Shown piece after piece: positions 1-51,953 of a DNA stretch of 51,953 bases. This stretch comes from Synergistaceae bacterium (GTDB taxonomy: Bacteria; Synergistota; Synergistia; Synergistales; Synergistaceae). How positions within the stretch are numbered: position 1 is the stretch's first letter; each line of letters opens with the position of its first letter. Below the pieces are notes generated by a model that saw nothing but the letters and a program-made list of their open reading frames with translations, had not been told where the DNA came from and ran no database searches. Made by a program: the position numbers and the translations under genes. Location of the stretch: assembly GCA_031268885.1 (NCBI GenBank), contig JAIRWR010000074.1, positions 1 to 51,953 of the forward strand. Reading direction: 5' to 3'.

Positions 1-1150
1 CGGCGAGGGCATCTTCGGTGTACACGACTCTGTGATGACGCTCGTAATGCTCTCGAAGGCCCTTTAGGATCAGCACAGTGTTCTCCTCGGACGGCTCCTC
101 CACCACCACAGGCTGAAATCTGCGCTCCAGGGCGCTGTCCTTCTCTATGTACTTGCGGAACTCGTCCATCGTTGTCGCTCCGATAACCTGAATATCTCCG
201 CGCGCCAAGCTGGGCTTCAATATGTTGGCCGCGTCAACGGCGCCCTCGGCTCCGCCGGCCCCGATTATCGTGTGGATCTCGTCTATAAAGAGCACAACGC
301 TCTTCGAATCCTTCAGCTCCTTCAATATCCGGCGCATTCTCTCCTCGAACTCGCCGCGGTACTTCGTGCCGGCTATCAGGTTAGCGACGTTCAGCTGAAC
401 GAGCCTCTTGTCCTTCAACATGTCCGGGATCTCTCCGCTCGCTATCCTGCGCGCCAATCCCTCCACGACGGCGGTCTTGCCGACGCCAGGATTGCCGATG
501 AGAACAGGGTTGTTCTTCGTCCTTCGAGTCAAGATCTGAGATATGCGGGCAATCTCTCTGTCTCGGCCTATCACGGGGTCAAGCTCTCCTTTGCGCGCCA
601 TCTCGGAGAGGTCGGTGCAGAGCTGATTCAGGGTGGGGGTCTTTGACGTGTCGTTTTTGCGGGAGACATCCGCCTGGGCATTCGTGTTGATCGCGGCGAA
701 CTGCATATCTCCTTGATCCGGCGAGATGTTCTGGATGTCCTTTCTCGTCCTGGCTATGCTGAAACCGAAGTGGGACAGCACCTGAGCGGCAAGCCCCTCC
801 CCCTCCGATATCAGCCCGAGGAGGATGTGTTCCACGCCGACGTAGTTGACGCCCATGCTTCGCGCCTCGCGCATTGAGATGTCCAAGACCCGCTTAGCCC
901 TCGGCGAGAGCGGGAGATCTACGATCTTCTCCTTTGGGGCTGACTTCTCAACCATAGACTCCACCTGAACCCTAACGTCGTCGGATCCTACTCCGTAAGC
1001 GTCAAAAATACTGGCACAGAGGGGATCAAGCTCGTCTAAAATTCCCAGCAGAAGATGTTCGGTGCCTATGACGTCGTGCCCAAGGCGCAGCGCTTCCTTA
1101 TGGGCTTGCTGCACAACTCTCTTTCCTTTTTCGTTGAAAAACTGCCACAT
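1..1150 (-). CDS. clpC: ATP-dependent Clp protease ATPase subunit ClpC (N-terminal part, cut by window edge)
   Basis: AAA+ unfoldase that feeds substrates to ClpP. About 383 N-terminal residues are visible and the gene runs off the left edge. The protein starts MWQFFNEKGKRVVQQAHKEA and carries two Clp_N repeats with EHLLLGIL and EHILLGLI motifs. The first AAA domain follows, with Walker A GNPGVGKTAV near residue 220 and Walker B VVLFIDEIH near residue 289. The ATG at 1150 has an AAGGAG site about ten bases upstream and lies 14 bases after the mcsB stop, so it is the last visible gene of the ctsR-mcsA-mcsB-clpC operon. Family and gene order agree, so the call is firm. Confidence 0.96.
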   Translation of the reverse strand, partial: MWQFFNEKGKRVVQQAHKEALRLGHDVIGTEHLLLGILDELDPLCASIFDAYGVGSDDVRVQVESMVEKSAPKEKIVDLPLSPRAKRVLDISMREARSMGVNYVGVEHILLGLISEGEGLAAQVLSHFGFSIARTRKDIQNISPDQGDMQFAAINTNAQADVSRKNDTSKTPTLNQLCTDLSEMARKGELDPVIGRDREIARISQILTRRTKNNPVLIGNPGVGKTAVVEGLARRIASGEIPDMLKDKRLVQLNVANLIAGTKYRGEFEERMRRILKELKDSKSVVLFIDEIHTIIGAGGAEGAVDAANILKPSLARGDIQVIGATTMDEFRKYIEKDSALERRFQPVVVEEPSEENTVLILKGLREHYERHHRVVYTEDALA

Positions 1151-1164
1151 TCACTTACAACTCC

Positions 1165-2283
1165 TTAATTCGCGTCAGACGACCCGATCTGGCCAAACGA
1201 ACGGCGGGAACTCTTCCCCTCTATGAACTGCCTGAAACATGCCGCTCTTACAAAAGGTTCCTCCGACTGCTCTATTATCCGCCCAAAGGATAAGCTCAGA
1301 TGATGACGCTGAGACCCCAGAGTGAGCCGCCGCCACTCCACATCGCCTATGAATGGCAGCATCCCCATATCCGAGCCCAGCTTGACTAGGGAAAACATAT
1401 TCAATGCCTCCGGGAAATGGAGCTTTCTCGCGTATCTCAGAAGCCCCCACGCCCTCCAGAATTTGTCCACGACGTCCCCGTCCTTCAGACCAGCGATCTT
1501 GTGTCTGGCGAACAACTCCTTCGATATCAGAGACTGCGCGGCATCCTCCACCCTGTGTATTATATCGTCGGATGTGACCCCGAGCGTTCTTTTGTTCGAG
1601 AGCAGGAAAAAACCGGCACAGTCGCCGCCGTTTTCCGAGAAGAGCCTGATCAGGGCAAGCCTCTTCCAGTCCCTCTCGAATGTCTCGTATATCCTGGGCA
1701 TCTCCCCGCTCAACTCCAGTGCCGGCAGATGGAGCATTACATAAGCTGTCACTCCAGAGCCGACGTAAAGAGGATTCGCCGTCAGGTATCCGAGAACGTC
1801 GTCCCGCGCCGATTTTATGTCGAGGGCGGACTCCAGCCCCATGGCCATGCCATAGGCAGCCTCTATCTCGAGTCCGGGGCTGGTCGCGCATATCGAGATA
1901 TGATCCTCCTCGTTTATCATGCAACTCGCCGCGCCCGAATTATCCCTGAGAAAAAACCTGCCAGCGCCGCCCTGAGCGAGCAGAGGCGTGATAAACCTCA
2001 TCTCAAGCAGCAGGTAACGCGACAGATTATCGAGGTTGTCCACCATCCTAAACTCGCAACCGCTCCAGGCATCCCCCCTTCCGATGCTTCCAAGGGCGAC
2101 CACCGCGGAGTCGCAGAGCTCGGATCTGCTGCTCCGCCCGGGGAACGGAAATCCATCGATATTCCTCCTTACGCGGACTCCGCTGTGAATGGCTATGGAA
2201 TGCGGGGTTCCCATCGAGCCGGAAGCGTTTACCCATACGGGTTCGATCCTCGAGAACAGGTCAGTCAGTATCTTTTTCGTCAT
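1165..2283 (-). CDS. mcsB: McsB-like protein arginine kinase, divergent active site
   Basis: McsB phosphorylates arginines on CtsR and on damaged proteins, marking them for ClpCP. This 372-residue protein keeps the phosphagen-kinase fold landmarks: the NEEDHI motif, the MLHLPAL strand and the NKRTLG segment. Several active-site blocks differ from the usual family sequence as I recall it. The SSRxRLxRN block reads HSGVRVRRN, and the CPTNxGTGxRAS loop reads NPLYVGSGVTAY, which removes the conserved Cys and an ATP-contacting Arg. The RGLYGEG loop reads RLFSENGG. It overlaps mcsA by 23 bases and is followed closely by clpC. It may be a weak or dead kinase that still acts as an adaptor. Confidence 0.88.
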   Translation of the reverse strand: MTKKILTDLFSRIEPVWVNASGSMGTPHSIAIHSGVRVRRNIDGFPFPGRSSRSELCDSAVVALGSIGRGDAWSGCEFRMVDNLDNLSRYLLLEMRFITPLLAQGGAGRFFLRDNSGAASCMINEEDHISICATSPGLEIEAAYGMAMGLESALDIKSARDDVLGYLTANPLYVGSGVTAYVMLHLPALELSGEMPRIYETFERDWKRLALIRLFSENGGDCAGFFLLSNKRTLGVTSDDIIHRVEDAAQSLISKELFARHKIAGLKDGDVVDKFWRAWGLLRYARKLHFPEALNMFSLVKLGSDMGMLPFIGDVEWRRLTLGSQRHHLSLSFGRIIEQSEEPFVRAACFRQFIEGKSSRRSFGQIGSSDAN

Positions 2284-2857
2284 CGTTAGACAGGAGCAAA
2301 GGGGATATAACGTCCCTCAACTGCGCGGCCCTTTCGTAATCCTCTCTGGAGACCGCGTCTTCGAGCTCCAGCTTCAACCTCATGATGTTCGATCGCAATT
2401 CGTCTCTGATTTTGTCGCCGTTTGGAGCGCTCCAGCCGTCATCGACCACTCCCAGCCCGGCAAACATCCCCGACATGCCGTCCCAATGGCTCTCAGCGCC
2501 CTGCTCCTTTTGCAGCCACGCGCCGAGCGGAAAACGAAACGCCTCGTAGCATCCCGCGCAACCAAGCATCCCCGACTCCCGGAACGCGCTGTACTCCAGG
2601 CCGCAGGATGAACACGCCAGAGAGTCGTGCGCCAACGCGCCCCTCTTGGCGTTGTGCTGTAACCGTTTGACCTTTCGCTGATTCTGAGTGTCCGGATCGT
2701 TCAAGGAAAAGGATATGGTTATGCTCGGAACGTCAGGAGCTATAAAACCGAGCTCTTCCGCGCACACCCTGCACAGACTAAGGTTGTGAACCTCCTGGTT
2801 TACAACCTGCTTAATCAAAACCTCCACCTCGCGTTTTCCGCAGTTGCCGCAAAGCAT
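2261..2857 (-). CDS. mcsA: McsA, zinc-finger and UVR-motif activator of McsB
   Basis: McsA is the partner that activates the McsB kinase and links it to CtsR and ClpC. The 198 residues start with a CxxC pair (CGNC) and a second (CRVC). Two more pairs follow in mid-protein (CSSC and CAGC), giving the usual four-CxxC zinc-binding pattern. The C-terminus carries a UVR-like helix with REDYERAAQLRD. The gene sits 14 bases after ctsR and overlaps mcsB, as in Firmicutes operons. Confidence 0.93.
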   Translation of the reverse strand: MLCGNCGKREVEVLIKQVVNQEVHNLSLCRVCAEELGFIAPDVPSITISFSLNDPDTQNQRKVKRLQHNAKRGALAHDSLACSSCGLEYSAFRESGMLGCAGCYEAFRFPLGAWLQKEQGAESHWDGMSGMFAGLGVVDDGWSAPNGDKIRDELRSNIMRLKLELEDAVSREDYERAAQLRDVISPLLLSNDDEKDTD

Positions 2858-2871
2858 CCCCCATCATCTCC

Positions 2872-3351
2872 TCAAAACATCGCGAGGCTCACCAATATTT
2901 TCCTGAGCAGCTCGGCGCGCATGGTGTCCCTCTTATATGGGGGAAGGTCGAACAGCACTCTCCCCTGTTCCTCCTGATTTCGCAGCGCGACTTCGACGAG
3001 CAGCCTTTCGCGCGGGGAGATCACTCCCCGCTCCTGAAGGCTCACCATCAGTCTTCTCGCATCCTGCTCAGAGATGGCGTCCCCCACCAGGTCCTCGAGG
3101 TGTTCGGCGTACTCGCCACAGTCGTCGAAGCGCAGCTGCATGATGCGGATAAAACCATGTCCCCCCCGCTGGCTTTGAATGAGAAAGCCCTGTTCAGGAG
3201 AAAACCTGCTGCGCAAAACATAGTTTATCTGACTTGGGACACAGCCAAACTTTTCCGCAAGGTCCTTGCGCCGGAGAATTATCTCGCTCTTCGGTGAATC
3301 GCCGAAGAGAGTCACTATATAATCGCCAATCACCTTGGTAAGGCTCGACAT
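2872..3351 (-). CDS. ctsR: CtsR, heat-shock transcription repressor
   Basis: Dimeric winged-helix repressor of clp and class III heat-shock genes. The N-terminal domain contains the helix-turn-helix (KFGCVPSQINYVLRSRF) and the glycine-rich wing (RGGHGFIRI), followed by the C-terminal four-helix domain. I start it at the ATG at 3351, preceded by GGAGTGGAG at a good distance. The in-frame ATG at 3378 has no ribosome site. It is the first gene of the operon, and a CtsR-box sequence overlaps its promoter, so it should repress itself. Confidence 0.94.
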   Translation of the reverse strand: MSSLTKVIGDYIVTLFGDSPKSEIILRRKDLAEKFGCVPSQINYVLRSRFSPEQGFLIQSQRGGHGFIRIMQLRFDDCGEYAEHLEDLVGDAISEQDARRLMVSLQERGVISPRERLLVEVALRNQEEQGRVLFDLPPYKRDTMRAELLRKILVSLAMF

Positions 3352-3396
3352 GTCTCCACTCCCGTCTCGATATCTCATGGGATGCTTATTGAATTA

Positions 3397-3425
3397 ATTA
3401 TAAAGCATGGTCAAAATAAGTCAAT
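3397..3425 (-). promoter_or_regulatory. ctsR operon promoter overlapped by a CtsR box
   Basis: Read on the minus strand, a -35 TTGACT (plus 3419-3424) and a -10 TATAAT (plus 3397-3402) are separated by 16 bases. On the plus strand 3409-3425 reads GGTCAAAATAAGTCAAT. This fits the heptad repeat RGTCAAA-NAN-RGTCAAA known for CtsR operators, with one mismatch in the last base. The box covers the -35 element and most of the spacer, so bound CtsR would block RNA polymerase. Confidence 0.85.
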
Positions 3426-3462
3426 AAGTTTTTTGTTTATCGCTCGAATCCCAATTACCCTG

Positions 3463-4110
3463 TCAGGGACGTCTCCTGCCGTCCGATCTTCTGAAGACGG
3501 GCTTTACGGTATTCTCCCCGCCGGAGAGGAGCCTCTTTATGTTGTCGCTGTGGCGCGATATCGAGAGAACCGACAAGATCAAACCAGATGCGAAGTACAC
3601 CTTGCTCTCCATTAAAAACAGCATAGAAAACGACGCTATGACGAGCGCCACGAGGGACGCGAGCGACGAGTACATTGAGATCTCGCGCGTGACAAACCAC
3701 ACGCCGCCCCCCACTATCGCTGGCAGTGGATTAAAAAAATCGCAGCACGCGAACACGCCAAACGTCGTGGCAACCCCTTTACCGCCGCGGAAGCCCAGCC
3801 ACACCGGGAAGTCGTGCCCCAGCACCGCGCAAAATCCGATCGCGGACAGCGAAAGCGGGTCCCTCAGACCAAAAAACATGGCGGCGAGCATCGCCGCTCC
3901 ACCCTTTGAAAAGTCACAGATCGCGGTCGCCACCGACCAGCCCTTTCCGAGCACACGCGACACGTTGGTCGCGCCCGTATTGCCGGAACCGAAGTTTCGT
4001 ATGTCTCCTCCGGTTTTAAGCTTGACTAAGATATACCCTGTGGGGAAGGATCCGGCCAGATACCCTAACGCCATCCAGAGGACGAGCGTCTGAATTCCGA
4101 TGCCGTTCAT
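3463..4110 (-). CDS. plsY: PlsY, acyl-phosphate:glycerol-3-phosphate acyltransferase
   Basis: Integral membrane enzyme that acylates sn-glycerol-3-phosphate with acyl-phosphate, the first step of phospholipid synthesis. The 215 residues start with the family motif GYLAGSFPTGYI. The glycine-rich GSGNTGATNVSRVLGKG segment and the FRGGKGVATTFG motif follow, with several hydrophobic helices. The ATG at 4110 follows an AGAGAGG site. It reads in the same direction as ctsR, but the ctsR promoter lies between the two. Confidence 0.95.
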   Translation of the reverse strand: MNGIGIQTLVLWMALGYLAGSFPTGYILVKLKTGGDIRNFGSGNTGATNVSRVLGKGWSVATAICDFSKGGAAMLAAMFFGLRDPLSLSAIGFCAVLGHDFPVWLGFRGGKGVATTFGVFACCDFFNPLPAIVGGGVWFVTREISMYSSLASLVALVIASFSMLFLMESKVYFASGLILSVLSISRHSDNIKRLLSGGENTVKPVFRRSDGRRRP

Positions 4111-4518
4111 CGCAAGGACCTCTCTTCTCTCTCTTTATAGTTCACGCGCCTGCGTGAGGCACGACGGCTTAATTGAACATCAAAACTACGGAAGTCAATT
4201 CCTCTTCCAGCCTCTTCGAGATTTCAGGCTCCTGATTTCAAATCGGTATGAGAGATTCCATACATGACGCTATGCGTGAGATTCTAGCAAGTAGCGCATA
4301 CATGTCAATAGCGGCCGATTCCCTGAAACCGCAGGTTCATATAGCTGGGTTCAAACTTCATCCGCAACGCTGTGGATTGGAGACAAAGTGATGCGCAAAT
4401 AAGAGAGTTCATGCGCAAACTCCCAGTATATGGAGAACCACAAAAAGGCAAATGATTTATATATTTCAGAGTTTATTTCTGAGTAATATCTATCAACATT
4501 ATAATTATAAAAAGGCAG
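4111..4518. other. Intergenic stretch without a supported gene
   Basis: About 400 bases between plsY and the Rpn-type gene. I see short imperfect repeats (CATACATGAC and CATACATGTC about 40 bases apart) and a small GC hairpin near 4144-4158. There is no ORF with a ribosome site and no RNA gene that I recognise. Confidence 0.4.
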
Positions 4519-5379
4519 TTACCCCAGTGAAAGTATGGAGCTTTCATCAAGGCCGGTATACTTCCTGATGGTTTCGGCTGGAAGGCCGTCGGCAAGCATT
4601 GAGCGCGCTACCTCTATGGCTTTTTCTTCTTTTGCGTCACGTATCTGGATTTCCCGTACCGCCTCGTCTATCGGAATGAGCTGCATCCTCCATACCTCCC
4701 TCACCTTGGGGTCAATTTTTTCGTCGCGAATCCTCAGTATACGGTAGATAAACTTTTGGACGCTTCTTGCCCTTTCGGCGTCATATCCCCGTTCCTTGGT
4801 AAGATTCAAAAGCTCCAGAGAATATTTTCCCCGGTCTGCGGGGTTTTCTCCGGCGTCGAGCATCCTCCGCGCCGCCAACACGACAAGCGCAAAAATTCGT
4901 TCGTCGTTCTCCAATTTTTTTATGTCCGCGCTCGCCACGTGAAAAAAACTATATCTGAAATTGACCTCCGTCCCATAGCACGACGCCGTGTAAATGTCTA
5001 TCGGCGTGATATTGCCAGTGAATATCGCGAGCGAGGTCACGGGCATCTGGAGTTTGTCGCTAATGCGATAATAGCTCTGGAACATTCTTTTGGCAAAAAA
5101 ATACTTGTCGTTCCTGTGCTGCTGCTCGATATGGAACGCTATCCGCTGATCCTCGCCCGTTTTTAGCGGAACCGAAAGGCCTACGTCGGAATTTCTGGAA
5201 CCCTTGTCGGAGTCGGTATCTATGGCTGGAAGTTCGTTAGGGATCAAAAAAGGCTTCCGACTGCAGTCTCGATCCGCCGCCAAATCCGGCTTGAAGAACA
5301 AAATCGCGTCGTCGGCGTTTTCGGTGATCATGTCCTTCCAGCTTCTATCAATCCACTTTTCACTCATCCCCGCTCGCAC
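4519..5379 (-). CDS. Rpn family (PD-(D/E)XK) recombination-promoting nuclease / putative transposase
   Basis: Member of the Rpn/YhgA-like family, whose studied members are DNA endonucleases that promote RecA-independent recombination. The 286 residues begin with KDMITENADDAILFFKPDL. The nuclease core follows, with a D..GLSVPLK segment and the IAFHIEQQHR motif. The tail is charged and helical, with RDAKEEKAIEVARSMLADG and ESILSLG. The annotated start is a GTG at 5379 with AAGGGA upstream. An ATG at 5367 (MSEKW) is an equally possible start. It looks intact, unlike the two related fragments near 37.7-39.8 kb. Confidence 0.8.
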   Translation of the reverse strand: MRAGMSEKWIDRSWKDMITENADDAILFFKPDLAADRDCSRKPFLIPNELPAIDTDSDKGSRNSDVGLSVPLKTGEDQRIAFHIEQQHRNDKYFFAKRMFQSYYRISDKLQMPVTSLAIFTGNITPIDIYTASCYGTEVNFRYSFFHVASADIKKLENDERIFALVVLAARRMLDAGENPADRGKYSLELLNLTKERGYDAERARSVQKFIYRILRIRDEKIDPKVREVWRMQLIPIDEAVREIQIRDAKEEKAIEVARSMLADGLPAETIRKYTGLDESSILSLG

Positions 5380-5543
5380 CGTCCCTTTTGATTTACGACG
5401 GCATTATACCAAGTTTTCAGCTCTTTGGCTTCTGATCCCTCCGCTATGCCATAGTCATTCCTCCTGAAAAGCCAACCTCCTGAATCAAACGGAGAGATAT
5501 GTGATGCTGAACCTGCTGACATCCCGCTTGCGGGCCTCATGCG

Positions 5544-6758
5544 TCAGTCGGACTGATTTATCTTCTCTATGATTTTGTACATGGTGTTGTTCAGCATGTC
5601 AAGGATGGAGTGGCCTTGCCTGCCGCTTTCGGTTGGGATGCTGTCTTTCCTGATTCTATCTGTAATCATAGTGCTGAGATTCCACAAAATGGTGATCTCT
5701 TCGGCAGTCCACTCCCTCACGCGGCAGTCGCTGACCCCTACAAAACCGAGCAAGCCGCTCTCGTCCCACGTTGGAAACATGATTATGGATCTCTCCGACA
5801 GGTCCGATAGTACGCTGCACAGACCGGAGGGAAGTTTCGATATATCAGACGCGATGATTGTTTCGTCGCGCCGAAAACATTCGAACACATTGCGAGCGTT
5901 TCTGCCGATATCGACACTGATCAGAGGACTCCTCCTCAATTTGGAGGCCGTTCCGCGCCAATCGTACCTGTTGCTGTACACAAGCCCCTCTGTATGCACG
6001 AATACGAATGCCCTGCTGACGCCAAGGCGTCTTCCGACCATCTCCAGGACGTCGCTGATAGCGCTGTCCGTGTCAGTTCCAGAGAGGAGGACGCCGAGGC
6101 ACTTCCCGCTCAGATCGAATGGTTTTCTCGACGCCGCGTAGACTCTGACTGGGGGTTCCATGCTGTTCTCAATATCGCCGCCCGCGTCATAATACGTCTC
6201 AGGCGTGTTTAACGGAGCATTGTTTGTCAGGTTTGTCAGGCTCAGCGACGCCTCGCCAAACGATTTAATCAAGGCTGACAGCCGGTTGAAATCCGCGATA
6301 CTCATACAGGGAAGGCGATCGACCAACGCCTGTCCCTCCGCCAGAGTGATATTCATCTTCCGCGACAGAGCGCAAGCGGCACTCTCCAGATGAGAATACC
6401 CGGAGATCTCCTCTATCCTGATCTGACCTATCGCCCAGCCCGCCATAAATCTCCTCTCCAATACGATGGGGATGATCGCTGCCGCGAATCCGGTGTGGGG
6501 ACAAGCGGAGATGGCGGTCCGCATTGTCCTCATGCTCTGGGTTAACATCTGGAGTCTGTCGAAATGACAGTCGCTGGACCATGTTTCAGAGGAATAGAAG
6601 AATTTGCAGGATCCATCCCAGTTGCTTGGATGTGTTACCAAATGCCCATTCTTGTCCATGATTACAGATGTGAATTTGATTAAGTTCGAAAATGAATCCT
6701 GAAGTTCTTGGAGCTTCCCCAGAGGGAATAGATCCGTTATTTTGGGAGTAACATCCAT
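5544..6758 (-). CDS. Orphan sensor: PocR domain plus GAF domain
   Basis: Cytoplasmic sensory protein without a recognisable output domain. Residues 10-170 match the PocR ligand-binding domain (LIKFTSVIMDKNGHLVT, then SACPHTGFAAAIIPI and GWAIGQ, with Cys residues that fit the family pattern). Residues from about 235 to 375 look like a GAF domain (RRLGVSRAFVFV, SIIMFPTWDESGLLGFVGV). The last 30 residues are charged and end in a predicted helix. PocR domains usually sit ahead of a kinase, GGDEF or AraC output, so this protein may pass its signal through a partner. Neither neighbour is an obvious partner. Confidence 0.72.
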   Translation of the reverse strand: MDVTPKITDLFPLGKLQELQDSFSNLIKFTSVIMDKNGHLVTHPSNWDGSCKFFYSSETWSSDCHFDRLQMLTQSMRTMRTAISACPHTGFAAAIIPIVLERRFMAGWAIGQIRIEEISGYSHLESAACALSRKMNITLAEGQALVDRLPCMSIADFNRLSALIKSFGEASLSLTNLTNNAPLNTPETYYDAGGDIENSMEPPVRVYAASRKPFDLSGKCLGVLLSGTDTDSAISDVLEMVGRRLGVSRAFVFVHTEGLVYSNRYDWRGTASKLRRSPLISVDIGRNARNVFECFRRDETIIASDISKLPSGLCSVLSDLSERSIIMFPTWDESGLLGFVGVSDCRVREWTAEEITILWNLSTMITDRIRKDSIPTESGRQGHSILDMLNNTMYKIIEKINQSD

Positions 6759-6923
6759 TCGCCATCAACACTCCAATACCTATCCGATATATATCATGGA
6801 CTTCGATCAGACGGCATGCGGCTTATACTGATCCAAACCATATGATATATCAGATTACTGGAGGCAGAAACAGTAAAAATTACGATATGCTTGTAATTTG
6901 GCGGATACAGCAACATAAATCTA

Positions 6924-7898
6924 TTAAAACATTCTTTTCTTCCACAAAATTATTGTCGCTACAATCGTCAATCCGGTGGATATAATCATCGTGTAGAGAA
7001 AACCGCTGCCGTTTTCCTGCCACGGGAGGGGGACGTTCATCCCAAAGAAGCTGGCTATCATGGTCGGAATCGCCATGACTATCGTGATTGACGCCAGGAT
7101 CTTCATCACTATATTTAGATTGTTGGATATGACTGACGCCATGGCGTCCATCGTACTCGCCATGACATCGCTGTGGACTTGAACCATCTCTATGGCCTGG
7201 TCGTATTCAATGCGGACGTCCTCCAGCAGATCCTCGTCCTCCTCCCGCAGCTTCACGATATGGTGGAGCTGTGGGTTTGAAAAGAGCCTGAGCAGCCGTT
7301 CGATGACCGATCTGTTGGATCTGAGCGCGACAGTGAAGTAAGTCAGGGCCTTCTGCAGGTCCAGGAGGAGAAACAGCTCCTTGTTCTTCATCGAACGCCG
7401 GAGGTCTTTTTCAATCTCGTCCGTCCGCCTGTTCATCACCCGCAGGTCTTTGAGAAACAGCACCGCCGTCCTGTAGAGGATCTGAAAGAGAAACCTCGTC
7501 CTCTTCTTTGTGTCGAAAAAATGATGGTGAACGGCGTCAAAGTCCTCTAAAACCTCGTTCTCCTCCAGGCAGACCGTCGTGATATACTCCTCGGATATTA
7601 TTATCCCGAGAGGTATCGTGTCATAGCCGAACATCTCGCCCTCTTCGCTCTTGGGGATGTTCGTTATTATCAATATGTGCCCGTCCTCAACCTCAATGCG
7701 CGATGGTTCTTCCACGTCGAGCGCGGCTCGCAGGAAATCAAGCGGAGCCCCGGTAATCTCGGCGGCTATACGCAGATCAGAAGCCGACGGTTTTATGAGT
7801 TTGAGCCACGCGCCCTTATCGATAGGCTCGCCCGCCTGAATCGCCAGCTCCTTCAGTCCTTCGGAATAAGTCACGTTGATATCGAGCAAATTAAACAA
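6924..7898 (-). CDS. corA: CorA family Mg2+/Co2+ transporter
   Basis: Pentameric inner-membrane channel for divalent cations. The 324 residues have a large soluble N-domain and a long helix region (DEIEKDLRRSMKNKELFLLLDLQKAL shortened here to its landmarks EIEKDLRRS and LDLQKAL). Two C-terminal transmembrane segments carry the signature GMN in FFGMNVPLP, and the protein ends KKRMF. The start is a TTG at 7898 next to GGAGAGGGG. A second TTG three codons later has better spacing, so the exact start is uncertain. The family call is firm. Confidence 0.92.
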   Translation of the reverse strand: MFNLLDINVTYSEGLKELAIQAGEPIDKGAWLKLIKPSASDLRIAAEITGAPLDFLRAALDVEEPSRIEVEDGHILIITNIPKSEEGEMFGYDTIPLGIIISEEYITTVCLEENEVLEDFDAVHHHFFDTKKRTRFLFQILYRTAVLFLKDLRVMNRRTDEIEKDLRRSMKNKELFLLLDLQKALTYFTVALRSNRSVIERLLRLFSNPQLHHIVKLREEDEDLLEDVRIEYDQAIEMVQVHSDVMASTMDAMASVISNNLNIVMKILASITIVMAIPTMIASFFGMNVPLPWQENGSGFLYTMIISTGLTIVATIILWKKRMF

Positions 7899-8024
7899 CC
7901 CCTCTCCGCTTTGCCGCAGCCGCCCGGAGAGGTATCCTGACGCGTCGCGCCGGGAGTCCCCCGCTGTACATGGCCTCAGCCGCGAGTGATTCCCCGGCGC
8001 GCGCTATCCTTATCTATCGGGTCC

Positions 8025-8144
8025 TCACATCACGTCTATCCCACGGGCCAGCGGCTGACCGTAATTCCACACAGCGTGTCCTCGTTTTAAAAATCCCTCG
8101 TCCGCCGTGTCGCTTCTGGCAGGTTCAGGTTCGATGCTGTCCAT
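8025..8144 (-). CDS. Possible 39-residue small protein upstream of corA
   Basis: A short ORF with ATG at 8144 and a strong AGGGGGA ribosome site eight bases upstream. It encodes 39 residues containing DEGFLKRGHAVWNYGQPLA and ends GIDVM. It has no membrane segment, a normal amino-acid mix and good codon use for this genome. It lies in the 312-base gap between iorB and corA, reads in the same direction, and ends 126 bases before corA. I do not recognise the family. Confidence 0.5.
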   Translation of the reverse strand: MDSIEPEPARSDTADEGFLKRGHAVWNYGQPLARGIDVM

Positions 8145-8210
8145 ACGCCGTCCCCCTTTCGCGTTCATGCCGATACTGAAATCATAAGCCCATGTCCCCC
8201 TACGGCTATT

Positions 8211-8792
8211 TTACCAGCCGGATCTGCCGGCGTCGAACGCCCTGGCATTCAATTCGTACATTTTTTTGGGGACAGTATCCTCGATCATGGACTTCCAGTC
8301 GGCATCATCCAGGTTCATACAACGCACAAGCGCGCCGAGCAGCACGATATTCTGTGCTTTTACGCTGCCAAGCCCCGCTGAGATATCCCCGGCGTTCAGT
8401 TGGAAGAAGTTTGGAACCGCCTCTCCAAGCTGTTCGGATATACGGTCAGGATAGCTCGACGCGCCGGTCAGGACGGAGAGCGGGCGGATCTCATGGTCAT
8501 TGACCACCAGTATTCCGCCGCGCTTGAGGTATACGAGCCACCGAACGGCTTCCACCTTTTCGAACGACACGAGTATGTCCGCCTCACCCTCGCTTATCGT
8601 CGGCGAATAGACTTTTTTGCCGAACCTGACGTGGGTGGATACGCTCCCACCCCTCTGCGACATGCCATGAATCTCTGACATCTTGACATCGTACCCGGCT
8701 CTCACCAGTCCCTCCGACAGCACCTTCGACGCGAGTATCGTCCCCTGTCCGCCGACTCCAACCAGTAGGATACTCCTCGTTTCGTCAGTCAT
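8211..8792 (-). CDS. iorB: Indolepyruvate ferredoxin oxidoreductase beta subunit
   Basis: Gamma-type domain subunit of the 2-oxoacid:ferredoxin oxidoreductase that oxidises aryl pyruvates made from Trp, Phe and Tyr to aryl-acetyl-CoA. The 193 residues begin with the Rossmann-like VGVGGQGTILASKVL and contain the conserved EIHGMSQRGGSVSTHVRFG segment. It overlaps iorA by eight bases, so the two are translationally coupled. Confidence 0.95.
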   Translation of the reverse strand: MTDETRSILLVGVGGQGTILASKVLSEGLVRAGYDVKMSEIHGMSQRGGSVSTHVRFGKKVYSPTISEGEADILVSFEKVEAVRWLVYLKRGGILVVNDHEIRPLSVLTGASSYPDRISEQLGEAVPNFFQLNAGDISAGLGSVKAQNIVLLGALVRCMNLDDADWKSMIEDTVPKKMYELNARAFDAGRSGW

Positions 8793-10608
8793 CTATCTCA
8801 CCAACCCTTGAAATCGCTTGTTTTGGACAGAGTTGAGCGCACATCGAGCACCCGTTGCACATGGCGCGCTCGATCCTCACTCCCTTATCGAGCCTTGAAA
8901 TAGCGGGGCAGCCTATTCTCATGCACATCCCGCACATCACGCAGAGGTTTGAGTCAACGGCGCAGAAGAGATTAGCCCTGCTTCGGGCGACGTCCTTTAT
9001 CAGGGCGCAGGGCCGCGTCGTGATGATCACGAACAGCTCCGTCGCGTCATGTGCCTCACGGACGGCCTTCTCTGCCGCGTCCAGGTCGTACGGATCGACC
9101 ATCCGCACATTCTCCGGCTTGACTCCGCAGGCTGTGCAGAGGGACTTCAGGTCGATCCTGACTGTGGGATCGCCCCCGATAGTAAATCCGGTGCCTGGGT
9201 TTTCCTGGTGTCCCGTCATGGCCGTGATCCTGTTGTCCAATATGCACAGGGCCATATTGCTTCCATTTACGACCGCGTCAATCAGTCCGGTTATGCCGGA
9301 GTGAAAGAAAGTGGAGTCCCCTATGACGCCAAACACCTTTTTTATCGCGTCTGCGTCAGCTCTGCCGGCATCGGCTCTGTCACATGACTTCGTCCGGGCG
9401 TTCAAGGCCTTTTCAAAGCCGATTCCGGCTGAAACTCCGGACCCCATGCAGATGGTCGCGTCCCCCACTTCGAGAGGGGGGAGCACCCCCAGCGTATAAC
9501 AGCCTATGTCGCTGCTTACGGCGATATCCCTGTACTTTGACATCGCGAAGAAGATTCCCCTGTGCGAACAGCCGGGACAGAGCACAGGGGGCCGCGGCGG
9601 CGGCGACGCCTCGACTGAATACGGCTTCGCCGCCGCGGAGCCTGTGATGGCGCGCCTTATGATTCCGGCGTTAAGCTCTCCAGCGGCCGGCAGAAGAGAT
9701 CTTCCCGTACAGCGGATGCCGAGCTGCCTGACGAAGTTTTCAATATATGGCTCGTTCTCCTCTATCACGTATACCGTCTCCACGCCCGACGCGAATCTTT
9801 CGATCAATCTGTCCGGCAGCGGATACGTTAATCCCAGTTTGAGCCAGGAGACCGGTTCTCCCAGCCCGGAGAGCGCGTCCTTCGCGTGTTGGTACGATAC
9901 GCCGCTTGATATGACGCCAATCTTGCCATCGGCGCCCGACTCAATATAATTGCAGGGACAGTCGTTTGAGAGATCACGCAGGGACGCCTCCCGATCCTCC
10001 ATCAGCCTACGGCGGACAGCCGCCATCGCCGGCATCATCACGCACTTTTTCCGATCGCGCTCGAATGGCTTGACAGGAACCTCCCGCCTCTCCCCTATCT
10101 CTGTCATACCCTTGCTGTGGCAGATCCTGGTAGTTACCCTCAGGAGAACCGGAACGTCGAAGCGCTCCGAGAGATCGAAGGCTCTGATGGTGAAATCCTT
10201 GCACTCCTGACTGTCCGAGGGCTCGAACATCGGTATCTTCGCGTGAAGGGCGTACCAGCGGTTGTCCTGTTCGTTCTGCGAGCTGAACAGCCCGGGATCG
10301 TCGGCGGTAACTATCACCAACCCGCCCCTGGCTCCGATGTACGACATGGTGAAGAGCGGATCGGCGGCTACGTTCAAGCCTACGTGCTTCATGGCCGCGA
10401 GCGCTCGCGCTCCGACAATCGACGCGCCTGACGCGACCTCCAGCGCGACCTTCTCGTTTGTGGACCACTCCGAGTCTATCTCTTCATACCGCGATATGTT
10501 TTCGAGTATCTCGGACGACGGCGTCCCAGGGTACGCGGTCGCCACGTGACACCCAGCCTCCCAGGCGCCCCGCGCGATCGCCTCGTTTCCAGTCATCAAC
10601 TTCCTCAC
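8785..10608 (-). CDS. iorA: Indolepyruvate ferredoxin oxidoreductase alpha subunit
   Basis: Large TPP- and iron-sulfur-containing subunit of IOR. The N-terminal pyrimidine-binding domain begins LMTGNEAIARGAWEAG and AYPGTPSSEI. The C-terminal PP domain has CPGCSHRG, GDSTFFHSG and ILDNRITAMTGHQ. Two 4Fe-4S clusters are coded at the end (CVMCGMCMRIGCP and CNGCSMCAQLCP). I start it at the GTG at 10608 because GGAGG lies seven bases upstream. A longer in-frame start at 10641 lacks a ribosome site. With PaaK-like ligase and ACT protein upstream it forms an aromatic amino-acid catabolic cluster. Confidence 0.95.
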   Translation of the reverse strand: MRKLMTGNEAIARGAWEAGCHVATAYPGTPSSEILENISRYEEIDSEWSTNEKVALEVASGASIVGARALAAMKHVGLNVAADPLFTMSYIGARGGLVIVTADDPGLFSSQNEQDNRWYALHAKIPMFEPSDSQECKDFTIRAFDLSERFDVPVLLRVTTRICHSKGMTEIGERREVPVKPFERDRKKCVMMPAMAAVRRRLMEDREASLRDLSNDCPCNYIESGADGKIGVISSGVSYQHAKDALSGLGEPVSWLKLGLTYPLPDRLIERFASGVETVYVIEENEPYIENFVRQLGIRCTGRSLLPAAGELNAGIIRRAITGSAAAKPYSVEASPPPRPPVLCPGCSHRGIFFAMSKYRDIAVSSDIGCYTLGVLPPLEVGDATICMGSGVSAGIGFEKALNARTKSCDRADAGRADADAIKKVFGVIGDSTFFHSGITGLIDAVVNGSNMALCILDNRITAMTGHQENPGTGFTIGGDPTVRIDLKSLCTACGVKPENVRMVDPYDLDAAEKAVREAHDATELFVIITTRPCALIKDVARSRANLFCAVDSNLCVMCGMCMRIGCPAISRLDKGVRIERAMCNGCSMCAQLCPKQAISRVGEIDD

Positions 10609-10677
10609 TCTGATTCCTCCAATCGCATGACGCTGTTTCAAAAAAAACGCGCACTCGGGATGTCAGTTTAACCAGAC

Positions 10678-11181
10678 TCACCACTGCGGCCTGACAGTCT
10701 CGAAGAGCATCATTTGAACTCCGGACAGTTCGTCTCTCAACTCCTTCAGCTCATCTTGAACGCTGGCCAGTTCCGCTCTGGCATCTCTCAGGCCGCTCAA
10801 CGCCAATGACAGCTCACTCCCCCCGTTCGCGGACTCCGGGCCGCCTGAAATCGCCAGCCGTATTTCATTCATCCCGTATGTCAGCAACAGGGCGCAACAG
10901 ACGGCCACTGCGACGCCAGCCAGAAATCGGCGCCCTCCGTTAACCAGAAGCACTGTCTGAGGAGCGCTCCCTGGTTGAGCGCGCGAATCCAGTACCGTCA
11001 CACGATTATTGCTGAAGATCATGAAGATGGAGTTCAAAGCCAGGAATACTATCGACGATATTAAAATCACCCTGTCCCGCCACTCCGTGATATCGAAATG
11101 CCCCGCCAGATCCGCCGCGAAAAATATGGCGGCGCCGAGATTGACCAGGCTGAGAATTATCTTCATCCATTTCAATGGCAC
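10678..11181 (-). CDS. Unknown membrane protein with C-terminal coiled coil
   Basis: A 167-residue protein with no family that I recognise. Two hydrophobic helices lie near residues 7-27 and 38-57, and a third near 86-106 (FLAGVAVAVCCALLLTYGM). A predicted coiled coil follows at about 130-160 (LRDARAELASVQDELKELRDE in parts), and the end is FETVRPQW. It sits inside the IOR cluster, 69 bases before iorA on the same strand, so it is probably cotranscribed. The context suggests a link to aryl-acid metabolism, but nothing in the sequence shows a catalytic role. Confidence 0.65.
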   Translation of the reverse strand: MPLKWMKIILSLVNLGAAIFFAADLAGHFDITEWRDRVILISSIVFLALNSIFMIFSNNRVTVLDSRAQPGSAPQTVLLVNGGRRFLAGVAVAVCCALLLTYGMNEIRLAISGGPESANGGSELSLALSGLRDARAELASVQDELKELRDELSGVQMMLFETVRPQW

Positions 11182-11254
11182 GTCACCCCCGCTTCGCGTG
11201 ATGGATTGGGAACTCCGCCGCCCCCGACAACGGCTTCTGGCAGCTCAGATGAAG

Positions 11255-11686
11255 TTACAGTTCGTAAAGTTCGCTCTCATTGGCTGTCTCTATCCCGTTC
11301 CTGGCGAGTATCTCCTCTGCCCGTTCGTTGTCCTCCACACGAAATATGACATAGGCGTTGCCCTTCTTTCTGGTGATGAACGCATAGGCATACTCCACGC
11401 TGACTCCCGCGTCGGCCAGGATTCCAATCACTCGCGAGAGGCTCCCGGGGGTGTCGGGGATGGATATGGCGAGCACCTGAGTGACCGAGACCACGCACTC
11501 AGAGGCTCTGAGGATTTCGAGCGCTCTCTTGGGGTTGCTCACGATGACGCGCAGTATCCCGAAGTCAGCGGTGTCGGCGATACACATCGCCCGCATGTCG
11601 ATCCCCGCGTCGCCCATTACAGCTGTCACCTCGGCGAGCCGCCCAACGCTGTTTTCCACAAATATGGAAATCTGATTGATAGCCAT
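11255..11686 (-). CDS. Tandem ACT-domain protein associated with PaaK
   Basis: A 143-residue protein of two ACT domains (ISIFVENSVGRLAEVTAVMG and ISIPDTPGSLSRVIGILADAG), which bind small ligands, often amino acids. This type is commonly encoded next to phenylacetate-CoA ligase and indolepyruvate oxidoreductase. It starts 15 bases after the ligase stop, so a shared operon and an amino-acid-sensing role for the pathway are likely. Confidence 0.88.
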   Translation of the reverse strand: MAINQISIFVENSVGRLAEVTAVMGDAGIDMRAMCIADTADFGILRVIVSNPKRALEILRASECVVSVTQVLAISIPDTPGSLSRVIGILADAGVSVEYAYAFITRKKGNAYVIFRVEDNERAEEILARNGIETANESELYEL

Positions 11687-11701
11687 CTGTCTCTCCTCCA
11701 G

Positions 11702-13000
11702 TTATATCTTCCGTCTGTCGATTACACGAACGGCCTTGCCCTCGCTCCTCGCGATGCTCCGCGGCGCGACCAGCGTTACCTTTGGGGAGATCCCGAGCAT
11801 CGCGCGCATGGAGGTCACGAGCTCGTCCTCCCTGGTGGAGATGTTCTTCACGGTGTCGGAGAACATCTCGGGCGTCATCTCCACCTGGACCTCGAATGTG
11901 TCGGTATGATTCACCCTGTCCACAATTATCTGATAGTTTGACGTCAGGCCACAGTTCAGCAAAACCGTCTCGATCTGAGACGGAAATACGTTGACCCCGC
12001 GGATTATGAGCATGTCGTCGCTCCTGCCCATCAGCCTGCTCATCTTGATCAGGGTTCTGCCGCAGGAGCACTCCTTTCTGCTTAGGACGCATATATCCCT
12101 CGTGCGGTAGCGCAGAAGAGGGAACGCCTCCTTATTTATGCAGGTGAACACGAGTTCGCCCTTTGTTCCCTCCGGCAGGACATCTCCCGTATCGGGGTCT
12201 ATGGTCTCCGCTATGAAGCTGTCCTCATTAACATGCATTCCGGTCTGTTCCGAGCACTCGAAGGATACGCCCGGCCCGGAGATCTCAGTGAGCCCATAGA
12301 TATCGTAGGCCTTGACGCGCAGGCGGGCCTCTATGTCGCGCCGCATCTCCTCGCTCCACGCTTCCGCCCCGAAGATGCCGGCTTTTAACTTGATCTGATC
12401 TGAAACTCCCTGGTTGATGATTGTCTCCGTCAGGAAAGCTGCATAGGAGGGAGTGCAGCAGAGTATCGTCGATTGGAGGTCGCACATGAACTGGATCTGT
12501 CTCTCCGTGTTGCCGGAGGACATCGGGAGCGTCATGGAGCCCACCTTGTGCGAGCCTCCGTTCAGTCCGGGTCCGCCGGTGAAAAGACCGTAGCCGTACG
12601 AGACGTGAACGACGTCGTTTTTGTCCCCTCCGGCGGCTACGATTGCCCTGGCGCAGCATTCGTCCCACACGTCGATATCCTTTTGGGTATAAAACGCTAC
12701 GACTCGCTTGCCGGTCGTTCCACTGGTAGACTGGATCCTGACGACATCCGAAAGCGGCACGGCCAGAAGACCGTAGGGATAACAGTCGCGCAGATCGTCC
12801 TTTTTGAGGAACGGCAGCTTGCTCAGATCGTCTACAGACTGGATGTCGCCAGGTTTCACACCCTTTTCGTCCATCAGCTTTCTGTAATACGCGACGTCGC
12901 TGTAGACCCGCCGTACGGTTTTTACAAGCCTCTCCGATTGGAGCTCCCTGATCTTCTCCCTAGACGCACATTCAATTTCCGGTTGATAATAACTCACCAT
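11702..13000 (-). CDS. paaK: Phenylacetate/aryl-acetate-CoA ligase (PaaK family)
   Basis: Adenylate-forming ligase that interconverts an aryl acetate and its CoA thioester. The 432 residues show the P-loop-like STSGTTGKRVVAFYT, then DIYGLTEISGPGV and the C-terminal RTRDICVLS and GRSDDMLIIRGVNVFPSQ blocks. The length is normal for the family. In a fermenter with IOR, the ligase may run toward acid formation with ATP gain, as known for archaeal aryl-CoA synthetases. That direction is inference. It is the first gene of the cluster, with a divergent gene upstream. Confidence 0.92.
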   Translation of the reverse strand: MVSYYQPEIECASREKIRELQSERLVKTVRRVYSDVAYYRKLMDEKGVKPGDIQSVDDLSKLPFLKKDDLRDCYPYGLLAVPLSDVVRIQSTSGTTGKRVVAFYTQKDIDVWDECCARAIVAAGGDKNDVVHVSYGYGLFTGGPGLNGGSHKVGSMTLPMSSGNTERQIQFMCDLQSTILCCTPSYAAFLTETIINQGVSDQIKLKAGIFGAEAWSEEMRRDIEARLRVKAYDIYGLTEISGPGVSFECSEQTGMHVNEDSFIAETIDPDTGDVLPEGTKGELVFTCINKEAFPLLRYRTRDICVLSRKECSCGRTLIKMSRLMGRSDDMLIIRGVNVFPSQIETVLLNCGLTSNYQIIVDRVNHTDTFEVQVEMTPEMFSDTVKNISTREDELVTSMRAMLGISPKVTLVAPRSIARSEGKAVRVIDRRKI

Positions 13001-13337
13001 TTCCCCATCCTTTTCGCGAACTTTGTTTCAGGTTAAACTGTCAACGGCCGGTAGATTATCACACTTACTCCGGCAAGAATCAATGGCGGATTTCTTCTGT
13101 GCCGCCGGGCGCCTCAAATCGGGTTCATGGCACTAGCGCTACATGCCGCATGATGTTATCCTAACCACAGGAGAGTCCGATTTATACCGGTCTGAAATAA
13201 GGAGCCTAAAGTTATAATGAATCGAAACAAGCGTTCATGAGCACTCGGCATAGACATAGACTCCCGTCTGAATGCGGATTGGTACAGTTGTTTGATAAAA
13301 TAGCGCCAGCGCCGGCAGGCATATGCGGAGCCGGGAT
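13001..13337. other. Divergent intergenic region
   Basis: About 340 bases between the PaaK-like gene (minus) and the serine-hydrolase-like gene (plus). Both promoters should lie here. A TAAAAT hexamer near 13297 is a possible -10 for the rightward gene, without a convincing -35. No ORF or RNA gene is supported. Confidence 0.35.
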
Positions 13338-15281
13338 ATGCGCCGCTTGAATTTCGCGAGGCTTGCGGTGCTATTGGTGTTAACCGTAGCGTCAGTCCTT
13401 GTCATGAGCGGCGAGTTGGCGGCCGCGCAGTCCAGGGCACAGACGCGCGGTTCCACCCAGATGCGGGCGGAGTTCGCTTCGTTTATAGACGGTTTTTTCG
13501 CGGGGGCCCCTAAGAGCGCCCTTGCGCCAGGCTTGTCCTTCGTCGCCGTGATGGACGGCGAGGTTATTTACATCAAAGGATACGGGGTCTCGGATGTCAA
13601 TTCAAAGGTTCCAGTCCAGCCGGACAAGACGCTGTTTAGGGTTGGCCCGATCTCCACTCTAGTGACGGCAACGGCGTTGATGCAGCTCGCGGAGAAGGGC
13701 CGTCTGGGCTTAGACGAGGACGTGAACTCCTACCTCAGGAGGTGGAAGCTTCCTGGGAACTTTGCCGAGCCCGTCACGCTGAGACACCTGCTCACCCACA
13801 CCGCGGGATTCGACAGCCAGGAGCTGGAGGTTCGCGCGCCGACCTCCGCGGACGAGCGGCGTTACGGAACCCGCCTCCAGAAGAGGATGCCGGAACGATT
13901 CGCTCCGCCCGGCAGATACTACAGCTATTCAAACATGGGCTACACACTGCTCGGCTCGATTATCGAGCGCTACTCCAGGCAGAATTTTCCGGCGGCCGTC
14001 GTAAGATATGTTCTAAAACCGCTCGGGATGGAATCGAGCACGTTCGAACCCACGGCGGAGCAGATGAAAAACCTCGCGACGGGATACGACGCCAACGGCA
14101 ATCCGGTTCCGTACGAGTACCGTTATGACCTGCCAGCGGCTGGAATGAGCGCCACCGCGGCCGATATCGGCCGTTTCATGATAGCTCAGCTCAACGGAGG
14201 GGCCATTGGAAGGACGAGGATCCTCTCGTCTCCGTTCTCCGACAGCATGCTTCGAAGGCATTTTTCTCCCCACCCGATGATAGACGGAACCGGTCTCGCG
14301 TATCGCGAGCGGACGGTCCGGGGGGTGAGGACGCTTCAGCAGTCCTGTGACATCCCAGGGTACTCCGGCTGGATCATGTTGATCCCCGACTCGAAATTCG
14401 GCATATTCTACGTCGCAAACGCGGTTGGCGTCGATCTCGGCGAGGATTTGGCCCACGCCCTGATAGACCGTTTTTTCAACTCCGAGAACGCCGCGCGGCC
14501 CCCTGCCGAGGCTCCGGCAGGAGAGCGGATCCCAACGGACATATCAGGGTACTACAGGATAAACCGCATAGCACGGCACACTGCCGAGAAGTCAATGAAC
14601 ATTCTTGGCGATCAGCTCCGTGTCGATCTGTACGAGGGGAGAGCCATTCTGACCCACACCCTCGATTCCTCGATGCCGCCCAAGTTTTGGAAGCCCTTGA
14701 GCGGCGACCTGCTGATTCTATCGGATGAGAAGGGCGAGGGCTCGCCCGAGTATATGTTTCTGCAGCGAAACGGCGACGGAAAAATTTCAGCCCTCGTAAT
14801 GCGCGATGTCAATCAGACTTATGATAAACTTGATGCGTTTGAAAGTCACCCGCAACAGGCCGCCATGATGATGTGCTTTGCCGCGACGGTAATTGTGTCC
14901 GGTCTGGGGTTGATGTTGGGAATCAAGATAAACAACAACACGTTGCCGTGGGAGAATGATATCAGGGCGGCGACGGAGTTGTGGGCGATCAGTTGTATAT
15001 TCTGCGTCATCCAGGTGTCGTTCGCGCTGGGACTCTTCTTTTCAGCGCGTTACCTTTGGGACGAGTTCAGGATCTTTGTTCCGTATGAGGTAAAAGCTCT
15101 CTTTATGATACCTCTTTGCGCTGGTATTCTGCTCGCGTGGTTTTGGTTCCGGATCTTTGGCAATATCTTCAATCAGGATCATCACTGGTCCGAAAAAATT
15201 CTGCTCTTCATCGTGGCGGGAAGCGAGACTTTGTATATGTTCTTTCTGGCCAGCTGGCGGTTGTTGGGCTTCATGTTCTGA
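13338..15281 (+). CDS. Serine hydrolase / class C beta-lactamase homologue lacking catalytic Ser and Lys
   Basis: Exported protein of the penicillin-binding/beta-lactamase fold with extra C-terminal membrane helices. A signal peptide is followed by the hydrolase domain. The family SxxK block, normally GSxSK, reads GPISTLVTATALMQL here. This places Pro at the nucleophile position and Thr at the general-base Lys. The YSN motif is kept (YSYSNMGYTLLG), and the usual HxG region reads CDIPGYSGWIMLIP. Four hydrophobic segments fill roughly the last 140 residues. I start at ATG 13338 (GGAG seven bases upstream); an ATG 15 bases earlier is possible. It is probably a non-catalytic binding or sensing protein. 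Confidence 0.82.
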   Translation: MRRLNFARLAVLLVLTVASVLVMSGELAAAQSRAQTRGSTQMRAEFASFIDGFFAGAPKSALAPGLSFVAVMDGEVIYIKGYGVSDVNSKVPVQPDKTLFRVGPISTLVTATALMQLAEKGRLGLDEDVNSYLRRWKLPGNFAEPVTLRHLLTHTAGFDSQELEVRAPTSADERRYGTRLQKRMPERFAPPGRYYSYSNMGYTLLGSIIERYSRQNFPAAVVRYVLKPLGMESSTFEPTAEQMKNLATGYDANGNPVPYEYRYDLPAAGMSATAADIGRFMIAQLNGGAIGRTRILSSPFSDSMLRRHFSPHPMIDGTGLAYRERTVRGVRTLQQSCDIPGYSGWIMLIPDSKFGIFYVANAVGVDLGEDLAHALIDRFFNSENAARPPAEAPAGERIPTDISGYYRINRIARHTAEKSMNILGDQLRVDLYEGRAILTHTLDSSMPPKFWKPLSGDLLILSDEKGEGSPEYMFLQRNGDGKISALVMRDVNQTYDKLDAFESHPQQAAMMMCFAATVIVSGLGLMLGIKINNNTLPWENDIRAATELWAISCIFCVIQVSFALGLFFSARYLWDEFRIFVPYEVKALFMIPLCAGILLAWFWFRIFGNIFNQDHHWSEKILLFIVAGSETLYMFFLASWRLLGFMF

Positions 15282-15309
15282 TACTCCCCAGATGTGGAGG
15301 TAGGTTTGG

Positions 15310-16488
15310 ATGTCGTCGTTCCCTCTGTTCTTTGTACCTTGTGTATATTTAATAATAAACGCTTATATGTTCGTAAGGATCTACAAAACGCTTTCAGGTA
15401 CCGGTTTTTTAAGAGGGATCGTCTGCATAGCCTTTTTGTTTTTCGCGGTCGGTTTTCCGCTCGGAAGGTTACTGGATGGGTATCTGCCGGTTCAGCTATC
15501 GAGAGTTCTCTCCTTCGTCGGATCGATTTACCTCGCTCCAATGCTGTACGGTTTTATTCTGACGGTGATAACCGATCTGCTCCGCCTCCTGAACGGAGTG
15601 ATCATCATCACTCCAAACCCGCCCCCCTTTACCTTGAGCGGCCGGGTGAGCGTGGTGACATTTCTGCTTGTGGCGAGCATAGCCATAACTCTCGCCGGCG
15701 CGTTGAACGCAAAGTTCATAACCACTATCCGGCACGAGATCGAATGGAAGAGGCCAGGAGGGGCGGAGGATCAGCCGTATCAGCTTACAATCGCCCTCGT
15801 CTCCGACATTCACCTTGGAGGGTTTGTAGGCGCGAAGCACTTGAAAAATATAGTGGAGCTGACAAACGATCAGATGCCTGACATAGTGCTGATTGCCGGC
15901 GACATATTCGACGACGGGCTGTGGCTGAATGACGCCGAAAGACGCGAGGAAGCGATCGGGCTCTTCTCGTCCTTCTCGGCCAGGCTTGGAACTTGGGCGA
16001 TACCCGGGAACCACGACCATTACGCCGGGGTCGAAAAAGCCGGCGAACTCCTGGACCAGGCCGGGATAAATCTCCTTCGTGATGAACTCGTCAGCCCGGG
16101 GGGGGAGTTGACGCTGATAGGGAGGGATGACAGGTCTGTCGTTATGAAAACCGGCAAGGCGCGCGCGAAGTTGGAGGACATATTGAGTTCTTATGGAGGC
16201 CTGACATCGGCGGACAGAAGACTTCCCCTCGTGGTGATGGATCACCAGCCGTTCAATCTGGACGAGTCACAGTCCATCGGGGCAACGCTGCAGGTATCGG
16301 GGCACACTCACAGAGGACAGCTCATCCCAGTCAACCTCGCGGTCGCGTGTATATTCGAAAGACACTACGGCCTCTACCGCAAGGGCGATACCAGCTATTT
16401 CATAACTAGCGGCGCCGGAACCTGGGGACCTCCAGTGAGGACATCGGGCAGGCCGGAGATCGTCATTCTGGTTCTGGACATAACCTGA
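15310..16488 (+). CDS. Membrane-anchored metallophosphoesterase (YkuE-like)
   Basis: Calcineurin-like phosphoesterase with N-terminal membrane helices. About 130 residues with four hydrophobic segments precede the catalytic domain. The metal-binding motifs appear in order: VSDIHLGGFVG, IAGDIFDDG, IPGNHDHYAG and SGHTHRGQ. Relatives act on phospholipids or nucleotide-type substrates; the substrate here is unknown. GGAGG precedes the ATG. It starts 28 bases after the hydrolase-like gene, so the two likely form an operon. Confidence 0.88.
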   Translation: MSSFPLFFVPCVYLIINAYMFVRIYKTLSGTGFLRGIVCIAFLFFAVGFPLGRLLDGYLPVQLSRVLSFVGSIYLAPMLYGFILTVITDLLRLLNGVIIITPNPPPFTLSGRVSVVTFLLVASIAITLAGALNAKFITTIRHEIEWKRPGGAEDQPYQLTIALVSDIHLGGFVGAKHLKNIVELTNDQMPDIVLIAGDIFDDGLWLNDAERREEAIGLFSSFSARLGTWAIPGNHDHYAGVEKAGELLDQAGINLLRDELVSPGGELTLIGRDDRSVVMKTGKARAKLEDILSSYGGLTSADRRLPLVVMDHQPFNLDESQSIGATLQVSGHTHRGQLIPVNLAVACIFERHYGLYRKGDTSYFITSGAGTWGPPVRTSGRPEIVILVLDIT

Positions 16489-16546
16489 TTAGTTACGGAC
16501 GTTTTATTCGGTCACGCTTGTGACATATATTATGGAGGGGTCTGAG

Positions 16547-17302
16547 ATGAATTTTCGGCTTTCGCACTCTGATTTACTGGAATTAAGGAGGTGGAATTCT
16601 CCGTCGGTGTACAACGGCTGGGAGGCCATAACAGAACGGGACAGGCTGGAGTGCCGCAGAAGTCTGGAGCCCATAGTCGATTTCGCGCCCCAGATGGGGC
16701 CAATGGTCGGCTATGCGGTTACCGTGGAGTACACGGCGAGCAGCAAAAAAATCGCCGAGGAAAACCCCGATGGTTTTCTGAATCTCTACAAGTACCTCGC
16801 ATCCGTTCAGGGCCCAAAGGTCTTGATAGCAAAGAGCCTCGATGCCCCCAACAACGTTGGTTCCATCTTCGGCGAGGTCACGGGCAGCGGCGCTCGCGCT
16901 CTCGACTGTGTGGGGGCGATCGACGACGGGTGGGTGCGCGACGTGGACGAGGCGAGCTACGGAGGTTTCAAGCTGATGGCCCGGTATCTGGGCGTGAGCC
17001 ACGCGTACTGTACCCCGTTGCGATTCGGCAACGAGGTCGAGGTATTCGGCGCGAAGGTCAAGCCGGGAATGTTGATACACGCCGACAGATACGGATTTAT
17101 AGCTATTCCAGAGGAGGAGACCGAGCATCTTCTGGAGGCCGTGCGCTTTATGGACGCGAACGAGTGCAGGACGATGATACACGCCGCCAGAGAGGCTCAA
17201 GGCAAAACTCCTGAGGAGATAGTCGAGATGTACGCGAATGCGCTCTCGGACATGAAAGACAACGGCGGCAAATTCCGCGACAGGATCTTGAGGAAAGGCT
17301 GA
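16547..17302 (+). CDS. RraA family protein (HMG/CHA-aldolase-like fold)
   Basis: The RraA fold includes aldolases of 4-hydroxy-4-methyl-2-oxoglutarate type and the RNase E inhibitor RraA. The 252 residues contain the family core MVGYAVTVEY, then GSIFGEVTGSGARALDCVGAIDDGWVRD and the LRFGNEVEVFGAKVKPGMLIHADRYG region, named here by landmarks only. I start at ATG 16547, which has GGAGGGG six bases upstream. A start at 16520 lacks this. With the SDR and the PanE-like gene downstream it suggests a small oxo- or hydroxy-acid pathway. Confidence 0.8.
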   Translation: MNFRLSHSDLLELRRWNSPSVYNGWEAITERDRLECRRSLEPIVDFAPQMGPMVGYAVTVEYTASSKKIAEENPDGFLNLYKYLASVQGPKVLIAKSLDAPNNVGSIFGEVTGSGARALDCVGAIDDGWVRDVDEASYGGFKLMARYLGVSHAYCTPLRFGNEVEVFGAKVKPGMLIHADRYGFIAIPEEETEHLLEAVRFMDANECRTMIHAAREAQGKTPEEIVEMYANALSDMKDNGGKFRDRILRKG

Positions 17303-17429
17303 TTTACCGTCTGGGAGATGAGCGAGGGGAAGGTTGGCATAATCTCGGCTCTGTCGGCATCTTAGAACAGCGGAGGCCGTTTTGCCGATTCAATCACCGA
17401 TAAAAAATCAACGATGGAGCGTGACCGGC

Positions 17430-18314
17430 GTGAACAGAGATTACCGCAACATGACCAAGGACAGCCTTTTTATAAGATCCCGCAGGCCATTTCCAGACCG
17501 CTTTGCCGGCAGGGTCGCGATAGTCACGGGAGGGAGCTCTGGCATAGGAAGATCCATAGCCGAGGAGCTCTGCCGCGAGGGCGCGAGCGTATCTTTCACC
17601 GGCAGGACCGCTTCAACCGGGCAGGAGACGGAGGCCGGGTTTCGCGGAGCCGGATATGACGTGATGTTTATCCAGGGTGATATGATTGAGGAGAAGTTCT
17701 GTCAGGAGATAGTGGACCGCACTGCCGAAAAGTGGGGGAGGATCGACTATCTTGTCAATAACGCGTTCAGATTTGTAGATAAGGGCCTGGATGTAACCGA
17801 TGATGACTGGTACAACGTCCTGTTCACCGGTCCGGTCGCCTACGCGAGGATGATCCAGAAGTGCGCGCCTCACATGAAAAAACAGGGCGGCGGCGCGATT
17901 GTAAACATCTCAAGTATATCGGCGCATATCGCCCAGCCGGATCGCTGGACATACAACTCCGCCAAGGGCGCTGTTCACATGCTGACGAAGTGCGCAGCGA
18001 TAGATTTAGCTCCTGACAATATCCGCGTCAACGATGTGAGCCCTGGCACGATATGGACGAGGGAGACCCTGCGCGGCGTGTGGGAGGCGTCTCCCGACGC
18101 CCGCGAGGCGTTCTTCAAGGAGCTCAACCGCCGCCAGATGATGCAGCGCTGCGGCGAGCCGGTGGAGACGGCCGGAGCCGTGCTGTACTTGCTGTCAGAC
18201 GACGCTTCTTTCACGACCGGGCACGAACTGCTGGTGGACGGCGGTTATATCAACATGGGCCAGCAGGGTATAAAAGAGACGGCTCTCATACAGGATGCTG
18301 AGAGCAAGAAATAA
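17430..18314 (+). CDS. Short-chain dehydrogenase/reductase
   Basis: NAD(P)-dependent oxidoreductase with a Rossmann fold. It has the dinucleotide motif TGGSSGIGRSIAEEL, the NNAFR segment, the serine in VNISSISAHI, and the catalytic YNSAK block. The C-terminal SDDASFTTGHELLVDGGY is typical of FabG-like members. The start is not certain: I use the GTG at 17430 with GGAG ten bases upstream, while a TTG at 17382 and an ATG at 17451 are alternatives. The substrate is unknown. Confidence 0.85.
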   Translation: MNRDYRNMTKDSLFIRSRRPFPDRFAGRVAIVTGGSSGIGRSIAEELCREGASVSFTGRTASTGQETEAGFRGAGYDVMFIQGDMIEEKFCQEIVDRTAEKWGRIDYLVNNAFRFVDKGLDVTDDDWYNVLFTGPVAYARMIQKCAPHMKKQGGGAIVNISSISAHIAQPDRWTYNSAKGAVHMLTKCAAIDLAPDNIRVNDVSPGTIWTRETLRGVWEASPDAREAFFKELNRRQMMQRCGEPVETAGAVLYLLSDDASFTTGHELLVDGGYINMGQQGIKETALIQDAESKK

Positions 18315-18338
18315 ATATCTCGGGGGGCGAAAGAGTAC

Positions 18339-19259
18339 ATGAAAATATCTATTCTCGGCGCCGGAGCTATGGGATGTATGATGTCCGGTTTTCTAGTAAA
18401 GCGCCACGAAGTATGTCTTGTGGACGTATGGAGAGAGCATGTGGACGAAATCAACAGAAATGGACTTCGCATACGCTTCGGCGGGGAGGTCGAGACCGTC
18501 CATCCCAAGGCGGTGACGAACCCCGATGACGCGAAGGGCGCGGATCTCGTCATAGTATTCGTAAAATCCATCCAGACGGCCGAGGCCATGGAGGGCGCTA
18601 AGGTTCTGCTGGGCGGAGATACCCTGGTGCTCTCCCTGCAGAACGGATACGGAAACGATCAGGACATCAGAAAGTTCGTGCCTGAGAAGAATATAATAAT
18701 GGGGACGACGGACAGGGCCGCGAGCGTCCTGGGCCCTGGGTTTGTCAACAACAGCGGCGGTCGCCTCATCCACATAGGCCCGCTGGGAGAGGACTCGAGC
18801 GGCGCGGAGAGAACGGCCGCCGCCTTCCGGGAGTGCGGGCTGGATACAGACGTGTACGACAGCCATGAGGTCAGCGCGATGATATGGGACAAACTGATGA
18901 TAAACTGCGCTAATAACGCCCTTGCCGCCATTCTGGATATCAACACGCCCCAACTCGCTGACGAGCCCCTGTCGGACCTCTTTAAGACGCTGCTCCGGGA
19001 ATCGGTCGAGGTAGCCCGCGCGTGCGGGCTTCCCTTCGAATACGGAGTCTACGAGGAGAAGAACTACGCGTTATTGAACTCGCTCGCGAAAGAGGCGCGG
19101 ACCTCGATGTGGCAGGATGTAAACAAGAAGCGCCGCACAGAGATAGACAGGATGAACGGAGCTATCGTCAGGCTTGGCAGGGAAAAGGGCGTTCCAACCC
19201 CATGCAGCGAAATGGTTGTCCGCTTGGTGCACGCGATCGAGAAGGGCTACGCCGCGTGA
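18339..19259 (+). CDS. Ketopantoate reductase (PanE/ApbA) family protein
   Basis: NADPH-dependent 2-oxoacid reductase family. The 306 residues begin with the Rossmann motif ISILGAGAMGCMMSGFL and contain FVKSIQTAEAM, LQNGYGND and the KLMINCANNALAAILD block with the catalytic Lys. PanE paralogues in catabolic clusters often act on other 2-oxoacids. The neighbours (RraA, SDR) favour such a role over pantothenate synthesis. Its stop overlaps the RNase HI start (GTGA). Confidence 0.86.
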   Translation: MKISILGAGAMGCMMSGFLVKRHEVCLVDVWREHVDEINRNGLRIRFGGEVETVHPKAVTNPDDAKGADLVIVFVKSIQTAEAMEGAKVLLGGDTLVLSLQNGYGNDQDIRKFVPEKNIIMGTTDRAASVLGPGFVNNSGGRLIHIGPLGEDSSGAERTAAAFRECGLDTDVYDSHEVSAMIWDKLMINCANNALAAILDINTPQLADEPLSDLFKTLLRESVEVARACGLPFEYGVYEEKNYALLNSLAKEARTSMWQDVNKKRRTEIDRMNGAIVRLGREKGVPTPCSEMVVRLVHAIEKGYAA

Positions 19260-19648
19260 TCGGTTATTTTGACGGCGCGTCAAGAGGCAATCCCGGCGAA
19301 GCCGGGGCAGGGGCGTGTCTGGTGGATGATTCTGGAGACGTGGTGTGGAGGTGCGCGGAATATCTCGGCAGAAAGACCAACAACGAAGCCGAATATAGCG
19401 CTCTGCTCCGCCTGTTGGTTCACGCGCGCGAACTGGGAATCCGAGAGCTTGAGGCGCGCGGCGACAGCAAGCTTGTGATCAGTCAGCTTAAGCGGGAGTG
19501 GAAGATAAACAAGCCGTGGCTGCGGGATTTAGCGGCGCAGGCATGGGAGATAATGAGCGACATGAATGTCGATCTTGTCTGGGTGCCTCGGGAGAGCAAC
19601 AAGATCGCCGACGCGCTCTCCAATAAAGGGATTGACGAGAAACCATAA
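19256..19648 (+). CDS. rnhA: Ribonuclease HI
   Basis: Cleaves the RNA strand of RNA-DNA hybrids. The 130 residues run from VIGYFDGASRGNPGEAG to IDEKP and show the acidic catalytic set: D in YFDGAS, E in NNEAEYSALL, D in GDSKLVISQL and D in KIADALSN. The start is the GTG at 19256, overlapping the previous stop by four bases. The in-frame open region upstream of it is a shadow of the PanE-like gene. Confidence 0.9.
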   Translation: MIGYFDGASRGNPGEAGAGACLVDDSGDVVWRCAEYLGRKTNNEAEYSALLRLLVHARELGIRELEARGDSKLVISQLKREWKINKPWLRDLAAQAWEIMSDMNVDLVWVPRESNKIADALSNKGIDEKP

Positions 19649-19734
19649 AGCAAGCCAACGGCGGCTGATTCGCTTGAAGAATCGCGTGTACGGCGGAATA
19701 ATGAAGGTTACTTCACGAGCGGTACCTTGTCATT

Positions 19735-20220
19735 TTACATGCCCGTTATCATTATAATTCCGTCGGATCCGCTCTTCTTGAGGAGTTCGGATACCGACAT
19801 GCCGGATGTGGGATGTATCCAGTCCGGGGCGATCTCCGAGAGGGGCAGCAGGACAAATGGCCTCTCATGCATATACTGGTGAGGGATGATCAGGTCGGGC
19901 TCATTCATCTGAATATCGTCGAAGAGCAGGATATCAAGATCTATCTCCCTCGGTCCCCACTTGCCCCTCTTGAGGCGTCCCATGTCGTTCTCTATCTCTT
20001 TGAGCTTTGAGAGAAGGCCCGCCGGATTCATATCTGCCTCGGCGATGACGCAGGCATTGAGAAACCTTGGCTGCAGAGCAACCCCCCATGGGGGCGTCTC
20101 GAATACGCCGCTCGCCGCCGTCAGCGCTCCGACTCGCTCGCCGACCATCGACGCGGCCGTTCTGATGTTCGCGAGCCTGTCTCCCTTGTTAGAACCAAGC
20201 CCGATAGCCGCTCTGTTCAT
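19735..20220 (-). CDS. folK: FolK, 2-amino-4-hydroxy-6-hydroxymethyldihydropteridine pyrophosphokinase
   Basis: Transfers pyrophosphate from ATP to the pterin precursor of folate. The 161 residues start AAIGLGSNKGDRLANIRTA and include PRFLNACV and the signature KWGPREIDLDILLFDD. It overlaps folP by four bases and is the last gene of this minus-strand run. Confidence 0.95.
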   Translation of the reverse strand: MNRAAIGLGSNKGDRLANIRTAASMVGERVGALTAASGVFETPPWGVALQPRFLNACVIAEADMNPAGLLSKLKEIENDMGRLKRGKWGPREIDLDILLFDDIQMNEPDLIIPHQYMHERPFVLLPLSEIAPDWIHPTSGMSVSELLKKSGSDGIIMITGM

Positions 20221-21116
20221 TGTGGCGAGCGCCTCCTCACCGCGCCGGCCATAAGGACGGCGCGTCTGTTTTCCAATACGTCGTGCGCGCGCACGATCTC
20301 CACGCCGCGGTCCGCGCAGATCGCCGATATCGCGAGAGTGCCCTCAATGCGGTCCGCGGGGTCTGGCTGTTCTAGAATGTGCCCGATAAAGCTCTTTCTC
20401 GACGCTCCGACGAGGATGGGGAGGCCCAACCGCTTCAGCTCGCCGATATTCGCCATTATGTCCAGGTTGTCCTCGGGCCTCTTTCCAAAGCCGATGCCGG
20501 GGTCGATTATGATCCTGTCCCTGGCGACGCCAGCGCCGCTTATCATCTCTATCCTCTCAGAAAAAAAGGAGAGGAGTTCGCTCATAATGTCATCTCCGTC
20601 ATTCTTTCCCAAGCGCTCGGAGGGCCCCCAGTGACCGTCTCCGGGGTGTGTCAGGACATAGGCGGCCCCGGATTCTGTAAGCAGGCGCAGCATGTTCTCC
20701 CTCTCGTCCGGGAGGCCGAGTCCAGAAACGTCGTTTACGATATCAGCGCCCGCCTCTATCGACGCCGAAGCTACAGCGGATTTGCGGGTATCGGCCGAGA
20801 TCGGCATATCCGGCAAGGCCTTCCGTACCGATTTTATCGCCGGTATCAGAACTTCGAGTTCGAACCTCTCGTCCAGCCCGCTCGATCCCGGTCTCGTCGA
20901 TTCGGCCCCTATGTCTATGATGTCCGCGCCATCACGCGCCATCTGGAGCGCGCGGAGCGCGGCGGCCTCCGCGCCGCGAACCCTGCTGCCGGAGTAGAAT
21001 GAATCGTCATTTATGTTTAGAATACCCATAATCAGCGTCCTGCCGGACGCCGGGGAGGACGGTCCAAAGAACAGAGTCCGCCCGTCAAAGAGCGCTAAAT
21101 TTTCCGATGATCGCAT
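20217..21116 (-). CDS. folP: FolP, dihydropteroate synthase
   Basis: Joins the pterin pyrophosphate to p-aminobenzoate. The 299 residues show the two DHPS signatures MGILNINDDSFYSGSR and DIIDIGAESTRPGSS, then IIIDPGIGFGKRPEDN and LVGASRKSFIG. Its stop overlaps the folK start, so both steps of pterin coupling are translated together. Confidence 0.95.
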   Translation of the reverse strand: MRSSENLALFDGRTLFFGPSSPASGRTLIMGILNINDDSFYSGSRVRGAEAAALRALQMARDGADIIDIGAESTRPGSSGLDERFELEVLIPAIKSVRKALPDMPISADTRKSAVASASIEAGADIVNDVSGLGLPDERENMLRLLTESGAAYVLTHPGDGHWGPSERLGKNDGDDIMSELLSFFSERIEMISGAGVARDRIIIDPGIGFGKRPEDNLDIMANIGELKRLGLPILVGASRKSFIGHILEQPDPADRIEGTLAISAICADRGVEIVRAHDVLENRRAVLMAGAVRRRSPQ

Positions 21117-21182
21117 ATCCCGATGTCACCCCTCCGACAAGTTTATGGAAGCGCTGATTCGGCCCGCCAGGCGAGGCCGCCG

Positions 21183-22373
21183 TCAGACCGCCGATCTTAT
21201 CGCCGCCGCGGCTTTATCCGCGGCCCGCTTCGCGTCTTCCGCGGTCCACCCCATCTTCATGGCTATCGAGATACACCTGGACATGAGGGCGTCGGATTTG
21301 AACAGGACTTTTGAATAATCCTTCATTCCCCTCAGTACTTCGCCGCTCTGTGGATTTGCGAACTTCCGGTCTTTGAAGTGGTCCCATTTGCGTATGTAGT
21401 GCCAGTTGTTGTCGAACCAGTAAAATACGCCCTCGACTCCGGCATCCTTCATGGCCTTAGCCGCCCTCGCGGTCATTGCCTCCTCGGGCAGAAAGAACGT
21501 CAGAAACGTCGCGCAGTCGCCATCCGGATCAGGAATTCTCCTGAACGACACCTCCGGTATCGAGCATATGGCATCTTTGAAGATCTTCTTATTTATCCTG
21601 TGTATCGTTACGAAACGATCGGTCTTCGCTATCTGGGCGCAACCTATCGCGGCGTGCAGCTCCGAGATCCGGAAGTTATATCCTGGAAACGCGTGCTCCT
21701 CCAGCCCCCTGTCGCTGTTTTTATGATCGTGTCCGTGGTCGTGATACATGCCGGCACGCTCGTAGATATCGTCGTTGTCGGTCACGATAGCGCCGCCCTC
21801 TCCGCACGTGACCATCTTGTTGAAGTCGAATGAATAGCAGCCGGCATCTCCGATCGCTCCGAGCGCGCGTCCCCTGTAGGAGGCTCCGAATGCCTGACAC
21901 GCGTCCTCCAGCAGAAACAGGCCCTTCTCCCGGCACAATCTCTCTAACGCGCCGATGTCCGCCATGGAACCGCACATATGCACCGGCATTACAACTTTCG
22001 TCCTCTCGGTGACCGCTTCGCGGGCCGATTCGGGACAGAGACACAGCGTGTCATCCACCTCCGCCAGCACGGGAGTCGCGCCAGCCGCTATTATCGATTC
22101 GAAGCTCGCCACAAATGTGAACGGAGGCATTATAACCTCATCGCCGGCTCCCACACCCAGAGCCGCGAGCGCGGTGGTCAGCGCGGCGGTCCCGTCGGCG
22201 AGGAGCAGCGCGTGTTTTGCCCCTGTCCTACGGCATATAGCCTCCTCCATCTCCCTGGACTTCCACTGTCCCTTCCGTTTGGCGTCGAATCCGTATCTCA
22301 TTAAGACCCCGGTCCGCATCACATCATCGACCTGGTTCCTCTCGTTCTCGTCAAACATCTCCCAGCCGGGCAT
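21183..22373 (-). CDS. kdnA: KdnA-like 8-amino-3,8-dideoxy-octulosonate transaminase (DegT family)
   Basis: PLP-dependent sugar aminotransferase. The 396 residues begin PGWEMFDENERNQVDDVM and contain LLADGTAALTTALAALG, PVHMCGSMADI, EDACQAFGASY, the Schiff-base Lys in SFDFNKMVTCGEGG and the characteristic HDHGHDHKNSDRG. These match Shewanella KdnA, which makes 8-amino-Kdo from the 8-oxo sugar, better than the usual ArnB or WecE types. The neighbour kdsB supports this. The oxidase KdnB is not in the window. Confidence 0.82.
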   Translation of the reverse strand: MPGWEMFDENERNQVDDVMRTGVLMRYGFDAKRKGQWKSREMEEAICRRTGAKHALLLADGTAALTTALAALGVGAGDEVIMPPFTFVASFESIIAAGATPVLAEVDDTLCLCPESAREAVTERTKVVMPVHMCGSMADIGALERLCREKGLFLLEDACQAFGASYRGRALGAIGDAGCYSFDFNKMVTCGEGGAIVTDNDDIYERAGMYHDHGHDHKNSDRGLEEHAFPGYNFRISELHAAIGCAQIAKTDRFVTIHRINKKIFKDAICSIPEVSFRRIPDPDGDCATFLTFFLPEEAMTARAAKAMKDAGVEGVFYWFDNNWHYIRKWDHFKDRKFANPQSGEVLRGMKDYSKVLFKSDALMSRCISIAMKMGWTAEDAKRAADKAAAAIRSAV

Positions 22374-22449
22374 CGCGTATCATCCTCTCCTCGGTTATAT
22401 AAAGACTGACGGCTATAAAGCCAATCCGCGGCGGCATCCAGACTCGCGG

Positions 22450-23187
22450 TCAGCCGCGGCGTCCCCTCATATACTCCTCGAACATCCTCGCGTCCTCTGG
22501 AGTATCTATCTCGATGCTGTCCGTCTCGGTCTCTATGCATCTTATAACTTCGCCGTGTTCCAGCAATCTCAGCATCTCGAGGCTTTCAGATATCTCAAGC
22601 GGTGTCTGGGGCAGCGCCGCGAACCGAAACAGCGCCTCGCGCCTCCAGGCATATGGACCTATATGTTTGAAACACGCCGCCGCTGAACCTCGCGCGAACG
22701 GTATCGGCGCCCTGCTGAAGTACAGCGCGTTATGATTGAGGCCGAATACCACCTTGACTATCGAGTCGCGCGCCGCCTCATCCTGGTCCTCTATCTTCTT
22801 GGCCAGCAGGGCAAGCCCTATGTCAGAGTCGGATGCGAGCGCGTCTATCATCGGGCCGGTCACTCCGGCGTCCACCATCGGATCGTCGCACTGCACCCCG
22901 AGTACAAAGCGCGATGGGATCTTCTCCGCCACATATGCCACTCGGTCTGTGCCGGTTGGCAGGCTGGGCGGCGTCATCATAGCCTCTCCGCCGGCCGACT
23001 CCACGATGGAGACCACCCTATCGTCGTCCGCCGCAACGATCACCCTGTCAATTCTGCCGCTCTTCCTGACCCCATCCAGAACCCAGAGCACCAGTTCTCT
23101 GCCGAGGAGCTTAAAGAGCGGTTTCGCGCGAAGCCTCTGACTGCCAAGCCTGGCGGGGATTACCGCGAGCGTCTCTATGGTTGTCAT
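22450..23187 (-). CDS. kdsB: 3-deoxy-manno-octulosonate cytidylyltransferase (CMP-Kdo or CMP-8-amino-Kdo synthetase)
   Basis: Activates Kdo-type sugars with CTP for lipid A-core assembly. The 245 residues begin AVIPARLGSQRLRAKPL and contain TGTDRVAYV, LGVQCDDPMVD, LYFSRAPIPFARG and HIGPYAWRREAL, all typical of KdsB. It is 76 bases upstream of the KdnA-like gene, so it may prefer the 8-amino sugar. This gene indicates an LPS-type outer membrane. Confidence 0.93.
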   Translation of the reverse strand: MTTIETLAVIPARLGSQRLRAKPLFKLLGRELVLWVLDGVRKSGRIDRVIVAADDDRVVSIVESAGGEAMMTPPSLPTGTDRVAYVAEKIPSRFVLGVQCDDPMVDAGVTGPMIDALASDSDIGLALLAKKIEDQDEAARDSIVKVVFGLNHNALYFSRAPIPFARGSAAACFKHIGPYAWRREALFRFAALPQTPLEISESLEMLRLLEHGEVIRCIETETDSIEIDTPEDARMFEEYMRGRRG

Positions 23188-23393
23188 GGCGCGAACTCCT
23201 CTGGATAAGACTCTATCGATTTAATGATCCCGTCATCCTCCCTCACAGCGAGAAATCCGTATAGACGTTCGTCTCCTTTGAATATTCTCCCTGTATACTC
23301 AATGGATTTCTCATAAGTATCGGCAGATCGTATAACTTCCTCGGGGGGTGTACACTTCTGTGGGCGCGTCAAGGCACAAGCCCTCTTATGCAT
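23184..23393 (-). CDS. Small unknown protein between histidine kinase and kdsB
   Basis: A 69-residue ORF that starts inside the 3' end of the kinase gene (25-base overlap) and ends in a four-base overlap with kdsB. GAGGG lies four bases before the ATG. The C-terminal half (TGRIFKGDERLYGFLAVRED and IKSIESYPEEFAP) reads like a folded small domain. I do not recognise it. The double overlap suggests translational coupling. Confidence 0.5.
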   Translation of the reverse strand: MHKRACALTRPQKCTPPEEVIRSADTYEKSIEYTGRIFKGDERLYGFLAVREDDGIIKSIESYPEEFAP

Positions 23394-24736
23394 GTGCCCT
23401 CGCCGGGGTAGGAGATGATCTTCAGCCGTCCGCCCACGAGTGTCAATCGCTCCTCCATGTTCGAAAGGCCCCTGTGCCCCTCTGCCCTGAGATCGGCGGT
23501 CCCTCCGTTGGTCATGTCAAATCCGTGCCCGTCGTCTTGAACACACAGCTCTATGCCATTTTCGTCGCGCTTGACGTCCACCCATATATGCTGCGCCTCT
23601 CCGTGACGAACGGAATTCGTCACCGACTCCTGCACTACCCTGAAGAAAGCGAGCGTGATCGCCTCCGGCAGCTCCAGCCCCTCTTCTATATCCAGGAAGA
23701 CTCGGACTCCGTACTGAACGGACTGGCGCTCCGTGAGCTCGGTCAGCGCCTGCTCCAAGCCCAGCTCAAGCCATGGGGGATTCAAAAAATCACACAGGCC
23801 GCGCAGCTCCTTCACGCTGACGTGGGCTATCTTTTCCGCGAGGTCCAGTTCGCTGTTCATCTCCTCCCTGGAGTTATCCTGGCTCCTGGCGAGGCGTATC
23901 CGCTGGATGAGCGCGGTGACATCCTGAAGCGGGCCATCATGAATCTCCCTCGATATCTTTGTCCGCTCGGTCTCCTGGACGCCAACCATGTCCCTCATGC
24001 ACGAGCGGATTATGGAGACGCGCCTCATCGCGTCCTTTGCCACCCTGACGAATGTAAGGCGCAGGCGCCTCAGCTCTTGAATGGCTATCGGGCCCTCCTC
24101 AGGCGGGATCTCCTCCCCCCACTTCAGCACCGAGACCTCGCTCTCCAGCTCGCGGAGAGGGGTTATCACCCTCTGCCAGAGGTGCCATACTGACATGGCG
24201 CTCCATAGGCCGGCGCTTCCCATCAGTATCGGCCACAGATAGATCGCCCTCTTGGTGAAACCGGGAAGATCGTGCCATGAAACAGCGCCTATGACCGAGT
24301 AATCTCCCTGATATGAAGGGTATACGGCCACAGTGAAGAATTCGCCGCTGTCATCATACATCTCCTTTGCGCTGCCCATGGGAAAGAACTCCCCCGAACT
24401 GATGAAAAGGCTTCGGAGTTTGTCTGGGCCAAAGATGGGGACGTTATTCTTGTCGGTTACGGCGAGCAGCCCTGGCATTCGGCCGAGCCCAAGATAGGTA
24501 TAAAATCCTGGTCTCCAGTCATGATTCGAGTGCGGAGGCATATGAGCCATCGATTCGGATCGGCTCATGTCTATGGTATGCGCCGCGTATTCTGTCAGGT
24601 TTTCGACGTAGGATCTCACCACAGCCTTTACGCCGATCTGAGAGTACACAAGATCCATTGCCGCTAAAGCCATTATCCCGAACGGCGGCAGAAATATAGA
24701 TAGAGCGAGAAAAAAAGCGTGGCGTTTTCGTCTCAT
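23369..24736 (-). CDS. Membrane sensor histidine kinase, NarL/DegS type
   Basis: Kinase with two transmembrane helices (near residues 8-30 and 170-190 from this start) around an extracytoplasmic sensor domain of about 140 residues. A HAMP-like linker, a HisKA_3 dimerisation domain with the phospho-acceptor in REIHDGPLQDV, and an HATPase domain with the N-box VVQESVTNSVRHG follow. I start it at ATG 24736 because GGAGGAGG lies seven bases upstream. A longer start at 24790 lacks this. The response regulator is 113 bases upstream. Confidence 0.9.
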   Translation of the reverse strand: MRRKRHAFFLALSIFLPPFGIMALAAMDLVYSQIGVKAVVRSYVENLTEYAAHTIDMSRSESMAHMPPHSNHDWRPGFYTYLGLGRMPGLLAVTDKNNVPIFGPDKLRSLFISSGEFFPMGSAKEMYDDSGEFFTVAVYPSYQGDYSVIGAVSWHDLPGFTKRAIYLWPILMGSAGLWSAMSVWHLWQRVITPLRELESEVSVLKWGEEIPPEEGPIAIQELRRLRLTFVRVAKDAMRRVSIIRSCMRDMVGVQETERTKISREIHDGPLQDVTALIQRIRLARSQDNSREEMNSELDLAEKIAHVSVKELRGLCDFLNPPWLELGLEQALTELTERQSVQYGVRVFLDIEEGLELPEAITLAFFRVVQESVTNSVRHGEAQHIWVDVKRDENGIELCVQDDGHGFDMTNGGTADLRAEGHRGLSNMEERLTLVGGRLKIISYPGEGTCIRGLVP

Positions 24737-24849
24737 CGGAGCACCTCCTCCCAGCGTCGAGTGAGACGGCATTGCGCGCACACTTGCCACGACGCTCTAC
24801 AAGAGCGCCTCAGGCGGATCGCGTCGGCTGAAACTGGAATCTCAGGCCG

Positions 24850-25485
24850 CTACAGAAGCTCTTCCAGCATCACGACGCCAAACTTGAGCGCGAGCAGCAT
24901 GGACTCCGTCTTGTTGCGCGCCCCGAGCTTGTCGTAAATCGACGCAAGGTGCGTTTGAACCGTGCGCTCGCTGATAAACAACTTGGCCGCTATCTCCTTG
25001 CCAGAGAGGCCCTTTGCGGCGAGCAGAAGAACTTCGCGTTCCCTCGCCGAGATAGGCTCCGGCGGCAGCGACTCGCCAGCCTCCACAGTGCTGGCCACCT
25101 CGCTGTCGAGGTACAATCCGCCTCTCGCCACGATGCGAATGGCCCGCGCCAGGGTCTCCGCCGTCGATGACTTGAGGACGTAACCCCTCGCTCCAGCCCT
25201 GAGCGACGAGAGGACGTACTGCTGAGCGTCGTAGCTGGTGAGCATTAACGGCACCACTGGCAGTCCAAGGTCCTTGATTTTGCGCGTTATCGTGACGCCA
25301 TCGAGCCCCGGCATCCGTATGTCGAGAAGCGCTACCTGCGGTATCAGCTCCTTGATGCCGTTCCACGCGGTATCTCCGTCCGCGTATTCTCCGATTACGT
25401 TGAAATCCTCCTCCTTGGCTAGATATGCCATAAGACCAGCACGAGTCAGCGGATGATCATCCGCGAGTATCAAGTTGATGGACAT
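24850..25485 (-). CDS. NarL/LuxR-type response regulator
   Basis: DNA-binding response regulator. The receiver domain begins NLILADDHPLTRAGLMAYL, with the phospho-acceptor Asp in VALLDIRMPGLDG and Lys in YVLKSSTAETL. A C-terminal LuxR helix-turn-helix follows (SAREREVLLLAAKGLSGKEIA and SERTVQTHLASIYDKLG). The ATG at 25485 has a G-rich ribosome site nine bases upstream. The longer in-frame start at 25578 is not needed. It pairs with the kinase downstream; targets are unknown. Confidence 0.92.
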   Translation of the reverse strand: MSINLILADDHPLTRAGLMAYLAKEEDFNVIGEYADGDTAWNGIKELIPQVALLDIRMPGLDGVTITRKIKDLGLPVVPLMLTSYDAQQYVLSSLRAGARGYVLKSSTAETLARAIRIVARGGLYLDSEVASTVEAGESLPPEPISAREREVLLLAAKGLSGKEIAAKLFISERTVQTHLASIYDKLGARNKTESMLLALKFGVVMLEELL

Positions 25486-25717
25486 GAAACAAAACCCCCC
25501 TTGGATAATTTGCGGACTAAGCGGTATCACTGACCTGAAATCCGCGTCGGACGGCAGTTTACCGCCAAACCTAGGCAATCATGACCAGTCGGAGGTTCTC
25601 TCGCATCAGCAGTACAACGTATCCGCCGCGACGCTCTTTTTCGGTTATGGGGAACCGTCTTCCTAAGACATTCAGACCCAAGCGGTAGATCGGCATCTCC
25701 GGAATGTCTCGCGATCC

Positions 25718-26287
25718 CTAAGAACCAAGTCCTATCTCGCGTTCTATTGGCGCCAGGGCAGCGATTGTATTTTCTATCAGAAAATCAAGCGACTCGCCCA
25801 TCAGCGCCGCGCCGCGCTCTATGACGGATCTGTTTACGCCCTTGGCGAACGCCTTATCCTTCCATTTCTTCTTTACGGACCTCGTCTCCAGATCGCTCAG
25901 CGACTTTCCTGGCCGCACCAAGGCCACTGCCGTGACAAAGCCGGTCAGCTCATCTATCGCATAGAGAGTCTTCTCCATACGGGTCTTGGGTTCGACCCCC
26001 GAGAACTCCCAGCCGTGCGCAAGCACAGCCCGGACGAACTCTTCATCGTAACCCCGCTCGCGCAGCATCTCGCCCCCCTTGACCGGATGTCCGGCCTCCG
26101 TAGACTGAGTCGTCTCCCAATCGATGTCGTGCAGCAGGCCTACCCTCCCCCACAGCTCCTCATCCTCGCCATACAGCCTGGCAAAGTATCTCATCGCGGA
26201 TTCAACCGCCAGGGCATGTCTCAGGTACATCTCTTCCTTGTTGCGCTCCTTGAAAAATTCAAGCGACTCGTCTCGCGTGAAATTCAT
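25718..26287 (-). CDS. HD-domain phosphohydrolase-like protein
   Basis: A 189-residue HD-superfamily protein. The metal ligands are visible as H in YLRHALAVE, HD in GLLHDIDWE, H in AGHPVKGGEML and H in AVLAHGWEF. DELTGFVTAVALVRP follows. Family members hydrolyse phosphate esters of nucleotides; the substrate is not predicted here. It starts 27 bases after the gyrB stop on the same strand. Confidence 0.85.
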   Translation of the reverse strand: MNFTRDESLEFFKERNKEEMYLRHALAVESAMRYFARLYGEDEELWGRVGLLHDIDWETTQSTEAGHPVKGGEMLRERGYDEEFVRAVLAHGWEFSGVEPKTRMEKTLYAIDELTGFVTAVALVRPGKSLSDLETRSVKKKWKDKAFAKGVNRSVIERGAALMGESLDFLIENTIAALAPIEREIGLGS

Positions 26288-26314
26288 ATCTACCGGCAGT
26301 CCTCCATTCTATCG

Positions 26315-28279
26315 TCATACGTCGAGATTGCGAACCTCTCTCGCGTGATTTTCTATGAACTCGCGCCGAGGCTCCACCGCGTCGCCCATGAGTATTCCGA
26401 ACAGCTCGTCCGCCAGAATTACGTCGCGAACCTTCACCTTGAGTATCACCCTGTTGTCCGGATCCATGGTCGTCTCCCAGAGCTGATCGGGGTTCATCTC
26501 TCCAAGACCCTTGTATCTCTGAATGCGCGCGCGTTTGGGATCGACTTTGGCCATTGCGCCCTTCAAGTCGGACTCGGTATAGCAGTACTGGATGAATTTG
26601 CCATCCTGAACGCGATAGAGCGGCGGCTGCGCCACAAAGAGATGACCGTTCTCGATTATCTCCGGCATATATCGGTAGAAGAGGGTAAGGAGCAGGGTTC
26701 TTATGTGGGCTCCATCCACATCGGCGTCGGCCATTATGAATATCTTGTGGTATCGCAGCCTGGATTCGTCGAAGTCATCCCCGAGCCCGCACCCCAGCGC
26801 CTGAATTATAGTGCGGACGACCTCGTTCGAAAGTATCTTGTCAAGGCGCGCCTTCTCCACGTTCAATATCTTCCCTCTCAGGGGGAGTATCGCCTGAAAG
26901 CCTCTGTCGCGCCCCTGTTTCGCGCTGCCGCCCGCGCTGTCGCCCTCGACTATATAAAGCTCGCAGTCGGAAGGGTTCCTGTTCGAGCAGTCGGCCAGCT
27001 TGCTGGGCAAGTCCAGCCCGCTCAGCGCGGATTTGCGCCTGACCAGGTCCCGGGCCTTTTTCGCCGCCTCGCGGGCCTGCCGCGCGCGCACGGCCTTTTC
27101 CACTATGGGCTTTAGGATCTCGGGGGTCTCCTCCAGCGCTGCCTTTAAACCCTCGTACACTATGGAGTCGACTATGCCCTTGACGTCGCCGTTTCCCAGT
27201 TTTGTCTTCGTCTGTCCCTCGAACTGAGGCTCCAGCAGCTTGACGGATATTACAGCGGTCAGCCCCTCTTTGAGGTCGTCGCCGGAGAGGTTGGCGTCCT
27301 TCTCTTTTATAATCTTCTCCCTGCGGGCCTCATCGTTGATGGCTCTGGTCAGGGCTGTCCTGAAGCCGGAGACGTGGGTCCCGCCCTCAATGGTGTTTAT
27401 CAGGTTGGCAAAGGCGAACACGCGCTCAATGTAGGTGTCGTTGTACTGAAGGGCCACATCAACGGACGTGCCATCCTTCGAGCCCTGTACGCGGACAGGC
27501 GGGCGATGTACCGTCTCCTTGCCCTTGTTGAGATATTCGACGAAGGAAGTCAGTCCGCCGTCGTACTTGTAGACCTTTACTGGCCGCAAGTTGTTGTCGC
27601 CGTCGGGACGAAGATCCTCGAAGACGATCTCAACTCCAGGATTCAGGAAGGCGAGTTCGCGGAGCCGGCTCTTTAGGATGTCATCGGAGAACTCAGTCGT
27701 CGAAAAGATCTCGCTGTCTGGCATGAAGCGCACCAGCGTGCCATGTTCATTCGAGTCGCCCACCCGTTCGAGTCCGGAGACCGGAGTCCCCCGCTCGTAG
27801 CTCTGCGCGTACTCGCCGCCATCCCTCCATATTCGCAGGTCCAACCGGCTGGAGAGCGCGTTCACCACAGATACGCCGACGCCGTGGAGCCCTCCCGAGA
27901 CCTGGTACGCCCCGTGACCAAATTTTCCTCCCGCGTGCAAGACCGTCATAACCACCTCCGCCGCGGACTTGCCCGAACTCTCATGAACGCCGGTGGGTAT
28001 GCCGCGCCCGTTGTCACGCACTGAGACGCCGCCATCCGAGTGCATCGTCACCTCTATGCGGTCACACGCTCCGGCCAGCGCCTCATCGACAGAGTTATCC
28101 ACCACTTCATACACCAGGTGGTGCAGCCCGCGTGAACCCTGATCCCCCACATACATCCCGGGGCGCTTTCTGACGGCTTCGAGCCCTTCTAAGACCTGTA
28201 TGTCCTTCTCGTTATACTCCATGCCAGGCACTCCCGTAATATCGGCCTTCTCGTGACCGTCTGCCCCGTTTCCCATCAT
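26315..28279 (-). CDS. gyrB: DNA gyrase subunit B
   Basis: ATPase and TOPRIM subunit of gyrase. The 654 residues contain the GHKL ATP-binding motifs (VDNSVDEALAG, NGRGIPTGVHESSG, GGLHGVGVSVVNALS), the TOPRIM block EGDSAGGSAKQGRDR and DADVDGAHIRTLLLT, and the C-terminal RYKGLGEMNPDQLWETTMDP. GGAG lies eight bases before the ATG at 28279. It overlaps the upstream RemB-like gene by four bases. Confidence 0.97.
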   Translation of the reverse strand: MMGNGADGHEKADITGVPGMEYNEKDIQVLEGLEAVRKRPGMYVGDQGSRGLHHLVYEVVDNSVDEALAGACDRIEVTMHSDGGVSVRDNGRGIPTGVHESSGKSAAEVVMTVLHAGGKFGHGAYQVSGGLHGVGVSVVNALSSRLDLRIWRDGGEYAQSYERGTPVSGLERVGDSNEHGTLVRFMPDSEIFSTTEFSDDILKSRLRELAFLNPGVEIVFEDLRPDGDNNLRPVKVYKYDGGLTSFVEYLNKGKETVHRPPVRVQGSKDGTSVDVALQYNDTYIERVFAFANLINTIEGGTHVSGFRTALTRAINDEARREKIIKEKDANLSGDDLKEGLTAVISVKLLEPQFEGQTKTKLGNGDVKGIVDSIVYEGLKAALEETPEILKPIVEKAVRARQAREAAKKARDLVRRKSALSGLDLPSKLADCSNRNPSDCELYIVEGDSAGGSAKQGRDRGFQAILPLRGKILNVEKARLDKILSNEVVRTIIQALGCGLGDDFDESRLRYHKIFIMADADVDGAHIRTLLLTLFYRYMPEIIENGHLFVAQPPLYRVQDGKFIQYCYTESDLKGAMAKVDPKRARIQRYKGLGEMNPDQLWETTMDPDNRVILKVKVRDVILADELFGILMGDAVEPRREFIENHAREVRNLDV

Positions 28280-28470
28280 ATATGCCGCTCCTTCCGCCGC
28301 GCCGCGCCGCTTCTGAATCTCGCCCCCCGCCTGGAGAGCGTCAGAGGGGTAAAACCGGTAGTCTTGACTGTTCTGTCAGCCATCAGTATCTCCGTCTCCC
28401 CTTTGAGTCGAACGAGCACGACGACATTCTCCGTTAAAACAACGTCGTCATCTTCCAAAAATAAGAACAA
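28276..28470 (-). CDS. remB: RemB/YaaB-like DUF370 small protein
   Basis: A 64-residue protein beginning MFLFLEDDDVVLTENVVVLV and containing TPLTLSRRGARF, which resemble the start and the SPLSxxxLKKRA segment of Bacillus RemB (YaaB). RemB is encoded upstream of gyrB and acts with biofilm regulation. The start is a TTG at 28470 with GAGGTGG upstream, and the end overlaps gyrB (ATGA). The similarity is short, so the position next to gyrB is half of the argument. Confidence 0.7.
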   Translation of the reverse strand: MFLFLEDDDVVLTENVVVLVRLKGETEILMADRTVKTTGFTPLTLSRRGARFRSGAARRKERHI

Positions 28471-28525
28471 GTTTCCACCTCTTCAATTTTTAACAAGACC
28501 GATTTTCACGATCGGCATATGTAGC

Positions 28526-28554
28526 ATTATAACAGAATGAGAGGCGGTTCAGGG
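28526..28554 (-). promoter_or_regulatory. Candidate remB-gyrB promoter
   Basis: On the minus strand a perfect TATAAT (plus 28526-28531) lies about 55 bases before the remB-like TTG start. The -35 is weak (CTGAAC, 16 bases upstream) and falls inside the hairpin that ends the preceding operon. Confidence 0.45.
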
Positions 28555-28583
28555 CGCTCTTTCGGGACGCTCTGAACCGCCTC
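28541..28583 (-). terminator. Strong hairpin after the B12 uptake operon
   Basis: Arms of 16 bases pair around an 11-base loop: 12 perfect pairs GAGGCGGTTCAG/CTGAACCGCCTC, then four more with one G-U. It lies 145 bases after the btuC stop. The bases after the stem on the minus strand are only moderately T-rich, and a run of five T precedes it. It could be a terminator or an RNA-stabilising hairpin. Confidence 0.5.
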
Positions 28584-28727
28584 AAAAACCATGTCAACGC
28601 GATCTGAACGGTTGCCGGCATCGGCTCGCCGTCACTGAACTGAGTCGGATATGAACCGCGCCCGCGTGAGATTGTCAGCCCGCCGGCCCGCCTTCAATTA
28701 CGCGAGAGGCCGTCCCCAGCCCGAATT

Positions 28728-29780
28728 TCATCTCTCCCTGGGTTTGAAGAGGAGCCAGAAGAAAAAAGGAGCGCCGAGAAAACATATTATTATCCCAACC
28801 GGAATGTCCGCCGGAGCCCAGAGCGTGCGCGCCGCGGCATCGCAGACCACGAGAGACGCGCCTCCTATCGCGGCCGAACACGGCGCGAGAGATCGGTGTC
28901 TGGGTCCTGCCAGGCGCCGCGCCATATGCGGCGCTATCAAGCCGAGAAACGCTATCGGCCCGCAATTGGCCACCACGAGCGCTACCGATAACGATGTGCC
29001 GGCAAAGAGCAGGCGCTTCGTCTTTTCGAGTTCGACGCCTCTGGTTGCGGCGATCTCGTCGCCGAACGTTATGAGATCGAGTTCGGCGGAACAGAACAGC
29101 GAGAGCGCAAACGCGACTATCAGCGGAGGAAACGCCCTGAGCCCTTCGCCTATTCCCACTACGCTTATTCCGCCCATCGTCCATGAGAGCAGCTTGTAGG
29201 TTTCCACCGCGCCGCCCGTGTACTGAAAGACCATTATGAGACTCGAAAAGAGCGAGCTTATCGCCACGCCGGCCAGCAGCAGCGACGCGTCGCTCGCGCC
29301 TCTCGCCAGGCGCGAAAACAGGGATATTATCGTTATCGCCAAAATGGATCCGGTGAAAGCAAACCCGGGGATGACCATCTCGCCGAACAATCTCCGCCAA
29401 CCTATTACCTCGTACAGATAAGAAGCATCCCGCGAACCGAGGGCGGCCGCGCTAAATCCAAATCTGACGGCAACCGCCGCGCCGAACGCGGCCCCCGATG
29501 ACACTCCCAAAAGCGACGGCTCGGCCAACGGATTACGAAACAGCGCCTGAAAGACCATTCCGCAGAGCCCGAACGTCGCGCCCGCGCACCAGGCCATGAT
29601 TGTACGCGGAACGCGAAGCTGCCAGAAGATCCTGGCTTCGGCGGGAACGATATCCCGCCAACCGAAGATCTCACCGGGGGATATAAGCCGAATCCCGACC
29701 CACGGAGCGAGGACGGCGACGAAGGCCGATACCGTGAAGAGGACGACGGCCACCTTCCACTCGCTTCGCCGGACGCTCAT
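28728..29780 (-). CDS. btuC: BtuC/FecCD-type ABC transporter permease
   Basis: Membrane permease of a vitamin B12 or iron-siderophore ABC importer. The 350 residues have many hydrophobic helices and the motifs RVPRTIMAWCAGATFGLCG, FQALFRNPLAEPSLLGVSSGAAFGA (quoted by its landmarks NPLAEPSLLG) and GLIAPHMARRLAGPRHR. The upstream cobalamin riboswitch points to B12 as the substrate. It overlaps the ATPase gene by four bases and is the last gene of the operon. Confidence 0.92.
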   Translation of the reverse strand: MSVRRSEWKVAVVLFTVSAFVAVLAPWVGIRLISPGEIFGWRDIVPAEARIFWQLRVPRTIMAWCAGATFGLCGMVFQALFRNPLAEPSLLGVSSGAAFGAAVAVRFGFSAAALGSRDASYLYEVIGWRRLFGEMVIPGFAFTGSILAITIISLFSRLARGASDASLLLAGVAISSLFSSLIMVFQYTGGAVETYKLLSWTMGGISVVGIGEGLRAFPPLIVAFALSLFCSAELDLITFGDEIAATRGVELEKTKRLLFAGTSLSVALVVANCGPIAFLGLIAPHMARRLAGPRHRSLAPCSAAIGGASLVVCDAAARTLWAPADIPVGIIICFLGAPFFFWLLFKPRER

Positions 29781-30565
29781 AAAACGCTCCTCTCCGGCGC
29801 CAGAATCCGGCGCTCCCCGGGACCGTCGGCCACATACTTCCTGAACGGCACTCCGAATATTTCGGCGAGCCGGGCCGTATCGAACAGAACGGATGGAGGC
29901 CCCACCCAGTCCGCCCTCCCGGCGGACATCGCGGCCACCGTGCCGGACAGTTCCGCGGCGAGGTTTATATCATGCGTCACGATCATCATGCTGACGCCGC
30001 GGAGGCTGTTTATCCTAGACATCATATCCATCGTCTCCATCTGACGCGCGTAGTCGAGATACGTTGTCGGCTCATCCATGAGAATGGCGTCCGTCCCCTG
30101 CGCTATGGCGGACGCTATCATGACCTTCTGGCGCTCTCCTCCCGAGAGGCTGGACAGCCTTCGCCCGGAGAACGCCGTCACTCCAGTTATATCCATCGCT
30201 TCGGTTATCTCTCTCTCGTCGTCCGCGCCGGACGCGACTCCGCGCCAAGGATATCTGGACAGTTCGAGAAAGTCGCGCACGGTATACGGAATGTCATTCG
30301 GAAAACCCTGAGGCACGTACGCGACAAGCCGCGACCTATCCCTCGCGGAAAGGCCCGAAACATTCCGTCCGCAGACGCTTATCTCTCCCTTATACCCTCC
30401 CATGATTCCGGCCACGCATTTCAGCAGCGTGCTCTTGCCGGCTCCATTACTGCCTATTACGCAAAAAAACTCCCCCGGTGCGACGTCGAATGATATGTCG
30501 CGCAGTATCCGCTTGCCGTTAAGTTCCAGGGAGAGTCCCGAAATTTTTATCCCGTTGTCTTTCAT
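29777..30565 (-). CDS. btuD: BtuD/FecE-type ABC transporter ATPase
   Basis: ATP-binding subunit of the importer. The 262 residues contain Walker A GSNGAGKSTLLKCV, a Q-loop in AYVPQGFPN, the signature LSGGERQKVMIASAI, Walker B ILMDEPTTYLD and the H-loop IVTHDINLA. It is translationally coupled to btuC. Confidence 0.94.
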   Translation of the reverse strand: MKDNGIKISGLSLELNGKRILRDISFDVAPGEFFCVIGSNGAGKSTLLKCVAGIMGGYKGEISVCGRNVSGLSARDRSRLVAYVPQGFPNDIPYTVRDFLELSRYPWRGVASGADDEREITEAMDITGVTAFSGRRLSSLSGGERQKVMIASAIAQGTDAILMDEPTTYLDYARQMETMDMMSRINSLRGVSMMIVTHDINLAAELSGTVAAMSAGRADWVGPPSVLFDTARLAEIFGVPFRKYVADGPGERRILAPERSVL

Positions 30566-30577
30566 ATAATCAGCCGT

Positions 30578-30664
30578 TCATCCCTCGATCTCTCTCATGC
30601 CTTCGCGAATTACCCTCGCGAAGGATTCCATGTCGCCGCGGGGGCGAGCGACGATAACCGGCAT
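30578..30664 (-). CDS. Possible 28-residue peptide between tonB and btuD
   Basis: A tiny ORF whose ATG lies one base after the tonB stop codon. It codes for MPVIVARPRGDMESFARVI followed by a short charged end. It has no clear ribosome site, but reinitiation after tonB is possible. It fills the only gap of about 100 bases in this part of the operon. Function unknown; it may be spurious. Confidence 0.3.
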   Translation of the reverse strand: MPVIVARPRGDMESFARVIREGMREIEG

Positions 30665-30665
30665 G

Positions 30666-31535
30666 TCATTTCAACTCGAACCGGAATGGGATTCGCGCGG
30701 TGATTCGCTCCCCCAGGCCTGACAGATCGAACTTCCATCCCTTGACCGCCCGAATGGCGGCCTCGTCGAGAGGCAAGTGCCCGCTGCCGCGTTCGACGCG
30801 GACGGACGTGACGGAGCCGGACTCGATATCTATCAGAAGGATCACCGTCCCCTGTTCTTTTCTCTTCCTGCTTATCATGGGATAGTTGGGGGTCACTCTC
30901 TTCATTATTTTGAGCTCGCCGGCCTCCACTATGCCGTGGGTGGCGCGCGGAGAACCGCCGGACGGAGTGCCGGAATCCGGGCCGGCCCTGCTGGATGGCG
31001 CGGAGCCTGGCGAAGTGTCTCCTGTACCTTCGGATGAAGCTGTCCCGATCCCCGCAGCGGCTCCTTCTCTCTCCCCATTACCCCCTTCCAGTGCCGGAGA
31101 TGGTTTCCAGTCTGCCGCGTTCGCCGTCCGCGCGGGCTTTTCGGCGGGCTTCGCCGGCGTAGGCGGCTGGTTCTGTTGCTCTGGGGTTTTTTGCGCCGTC
31201 TTTTGCGTCTTTTGCGCTTCCAACGTCTTAGGCGGTTCCTTGGCGGGTTTTGCGGGCTGAGATCTTGCGGGTTCAGGTTTTGCGATCTCCACAGGAACCG
31301 ACTCAGGAATAATTTTCTCCGCGGATTCGCGCGCTTCCAGATCTTCCGCTACCGCCGCGCCTCCTCCCGCCTCGCCATCCCGCCTCAGGCCTTCCGCTCC
31401 CCGAACGCCCTCCAGGGAGACGCGCATTATCTCGCGCGGGGCAGGCGTATCCTTGCCTGTCACGGATGCAAGAGTCATGATCAGCGCCGTGTGAAGGAGC
31501 AGGCTCAGAAAGAACGAGACGCGGGCACGGTTCAT
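30666..31535 (-). CDS. tonB: TonB energy-transducing protein
   Basis: Spans the periplasm and passes proton-motive energy to outer-membrane receptors. The 289 residues have an N-terminal membrane anchor (FFLSLLLHTALIMTLASV), a long Pro-, Ala-, Lys- and Glu-rich spacer, and a C-terminal TonB domain (VTPNYPMISRKRKEQGTV and SGHLPLDEAAIRAVKGWKF). It overlaps exbD by four bases and serves the B12 receptor system encoded at 41.9 kb. Confidence 0.92.
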   Translation of the reverse strand: MNRARVSFFLSLLLHTALIMTLASVTGKDTPAPREIMRVSLEGVRGAEGLRRDGEAGGGAAVAEDLEARESAEKIIPESVPVEIAKPEPARSQPAKPAKEPPKTLEAQKTQKTAQKTPEQQNQPPTPAKPAEKPARTANAADWKPSPALEGGNGEREGAAAGIGTASSEGTGDTSPGSAPSSRAGPDSGTPSGGSPRATHGIVEAGELKIMKRVTPNYPMISRKRKEQGTVILLIDIESGSVTSVRVERGSGHLPLDEAAIRAVKGWKFDLSGLGERITARIPFRFELK

Positions 31536-31927
31536 TCGAAAGCGCTTCCGCCCTCGAAAGCAAGCGACACGCTCTTCACCCCGAGACCGCGAAGTTCATC
31601 CAGAACGGAAGCCACGCTCCCATAAGGGGCTCTCCTATCCCCGGCTATCAATATCTCCTCGCCCCTGTTCAGGGCGTCCGCCACAAGCTCGGGCAGATCG
31701 CCCCGCGTAATGGGCTCGCCGGCCCACAAGAGGGCAGATTCCATTGTGACAGTGACCACTATCGGGTTGCGCTGGGTCATCGGTTCGGCATCTCCCCTAG
31801 GCAGGTCGATATCTATCGTTCCCCGCACGAATACCGCTGTCAGGACGAAAAATATTACCAGCATGAACATCATGTCTATGAGCGGTGTGATGTCCACATC
31901 AGCGCCGCGTCTTCTGGCGCTTCTCAT
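31532..31927 (-). CDS. exbD: ExbD, TonB-complex proton channel subunit
   Basis: The 131 residues have the typical ExbD start ADVDITPLIDMMFMLVIFFVL with the proton-relay Asp in the membrane helix, then a small periplasmic domain (DRRAPYGSVASVLDELRGLG). It lies seven bases after exbB and overlaps tonB. Confidence 0.94.
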   Translation of the reverse strand: MRSARRRGADVDITPLIDMMFMLVIFFVLTAVFVRGTIDIDLPRGDAEPMTQRNPIVVTVTMESALLWAGEPITRGDLPELVADALNRGEEILIAGDRRAPYGSVASVLDELRGLGVKSVSLAFEGGSAFE

Positions 31928-31934
31928 CCGAACG

Positions 31935-32543
31935 TCATCCCTTTCCAGTATGCCGCGCCATTATGAAGTCCGCTCCCTTCCGGAGCGTCTCTTCCTCGCG
32001 GGTTATCCTGCCGGCCAACACGCCGTGGGCTATTATTATCGGTATCGCCACCATGAGCCCCGCGACGGTCGTAAACAGCGCTTTCCAGATCCCTCCCGTC
32101 ACGGCCTCCGCGTTCACCGAACCTCCCATGTTCAGTGTCCGGAACATCTCCACCATGCCCAGAACGGTGCCCAATAACCCCAGCAGCGGCGACACCTTTG
32201 CCGTTATCTCAAGAAACGCCAGGTTCTTCTCCCATCTGTACAGTTCGTGACGGACGCATCCGTCCAGAATCACCCTCATGCGCTCGCCATCGCGGGCACG
32301 GTTGTCGAGCGCGGCTTTAAAGAGCCTGTGGAGCGAACTGTGCCCGGAGAGAACGGGATTCGCGCCCCCCGCGTCGCCGGATTCCACCGCGCGGGCGAAT
32401 TCCCGCTCAAGAGACGCTGGGTCGGCGGAGGCGCCAGCGAAAAATATCAGCCTCTCGATGATAAAAGTCACGGCAATCACCGACAACCCGAGAATTATCC
32501 ACATTACCGCGCCGCCGGCGCTCATGTAATCCATGAATGTCAA
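31935..32543 (-). CDS. exbB: ExbB/TolQ-family proton channel subunit
   Basis: The 202 residues contain a first membrane helix (MWIILGLSVIAVTFIIERL) and the family block LEITAKVSPLLGLLGTVLGMVEMF. WKALFTTVAGLMVAIPIIIAHGVL follows. It assembles with ExbD and TonB in the inner membrane. Confidence 0.94.
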   Translation of the reverse strand: MTFMDYMSAGGAVMWIILGLSVIAVTFIIERLIFFAGASADPASLEREFARAVESGDAGGANPVLSGHSSLHRLFKAALDNRARDGERMRVILDGCVRHELYRWEKNLAFLEITAKVSPLLGLLGTVLGMVEMFRTLNMGGSVNAEAVTGGIWKALFTTVAGLMVAIPIIIAHGVLAGRITREEETLRKGADFIMARHTGKG

Positions 32544-32635
32544 CTGAAAAACCCCCCTTTTAGCCGGGCAGAATCGTCCCGGACATTAACACGCCGTACA
32601 TGAGATTCGCGAGGAACGGCATCTCCCGTGCCGCT

Positions 32636-33538
32636 TCATTCCACGATCTCCCTCACTCCTTCGTGGATTGTCTTACCGAAGGACTCCAAGATTAGAGGGT
32701 ATCGCGGGCCCGCCCTGAGCGTGAAATCTCCCCGTATCACAGCCACGTCTCCTTCCCGCGCGGCTCTCAAGTCACTCAGGTTTTTCCACTGATCGAGTAT
32801 CGATCTGGAATCGACGCCCGTCATGCCGTGTTCGCCAACAAGCTCGATAATCAGGTCGGGGTCGAGCCGGAGCAGTCCCTCCAGGGAGATGCTGGCGTAT
32901 GGGAGGTCCTCTTCGAACGCGTTTGCCGTCCCGGCTTCGTTCAGCAGGTCGTTGTAAAACGACCTCGGCCCGGCGACGTAAATCCTCTTGAACGAATCGT
33001 CGCCGACATCCCTTCCCACGACCACGAGGACGCGCGTCTTCGGCCCTTCGCCGCGTCCGAGCCTTGCGCGTTCGGAGATCTCCAGCACGGAGCGCCTCAA
33101 TTCCTCGACGCGTTCTTTCGCGCGATCGGCGATCCCGCAGGCTTCTCCCACTTTCAGCATCGAATCGCATATCCGCGCGAAGTCGTCCTGATAGACTACG
33201 ACAGTAGGGAAGCCGAGGATTTCTATCTGTCTCCTCAGATGTTCGTTCATGTTGGAGAGCAGAACGAGGTCGGGGGCCATTGAGATTACAGACTCCATGT
33301 TCACCCGCATCATGTCGCCGACGTCTGTTTTAGACAGAGCTTCCGGCGGCCAGGTGCAGTATTCCGTCACACCTACGACCTTATCGCCCAACCCCAGGTC
33401 GAAGATTATCTCGGTCGCGGCCGGCGCGAGCGACAGTATCCTCTCCGGCGGATTTATCGCGCCGATCGCGGCGGCTTGAAAGAATATTAATATGAAGAGA
33501 AGTGGAAGAAAATATTTTATAAAGCGCCTGAAACTCAT
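32636..33538 (-). CDS. btuF: BtuF-like periplasmic substrate-binding protein
   Basis: Periplasmic receptor of the B12-type ABC importer. A signal peptide (FIKYFLPLLFILIFFQAAAIGA) is followed by RILSLAPAATEIIFDLGLGDKVVGVT and EYCTWPPEAL, typical of BtuF. Two lobes are joined by a long helix. I start at ATG 33538 because GGAG lies six bases upstream; an ATG four codons earlier is possible. It is the first gene after the riboswitch and terminator. Confidence 0.9.
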   Translation of the reverse strand: MSFRRFIKYFLPLLFILIFFQAAAIGAINPPERILSLAPAATEIIFDLGLGDKVVGVTEYCTWPPEALSKTDVGDMMRVNMESVISMAPDLVLLSNMNEHLRRQIEILGFPTVVVYQDDFARICDSMLKVGEACGIADRAKERVEELRRSVLEISERARLGRGEGPKTRVLVVVGRDVGDDSFKRIYVAGPRSFYNDLLNEAGTANAFEEDLPYASISLEGLLRLDPDLIIELVGEHGMTGVDSRSILDQWKNLSDLRAAREGDVAVIRGDFTLRAGPRYPLILESFGKTIHEGVREIVE

Positions 33539-33723
33539 GCCATGCTCCATCCTCTCGTAACCTCGCGGGCGTCCCCGATTATTCGGGGACTCTGCCCGCG
33601 CCTGCCAGGGGCCTGGTCCCTGGGCCGGCCTCTAACCCGACAGTTACGCCTCGAATATCGAAGCGTTTTTAGCGGGATATTAAAATATTTTTTGGAGACC
33701 GGGGCTCCCCGCCCAGCGAATAT

Positions 33724-33763
33724 AAAAAAAGGAGACCTTCCGGCTACCGCATCTGGAGGTCTC
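33724..33763 (-). terminator. Rho-independent terminator of the btuF riboswitch
   Basis: On the minus strand GAGACCT pairs with AGGTCTC around an 18-base loop and is followed by CTTTTTTT. It lies between the cobalamin aptamer and btuF, so it should be the expression platform that stops transcription when B12 is bound. Confidence 0.85.
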
Positions 33764-33821
33764 TCATAAGTAAACAAGCCAAACCATTTTCGCGCGCCAA
33801 ACCATAAACGCTATAAAAACA

Positions 33822-34012
33822 GCCTGTGACCTCCGCACACACTCCGGCAGGTCTCCTGACTCTCGTTCATCCTACTCGCGCGCCTTCCCGTGCCTCAATC
33901 TCGAAGCCAGTGGCATACTGCGCTTTCGTCCCGATCACAGTGGCGGTACCGCTCCGGATTCTCACCGGATTCCGCTTGCCGGATTACTTTATGTCCCTTC
34001 ATTCCCTGTCAA
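33822..34012 (-). promoter_or_regulatory. Cobalamin (B12) riboswitch, leftward
   Basis: Read on the minus strand, the aptamer shows the conserved blocks in order: AATCCGGTGAGAATCCGGAG, CGGTACCGCCACTGTGATC, GGGACGAAAGCGCA, GCCACTGG, CGGGAAGGCGCGCGAG, and the B12 box AGTCAGGAGACCTGCC. It precedes btuF, exbBD, tonB and btuDC. A candidate promoter lies just upstream. Very secure. Confidence 0.96.
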
Positions 34013-34026
34013 TTAACTCGAATGTG

Positions 34027-34055
34027 ATACTAACAGTTTTATCTGCCCTTGTCTA
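34027..34055 (-). promoter_or_regulatory. Candidate promoter of the btuF riboswitch transcript
   Basis: On the minus strand TAGACA (plus 34050-34055) and TAGTAT (plus 34027-34032) are 17 bases apart. The start would fall just ahead of the aptamer. Confidence 0.55.
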
Positions 34056-34220
34056 TATACTGTTTAGGCTCGAACTACCTGTCCAAGTTTGCCTTCCGAA
34101 AGATGTCCTTTTGATGTAAAGTAGAGGGGAAGAAAGGAGAGTCCCCCAAGTTCTCACTCCTTGCAGGAAATTCAAACATCGGGGGGGGACACGCCCAAAA
34201 TATAAAGGAGGGTTACTTGC

Positions 34221-35312
34221 ATGAATGAATTTCGACTGAATACTGTCACCGCAGTAACCGATATCGCGGTTGTCGATTTATTTTGTGGCGTGGGAGGATT
34301 GACTCATGGTTTACGCCTTGCTGGATTGAATGTCGTTGCGGGAATTGACATAGATGAATCTTGTGAATTTCCATATGAACACAATAACAGAGACGTGAAA
34401 TTCATAAAAGCAGATGTTGCGGAAATATCTGAAGACGCAATATCTGAATGTTACAAAGGATACAGTTTTAAGGTATTGGTAGGGTGTGCCCCTTGTCAAC
34501 CATTCTCGTCATACACATTTAGGTATCGAAAAAATGGGCACACGAGTGAAAAATGGGAATTACTTGATTCTTTCAATGACAAAGTGCAAATAATAAAGCC
34601 ACATATTGTTTCTATGGAGAATGTTCCTGAATTAGCAAAAGAAAAAATTTTCCACCGCTTTATCAAATCGTTAGAAAACTCTGGATATAAGGTAAGTTAT
34701 TCTTTGGTCTTCTGCCCTGACTATGGTGTCCCTCAGAATCGGAAGCGTCTTGTACTATTAGCATCACGCTTAGGGCAAATAAATATGATTAAACCGGAGT
34801 TAACTCCGGAAAATTATAGAACGGTGAAACAAACGATAGGTTGCCTTCCTGAAATCAAGTCAGGTGAGCAGGATGAGCGGGATCCTTTGCATTGGTCGGC
34901 ACAACTGAACGATACCAACCTAAAACGCATAAGGCAATCAAAGCAAGGTGGTACTTGGCGCGACTGGAGCGAAGACTTACGGTTACCGTGCCACCGAAAA
35001 GAAAGCGGGAAAACGTATGCATCCATTTATGGTAGGATGTCGTGGGATAAACCTGCGCCAACAATCACGACTCAATTTTACGGATACGGCAACGGAAGAT
35101 TTGGACACCCTGAGCAGGACAGGGCATTATCGTTGAGAGAAGGCGCAATGTTACAGTCTTTCCCCGAAAACTATGCATTTATAGAACCTGGAAAAACCTT
35201 TAATCGCCACCATGTCGGTACTCATATAGGTAACGCTGTTCCGGTATTGTTAGGCAAAGCTATAGGCAAAAGCATCACTGCTCATTTAACGGAGGTTAGG
35301 GACAATGATTAA
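34221..35312 (+). CDS. DNA cytosine-5 methyltransferase
   Basis: Methylates cytosine in a specific DNA site with SAM. The 363 residues show the m5C motifs in order: I VVDLFCGVGGLTHGL, IV GCAPCQPFSSY with the catalytic Cys, VI SMENVPEL, VIII PQNRKRLVLLA, IX-region REGAMLQSFPENY and X HIGNAVPVLLGKAIG. A full-length Dcm-type enzyme with AAGGAGGG before its ATG. It overlaps the DUF262 gene by eight bases. The block is AT-richer than the core genes around it, suggesting transfer. No partner restriction nuclease of a common family is adjacent. Confidence 0.94.
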   Translation: MNEFRLNTVTAVTDIAVVDLFCGVGGLTHGLRLAGLNVVAGIDIDESCEFPYEHNNRDVKFIKADVAEISEDAISECYKGYSFKVLVGCAPCQPFSSYTFRYRKNGHTSEKWELLDSFNDKVQIIKPHIVSMENVPELAKEKIFHRFIKSLENSGYKVSYSLVFCPDYGVPQNRKRLVLLASRLGQINMIKPELTPENYRTVKQTIGCLPEIKSGEQDERDPLHWSAQLNDTNLKRIRQSKQGGTWRDWSEDLRLPCHRKESGKTYASIYGRMSWDKPAPTITTQFYGYGNGRFGHPEQDRALSLREGAMLQSFPENYAFIEPGKTFNRHHVGTHIGNAVPVLLGKAIGKSITAHLTEVRDND

Positions 35313-36393
35313 GACCAAGAAAACCGGTATCTCTCCTGAGAAAAAAAAAGAGGCCGAAGCCCAAATTATTGAGCAAAGCCGAATCATAAAATATGATACG
35401 GTCAATTACGCAATAGATTATTTGGTGGAAAAATTCAATCCGAGCAAAGAAACGCCGGATGAGGGCAATCATGATAGCAGACTATTTGTTATCCCCGATT
35501 ATCAAAGGAACGCAGTTTGGGACGACAATGACCGTTCGGCATTTATTGAGTCTCTGTTACTTGGACTGCCCATTCCGTTCCTGTTTTTTTGCGAGCGCGA
35601 GAACGGTATCATAGAAATCGTTGATGGTGTCCAACGTGTTACAACGCTCAACTCTTTCGTCAACAATAATTTCGTCCTTAAGAATTTGTCAAAGTTGACT
35701 GCTTTAAATGGATTCACATTCGAAAATTTTTCGGAAGCGACCCAACGCAAGTTCCGTAACAAGACGCTTCGCATCATTCTTCTTGATAGCGACACCCCTG
35801 TAGAATCACGTAAAGACTTGTTCAGCCGTGTAAACAAGAGTGGTCGAAAAATCAACGACGCGGAATTTCGGCGCGGAACTTTCCCAGGGAAATTAACGCA
35901 ATTTATAGAAAAGTGTAGCAAGGATGAGTTGTTCATGAGTCTTTGCCCACTGAATGATAAAAAAGTCGAAAGATATGCACGATTCGAGCTTGTGCTAAGG
36001 TTCTTTGCGTTTGCACACGACTACAAGAATTTCAAGCACGAGGTTGCCCCGTTTCTCGACCTCTTCTTAGAGCGTAATCAAAATACGTTTGATGAGAACT
36101 CATACAAATCCGAGTTCGACAGAATGTGCAAATTTGTGCAGAAATATTTTGAGTTAGGTTTTGCCCGCAGCAAGCAGTCGGTTCCCAATGTCCGTTTTGA
36201 AGCCATATCTGTGGGAGTTGCTCTAGCATTGCGTGAAAATCCCGACATCACCACCACCACGGATTGTGTCAACACGTGGTTGGATTCCGACAAGTTTAAG
36301 GAATTGACTACTTCAGATTCAAGCAATAATCCTGGTAGATTAGAGGCTCGCGTCGAATATGTCCGAGACTGTTTGTTAGGGAGACGACAATGA
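35305..36393 (+). CDS. DUF262-domain protein (GmrS/ParB-like fold)
   Basis: DUF262 proteins occur in modification-dependent restriction (GmrSD) and other defence systems. The 362 residues show the two core motifs: IPDYQRNAVWDDNDRSAF with ESLLLGLPIPFLFF, and EIVDGVQRVTTLNSFV. GRKINDAEFRRGTF follows. The C-terminal half is helical and lacks the DUF1524 HNH nuclease of GmrD, so this is the S-type half only. It overlaps the methyltransferase by eight bases and the HEPN gene by four. Confidence 0.85.
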   Translation: MIKTKKTGISPEKKKEAEAQIIEQSRIIKYDTVNYAIDYLVEKFNPSKETPDEGNHDSRLFVIPDYQRNAVWDDNDRSAFIESLLLGLPIPFLFFCERENGIIEIVDGVQRVTTLNSFVNNNFVLKNLSKLTALNGFTFENFSEATQRKFRNKTLRIILLDSDTPVESRKDLFSRVNKSGRKINDAEFRRGTFPGKLTQFIEKCSKDELFMSLCPLNDKKVERYARFELVLRFFAFAHDYKNFKHEVAPFLDLFLERNQNTFDENSYKSEFDRMCKFVQKYFELGFARSKQSVPNVRFEAISVGVALALRENPDITTTTDCVNTWLDSDKFKELTTSDSSNNPGRLEARVEYVRDCLLGRRQ

Positions 36394-36860
36394 ACAGAAC
36401 AATTGAGTTGTTTAATGAGCGAAAATCAGAGATAGAGTTTTATTTCTCTATATTAGTCGAAATTGCCGCACCGAACAGTACAATCAAGATGGTAGATAAT
36501 CATCGTTTCGCGAGGATACTCAAGTCAAATTTCTTGCTTATGCTTTATAACCTGATTGAGTCGTGTATTCGGAGCGGCTTCGAGGATATTTATAGCGCCG
36601 TAAAAGAAAGCGGTAACCCATATCCAAATGTAGCCGAAGAGTTACGCGACATTTGGTCAAATTATGAAATTTCAAAAGCTCACAAAGACACGGCAAATCG
36701 CCAAACCTACGGGAAGCGAGTCAAAGAGATAATAGAGCAGGTCATTTCCAATAATCCGCTCGTAATTACTCGCGAGGCCTTAGATATCAGCGGAAATCTT
36801 GATGCGCGTCAAATTAGGACATTGCTTGACGTGCATAAAATAACATTTTATGTAAAATAA
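36390..36860 (+). CDS. MAE_28990/MAE_18760-like HEPN protein
   Basis: A 156-residue all-helical protein resembling the MAE_28990 HEPN family (LNERKSEIEFYF-type start, here FNERKSEIEFYFSIL; then ILKSNFLLMLYNLIESCIRSG and AEELRDIWSNYE, shown by landmarks). HEPN proteins are often RNases of toxin or abortive-infection systems. I do not see a clear Rx4-6H motif after the R of ESCIRSGFEDIY, so catalysis is not assured. It is translationally coupled (ATGA) to the DUF262 gene. Confidence 0.75.
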   Translation: MNRTIELFNERKSEIEFYFSILVEIAAPNSTIKMVDNHRFARILKSNFLLMLYNLIESCIRSGFEDIYSAVKESGNPYPNVAEELRDIWSNYEISKAHKDTANRQTYGKRVKEIIEQVISNNPLVITREALDISGNLDARQIRTLLDVHKITFYVK

Positions 36861-37056
36861 CCGTAAGGATGTACACTAAAAGAGTACGGATCGACTTTTG
36901 CGCCTATTTTGAGGACCTAATCTCTTAGTAAATGTTTCCGTTCGTGCGTAACAGTGTTTACCCTCACGTCAAACCCTCCGTCACCGGAAGTCGACCTCAG
37001 TGGTCTTTTAGTGATTTTCTTTGAATCCTCACAGAAAATACAAAGGGAGAGAGACG
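36861..37056. other. Spacer with distant inverted repeat
   Basis: About 200 bases between the HEPN gene and the acetyltransferase. CACTAAAAGA at 36874-36883 is repeated in inverted form as TCTTTTAGTG at 37004-37013. No gene is seen between them. Confidence 0.4.
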
Positions 37057-37608
37057 ATGGATAATATTGCTATTCGAGAATATGCTGAAACCTATAAAGA
37101 CGAAATTATTGAATTGATCCTCAATATTCAACAAAACGAATTTGGCATTTCTATTCGGAAAGAAGATCAACCAGATTTGGCAGACATTAAAAATTTTTAT
37201 CAAACAGGGTCAGGTAATTTTTGGGTCGCTCTCTGCCAAGATAAAGTTGTAGGAACAATTTCTTTAAAAGATATTGGAAATCAGCGGGGCGCACTCAGAA
37301 AAATGTTTGTTAAATCTGAATATCGGGGAATTCAATTTAAAACCGCGCAATATTTGTTGGATTCTTTGCTTGTATGGACCCACATACATGCTCTAACGGA
37401 TATTTATTTAGGAACTACGGAAAAATTTCTTGCAGCTCATCGTTTCTATGAAAAAAATAATTTTGAATGCATATCATCAGATAAACTTCCTCCAAACTTT
37501 CCCATTATGAAAGTTGATACACGCTTTTATCATTTAAAACTCCCTTTCAATCTTACGAGTGCGGCTGGCCAGCTTGCGGAAGTGGTTTCGTTGCATTCGT
37601 TGCTATGA
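37057..37608 (+). CDS. GNAT family N-acetyltransferase
   Basis: Acetyl-CoA-dependent acetyltransferase of unknown substrate. The 183 residues start NIAIREYAETYKDEIIELIL. The CoA-binding area is LRKMFVKSEYRGIQFKTAQ and the C-terminal motif is AAHRFYEKNNFECIS. I start at ATG 37057, which follows GGGAGAGAGACG. A TTG start at 37021 is less likely. The last 15 residues after LKLPF look like read-through of a lost stop. It is low in GC and ends in a clear terminator. Confidence 0.85.
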   Translation: MDNIAIREYAETYKDEIIELILNIQQNEFGISIRKEDQPDLADIKNFYQTGSGNFWVALCQDKVVGTISLKDIGNQRGALRKMFVKSEYRGIQFKTAQYLLDSLLVWTHIHALTDIYLGTTEKFLAAHRFYEKNNFECISSDKLPPNFPIMKVDTRFYHLKLPFNLTSAAGQLAEVVSLHSLL

Positions 37609-37635
37609 GAGAGGAGTGTTTGAATGTTAAATTTC

Positions 37636-37666
37636 GCGGGTGGTGTCTTACTGCCACCCGCTTTTT
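37636..37666 (+). terminator. Rho-independent terminator
   Basis: GCGGGTGG pairs with CCACCCGC around a ten-base loop, followed by five T. It lies 28 bases after the acetyltransferase stop and just before the converging Rpn remnant. Confidence 0.88.
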
Positions 37667-37673
37667 CTGTCAA

Positions 37674-38274
37674 TCAGGCGTTGTGATTTTCGCTTGTTTC
37701 TTTGAGGGTTTTTATTTCTTCGATTGAGAGCCCGGATATTTCAGAGATCAGCGTGAGCGGCATATTTCGGGCCAGCATTGAGCGGGCCGCCGCCTGCTTG
37801 CCTTCCTGAATCCCATCCTGTCGGCCTTTCTGTATCCCTTCCTGTATGCCTTTCTGCATCCCTTCCTGCCGGCCCCTTATCTCGCCCCGGAGTTCGGCGG
37901 TAAACATAGCGTTTTCGAATTCCAGCCGTCCTTTTTCACGCAGTTCATAAAGACGGCGCTCTTCGTCGTTTTTGACGAACACGTCCTCGACTGTCAGCGC
38001 TCTGCCCGATCATCGGTTCTTGGGCCGTTATCATCTTCATCGCCTCCCCTTCGAGGTTGTTAAGATAAAGTCCCCAGCACTCTATAGGAGTCCAGTTGTC
38101 CTTGAACGGCTGTCGCTTCAGTTTGGGCAGCTCCAGCACATGAATCTCAAGCGCGTCCGAGAATAAAACTCCCTCGTCCACTTCGAGGACTCGGAAAACG
38201 CTGTGGAATTTTGTGCCATCCCGCCATTCAAAGATATTGAAGTCGACTATCTTCCGGTTTATCTTCATCATCAT
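37674..38274 (-). pseudogene. Truncated and frameshifted Rpn family nuclease gene
   Basis: Two overlapping frames together make the C-terminal half of an Rpn/PD-(D/E)XK protein. The upstream part (38274-37945) carries FRVLEVDEGVLFSDALEIHVLELP and WGLYLNNLEGEAMKMITAQEP, given by landmarks. The downstream part (37982-37674) carries NDEERRLYELREKGRLEF, a KGIQEG repeat tract and SISGL-like ISEISGLSIEEIKTL. The reading frame shifts near 37960-38000, and the N-terminal nuclease core is absent. The gene is therefore broken. Confidence 0.78.
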
Positions 38275-38418
38275 ACCCCGTCAATATAGTTTTCTGTCAC
38301 ACGCATATTATATGCTCCTTCGCACGTGAGTTCAACGCCATTCTCGGAGTCTGCTCGCGGAGTCTCGCCTTGCTCGCCTTAGTGCCCCGCTGTGTCAGAT
38401 ACACACAAGGATACGCTC
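38275..38418. other. Spacer without a supported gene
   Basis: Between the Rpn remnant and the partial riboswitch copy. I see no ORF or RNA gene. Confidence 0.35.
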
Positions 38419-38568
38419 TTTGACAAAATCCGATTAGGGGGTACAATTCAGTTCACTGATAACTGAATAAGCAACAAAAAATCCAGCAAGTGGAATCCGG
38501 TGAAGATCCGGAACGGTATCTCCACTGTAATCGGGACGAAAGCGCACAATGTCACTGGCTTTGAGTAA
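38419..38568 (+). repeat. Partial copy of the B12 riboswitch with promoter (copy A)
   Basis: A 150-base direct repeat of 39846-39995, colinear and without visible gaps. It includes the promoter (TTGACA at 38420-38425, TACAAT at 38442-38447) and the 5' part of the aptamer (ATCCGGTGAAGATCCGGAA, CCACTGTAATCGGGACGAA, GTCACTGGC). The match stops at GAGTAA. Beyond it the GGGAAGGC block and the B12 box are missing, so it should not bind cobalamin normally. Confidence 0.85.
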
Positions 38569-38716
38569 ACTTGGGGAAATGACGAAGAAACAATCCGACA
38601 TTTTCAAAGCGCTCAATTTTAATCCACCGAATTCCTCGTTATGTTAACGGGAATTCAGGATTTAGGAGTATGATAACCTGGAAATTGTTCCTACTTTATT
38701 GAGAGTGGTGACTATC

Positions 38717-39100
38717 ATGGAATCGTGGAATGTGGATATTCTACAATTGAGTACTGAAGAATGGACTGTACTGTTAAACAACGGCAGTGTTTTTTCTACG
38801 AAAGATATTGAGATGCTGCAATATGTTCTTGATTGCCCATCGCAAAAATCTACGGCATCAGATATTGCTGTTGCATTTAATGTCCATCCGAATAAAATCA
38901 CTGCGATAAATAGAGGAATATCAAAGCGGATATTGAGAACACTTTCCAAAAAGCCTCAGAAAAATGATCAAGGCGGTCATCGTTATTGGAACATCTGCTT
39001 TATGGGTGACATTGAGAATGAGGAAAACAAAGATGGACATTTTTGGTGGATCCTTCGACCTAATTTAGCTGAAGCTCTGAGAAGAACGTATCCAGTGTAG
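38717..39100 (+). CDS. Small protein resembling the N-terminal wHTH domain of HNH/McrA-type restriction proteins
   Basis: A 127-residue protein with ELL-like start (LSTEEWTVLLNNGSVFS), a probable winged helix (STASDIAVAFNVHPNKITAINRG in parts) and a C-terminal RYWNICFMGD with WWILRPNLAEAL. I recall a similar domain at the N-terminus of HNH or 5mC-dependent restriction enzymes. The nuclease part is not present. I start at ATG 38717; a TTG at 38699 is possible. It sits 148 bases after the partial riboswitch, whose promoter could transcribe it. Confidence 0.5.
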   Translation: MESWNVDILQLSTEEWTVLLNNGSVFSTKDIEMLQYVLDCPSQKSTASDIAVAFNVHPNKITAINRGISKRILRTLSKKPQKNDQGGHRYWNICFMGDIENEENKDGHFWWILRPNLAEALRRTYPV

Positions 39101-39234
39101 ATGAATTGAACGAAATCTTATCGGCATGGGAAGTGGACAGAAACACTCGCTAAAAGGGCGTCAATTGGCAATTTACGACTGAGGATGCACGCATTAAGCT
39201 GAAAAGATTGTATCCCACGCCTTTATTTGCATAA
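39097..39234 (+). pseudogene. C-terminal remnant of an IS630-family transposase
   Basis: One frame reads VDELNEILSAWEVDRNTR, a TAA at 39151-39153, then NWQFTTEDARIKLKRLYP and a final stop. This closely resembles the C-terminus of IS630-type transposases, where a Gln is expected at the internal stop (CAA to TAA). Everything upstream of the last 45 codons is missing, and the fragment abuts the previous ORF. Confidence 0.75.
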
Positions 39235-39307
39235 TCATTTTATTTATCTTGCGCTTATTTTTGATACAGTTTTAGACTTTACAAGGCACTAGCCTTTATA
39301 TTTGATG

Positions 39308-39821
39308 TTATACCCGCGAGCGGATAGATTTGCCAGAGAGGGGGAGCAACGCCTGAAGTTCATTTTGCGGAAGCCCCGTCCCTTCGGCCACCTGTTCGAG
39401 CGTCAAACCCATCGCCAGAAAATTTCGCGCCACCTCAAATTTGCCTTCTGCTCTGCCCTCTGCTTTGCCTTTTAACTCCGCTTCTTCTGAATAGGTCAGA
39501 ATTCTATCCCGCAACATCACGTCACCCTCCTTAAATTCATCATATTGGGCAAACAGTTCCCTGTACAGACGCTCCATATGCTCCAGCACTATACGCTTGT
39601 CGGTTTCGCTCATCAGGCCCGATGACTCGGCGCGGTCTGCCGCCGCCACAAGCTCGTCCATTATGGATTTCATCAATTATAATGGTGTCCGAGTGGAGTT
39701 TTCGCAGTTTCCGCGAAACGGTCTCTGTGTTCGGATACTCGACCGTGCAGTCAAGAGGGTGGTTCACGCCGAACAGCCCATTGATGAATTGGATGACCGC
39801 CACGCTCGACAGCCGTATCAA
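39308..39821 (-). pseudogene. Internally deleted Rpn family nuclease gene
   Basis: On the minus strand the N-terminal part (39821 to about 39665) reads VIQFINGLFGVNHPLDCTVEYP and KLHSDTIIIDE, by landmarks, a typical Rpn start. A different frame continues at about 39676-39308 with KSIMDELVAAADRAESSGL, RDRILTYSEEAELKGKAEG and a C-terminal helix pair. The middle of the protein, about 150 residues with the nuclease core, is deleted and the frames do not match. Confidence 0.75.
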
Positions 39822-39846
39822 CCGCTTAACGGTATAACAGTTTTAT

Positions 39847-39874
39847 TTGACAAAATCCGATTAGGGGGTACAAT
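39847..39874 (+). promoter_or_regulatory. Promoter of the rightward B12 riboswitch (copy B)
   Basis: TTGACA at 39847-39852 and TACAAT at 39869-39874, 16 bases apart, immediately upstream of the aptamer. The same promoter is present in copy A. Confidence 0.8.
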
Positions 39875-39875
39875 T

Positions 39876-40069
39876 CAGTTCACTGACAATTGAATAAGCA
39901 GCAAAAAATCCAGCAAGTGGAATCCGGTGAGAGACCGGAACGGTACCGCCACTGTAATCGGGACGAAAGCGCACAATGTCACTGGCTTTGAGTAATGGCC
40001 GGGAAGGCGCGCGAGTAGGATGAACGAGAGTCAGGAGACCGGCTGGTAGATGTGCGGAGGTCACATATC
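39876..40069 (+). promoter_or_regulatory. Cobalamin (B12) riboswitch, rightward (copy B)
   Basis: Complete aptamer with AATCCGGTGAGAGACCGGAA, CGGTACCGCCACTGTAATC, GGGACGAAAGCGCA, GTCACTGGC, CGGGAAGGCGCGCGAG and the B12 box AGTCAGGAGACCGGC. It precedes the secreted repeat protein and the BtuB-like receptor. Its promoter and 5' half are repeated as copy A 1.4 kb upstream. Confidence 0.96.
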
Positions 40070-40125
40070 TTTTTACGGCATCTATATAATGTGTTGCGTA
40101 AAAAAGAGTTCAGTAATGTTATCAA

Positions 40126-40166
40126 GGGAGACCTTCGCGAATTGAGCTGTGGGGGTTTCCTTTTTT
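40126..40166 (+). terminator. Riboswitch-linked terminator
   Basis: GGAGACC pairs with GGTTTCC (one G-U pair) and is followed by six T. It lies 57 bases after the aptamer and is the likely B12-controlled stop. A second GC hairpin without a T-run follows at about 40173-40189. Confidence 0.78.
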
Positions 40167-40314
40167 GTGTCGCGGGGCGAAGCTAGCCCCGGCCCCCCCA
40201 AAAAAATTCTTTCGGCGCTTCAATAAAAAGTGAGCCAGTATCCTCGATGTGATGCTCGGTACTGTTGTTTTGTGCTCAAAGACTTAAATTGGGGGGTGAA
40301 AATAGTGATCTTCA

Positions 40315-40440
40315 TTGATAGCGGGTAAGAATGCGTCTGTTCGTCTTATCACGGCTACTCTGGCAGTTACGGGTATTTTCAGCTTTTGGCTGAATGAAAA
40401 CGACGCGCGGCCCGATTGCGCCGTCGGATATTCCGGTTAA
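40315..40440 (+). CDS. Possible 41-residue membrane peptide in the B12 leader
   Basis: A short ORF from a TTG at 40315 with one hydrophobic helix (LITATLAVTGIFSFWL) and an end DARPDCAVGYSG. It ends 15 bases before the secreted protein gene. The ribosome site is poor, so this may be an untranslated leader. Confidence 0.3.
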   Translation: MIAGKNASVRLITATLAVTGIFSFWLNENDARPDCAVGYSG

Positions 40441-40454
40441 GGGAGTGAGGCATC

Positions 40455-41798
40455 ATGAAGAAGAAGAGATATCTATCAGCGCTGGCCGCGTTACTGTGGC
40501 TGTTTCTCGTTTCGTCCGCCCAGGCGGATATATTCTACTCCGTCTCCAACTATATCGACAGCTCCGTTGGAATTATAGAGAAGAATGGCGGCTCGTATCA
40601 GGTAAACAAGAACATCGTCGTGAACCTGGGGATGGACGCGTGGGGTTTCACGTTCAGGGATCACAGCGGCGCCGAGCGGGCCATGATCCGCGAATACAAC
40701 TATGGGCCGGACGACATGGTGTATGTCTGGAACCCGCTGGACTGGAGCAGGCCAGAGGTCAACAGGAAGGACTGGGCGTCGAATATCCGTGTGACCGCCG
40801 CCGAGGGGAAGTATCTCTACCTCGCGACCTATGAGAGCTACAATGAGAGCAGCGCGGCCCAGGAGACCGGAGAGGTTATCCGGGTGGACATGGAGCGCGG
40901 CTACGTTCCGGACAAAAGAAGCCAGTACGGCGCTTTCACCAGCGGCGAGCACGTCTCGTCCCCTCACGGCGAAGCCATCCATATTCAGGACGGCCGGGTC
41001 TATGTCCTCTTCGGCATATCCTACAACGAGGGGTCAGAATACGACCCGGGCGAGATAATCGAGTACGACCTCGAACTCAACGAGCTGCGCAAAGTCAGGC
41101 TCGAAAGTCAGGGCATTTCGGGGAAAAACCCCATGAGAATGGCGTACCGCGACGGCAAGCTGTACGTTGCCTGCGTGGGTGAATACCAGGGCCCTGATTC
41201 CTGGGGGGATATCTGGGAGGTCGATCTCCAGTCCATGACGTCAAGACGCGTGCTGGACGGACACAGCATATCGTACGATCCGGGCGACGATACAGCGGCG
41301 GTGGGCATATACGGGATACAGTTCGCCTCGGACGGGACGGCCTATATACTCGCCGGCAGCTACGACGCGGAGTATACATTCCAGGCGAAGCTCTTTCTGA
41401 CCACCGCGGACCGTCTCGCGGCGGGAGACGCCGGGACGGTGATAGCGAGCTACGAGAACTTCCCGGGTTACTCATGGGATATACTGTACGATGAAGCGAT
41501 CTCCACACTGTGGTGCATGACCGGCGTGAGCCTGGAGGCGAGGGACAAGGATGGGCGTCTTGTCAGAACCTTCCAGCCGAGCGATCTGGGCGACAACATA
41601 TACTCTCTCTCGCTGCTGAGGGGAGACGCGATCAAGGCCTCCGAGCCGAACCTGCCCGACGCCCCTACCGAAGACTTCGGCGATAATGAAGGTTCTGGCG
41701 GTGGCGGCGGTTGTGACGCCGGAATTCCCGGTCTGGCCGGAGTTATGGCGCTAACCTGTATCGCCTCCGTTTTAACCGCGAGGAAGCGCGGGGCATAG
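40455..41798 (+). CDS. Secreted beta-propeller-like protein with Synergist-CTERM sorting tail
   Basis: Exported 447-residue protein. A signal peptide (LSALAALLWLFLVSSAQA) is followed by repeats that alternate short strands with YxYLA, VYVLFG and LYVACVGEY-type motifs, suggesting a beta-propeller. The tail is a Gly-rich linker, a Cys (GGGGGCDAGIPGLAGV), a hydrophobic helix and the basic end TARKRGA, which match the Synergist-CTERM anchoring signal. It is the first full gene after the rightward B12 riboswitch and precedes the receptor. It may be a surface B12-binding or receptor-partner protein; that role is inference. Confidence 0.78.
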   Translation: MKKKRYLSALAALLWLFLVSSAQADIFYSVSNYIDSSVGIIEKNGGSYQVNKNIVVNLGMDAWGFTFRDHSGAERAMIREYNYGPDDMVYVWNPLDWSRPEVNRKDWASNIRVTAAEGKYLYLATYESYNESSAAQETGEVIRVDMERGYVPDKRSQYGAFTSGEHVSSPHGEAIHIQDGRVYVLFGISYNEGSEYDPGEIIEYDLELNELRKVRLESQGISGKNPMRMAYRDGKLYVACVGEYQGPDSWGDIWEVDLQSMTSRRVLDGHSISYDPGDDTAAVGIYGIQFASDGTAYILAGSYDAEYTFQAKLFLTTADRLAAGDAGTVIASYENFPGYSWDILYDEAISTLWCMTGVSLEARDKDGRLVRTFQPSDLGDNIYSLSLLRGDAIKASEPNLPDAPTEDFGDNEGSGGGGGCDAGIPGLAGVMALTCIASVLTARKRGA

Positions 41799-41869
41799 CG
41801 AGCGAAACTACACAAAAAAGACGACGGCGGGGGGAGGCTGTATTTCCGCGAACGGCCTCTCGCCGGTCG

Positions 41870-41914
41870 ATACAGTCAATACAGTTAATACAATCAATGC
41901 AATCGATACCGATA
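41870..41914 (+). repeat. Five tandem 9-base repeats before the receptor gene
   Basis: Five units close to ATACARTYA run end to end (ATACAGTCA, ATACAGTTA, ATACAATCA, ATGCAATCG, ATACCGATA). They lie just before the chosen receptor start. Confidence 0.7.
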
Positions 41915-41935
41915 AAGACGTGGAGGGAGGGGAGT

Positions 41936-44011
41936 GTGGAGATCGGGAATCCTAAAGGACTGAGAGGATATATATCGGCGATACTCACGGTGGCCGCCGC
42001 GTCGCTGTTCTGCGTGTTTTTCGCCGTGCTGTCCGCGTACGGCGCGGTGGAGCTTCCAGAGGAGCGAGTTATCGGCGCGGTGGTATACGGTGAGGACGAG
42101 GATAAATATCTCTCTCCCGGAGCTGTCACCGTTATACGTCCCGAGGAGTACATGGGCGAGCTGAAGAGCCTCCCTGACCTGCTGGAGAATGCGCCCGGCC
42201 TCAGGATCATCCGTCTTCAGGGGCGTCACGGCTACGCGGTGGCGTCCATCCGGGGCAGTACGTCGTCCCAGGTGGCGGTCTACGTGGACGGCGTGCTCAT
42301 GAACCTCCAGAGCGAGTCGGCGGTAGACCTATCATCGATTCCCGCGGACAACGTGGAGCGCGTGGAGGTCTACAGGGGTTACATACCGGCGCGGTTCGGC
42401 GCGCAGGCCATGGGCGGCGTGATAAACATCGTCACCAGGTCGCCCATGAAGCCGGAGACCGACGTGTCGCTCGGCGCGGGTTCGTTTGGCAGGTTCAAGG
42501 GCACGGTCTCCCACTCGGCGACGCTGGGAGAGGGGAGATTCTTCGGGTCGTTCGGCTACGAGGGCTATGACGGCGGGTTTAAATACTGGAACGATAACGG
42601 CACGCCGTACAACGACACGGACGATTATACCGGCAGGAGGCGCGGCGGCGAGTTCGAGAAGATGGACCTCCTGCTGAAGTGGGAGGACAGCCGCTGGAGA
42701 GCGCGGGCATCGTGGGTAAGGCGGGACAGGGGACTCCCGCTCGCCGCCCCAGGCCTCGACAGAGAGGGCGAGTGGCAGAGGCCACACGCGCTTCTGGAGA
42801 CGACCAGGTTCGACCTCTCGCTCGCAAGGGACCAATCAGCCACCGTCGGCAACGCCCTCATCGATTGGGGGTGGGAGCTATCGTACACCGGGCAGGAGAA
42901 GGAGTACGACAGCAGGCGCGGGTCATCTCTGAGCCAGATAGGCGGGATGAACGTCACGAGGAGCGAGTATGACACGTCGCGCTGGGCGGCGTCATTTAAC
43001 GCTAGCTGGGCGGCCGGAGAGCGGCACTTCGTGGAGTTTCTGGGCGAATACTCGGATGAGCGGCTGGACGTGGACGGTGACATGGTGTACGAGTACCTGA
43101 ACGGGATAAGCCGCTACAGCTATAGCGGCCTGGACCTCGGCCTGCTGGACACCATAGCGCTTGACAGCGCCGGGAGCCTGCTCGCGACGCCGTCCGCGCG
43201 CTGGCACAAGCAGGACGGCGAGGACCGTCTGACGTGGCAGATAGCGCTGACGAAGGAGTTTTCAAGCGCGTGGATGCTGAAGAGCGCTTACGGGACTTAC
43301 TCGCGCGCTCCTAACATGTACGAGCTGTATGGCGACGGAGCGTTTATACTGCCCGCTGCCAGAGGTCTCGAATGGGAGTCGGGGACGCAGTTCGATGTGG
43401 GGATCATCTGGACGGGCGCCCGAAAGCGCGAGGGGGCGATGAGGAGCAGCGCCTCGCTGTCGGCCTTCTGGCGCGACTCGGATAACTTGATAGAGCTGGA
43501 TATGGAGAGCCCGAGGTTCAGCAGGTATCGCAACATAGCGCGCGCGGATGTGAGGGGGATGGAGTTGGAGGCCGCGTTCGACTGGGAGAGATGGGACCTC
43601 TCGCTCTCGGCGACGTGGATGGAGGGGCGGAACAAGACCCCTGGAGAGGAGGGAAGCGTGAGATTTTATGGCAAGGCGCTCCCGAACCGCCCGGAGTGGA
43701 GCGGAGTCGCTCGCCTGACCCGCGGGTTCGTGACGGCGGGGGGGCGCGGCGGCTCCCTGTTCGTGGAATACCAGTACGTTGGGGAGAACTACGCGGACTC
43801 GTCGGAGAAAGTCCTCTTTGACGCGCGCAACATCTGGAACATAGGGATCAGGTACGACTTGAGCCCTACGACGCGGCTGGTGGCCGGGGTGGACGACGTC
43901 TTCAACGACTCGGACGGCTGGCGTATGCGCTCGGACGGGTTCAACGGCCCCTCCCGGATGCTCTGGTATCCTACAGAGGGGCGCACATACTATATAACGC
44001 TGAATCTTTGA
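41936..44011 (+). CDS. btuB: BtuB-like TonB-dependent outer-membrane receptor
   Basis: Outer-membrane gated channel. A signal peptide (ISAILTVAAASLFCVFFAVLSAYGA, by landmarks) is followed by a TonB-box-like region (EERVIGAVV). The plug domain has SLPDLLENAPGLRI, VYVDGVLMN, VERVEVYRGYIPARFGAQA and GGVINIVTRSP. About 550 residues of alternating barrel strands follow, ending TYYITLNL. I start at GTG 41936, with GGAGGGGA just upstream; an ATG at 41897 lies within the tandem repeats. The B12 riboswitch upstream points to cobalamin as the ligand. Confidence 0.9.
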   Translation: MEIGNPKGLRGYISAILTVAAASLFCVFFAVLSAYGAVELPEERVIGAVVYGEDEDKYLSPGAVTVIRPEEYMGELKSLPDLLENAPGLRIIRLQGRHGYAVASIRGSTSSQVAVYVDGVLMNLQSESAVDLSSIPADNVERVEVYRGYIPARFGAQAMGGVINIVTRSPMKPETDVSLGAGSFGRFKGTVSHSATLGEGRFFGSFGYEGYDGGFKYWNDNGTPYNDTDDYTGRRRGGEFEKMDLLLKWEDSRWRARASWVRRDRGLPLAAPGLDREGEWQRPHALLETTRFDLSLARDQSATVGNALIDWGWELSYTGQEKEYDSRRGSSLSQIGGMNVTRSEYDTSRWAASFNASWAAGERHFVEFLGEYSDERLDVDGDMVYEYLNGISRYSYSGLDLGLLDTIALDSAGSLLATPSARWHKQDGEDRLTWQIALTKEFSSAWMLKSAYGTYSRAPNMYELYGDGAFILPAARGLEWESGTQFDVGIIWTGARKREGAMRSSASLSAFWRDSDNLIELDMESPRFSRYRNIARADVRGMELEAAFDWERWDLSLSATWMEGRNKTPGEEGSVRFYGKALPNRPEWSGVARLTRGFVTAGGRGGSLFVEYQYVGENYADSSEKVLFDARNIWNIGIRYDLSPTTRLVAGVDDVFNDSDGWRMRSDGFNGPSRMLWYPTEGRTYYITLNL

Positions 44012-44060
44012 CTTCTGAGGCCGGCATCCGCTCGCTCTCTATTGCTTCGAGATAGTGATA

Positions 44061-44076
44061 TACCCGCTCGCGGGTA
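44061..44076. other. Perfect palindrome between convergent genes
   Basis: TACCCGCTCGCGGGTA, seven-base arms around TC, lies between the receptor gene and the converging aminotransferase gene. It has no T-run on either side, so it is at best a weak terminator. Confidence 0.4.
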
Positions 44077-44109
44077 AGACCGCGAATGGATGTCAGCCTC
44101 TCAGCCGGC

Positions 44110-44949
44110 TCAAGTGTCGAGCCAGCGGTCCAGCGATTCCCGAAATATCTTCCTCAGGCGGATCGAGATAGGGCCCGGATGCCCTCCGCCAATCACCTCA
44201 TCGCCAATCCTTACAACCGGCAGCACCTCCTTTGTGGAGCCGGTTATAAACGCCTCATCCGCGTGTTTTATCTCTTCGGCCAGGGGACAGCGCTCCTCGA
44301 CCTTAAAGCCGTTCTCCCTCGCCAGCTCGATGATTATGCCCCTTGTGACGCCATCCAGCACCTTGCCGAGCGGCGCGGTCTTTATCACTCCGCCAGCGCA
44401 AAGAAAGAAAGAGCTGGAGAGGGTCTCCGTTATCTCGCCGCCGGGACAGTACAGGCACTCCTTGAAGTCGCTCTGTCCGGCGTTCCGCATCAATCCAAAA
44501 AGATAGTTCACGCTCTTGGCCGCCGGAGACAGACGCCCTTCGGATGTTGGCAGCAGCGCCACGCCCCTCTCGTAATCTTCCGGCTTCTCAGGCTGCGCCC
44601 GCTCGAATATCACGAAGTATCTGGGGTGGGGAAATCTGCCGCGGTCGTTTTCATCCCCGCCGGTTATATAAGGCCTCACGATGCTCTCACCCGCGCCGGG
44701 GCAGTCGTCGCGCAGCACGCCTTCTCTCACTATGCCGTACATGCGGTCGATTATATCGCCGCATTCGATACCGGCGACAGACGCGCTCCTCTCCAGCCGT
44801 TTCATATGCTCGGTCAGGGCAAACGCGCGCCTTCCATATATTCTGACGCTGTCGAAAACCCCAACTCCGCGCTGTATTACCAGGTCCGTCACTGGCAGGC
44901 GGCATTCCGCGGTATCGCGCCACATTCCTTCCATATAACATAGCGACAT
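44110..44949 (-). CDS. Class IV aminotransferase (branched-chain / D-amino-acid / ADC-lyase fold)
   Basis: PLP enzyme of fold type IV. The 279 residues contain RGVGVFDSVRIYGRR and HMKRLERSA. The catalytic Lys is in SPAAKSVNYLFGL, and the PLP-phosphate region is ITETLSSSFFL with GVTRGIIIELA. The motif set does not decide between branched-chain aminotransferase, D-amino-acid aminotransferase and aminodeoxychorismate lyase. The folate genes are 24 kb away, so lyase is not favoured by context. Confidence 0.86.
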   Translation of the reverse strand: MSLCYMEGMWRDTAECRLPVTDLVIQRGVGVFDSVRIYGRRAFALTEHMKRLERSASVAGIECGDIIDRMYGIVREGVLRDDCPGAGESIVRPYITGGDENDRGRFPHPRYFVIFERAQPEKPEDYERGVALLPTSEGRLSPAAKSVNYLFGLMRNAGQSDFKECLYCPGGEITETLSSSFFLCAGGVIKTAPLGKVLDGVTRGIIIELARENGFKVEERCPLAEEIKHADEAFITGSTKEVLPVVRIGDEVIGGGHPGPISIRLRKIFRESLDRWLDT

Positions 44950-45365
44950 ATCGGCAACTCTCCCTCTTAAAAATGTCGTGATACCAATTCGCGATCAATA
45001 GGCTGTCTCTGACGCGGATGAATGACCGCGCGAATCGGTTTTCACGCTTCATACCTCACGCTTCATGCCCTTGATTTCAAATCGGCGTGAAACGGCTGGG
45101 ACGTTCCCGACCGATTCACACACAGACGTAAGTATAAGACAATTCTCATCTTTTTGCGTTCGATTAAGGCTCGTCAAAGCGATTTGTGGATGCGCCAAAC
45201 CGCCTGACGCATGGCATGACTGAATTCGCGGTTTCACGCGTGAATCGGGCGCGTGACCGGCAGCGGTTCTTCGCTGTGCATGGCGCGTCCGCCTGTATCT
45301 CTGTCGGCTGGATTACGTTCGGGTTGCTGGTATAATGAGTTAATTTGAAAAAGAGGAGAAGCGTC
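44950..45365. other. Intergenic region with TTTCACGC-type repeats and a promoter
   Basis: About 415 bases. Copies of TTCACGC or its complement recur (near 45046, 45057, 45085), and a perfect 12-base palindrome TTCACGCGTGAA lies at 45233-45244. An extended -10 (TGGTATAAT, TATAAT at 45331-45336) lies 30 bases before the FtsZ-like start. No other gene is supported. Confidence 0.5.
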
Positions 45366-46220
45366 ATGGAACCGTCTATAGACTGGAAAGAACCGCCGGA
45401 AACCAGAGAAAAATTTCTGGTTGTCGGAGCTGGGGAGAGCGGAAGCGGATTCTTGGAGCGGATTAAAAAAGATACGGTCGAGTCCGTAGAGTTTTTCGCG
45501 GCGCGTGACCTTGGAGAAGTTACACAAGCGCGGCTCGGCGACGCGGATATGCTCTTCGTTATCGCCAATATGGAAGAAGAGGGGGATGCGGATATCGCAT
45601 CGGCTGCCGCGAAGAGAGCGAAGAAGATGGGAAGACTGACTGTCGGCGTTGTCGAGATGCCCGACTCTGGCTCATCGACCGCAAGAGAGAACGCCGCTAA
45701 AATCAGTGAAAGTGTGGATGCCCTGTTTACTGTTGCCAGCGGTGAGACTCAGGGCGAAGACATTGGACAGATTATCTTCGGAATTGTAGATCTCGCGAAT
45801 TCAGCGGGCCGTTCTATTATCGCGGTTGACTTTGCGGACGTTAGAGCAGCGTTGGAGGATGCGAAGACGGCAATCTTCACCGTCGGCGCCGCGGAAGGAG
45901 AGAACAGGGCGGCCGAAGCGGCGGAAGCGGCATTGAAACGCGTGATGCTCCCCCTTGAGGCGAAAGCCCAAAGACTTATTCTTCTGTTTCGTATACATGG
46001 GGAATCCAGGGTAACGGAGCTGCAAGAAGCCGCGCTTATAATCCGCGATAGACTCGGATGCGAGAACTCAGCGCTTATCTTCGGACACATTATAGATGAT
46101 AAAGCCGGAGACAGTATGCGAATCTCAATCCTCGCCGCTGAATTCATTCCAGATATATCATTATCCAGCACTTGTTTTTTTCCGTTACAGCACAGTGGAC
46201 AAACGCGTCAGACGCCGTGA
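45366..46220 (+). CDS. Divergent FtsZ-like protein without GTP-binding signature
   Basis: Full-length tubulin/FtsZ-fold homologue of 284 residues. Its order matches FtsZ: an N-terminal LVVGAGESGSGFLERI, a DADMLFVIANM strand, KKMGRLTVGVVEMP, DFADVRAAL (T7 loop), IFTVGAAEGENRAAEAAEAAL, and a C-terminal domain with SALIFGHIIDD and RISILAAEF. The GGGTGTG nucleotide loop reads MEEEGDADIAS and the first glycine loop is degraded. The T7 Asn is lost but DFAD remains. No FtsZ C-terminal peptide is seen. AGGAG lies seven bases before the ATG. It is probably a regulator or cap of the true FtsZ. Confidence 0.78.
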   Translation: MEPSIDWKEPPETREKFLVVGAGESGSGFLERIKKDTVESVEFFAARDLGEVTQARLGDADMLFVIANMEEEGDADIASAAAKRAKKMGRLTVGVVEMPDSGSSTARENAAKISESVDALFTVASGETQGEDIGQIIFGIVDLANSAGRSIIAVDFADVRAALEDAKTAIFTVGAAEGENRAAEAAEAALKRVMLPLEAKAQRLILLFRIHGESRVTELQEAALIIRDRLGCENSALIFGHIIDDKAGDSMRISILAAEFIPDISLSSTCFFPLQHSGQTRQTP

Positions 46221-46240
46221 AGTATTGCTATCACTCACAT

Positions 46241-46253
46241 GTTCAATTTGAAC
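46241..46253. promoter_or_regulatory. Palindrome GTTCAATTTGAAC upstream of the AAA/subtilase pair
   Basis: Perfect six-base arms around a central T, 78 bases before the AAA gene. It could be an operator; no regulator gene is adjacent. Confidence 0.35.
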
Positions 46254-46330
46254 GCGAAATATGTAAATGTAAATTTAGTCATAATAGTGAAACTGGTCAT
46301 CGGAAGTAATCTTAAAGCGAGGAAAATAAA

Positions 46331-47329
46331 ATGGCACGAGCTGATTTATTAATTCGGTTGGTTCAATCCGGCATAAGGAATGATAAAGTGGCGTTTCGAA
46401 AGGTCGTTGAATCCATTATTGCCGAAGAACGTAGCAAACAACACAAAGTGTTAGCTGAGCAACTCGCGGGCTTGCTCAGCGTTGCTCCATTTGAACAACC
46501 TGTCCATAACGGGAATGTGGTTCTTGCCGAATCTCAACTTTGCAATCTGTTTTACGAAATCACTCCAAAGAAAAAATTCAGCGATCTTGTGCTGTCAAAT
46601 GATACGTTCAAAATTTGCAATAGTCTAGTTCAGGAACAACACCGTGCGGAGCTTTTGCGTTCATACAACATGGAACCTCGAAACCGCGTGCTCCTGATAG
46701 GTCCTCCTGGAAATGGGAAAACATCACTTGTAGAGGCACTTGCGGAGGCACTGGTCGTTCCTCTTCTTGTTGTTCGGTATGAAAGCATTGTGGGGTCTTA
46801 TCTTGGCGACACCGCCAGCCGCCTGAAAAAGTTGTTTGAATATGCCACTGCGCGGAAATGTGTCTTGTTTTTTGACGAGTTTGAAACGCTCGGTAAAGAA
46901 CGCGGAGACCCCCATGAAACTGGAGAAATTAAGCGTGTCGTAAGTTCGCTTCTTTTGCAAATAGACAATTTGCCAAGTCATGTTATGGTTATTGGCGCGA
47001 CGAACCACGGTGAATTACTCGACCGAGCGGTCTGGCGGCGTTTCCAAATCCGCATGAATCTGCCGCTGCCAACAAAAGCGGCATTGATAGAGTGGTTTGA
47101 AAAGTTCGAGCGGCGTATCAACACTTCGCTAAATTACAGCCCATCTGAATTGGCGAAAAAACTTTACGGCTCCAACTTCGCTGAAGCGGAAGAGTTCGCG
47201 GTCTCGGCTTATCGCCAATATATCCTTGAACAACCCAACGCGAATATGCGGGAAATAGTCTCTCAAGCGTTGAAAGAATGGGATTCGCGCTCGGTCTCCA
47301 TAAAGTCAGGGGAGGCGCCCAATGCCTGA
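46331..47329 (+). CDS. ietA: IetA-like AAA ATPase
   Basis: AAA protein of the SpoVK/FtsH-like type, 332 residues. Walker A GPPGNGKTSLVEALAE, Walker B VLFFDEFETLGKERGD, sensor 1 VIGATNHGELLD and the arginine finger area RAVWRRFQIRMNLPLP are visible. A helical N-terminal region of about 100 residues precedes them. GAGGAA lies before the ATG. It overlaps the subtilase gene by eight bases. Paired with it, this matches the IetAS antiphage and plasmid-stability module. Confidence 0.85.
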   Translation: MARADLLIRLVQSGIRNDKVAFRKVVESIIAEERSKQHKVLAEQLAGLLSVAPFEQPVHNGNVVLAESQLCNLFYEITPKKKFSDLVLSNDTFKICNSLVQEQHRAELLRSYNMEPRNRVLLIGPPGNGKTSLVEALAEALVVPLLVVRYESIVGSYLGDTASRLKKLFEYATARKCVLFFDEFETLGKERGDPHETGEIKRVVSSLLLQIDNLPSHVMVIGATNHGELLDRAVWRRFQIRMNLPLPTKAALIEWFEKFERRINTSLNYSPSELAKKLYGSNFAEAEEFAVSAYRQYILEQPNANMREIVSQALKEWDSRSVSIKSGEAPNA

Positions 47330-49892
47330 ACGTCCTCTGCTTATTTTCCCGACGCCGGTATCCGTCGATAGAGCAAAACTTGGCGGAGGCGGGGGAAAAC
47401 CTCACGTTCCAACTGCCGCCCGTCAATGGGAACGCTTGTCTCCCAAATTTGAACAATTGCGTAACACATTTATTCAAGTTCAACCCAATGTCGATGGCAT
47501 TGAACCGGAAAGTGTTTTGGTCATTGAAACAATCGGCGCGATCGAGAAATTTGTCAATGCCGTCAAAAAAATTGAGGGTTTTGAATGGCTCGGCGAGGTA
47601 GACGAAGAAGAACTTGCTCCTGACGATGATTTCTTCGATGAAAGCCAACGCGACAAACTTTTGTCCGGACGATTGTATTGGGTATGGAGTAATCAACAAG
47701 CACTTAAACAAATGTTATCGCTGTGGGAACACTACAAAGATAATTCCCAATTGGCCTTTGAACGCGGACTTACTAAATTCCGAGATGTCTTTCTCCAACT
47801 CAGAGATATTCGTCGTTGGGACACACGAGATCGGTTAGAGGAGACAGGCGTCCTTGACGCATGGCGGGAAGACTTGCAAGATGAACAATTGGCAAACACT
47901 TTCATTCATTGTGAAATTGAACTCTGGTTCCGCGACGATCAGCAAAAAAGAACACACGCGCAATGGAACGTCGCATCAAGGATCGAACAAATCGGAGGGC
48001 AAATTGTTTCACAAACGACAATTCCAGAAATCTCGTATCACGCTTTACTTGCGACGTTGCCACGAAACGAAATACAAAACGTCCTCAACGACAACCGTGA
48101 GGCCGCGTTTCTTAATTGCGACAGCGTGCGGTTTTTCCGTCCGTGCGGACAAATGGTTTTCGGTAAGGAACCCGCCGCCGGAGAAATTGAAGATGTCGGC
48201 GTAAACGTTAATCTCCCTTTGCCAATCGGACAGCCAACGATCGCTTTATTTGACGGGCAACCGCTTGAAAACCATTCCTTGCTGTCCGGCCGCTTGATTG
48301 TTGACGACCCGGATAATTACGGTTCTGACTATGCCGCCAACGCGAGAAAACATGGAACAGCAATAGCATCCTTGATTATCCAAGGCGATTTAAATGACGG
48401 ACAATCCCCTTTGGCGCGTCCGCTTTATGTTCGCCCCATAATGCGTCCGCAACAAACTGTGAATGGCGGTTGGGCAGAACATGTCCCCGAAAATGTTCTT
48501 TTCACGGATTTGCTACATCGAAGTGTACGGCGATTGTTTGAATTGGAAGACGGTCAGACTCCTGTCGCGTCAAGCGTCAGAATCATTAATTTATCCATCG
48601 GAGACCCCGCGCGACAATTTGTCAACGCCATGAGTCCGGCGGCAAAACTGCTCGATTGGCTCAGCGAGAAATACAACGTGCTTTTCATCGTCAGCGCGGG
48701 CAATCACCCTGTGGCAATCCGAATCAACCAAACAGCGCAAACATTTAATAGCATGTCGCCAGACGAGCGAGAAGCGGAAGTTGTCAAAGCGTTATACGCA
48801 AACAGGCGAAACTGCCGCCTTCTTGCGCCTGCGGAAACTATCAATGGATTAACCGCCGGCGCGTTGCATTCCGATTCATCAACACTGACCAACACTCCAA
48901 ATCGCGTTGATCTTCTTGCCCATACCTTCTTACCAAGTCCTATTTCAGCATTTGGCTGTGGATATCGGCGTTCCATCAAACCTGACTTGATTTTTAGCGG
49001 CGGACGCCAATTATACCAAGAACCTATTTCAAGAAATGCGCCAGTAAAATTATTGCCTTCATATGTGATAATAGCTCCCGGCAACAAGACGGCTGTGCCA
49101 GGTTCAAGTGGGCAGGCTAATAGTACATCATTTTCACGCGGAACAAGCAACGCCGCCGCACTGATTAGCCGTTCTGCCGGCATCTGTTATGACTCTCTAC
49201 TTCAACTGCTTGCAGACCAACCCCGAGAAGTGGGTTTAGGGAATAGTGACGTGCCATTGTTAAAAGCGATGCTCGTTCACAGTTGTTCATGGGGCGAGGC
49301 AAAATACAGAATGGGACAAATCTTTTCCGATACAGACACCGACATTAAGAAAATAGCCGACCGTTGGCTTGGTTATGGTACACCGGATATCCAGCGTGTC
49401 TTGGAATGCGCAAGACAACGCGCTACCGTGTTAGGGTTTGGACAACTAACCGACGGACAGGCGCATCTCTTTAGTTTGCCTTTACCGCCTTCACTCGGAG
49501 CACAACGCATCAGACGCCGCTTGACCGTTACGTTGGCTTGGTTCTCGCGAATTGTGCCATACACGCAAAAATACCGTGAATCAAGTTTGTGGTTTGAAGT
49601 TCTCAATAACCGCTTGGCTTCAGACCGCGCGGAAAATGATTGGCAAACCGTCAAACGCGGCACAGTTCAACACGAAATTTTTGAAGGTGAAAGAGCGGAA
49701 CCCATCAGCGATGGAGATGTTATTCAAATCAAAGTCAATTGTCGAAACGATGCCAAGAGAATCACAAATCCCGTCCAGTATGGGCTTGTCGTTTCCTTGG
49801 AAGTTGCGAGAGGCCAAGGAACCGACATCGCCATTTACGATGAAATTAGAGACCGTATTATGACACCTATTCAAGAAAGGGCAATAACATGA
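47322..49892 (+). CDS. ietS: IetS-like subtilisin-family (S8) serine protease
   Basis: 856-residue S8 peptidase with no signal peptide, so cytoplasmic. The catalytic triad is visible as Asp311 in IALFDGQP, His344 in KHGTAIASLI and Ser609 in GTSNAAALISR, with the oxyanion Asn in VSAGNHP. The first 300 residues are a separate helical domain and the last 180 form a beta-rich C-terminal domain. Protease and AAA partner are translationally coupled, as in IetAS. Its stop overlaps a broken DUF1156 start (ATGA). Confidence 0.85.
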   Translation: MPERPLLIFPTPVSVDRAKLGGGGGKPHVPTAARQWERLSPKFEQLRNTFIQVQPNVDGIEPESVLVIETIGAIEKFVNAVKKIEGFEWLGEVDEEELAPDDDFFDESQRDKLLSGRLYWVWSNQQALKQMLSLWEHYKDNSQLAFERGLTKFRDVFLQLRDIRRWDTRDRLEETGVLDAWREDLQDEQLANTFIHCEIELWFRDDQQKRTHAQWNVASRIEQIGGQIVSQTTIPEISYHALLATLPRNEIQNVLNDNREAAFLNCDSVRFFRPCGQMVFGKEPAAGEIEDVGVNVNLPLPIGQPTIALFDGQPLENHSLLSGRLIVDDPDNYGSDYAANARKHGTAIASLIIQGDLNDGQSPLARPLYVRPIMRPQQTVNGGWAEHVPENVLFTDLLHRSVRRLFELEDGQTPVASSVRIINLSIGDPARQFVNAMSPAAKLLDWLSEKYNVLFIVSAGNHPVAIRINQTAQTFNSMSPDEREAEVVKALYANRRNCRLLAPAETINGLTAGALHSDSSTLTNTPNRVDLLAHTFLPSPISAFGCGYRRSIKPDLIFSGGRQLYQEPISRNAPVKLLPSYVIIAPGNKTAVPGSSGQANSTSFSRGTSNAAALISRSAGICYDSLLQLLADQPREVGLGNSDVPLLKAMLVHSCSWGEAKYRMGQIFSDTDTDIKKIADRWLGYGTPDIQRVLECARQRATVLGFGQLTDGQAHLFSLPLPPSLGAQRIRRRLTVTLAWFSRIVPYTQKYRESSLWFEVLNNRLASDRAENDWQTVKRGTVQHEIFEGERAEPISDGDVIQIKVNCRNDAKRITNPVQYGLVVSLEVARGQGTDIAIYDEIRDRIMTPIQERAIT

Positions 49893-50434
49893 CCTATAAC
49901 AAAAAACTCATATTTGCCGGGGGGCGGGTCCATCCCTCTCGAAGCCCAGCAGCTTGGGCTGGAAGCTCACGCCAGTGATTTGAATCCTGTAGTCGTGGTA
50001 ATCAATAAAGCAATGATAAAGATACCGCCGAAATTCGCCGACCGGCCGCAGGTGAATCCGGAGGCGCGGTCGCGCGTCGCGAGCGATGATGAGTGGCGTG
50101 GCTGCTGACGCGGGAGGAAATCACCGGCAAGATTGAACATGGCGGCATGATTATCTGGCTATTGACCCAGCAGCTCACCCGCGCATTAGAGAAGGACGGC
50201 ATAACCGGCGCGGCAAAGATAGTCTCGGACATCTTCTCCTCCGGGCCGGAACACGCCAAGGCGTTGGCGTACCGGCTGTTACAGATAGCGGAGCGTAAAG
50301 GGTGGGCGCAGGAGGCGTGCGCCTACAACTCGCTCGTCATCGCGTGGCTGGAGGTGCGGGGCAGAGTAGCTGAACTTCTGTCTCGCGCGGCCAACGGTAA
50401 ACAGTTATCGCTGTTTGATGATACGGATGATTAA
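49889..50434 (+). pseudogene. Wreck of a DUF1156 adenine-specific DNA methylase gene
   Basis: The family start MTYNKKLI is present in an ATG overlapping the ietS stop. It is joined directly to [12 protein letters not shown], the SAM motif that normally lies several hundred residues later, and one extra G in the G-run shifts the frame. A second frame carries [16 protein letters not shown] and [10 protein letters not shown] third (50093-50434) carries the C-terminus GPEHAKALAYRLLQIAERKG and WLEVRGRVAELL. At least two large deletions and frame changes make this non-functional. Confidence 0.82.
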
Positions 50435-50458
50435 TTAGGAAGAGGAGGACTGCTTGAT

Positions 50459-51751
50459 ATGGCAAAAATAGAAGGGTTTCGCGTCAAGAATTTCAGGACA
50501 CTAAAAGATGTCCTGCTTGGCAGGTTATGGAATTGGCAGGAATCAGACCCTTTGTCTCCATTGACGGCTGTCATCGGTAAAAATGGAGTTGGCAAGAGTA
50601 CGTTGTTTGACGCATTCGGTTTTCTGGCGGATTGCCTGAAAGTGGGAGTCGAAGAAGCGTGCGATCTTCGCGGTCGCGGCGGGTTCGGCAGAATCCGGTC
50701 CCAAGGCTCAGGTGAGCCAATCGAATTCGAAGTATATTACAAAGAGGACGGCAACGCTCGCTCGATTACCTACGAGTTGTCGATCGACCTCGGTGATGAC
50801 GAACGGCCGTATGTTCTTAAGGAACGTCTGAGGCAACGCCGAAAAGGACAGAAGCGTGGCTGGCCGTTTTCTTTTTTAGTCTTGAATAGAGGAAAAGGTG
50901 TTGTATGGAAAGGCGAGACGGGCGGACATCAGATTGACGAAACCCAAGGAGATGTTGACTTTTGCAATCTGATGGACTCTCTAAAATCCGGCGAGATAAA
51001 AGAGGAATCCACTGAAACTGAAGTGGTTGAGCTGGAAGATATACGCAAGCTGGGGATCGCCACTCTGGGTTCACTGAAACAACACCCGAGAATTTCCGCT
51101 TTCCGCCGTTTTATCGAAGGTTGGTATTTGAGCTACTTTACGCCCGACGCGGCTCGAAGCCTGCCGCTTGCCGGACCTCAGAAGCATCTGAATATTCATG
51201 GGGACAATCTTGGTAATGTTGTACAATTCATGGAACGAGATCACTCTAAACTATTTCAAGGCGTTCTCCAAAGAATCGCCAAAAGAATTCCCGGAATAGA
51301 CAAAATAGGCACTGAAAAGACCAACGACGGAAGACTGTTGCTCCGATTTAACGACAAAGGTTTTCAAGATCCATTTTATGCGCAACAGATGTCCGACGGC
51401 ACGCTGAAAGTATTTGCTTACCTGCTGTTGCTCGAAGATCCTTCTCCGCCGCCATTTTTATGTATCGAAGAACCGGAAAACGGTTTGTATCATAAGCTTC
51501 TGGAAGTCTTGGCTCAAGAGTTTCGCGACCATGCGACCGGGCGTAAGGATGGATCGCAAGTCTTCATTACAACGCATCAACCCTATTTGGTCGACGCGCT
51601 AGACCCATCTGAGGTTTGGATTCTCGAAAAGGAACAGGATGGCTACTCCGCTATCCATCGAGCAAGCAGGAATGATATTGTGAGGAACCTGGTTGCCGAA
51701 GGTCTGCCTTTGGGCGGGTTATGGTACAGCGATTATTTGGATGCGAGGTGA
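50459..51751 (+). CDS. AAA family (SMC/OLD-like, AAA_21) ATPase
   Basis: 430-residue ATPase. It starts IEGFRVKNFRTLKDVLL, with Walker A GKNGVGKSTLFDAFGFL, a split coiled-coil-like middle, an ABC-like signature QQMSDGTLKVFAYLLLL and Walker B PFLCIEEPENGL, then QVFITTHQP. AGGAGG lies nine bases upstream. The next gene starts four bases after its stop. In defence loci such ATPases pair with TOPRIM or DUF4276/DUF4435 partners, as in PARIS-like systems. Confidence 0.9.
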   Translation: MAKIEGFRVKNFRTLKDVLLGRLWNWQESDPLSPLTAVIGKNGVGKSTLFDAFGFLADCLKVGVEEACDLRGRGGFGRIRSQGSGEPIEFEVYYKEDGNARSITYELSIDLGDDERPYVLKERLRQRRKGQKRGWPFSFLVLNRGKGVVWKGETGGHQIDETQGDVDFCNLMDSLKSGEIKEESTETEVVELEDIRKLGIATLGSLKQHPRISAFRRFIEGWYLSYFTPDAARSLPLAGPQKHLNIHGDNLGNVVQFMERDHSKLFQGVLQRIAKRIPGIDKIGTEKTNDGRLLLRFNDKGFQDPFYAQQMSDGTLKVFAYLLLLEDPSPPPFLCIEEPENGLYHKLLEVLAQEFRDHATGRKDGSQVFITTHQPYLVDALDPSEVWILEKEQDGYSAIHRASRNDIVRNLVAEGLPLGGLWYSDYLDAR

Positions 51752-51755
51752 CTCG

Positions 51756-51953
51756 ATGCATTTTGAAATCCTTGTGGAGGATCAATCCGGAAAAAAGACT
51801 CTCGACATTCTTATTCCCAAACTCATTGGCTATGAACATACGTTTAACGTCCATTCGTATAAAGGCATAGGGCGGATACCGAGAAATCTAAGTGACTATA
51901 CGGATGCCGGTAAACGGATTCTCTTGACTCGACTGCCAGGTTTGCTGAGGGGA
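51756..51953 (+). CDS. DUF4276-like protein (N-terminal part, cut by window edge)
   Basis: 66 residues are visible, beginning MHFEILVEDQSGKKTLDILI and including YKGIGRIPRNLSD and ILLTRLPGLLRG. This matches the start of DUF4276 proteins, which have a TOPRIM-like fold and occur next to AAA_21 ATPases. GAGGTGA lies five bases upstream. The gene continues off the right edge. Confidence 0.72.
   Translation, partial: MHFEILVEDQSGKKTLDILIPKLIGYEHTFNVHSYKGIGRIPRNLSDYTDAGKRILLTRLPGLLRG

Follow-up and report, generated by a model that had tools for sequence, protein, structure and literature searches.

An FtsZ paralogue with a dismantled GTP face beside defence genes of a Synergistaceae bacterium, a possible FtsZ-derived pseudo-subunit

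What use can a bacterium have for an FtsZ-like protein in which the face for GTP binding has been taken apart? The question is raised by a gene at 45366–46220 (forward strand) of the window, the stretch of 51,953 nucleotides of Synergistaceae DNA analysed here, which encodes a protein of 284 residues, P0001. The initial annotation had taken it for an FtsZ paralogue alignable with FtsZ from end to end. The assignment as an FtsZ paralogue is borne out by matches to Pfam FtsZ_C (1.3e-9, above the curated cut-off; 45870–46142, residues 169–259, including the bottom-face elements H10 and S9), to the NCBI FtsZ equivalog model TIGR00065 (4.4e-20; 72 bits, where the cut-off is 295), and to FtsZ chains of the PDB, the only significant matches in that sequence search (best 3.8e-20). 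In Pfam, no match to the Tubulin/FtsZ GTPase-domain model was obtained. The end-to-end alignment stands for residues ~13–260 and fails at the termini, in three deleted blocks and at the tail peptide, which is missing. AlphaFold with an input alignment gave a model of pLDDT 80.8 and pTM 0.78, a fold that is partly guided because this alignment consisted of 34 canonical FtsZ proteins; the prediction from the single sequence was weak (pLDDT 56). The superposition on FtsZ that had been proposed as a check succeeded, the best PDB match of the model in Foldseek being S. aureus FtsZ (TM 0.77, rmsd 2.6 Å). By sequence similarity and FtsZ fold together, P0001 belongs to the FtsZ superfamily.

P0001 shares with canonical FtsZ (TIGR00065; Pfam Tubulin plus FtsZ_C) the fold, the H7-T7-C-domain part and the two T7 Asp residues, but lacks T4, T3, T6 and the tail peptide. 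In place of GGGTGTG and the complete nucleotide face of canonical FtsZ, T4 (45573–45593, residues 70–76) is EEEGDAD, the alignment placing MEEEGDAD against MGGGTGTG, and the T1 glycine loop (45426–45449, residues 21–28) is GAGESGSG against GVGGGGNN with three glycines remaining, both as had been read by eye. About 39 residues of T2/H2-T3-H3 (blocks of 15 and 24) and about 21 residues of T5/T6/H6, including most of T6, are absent. The C-terminal linker and tail peptide of canonical FtsZ (DIPxxxR-type in host FtsZ1) are likewise absent, P0001 stopping at residue 284. The T7 (synergy) loop, AGRSIIAVDFAD (45804–45839, residues 147–158), aligns with canonical Synergistota FtsZ as AGRSIIAVDFADV against PG--TINVDFADV. 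It had been noticed that DFAD is kept and the preceding Asn lost; NVDFADV is indeed replaced by AVDFADV, both catalytic Asp being present, and a two-residue insertion, R149-S150, is added to this, so that the canonical NxDxxD is AxDxxD with a longer loop.

The selectivity of these losses was estimated by aligning 90 canonical Synergistota FtsZ and sorting the positions conserved in at least 80% of them by structural element, with element boundaries set by motif, following the general FtsZ structure. Faces were assigned after the contacts in the S. aureus filament, H10 of the top subunit with the H6-H7 loop of the bottom subunit and likewise S9 with T5, H8 with T3, and T7 with H1-H2 (PMC8936486). 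P0001 keeps 14 of 63 conserved positions of the top (GTP) face, 16 of 24 of the N-domain core, and 12 of 18 of the bottom face (T7/H8/H10/S9); for the remaining C-domain positions the count is 12 of 26. Retention in the core (p=0.0003) and in the bottom face (p=0.001) exceeds that in the top face, and we therefore regard the fold as kept and the GTP face as dismantled, in line with the annotated loss of GTP binding and partial retention of the T7 face, an asymmetry shared by the GTP-face-less relatives described below. Bottom face and rest of the C-domain did not differ significantly (12/18 versus 12/26, p=0.23), and a preference for the bottom face inside the C-domain is only a trend. These observations and the predicted fold altogether indicate that P0001 is a folded FtsZ body with the nucleotide (top) face dismantled and much of the bottom face kept, and neither GTP binding nor polymerisation is expected of it.

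Could the gene be a relic, that is, a duplicated or acquired ftsZ that has lost its function and is drifting at the boundary of an island? Its occurrence in one genome only, its very long branch in the tree, its island position and its atypical GC3 (see below for each) all favour this reading. On the other hand, the frame of 284 codons is intact and the deletions relative to FtsZ are all in-frame. When ftsZ was drifted neutrally in simulation to 42% identity, at least one stop arose in 200 of 200 runs (mean 5.8), against 0 stops in the gene itself; core elements are also retained far above the GTP face, and a promoter-like -10 and a Shine-Dalgarno sequence are in place. A relic is thus the least probable of the readings weighed here.

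The extended -10 claimed upstream of the gene was found as TGGTATAAT at 45328–45336 (forward strand), lacking a good -35; it is the sole TGNTATAAT on the forward strand of the window. The Shine-Dalgarno sequence AGGAG (45354–45358, forward strand) precedes the ATG by 7 nt. The picture of a long upstream region with repeats was only partly sustained: the 416-bp gap contains one 14-bp tandem duplication (45042–45069) and two 12-nt inverted pairs, but these repeats are weak, and ~200 bp at the start of the gap can still be aligned with the leader that precedes the divergent aminotransferase gene in another genome of the genus and are therefore not specific to the ftsZ-like gene. A regulatory RNA in this leader was considered and dropped, Rfam giving no match.

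The ftsZ-like gene is located between the divergent class-IV aminotransferase gene and a pair of genes for the IetAS defence system, all of the following being on the forward strand: ietA (AAA ATPase, 46331–47329, PADLOC IetA 2.2e-145) and ietS (S8 subtilase, 47322–49892, PADLOC IetS 1058 bits), followed by a HEC-01A-type AAA defence candidate (50459–51751, PADLOC 6.6e-192). In the same-genus genome (G001), a gene of the acetokinase family lies beside the aminotransferase gene where the window has the ftsZ-like gene, and the intergenic likeness between the two is clear only to ~45155. GC3 is 0.53 for the ftsZ-like gene, 0.70–0.82 for the flanking host genes, and 0.44–0.47 for IetAS. The segment, which carries the defence genes, is best read as inserted or exchanged, and the ftsZ-like gene may have arrived with them. 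A role of the FtsZ-like protein as a partner of IetAS was rejected, because IetA homologues elsewhere have no adjoining FtsZ-like gene in the ~1.5 kb of flank checked. The window holds a further defence-type group at 34221–36860 (C5 cytosine methylase, GmrSD/NsnA-like gene, HEPN-domain gene) and, at 50093–50434, a fragment that matches the C-terminus of the defence protein HmaB and is apparently a remnant.

The host genome also carries two canonical FtsZ, the first after ftsA and split across two contigs (C69 and C19), the second on contig C100. Two canonical FtsZ are present in most genomes of this family, and one in most other Synergistota families. The conservation across Synergistota proposed as a check on the annotation was not found: among 187 other Synergistota genomes, including 52 others of the same family, there is no orthologue of P0001, only paralogous cases, and scans of GTDB and of viral contigs for exact peptides of P0001 gave none. 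Phage and plasmid matches were discarded as orthologues, their similarity being at the level of ordinary FtsZ. In the tree P0001 is placed beside f3 FtsZ, on a very long branch. AU tests did not reject its placement with all non-f3 sequences, with same-genus FtsZ1 or with the degenerate f3 set, and among the placements tested only that as sister to L063 was disfavoured (p=0.016); since several placements are thus left, no horizontal origin is claimed from the tree. L063 (3913–4815, genome G055) is the third FtsZ of its genome, independent and GTP-degenerate, which makes G055 the second such genome in the family of the window; the T7 of L063 resembles that of P0001 in having lost the Asn and kept both Asp.

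Paralogous cases occur also in genus g24, of another Synergistota family: 19 of its 43 genomes have one or more additional FtsZ-derived proteins that lack a GTP face. In the other genera of the g24 family the rule is one full FtsZ-like locus. The g24 proteins are near-full-length (258–268 aa), ~215 aa, minimal (~140–170 aa, little beyond H7-T7-C-domain), fused to ankyrin repeats (620–970 aa) or, in one case (L250), fused to a nuclease. Identity of the GTP-face-less relatives to P0001 is about 25–33% over the aligned part. Their pairwise dN/dS is 0.10–0.45, values that concern the relatives, P0001 having no orthologue for a measure of its own, and by which the g24 proteins are judged to be under purifying selection. 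In an alignment of 22 GTP-face-less Synergistota proteins, P0001 included, whose rows are related and not independent, retention of the T7 residues Asn, Asp and Asp is 82%, 91% and 95%, and that of the intervening Phe and Ala 27% and 14%; the same 22 keep H10 Glu in 91% and S9 Trp-Gly-His in 95/91/95%. In 21 of these 22 related rows the bottom face is better retained than the remainder of the C-domain. T7 is present also in minimal H7-T7-C-domain forms (L097, L099), in the ankyrin fusion L145 and in the nuclease fusion L250. A GTP-face-less FtsZ thus suggests itself as a recurrent, reusable 'half-FtsZ' module in Synergistota, with a putative role. P0001 resembles these proteins (L058, L059, L063, L093, L097, L145, L250 and others) in the lost GTP face and the kept T7 Asp, and they usually keep the C-domain; it differs from them in that their T7 Asn is mostly kept and that several belong to a nuclease/WYL cassette.

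This conserved cassette (L058:4082–7079, L131:2064–7000, L132, L133, L134, L144, L145:1568–6606, L146 and L250, with membership varying by genome) combines a GTP-face-less FtsZ-like protein, alone or ankyrin-fused, with a PDDEXK_4 nuclease and a WYL/WCX regulator. The nuclease, often present, matches PADLOC PDC-S26, a candidate and not a proven system. Of 12 full-length WYL genes with 71% identity or more to the L058 copy, nine directly adjoin a GTP-face-less FtsZ gene, and the other three, cut by contig ends in these fragmented MAG assemblies, are next to ankyrin, nuclease or nothing; WYL copies at most 55% identical are on other contigs. The WYL gene of the cassette is absent from the window's own genome.

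The FtsZ fold of P0001 might also have been repurposed for an unrelated ligand or partner, the retention of the T7 Asp being incidental. The Rossmann-like N-domain core is kept, with GxGxxG in T1, the T7 Asn is gone from a longer loop, and a tail peptide for divisome adaptors is lacking, all of which would suit such a change of use. Bottom-face residues, among them H10 Glu and S9 Gly, are, however, kept as in the other GTP-face-less homologues, and we consider repurposing improbable.

The reading that we prefer, at a probability of about 0.4, is that P0001 is an FtsZ-derived pseudo-subunit that acts in trans on host FtsZ. Its T7 face would be set on the GTP-loaded top face of host FtsZ, either of a free monomer, which would then be barred from the growing end, or at the exposed top, the shrinking end of a filament. 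P0001 would bring the two catalytic Asp and offer the next subunit no GTP face. The T7 Asn, Asp and Asp contact the nucleotide site, K+ and H2 of the partner subunit (PMC8936486). The initial annotation had supposed that P0001 docks and then blocks growth. FtsZ filaments, however, grow at the bottom, T7-exposing end (PMC8936486, PMC11938149), and a bottom-only subunit engages only an exposed GTP face; its possible targets are therefore free monomers and the shrinking end, and it cannot cap the growing end. Of the proposal of a filament cap or destabiliser, the better-kept bottom face stands, a growing-end cap has to be given up, and strong inhibition by a top-less subunit is not expected because FtsZ bottom-interface mutants are reported to be toxic and top-interface mutants not (PMC8936486). 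The latter mutants, the closest experimental analogue of P0001, count in this respect against docking. Docking is uncertain also for P0001 itself, since N208L of S. aureus FtsZ, at the site of the Asn that P0001 has lost, suppresses assembly (PMC8936486). P0001 would thus modulate FtsZ by sequestration or minus-end binding, possibly with activation of the GTPase, and would not be a plus-end cap. As defence genes adjoin, its use may be conditional, for instance when division is paused under phage attack.

The defence context, missed by the initial annotation, is also the ground for a serious rival, which we hold to be possible but doubtful. As a decoy or bait, P0001 would display the T7/H10/S9 face on which inhibitors dock and, unable to polymerise, would soak up or report division inhibitors made by phage or host, the report going to a defence effector; in relatives the bait would be linked to a nuclease. 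SulA, MciZ and MinC all dock on the FtsZ bottom face (PMC11938149); a model places phage Gp0.4 at the synergy-loop face, and Gp0.4 in complex with FtsZ triggers the defence protein CapRel-Ebc (PMC13423816), an example of sensing that lends the bait its weight. Inactive-enzyme decoys and rare FtsZ/tubulin domains have been proposed in conflict systems (PMC7159879), and a bottom-only FtsZ should not harm the host ring. IetAS and HEC-01A adjoin the gene in the window, and the genes of relatives are beside or fused to the PDC-S26 PDDEXK_4 nuclease and the WYL regulator, but a conserved linkage to one system was not found, nor is there an FtsZ-like gene near other IetA homologues (~1.5 kb flank). 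Nothing points to an inhibitor of Synergistota FtsZ, the nuclease fusion L250 is without H10 and S9, minimal C-domain forms lie near cstA and ilvC, away from defence genes, and conservation of the catalytic Asp would be unnecessary for a bait. The lost Asn and the longer loop of P0001 weaken docking and bait alike. Docking is preferred because the relatives keep the partner-contacting Asn/Asp/Asp, even L250 without H10 and S9.

Known regulators offer partial parallels to such a docking subunit. ARC3 of plants, like P0001 degenerate and FtsZ-like, is a plastid protein fused to repeats that regulates the FtsZ ring. MciZ, SulA, MinC and MipZ, none of them homologous to FtsZ, bind at the bottom (plus-end) face; P0001 too is proposed to act by occupying one polymerisation face, but it is itself like the bottom face, and its target would be the top face opposite or these inhibitors themselves. 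FtsZ takes part in phage sensing in the CapRel-Ebc/Gp0.4/FtsZ immune complex, which employs the cell's real FtsZ and not a dedicated paralogue (PMC13423816). A literature search of partial coverage found no paper on GTP-face-less Synergistota FtsZ proteins. In a natural FtsZ that keeps much of the bottom face but no nucleotide face, one half of the polymerisation interface is parted from the other, hitherto done by point mutants, and if P0001 acts on FtsZ it would represent a new type of division regulator built from FtsZ itself; if it serves as bait, bacteria would have in it an analogue of the integrated decoys known from plant immunity. It is conceivable, though rather unlikely, that the GTP-dead FtsZ domains of Synergistota are in general immunity bait or docking modules wired to PDDEXK nuclease, ankyrin and WYL, with P0001 as a stand-alone member. 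The wiring would then be by operon or fusion and the displayed face would be the target of phage division inhibitors, or the module may instead dock on the division ring. The minimal relatives (~140 aa) are small enough for direct testing.

Several observations on individual loci may be added. L250:1060–2907 encodes a degenerate FtsZ N-domain with T7 (YVNIDFDDV) fused to the PDDEXK_4 nuclease, the FtsZ C-domain being lost. Minimal FtsZ C-domain proteins (~140–180 aa) are encoded beside cstA in four genomes (L143, L147, L148, L149), and another type is encoded near ilvC in three (L136, L137, L138). In three genomes (L251, L252, L254) the WYL gene is followed downstream by a gene of ~460 aa without Pfam or PADLOC match. 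In genome G119 a microbial PARG-domain gene is directly upstream of a near-full-length FtsZ-like gene (L093:596–1444), and in four genomes (L131, L144, L145, L146) a flagellin gene is divergent from the FtsZ-like/ankyrin cassette. In genome G109 a shortened FtsZ of 297 aa with T4 GGSTGSG (L256:3018–3911), a possible intermediate, is directly upstream of canonical ftsZ.
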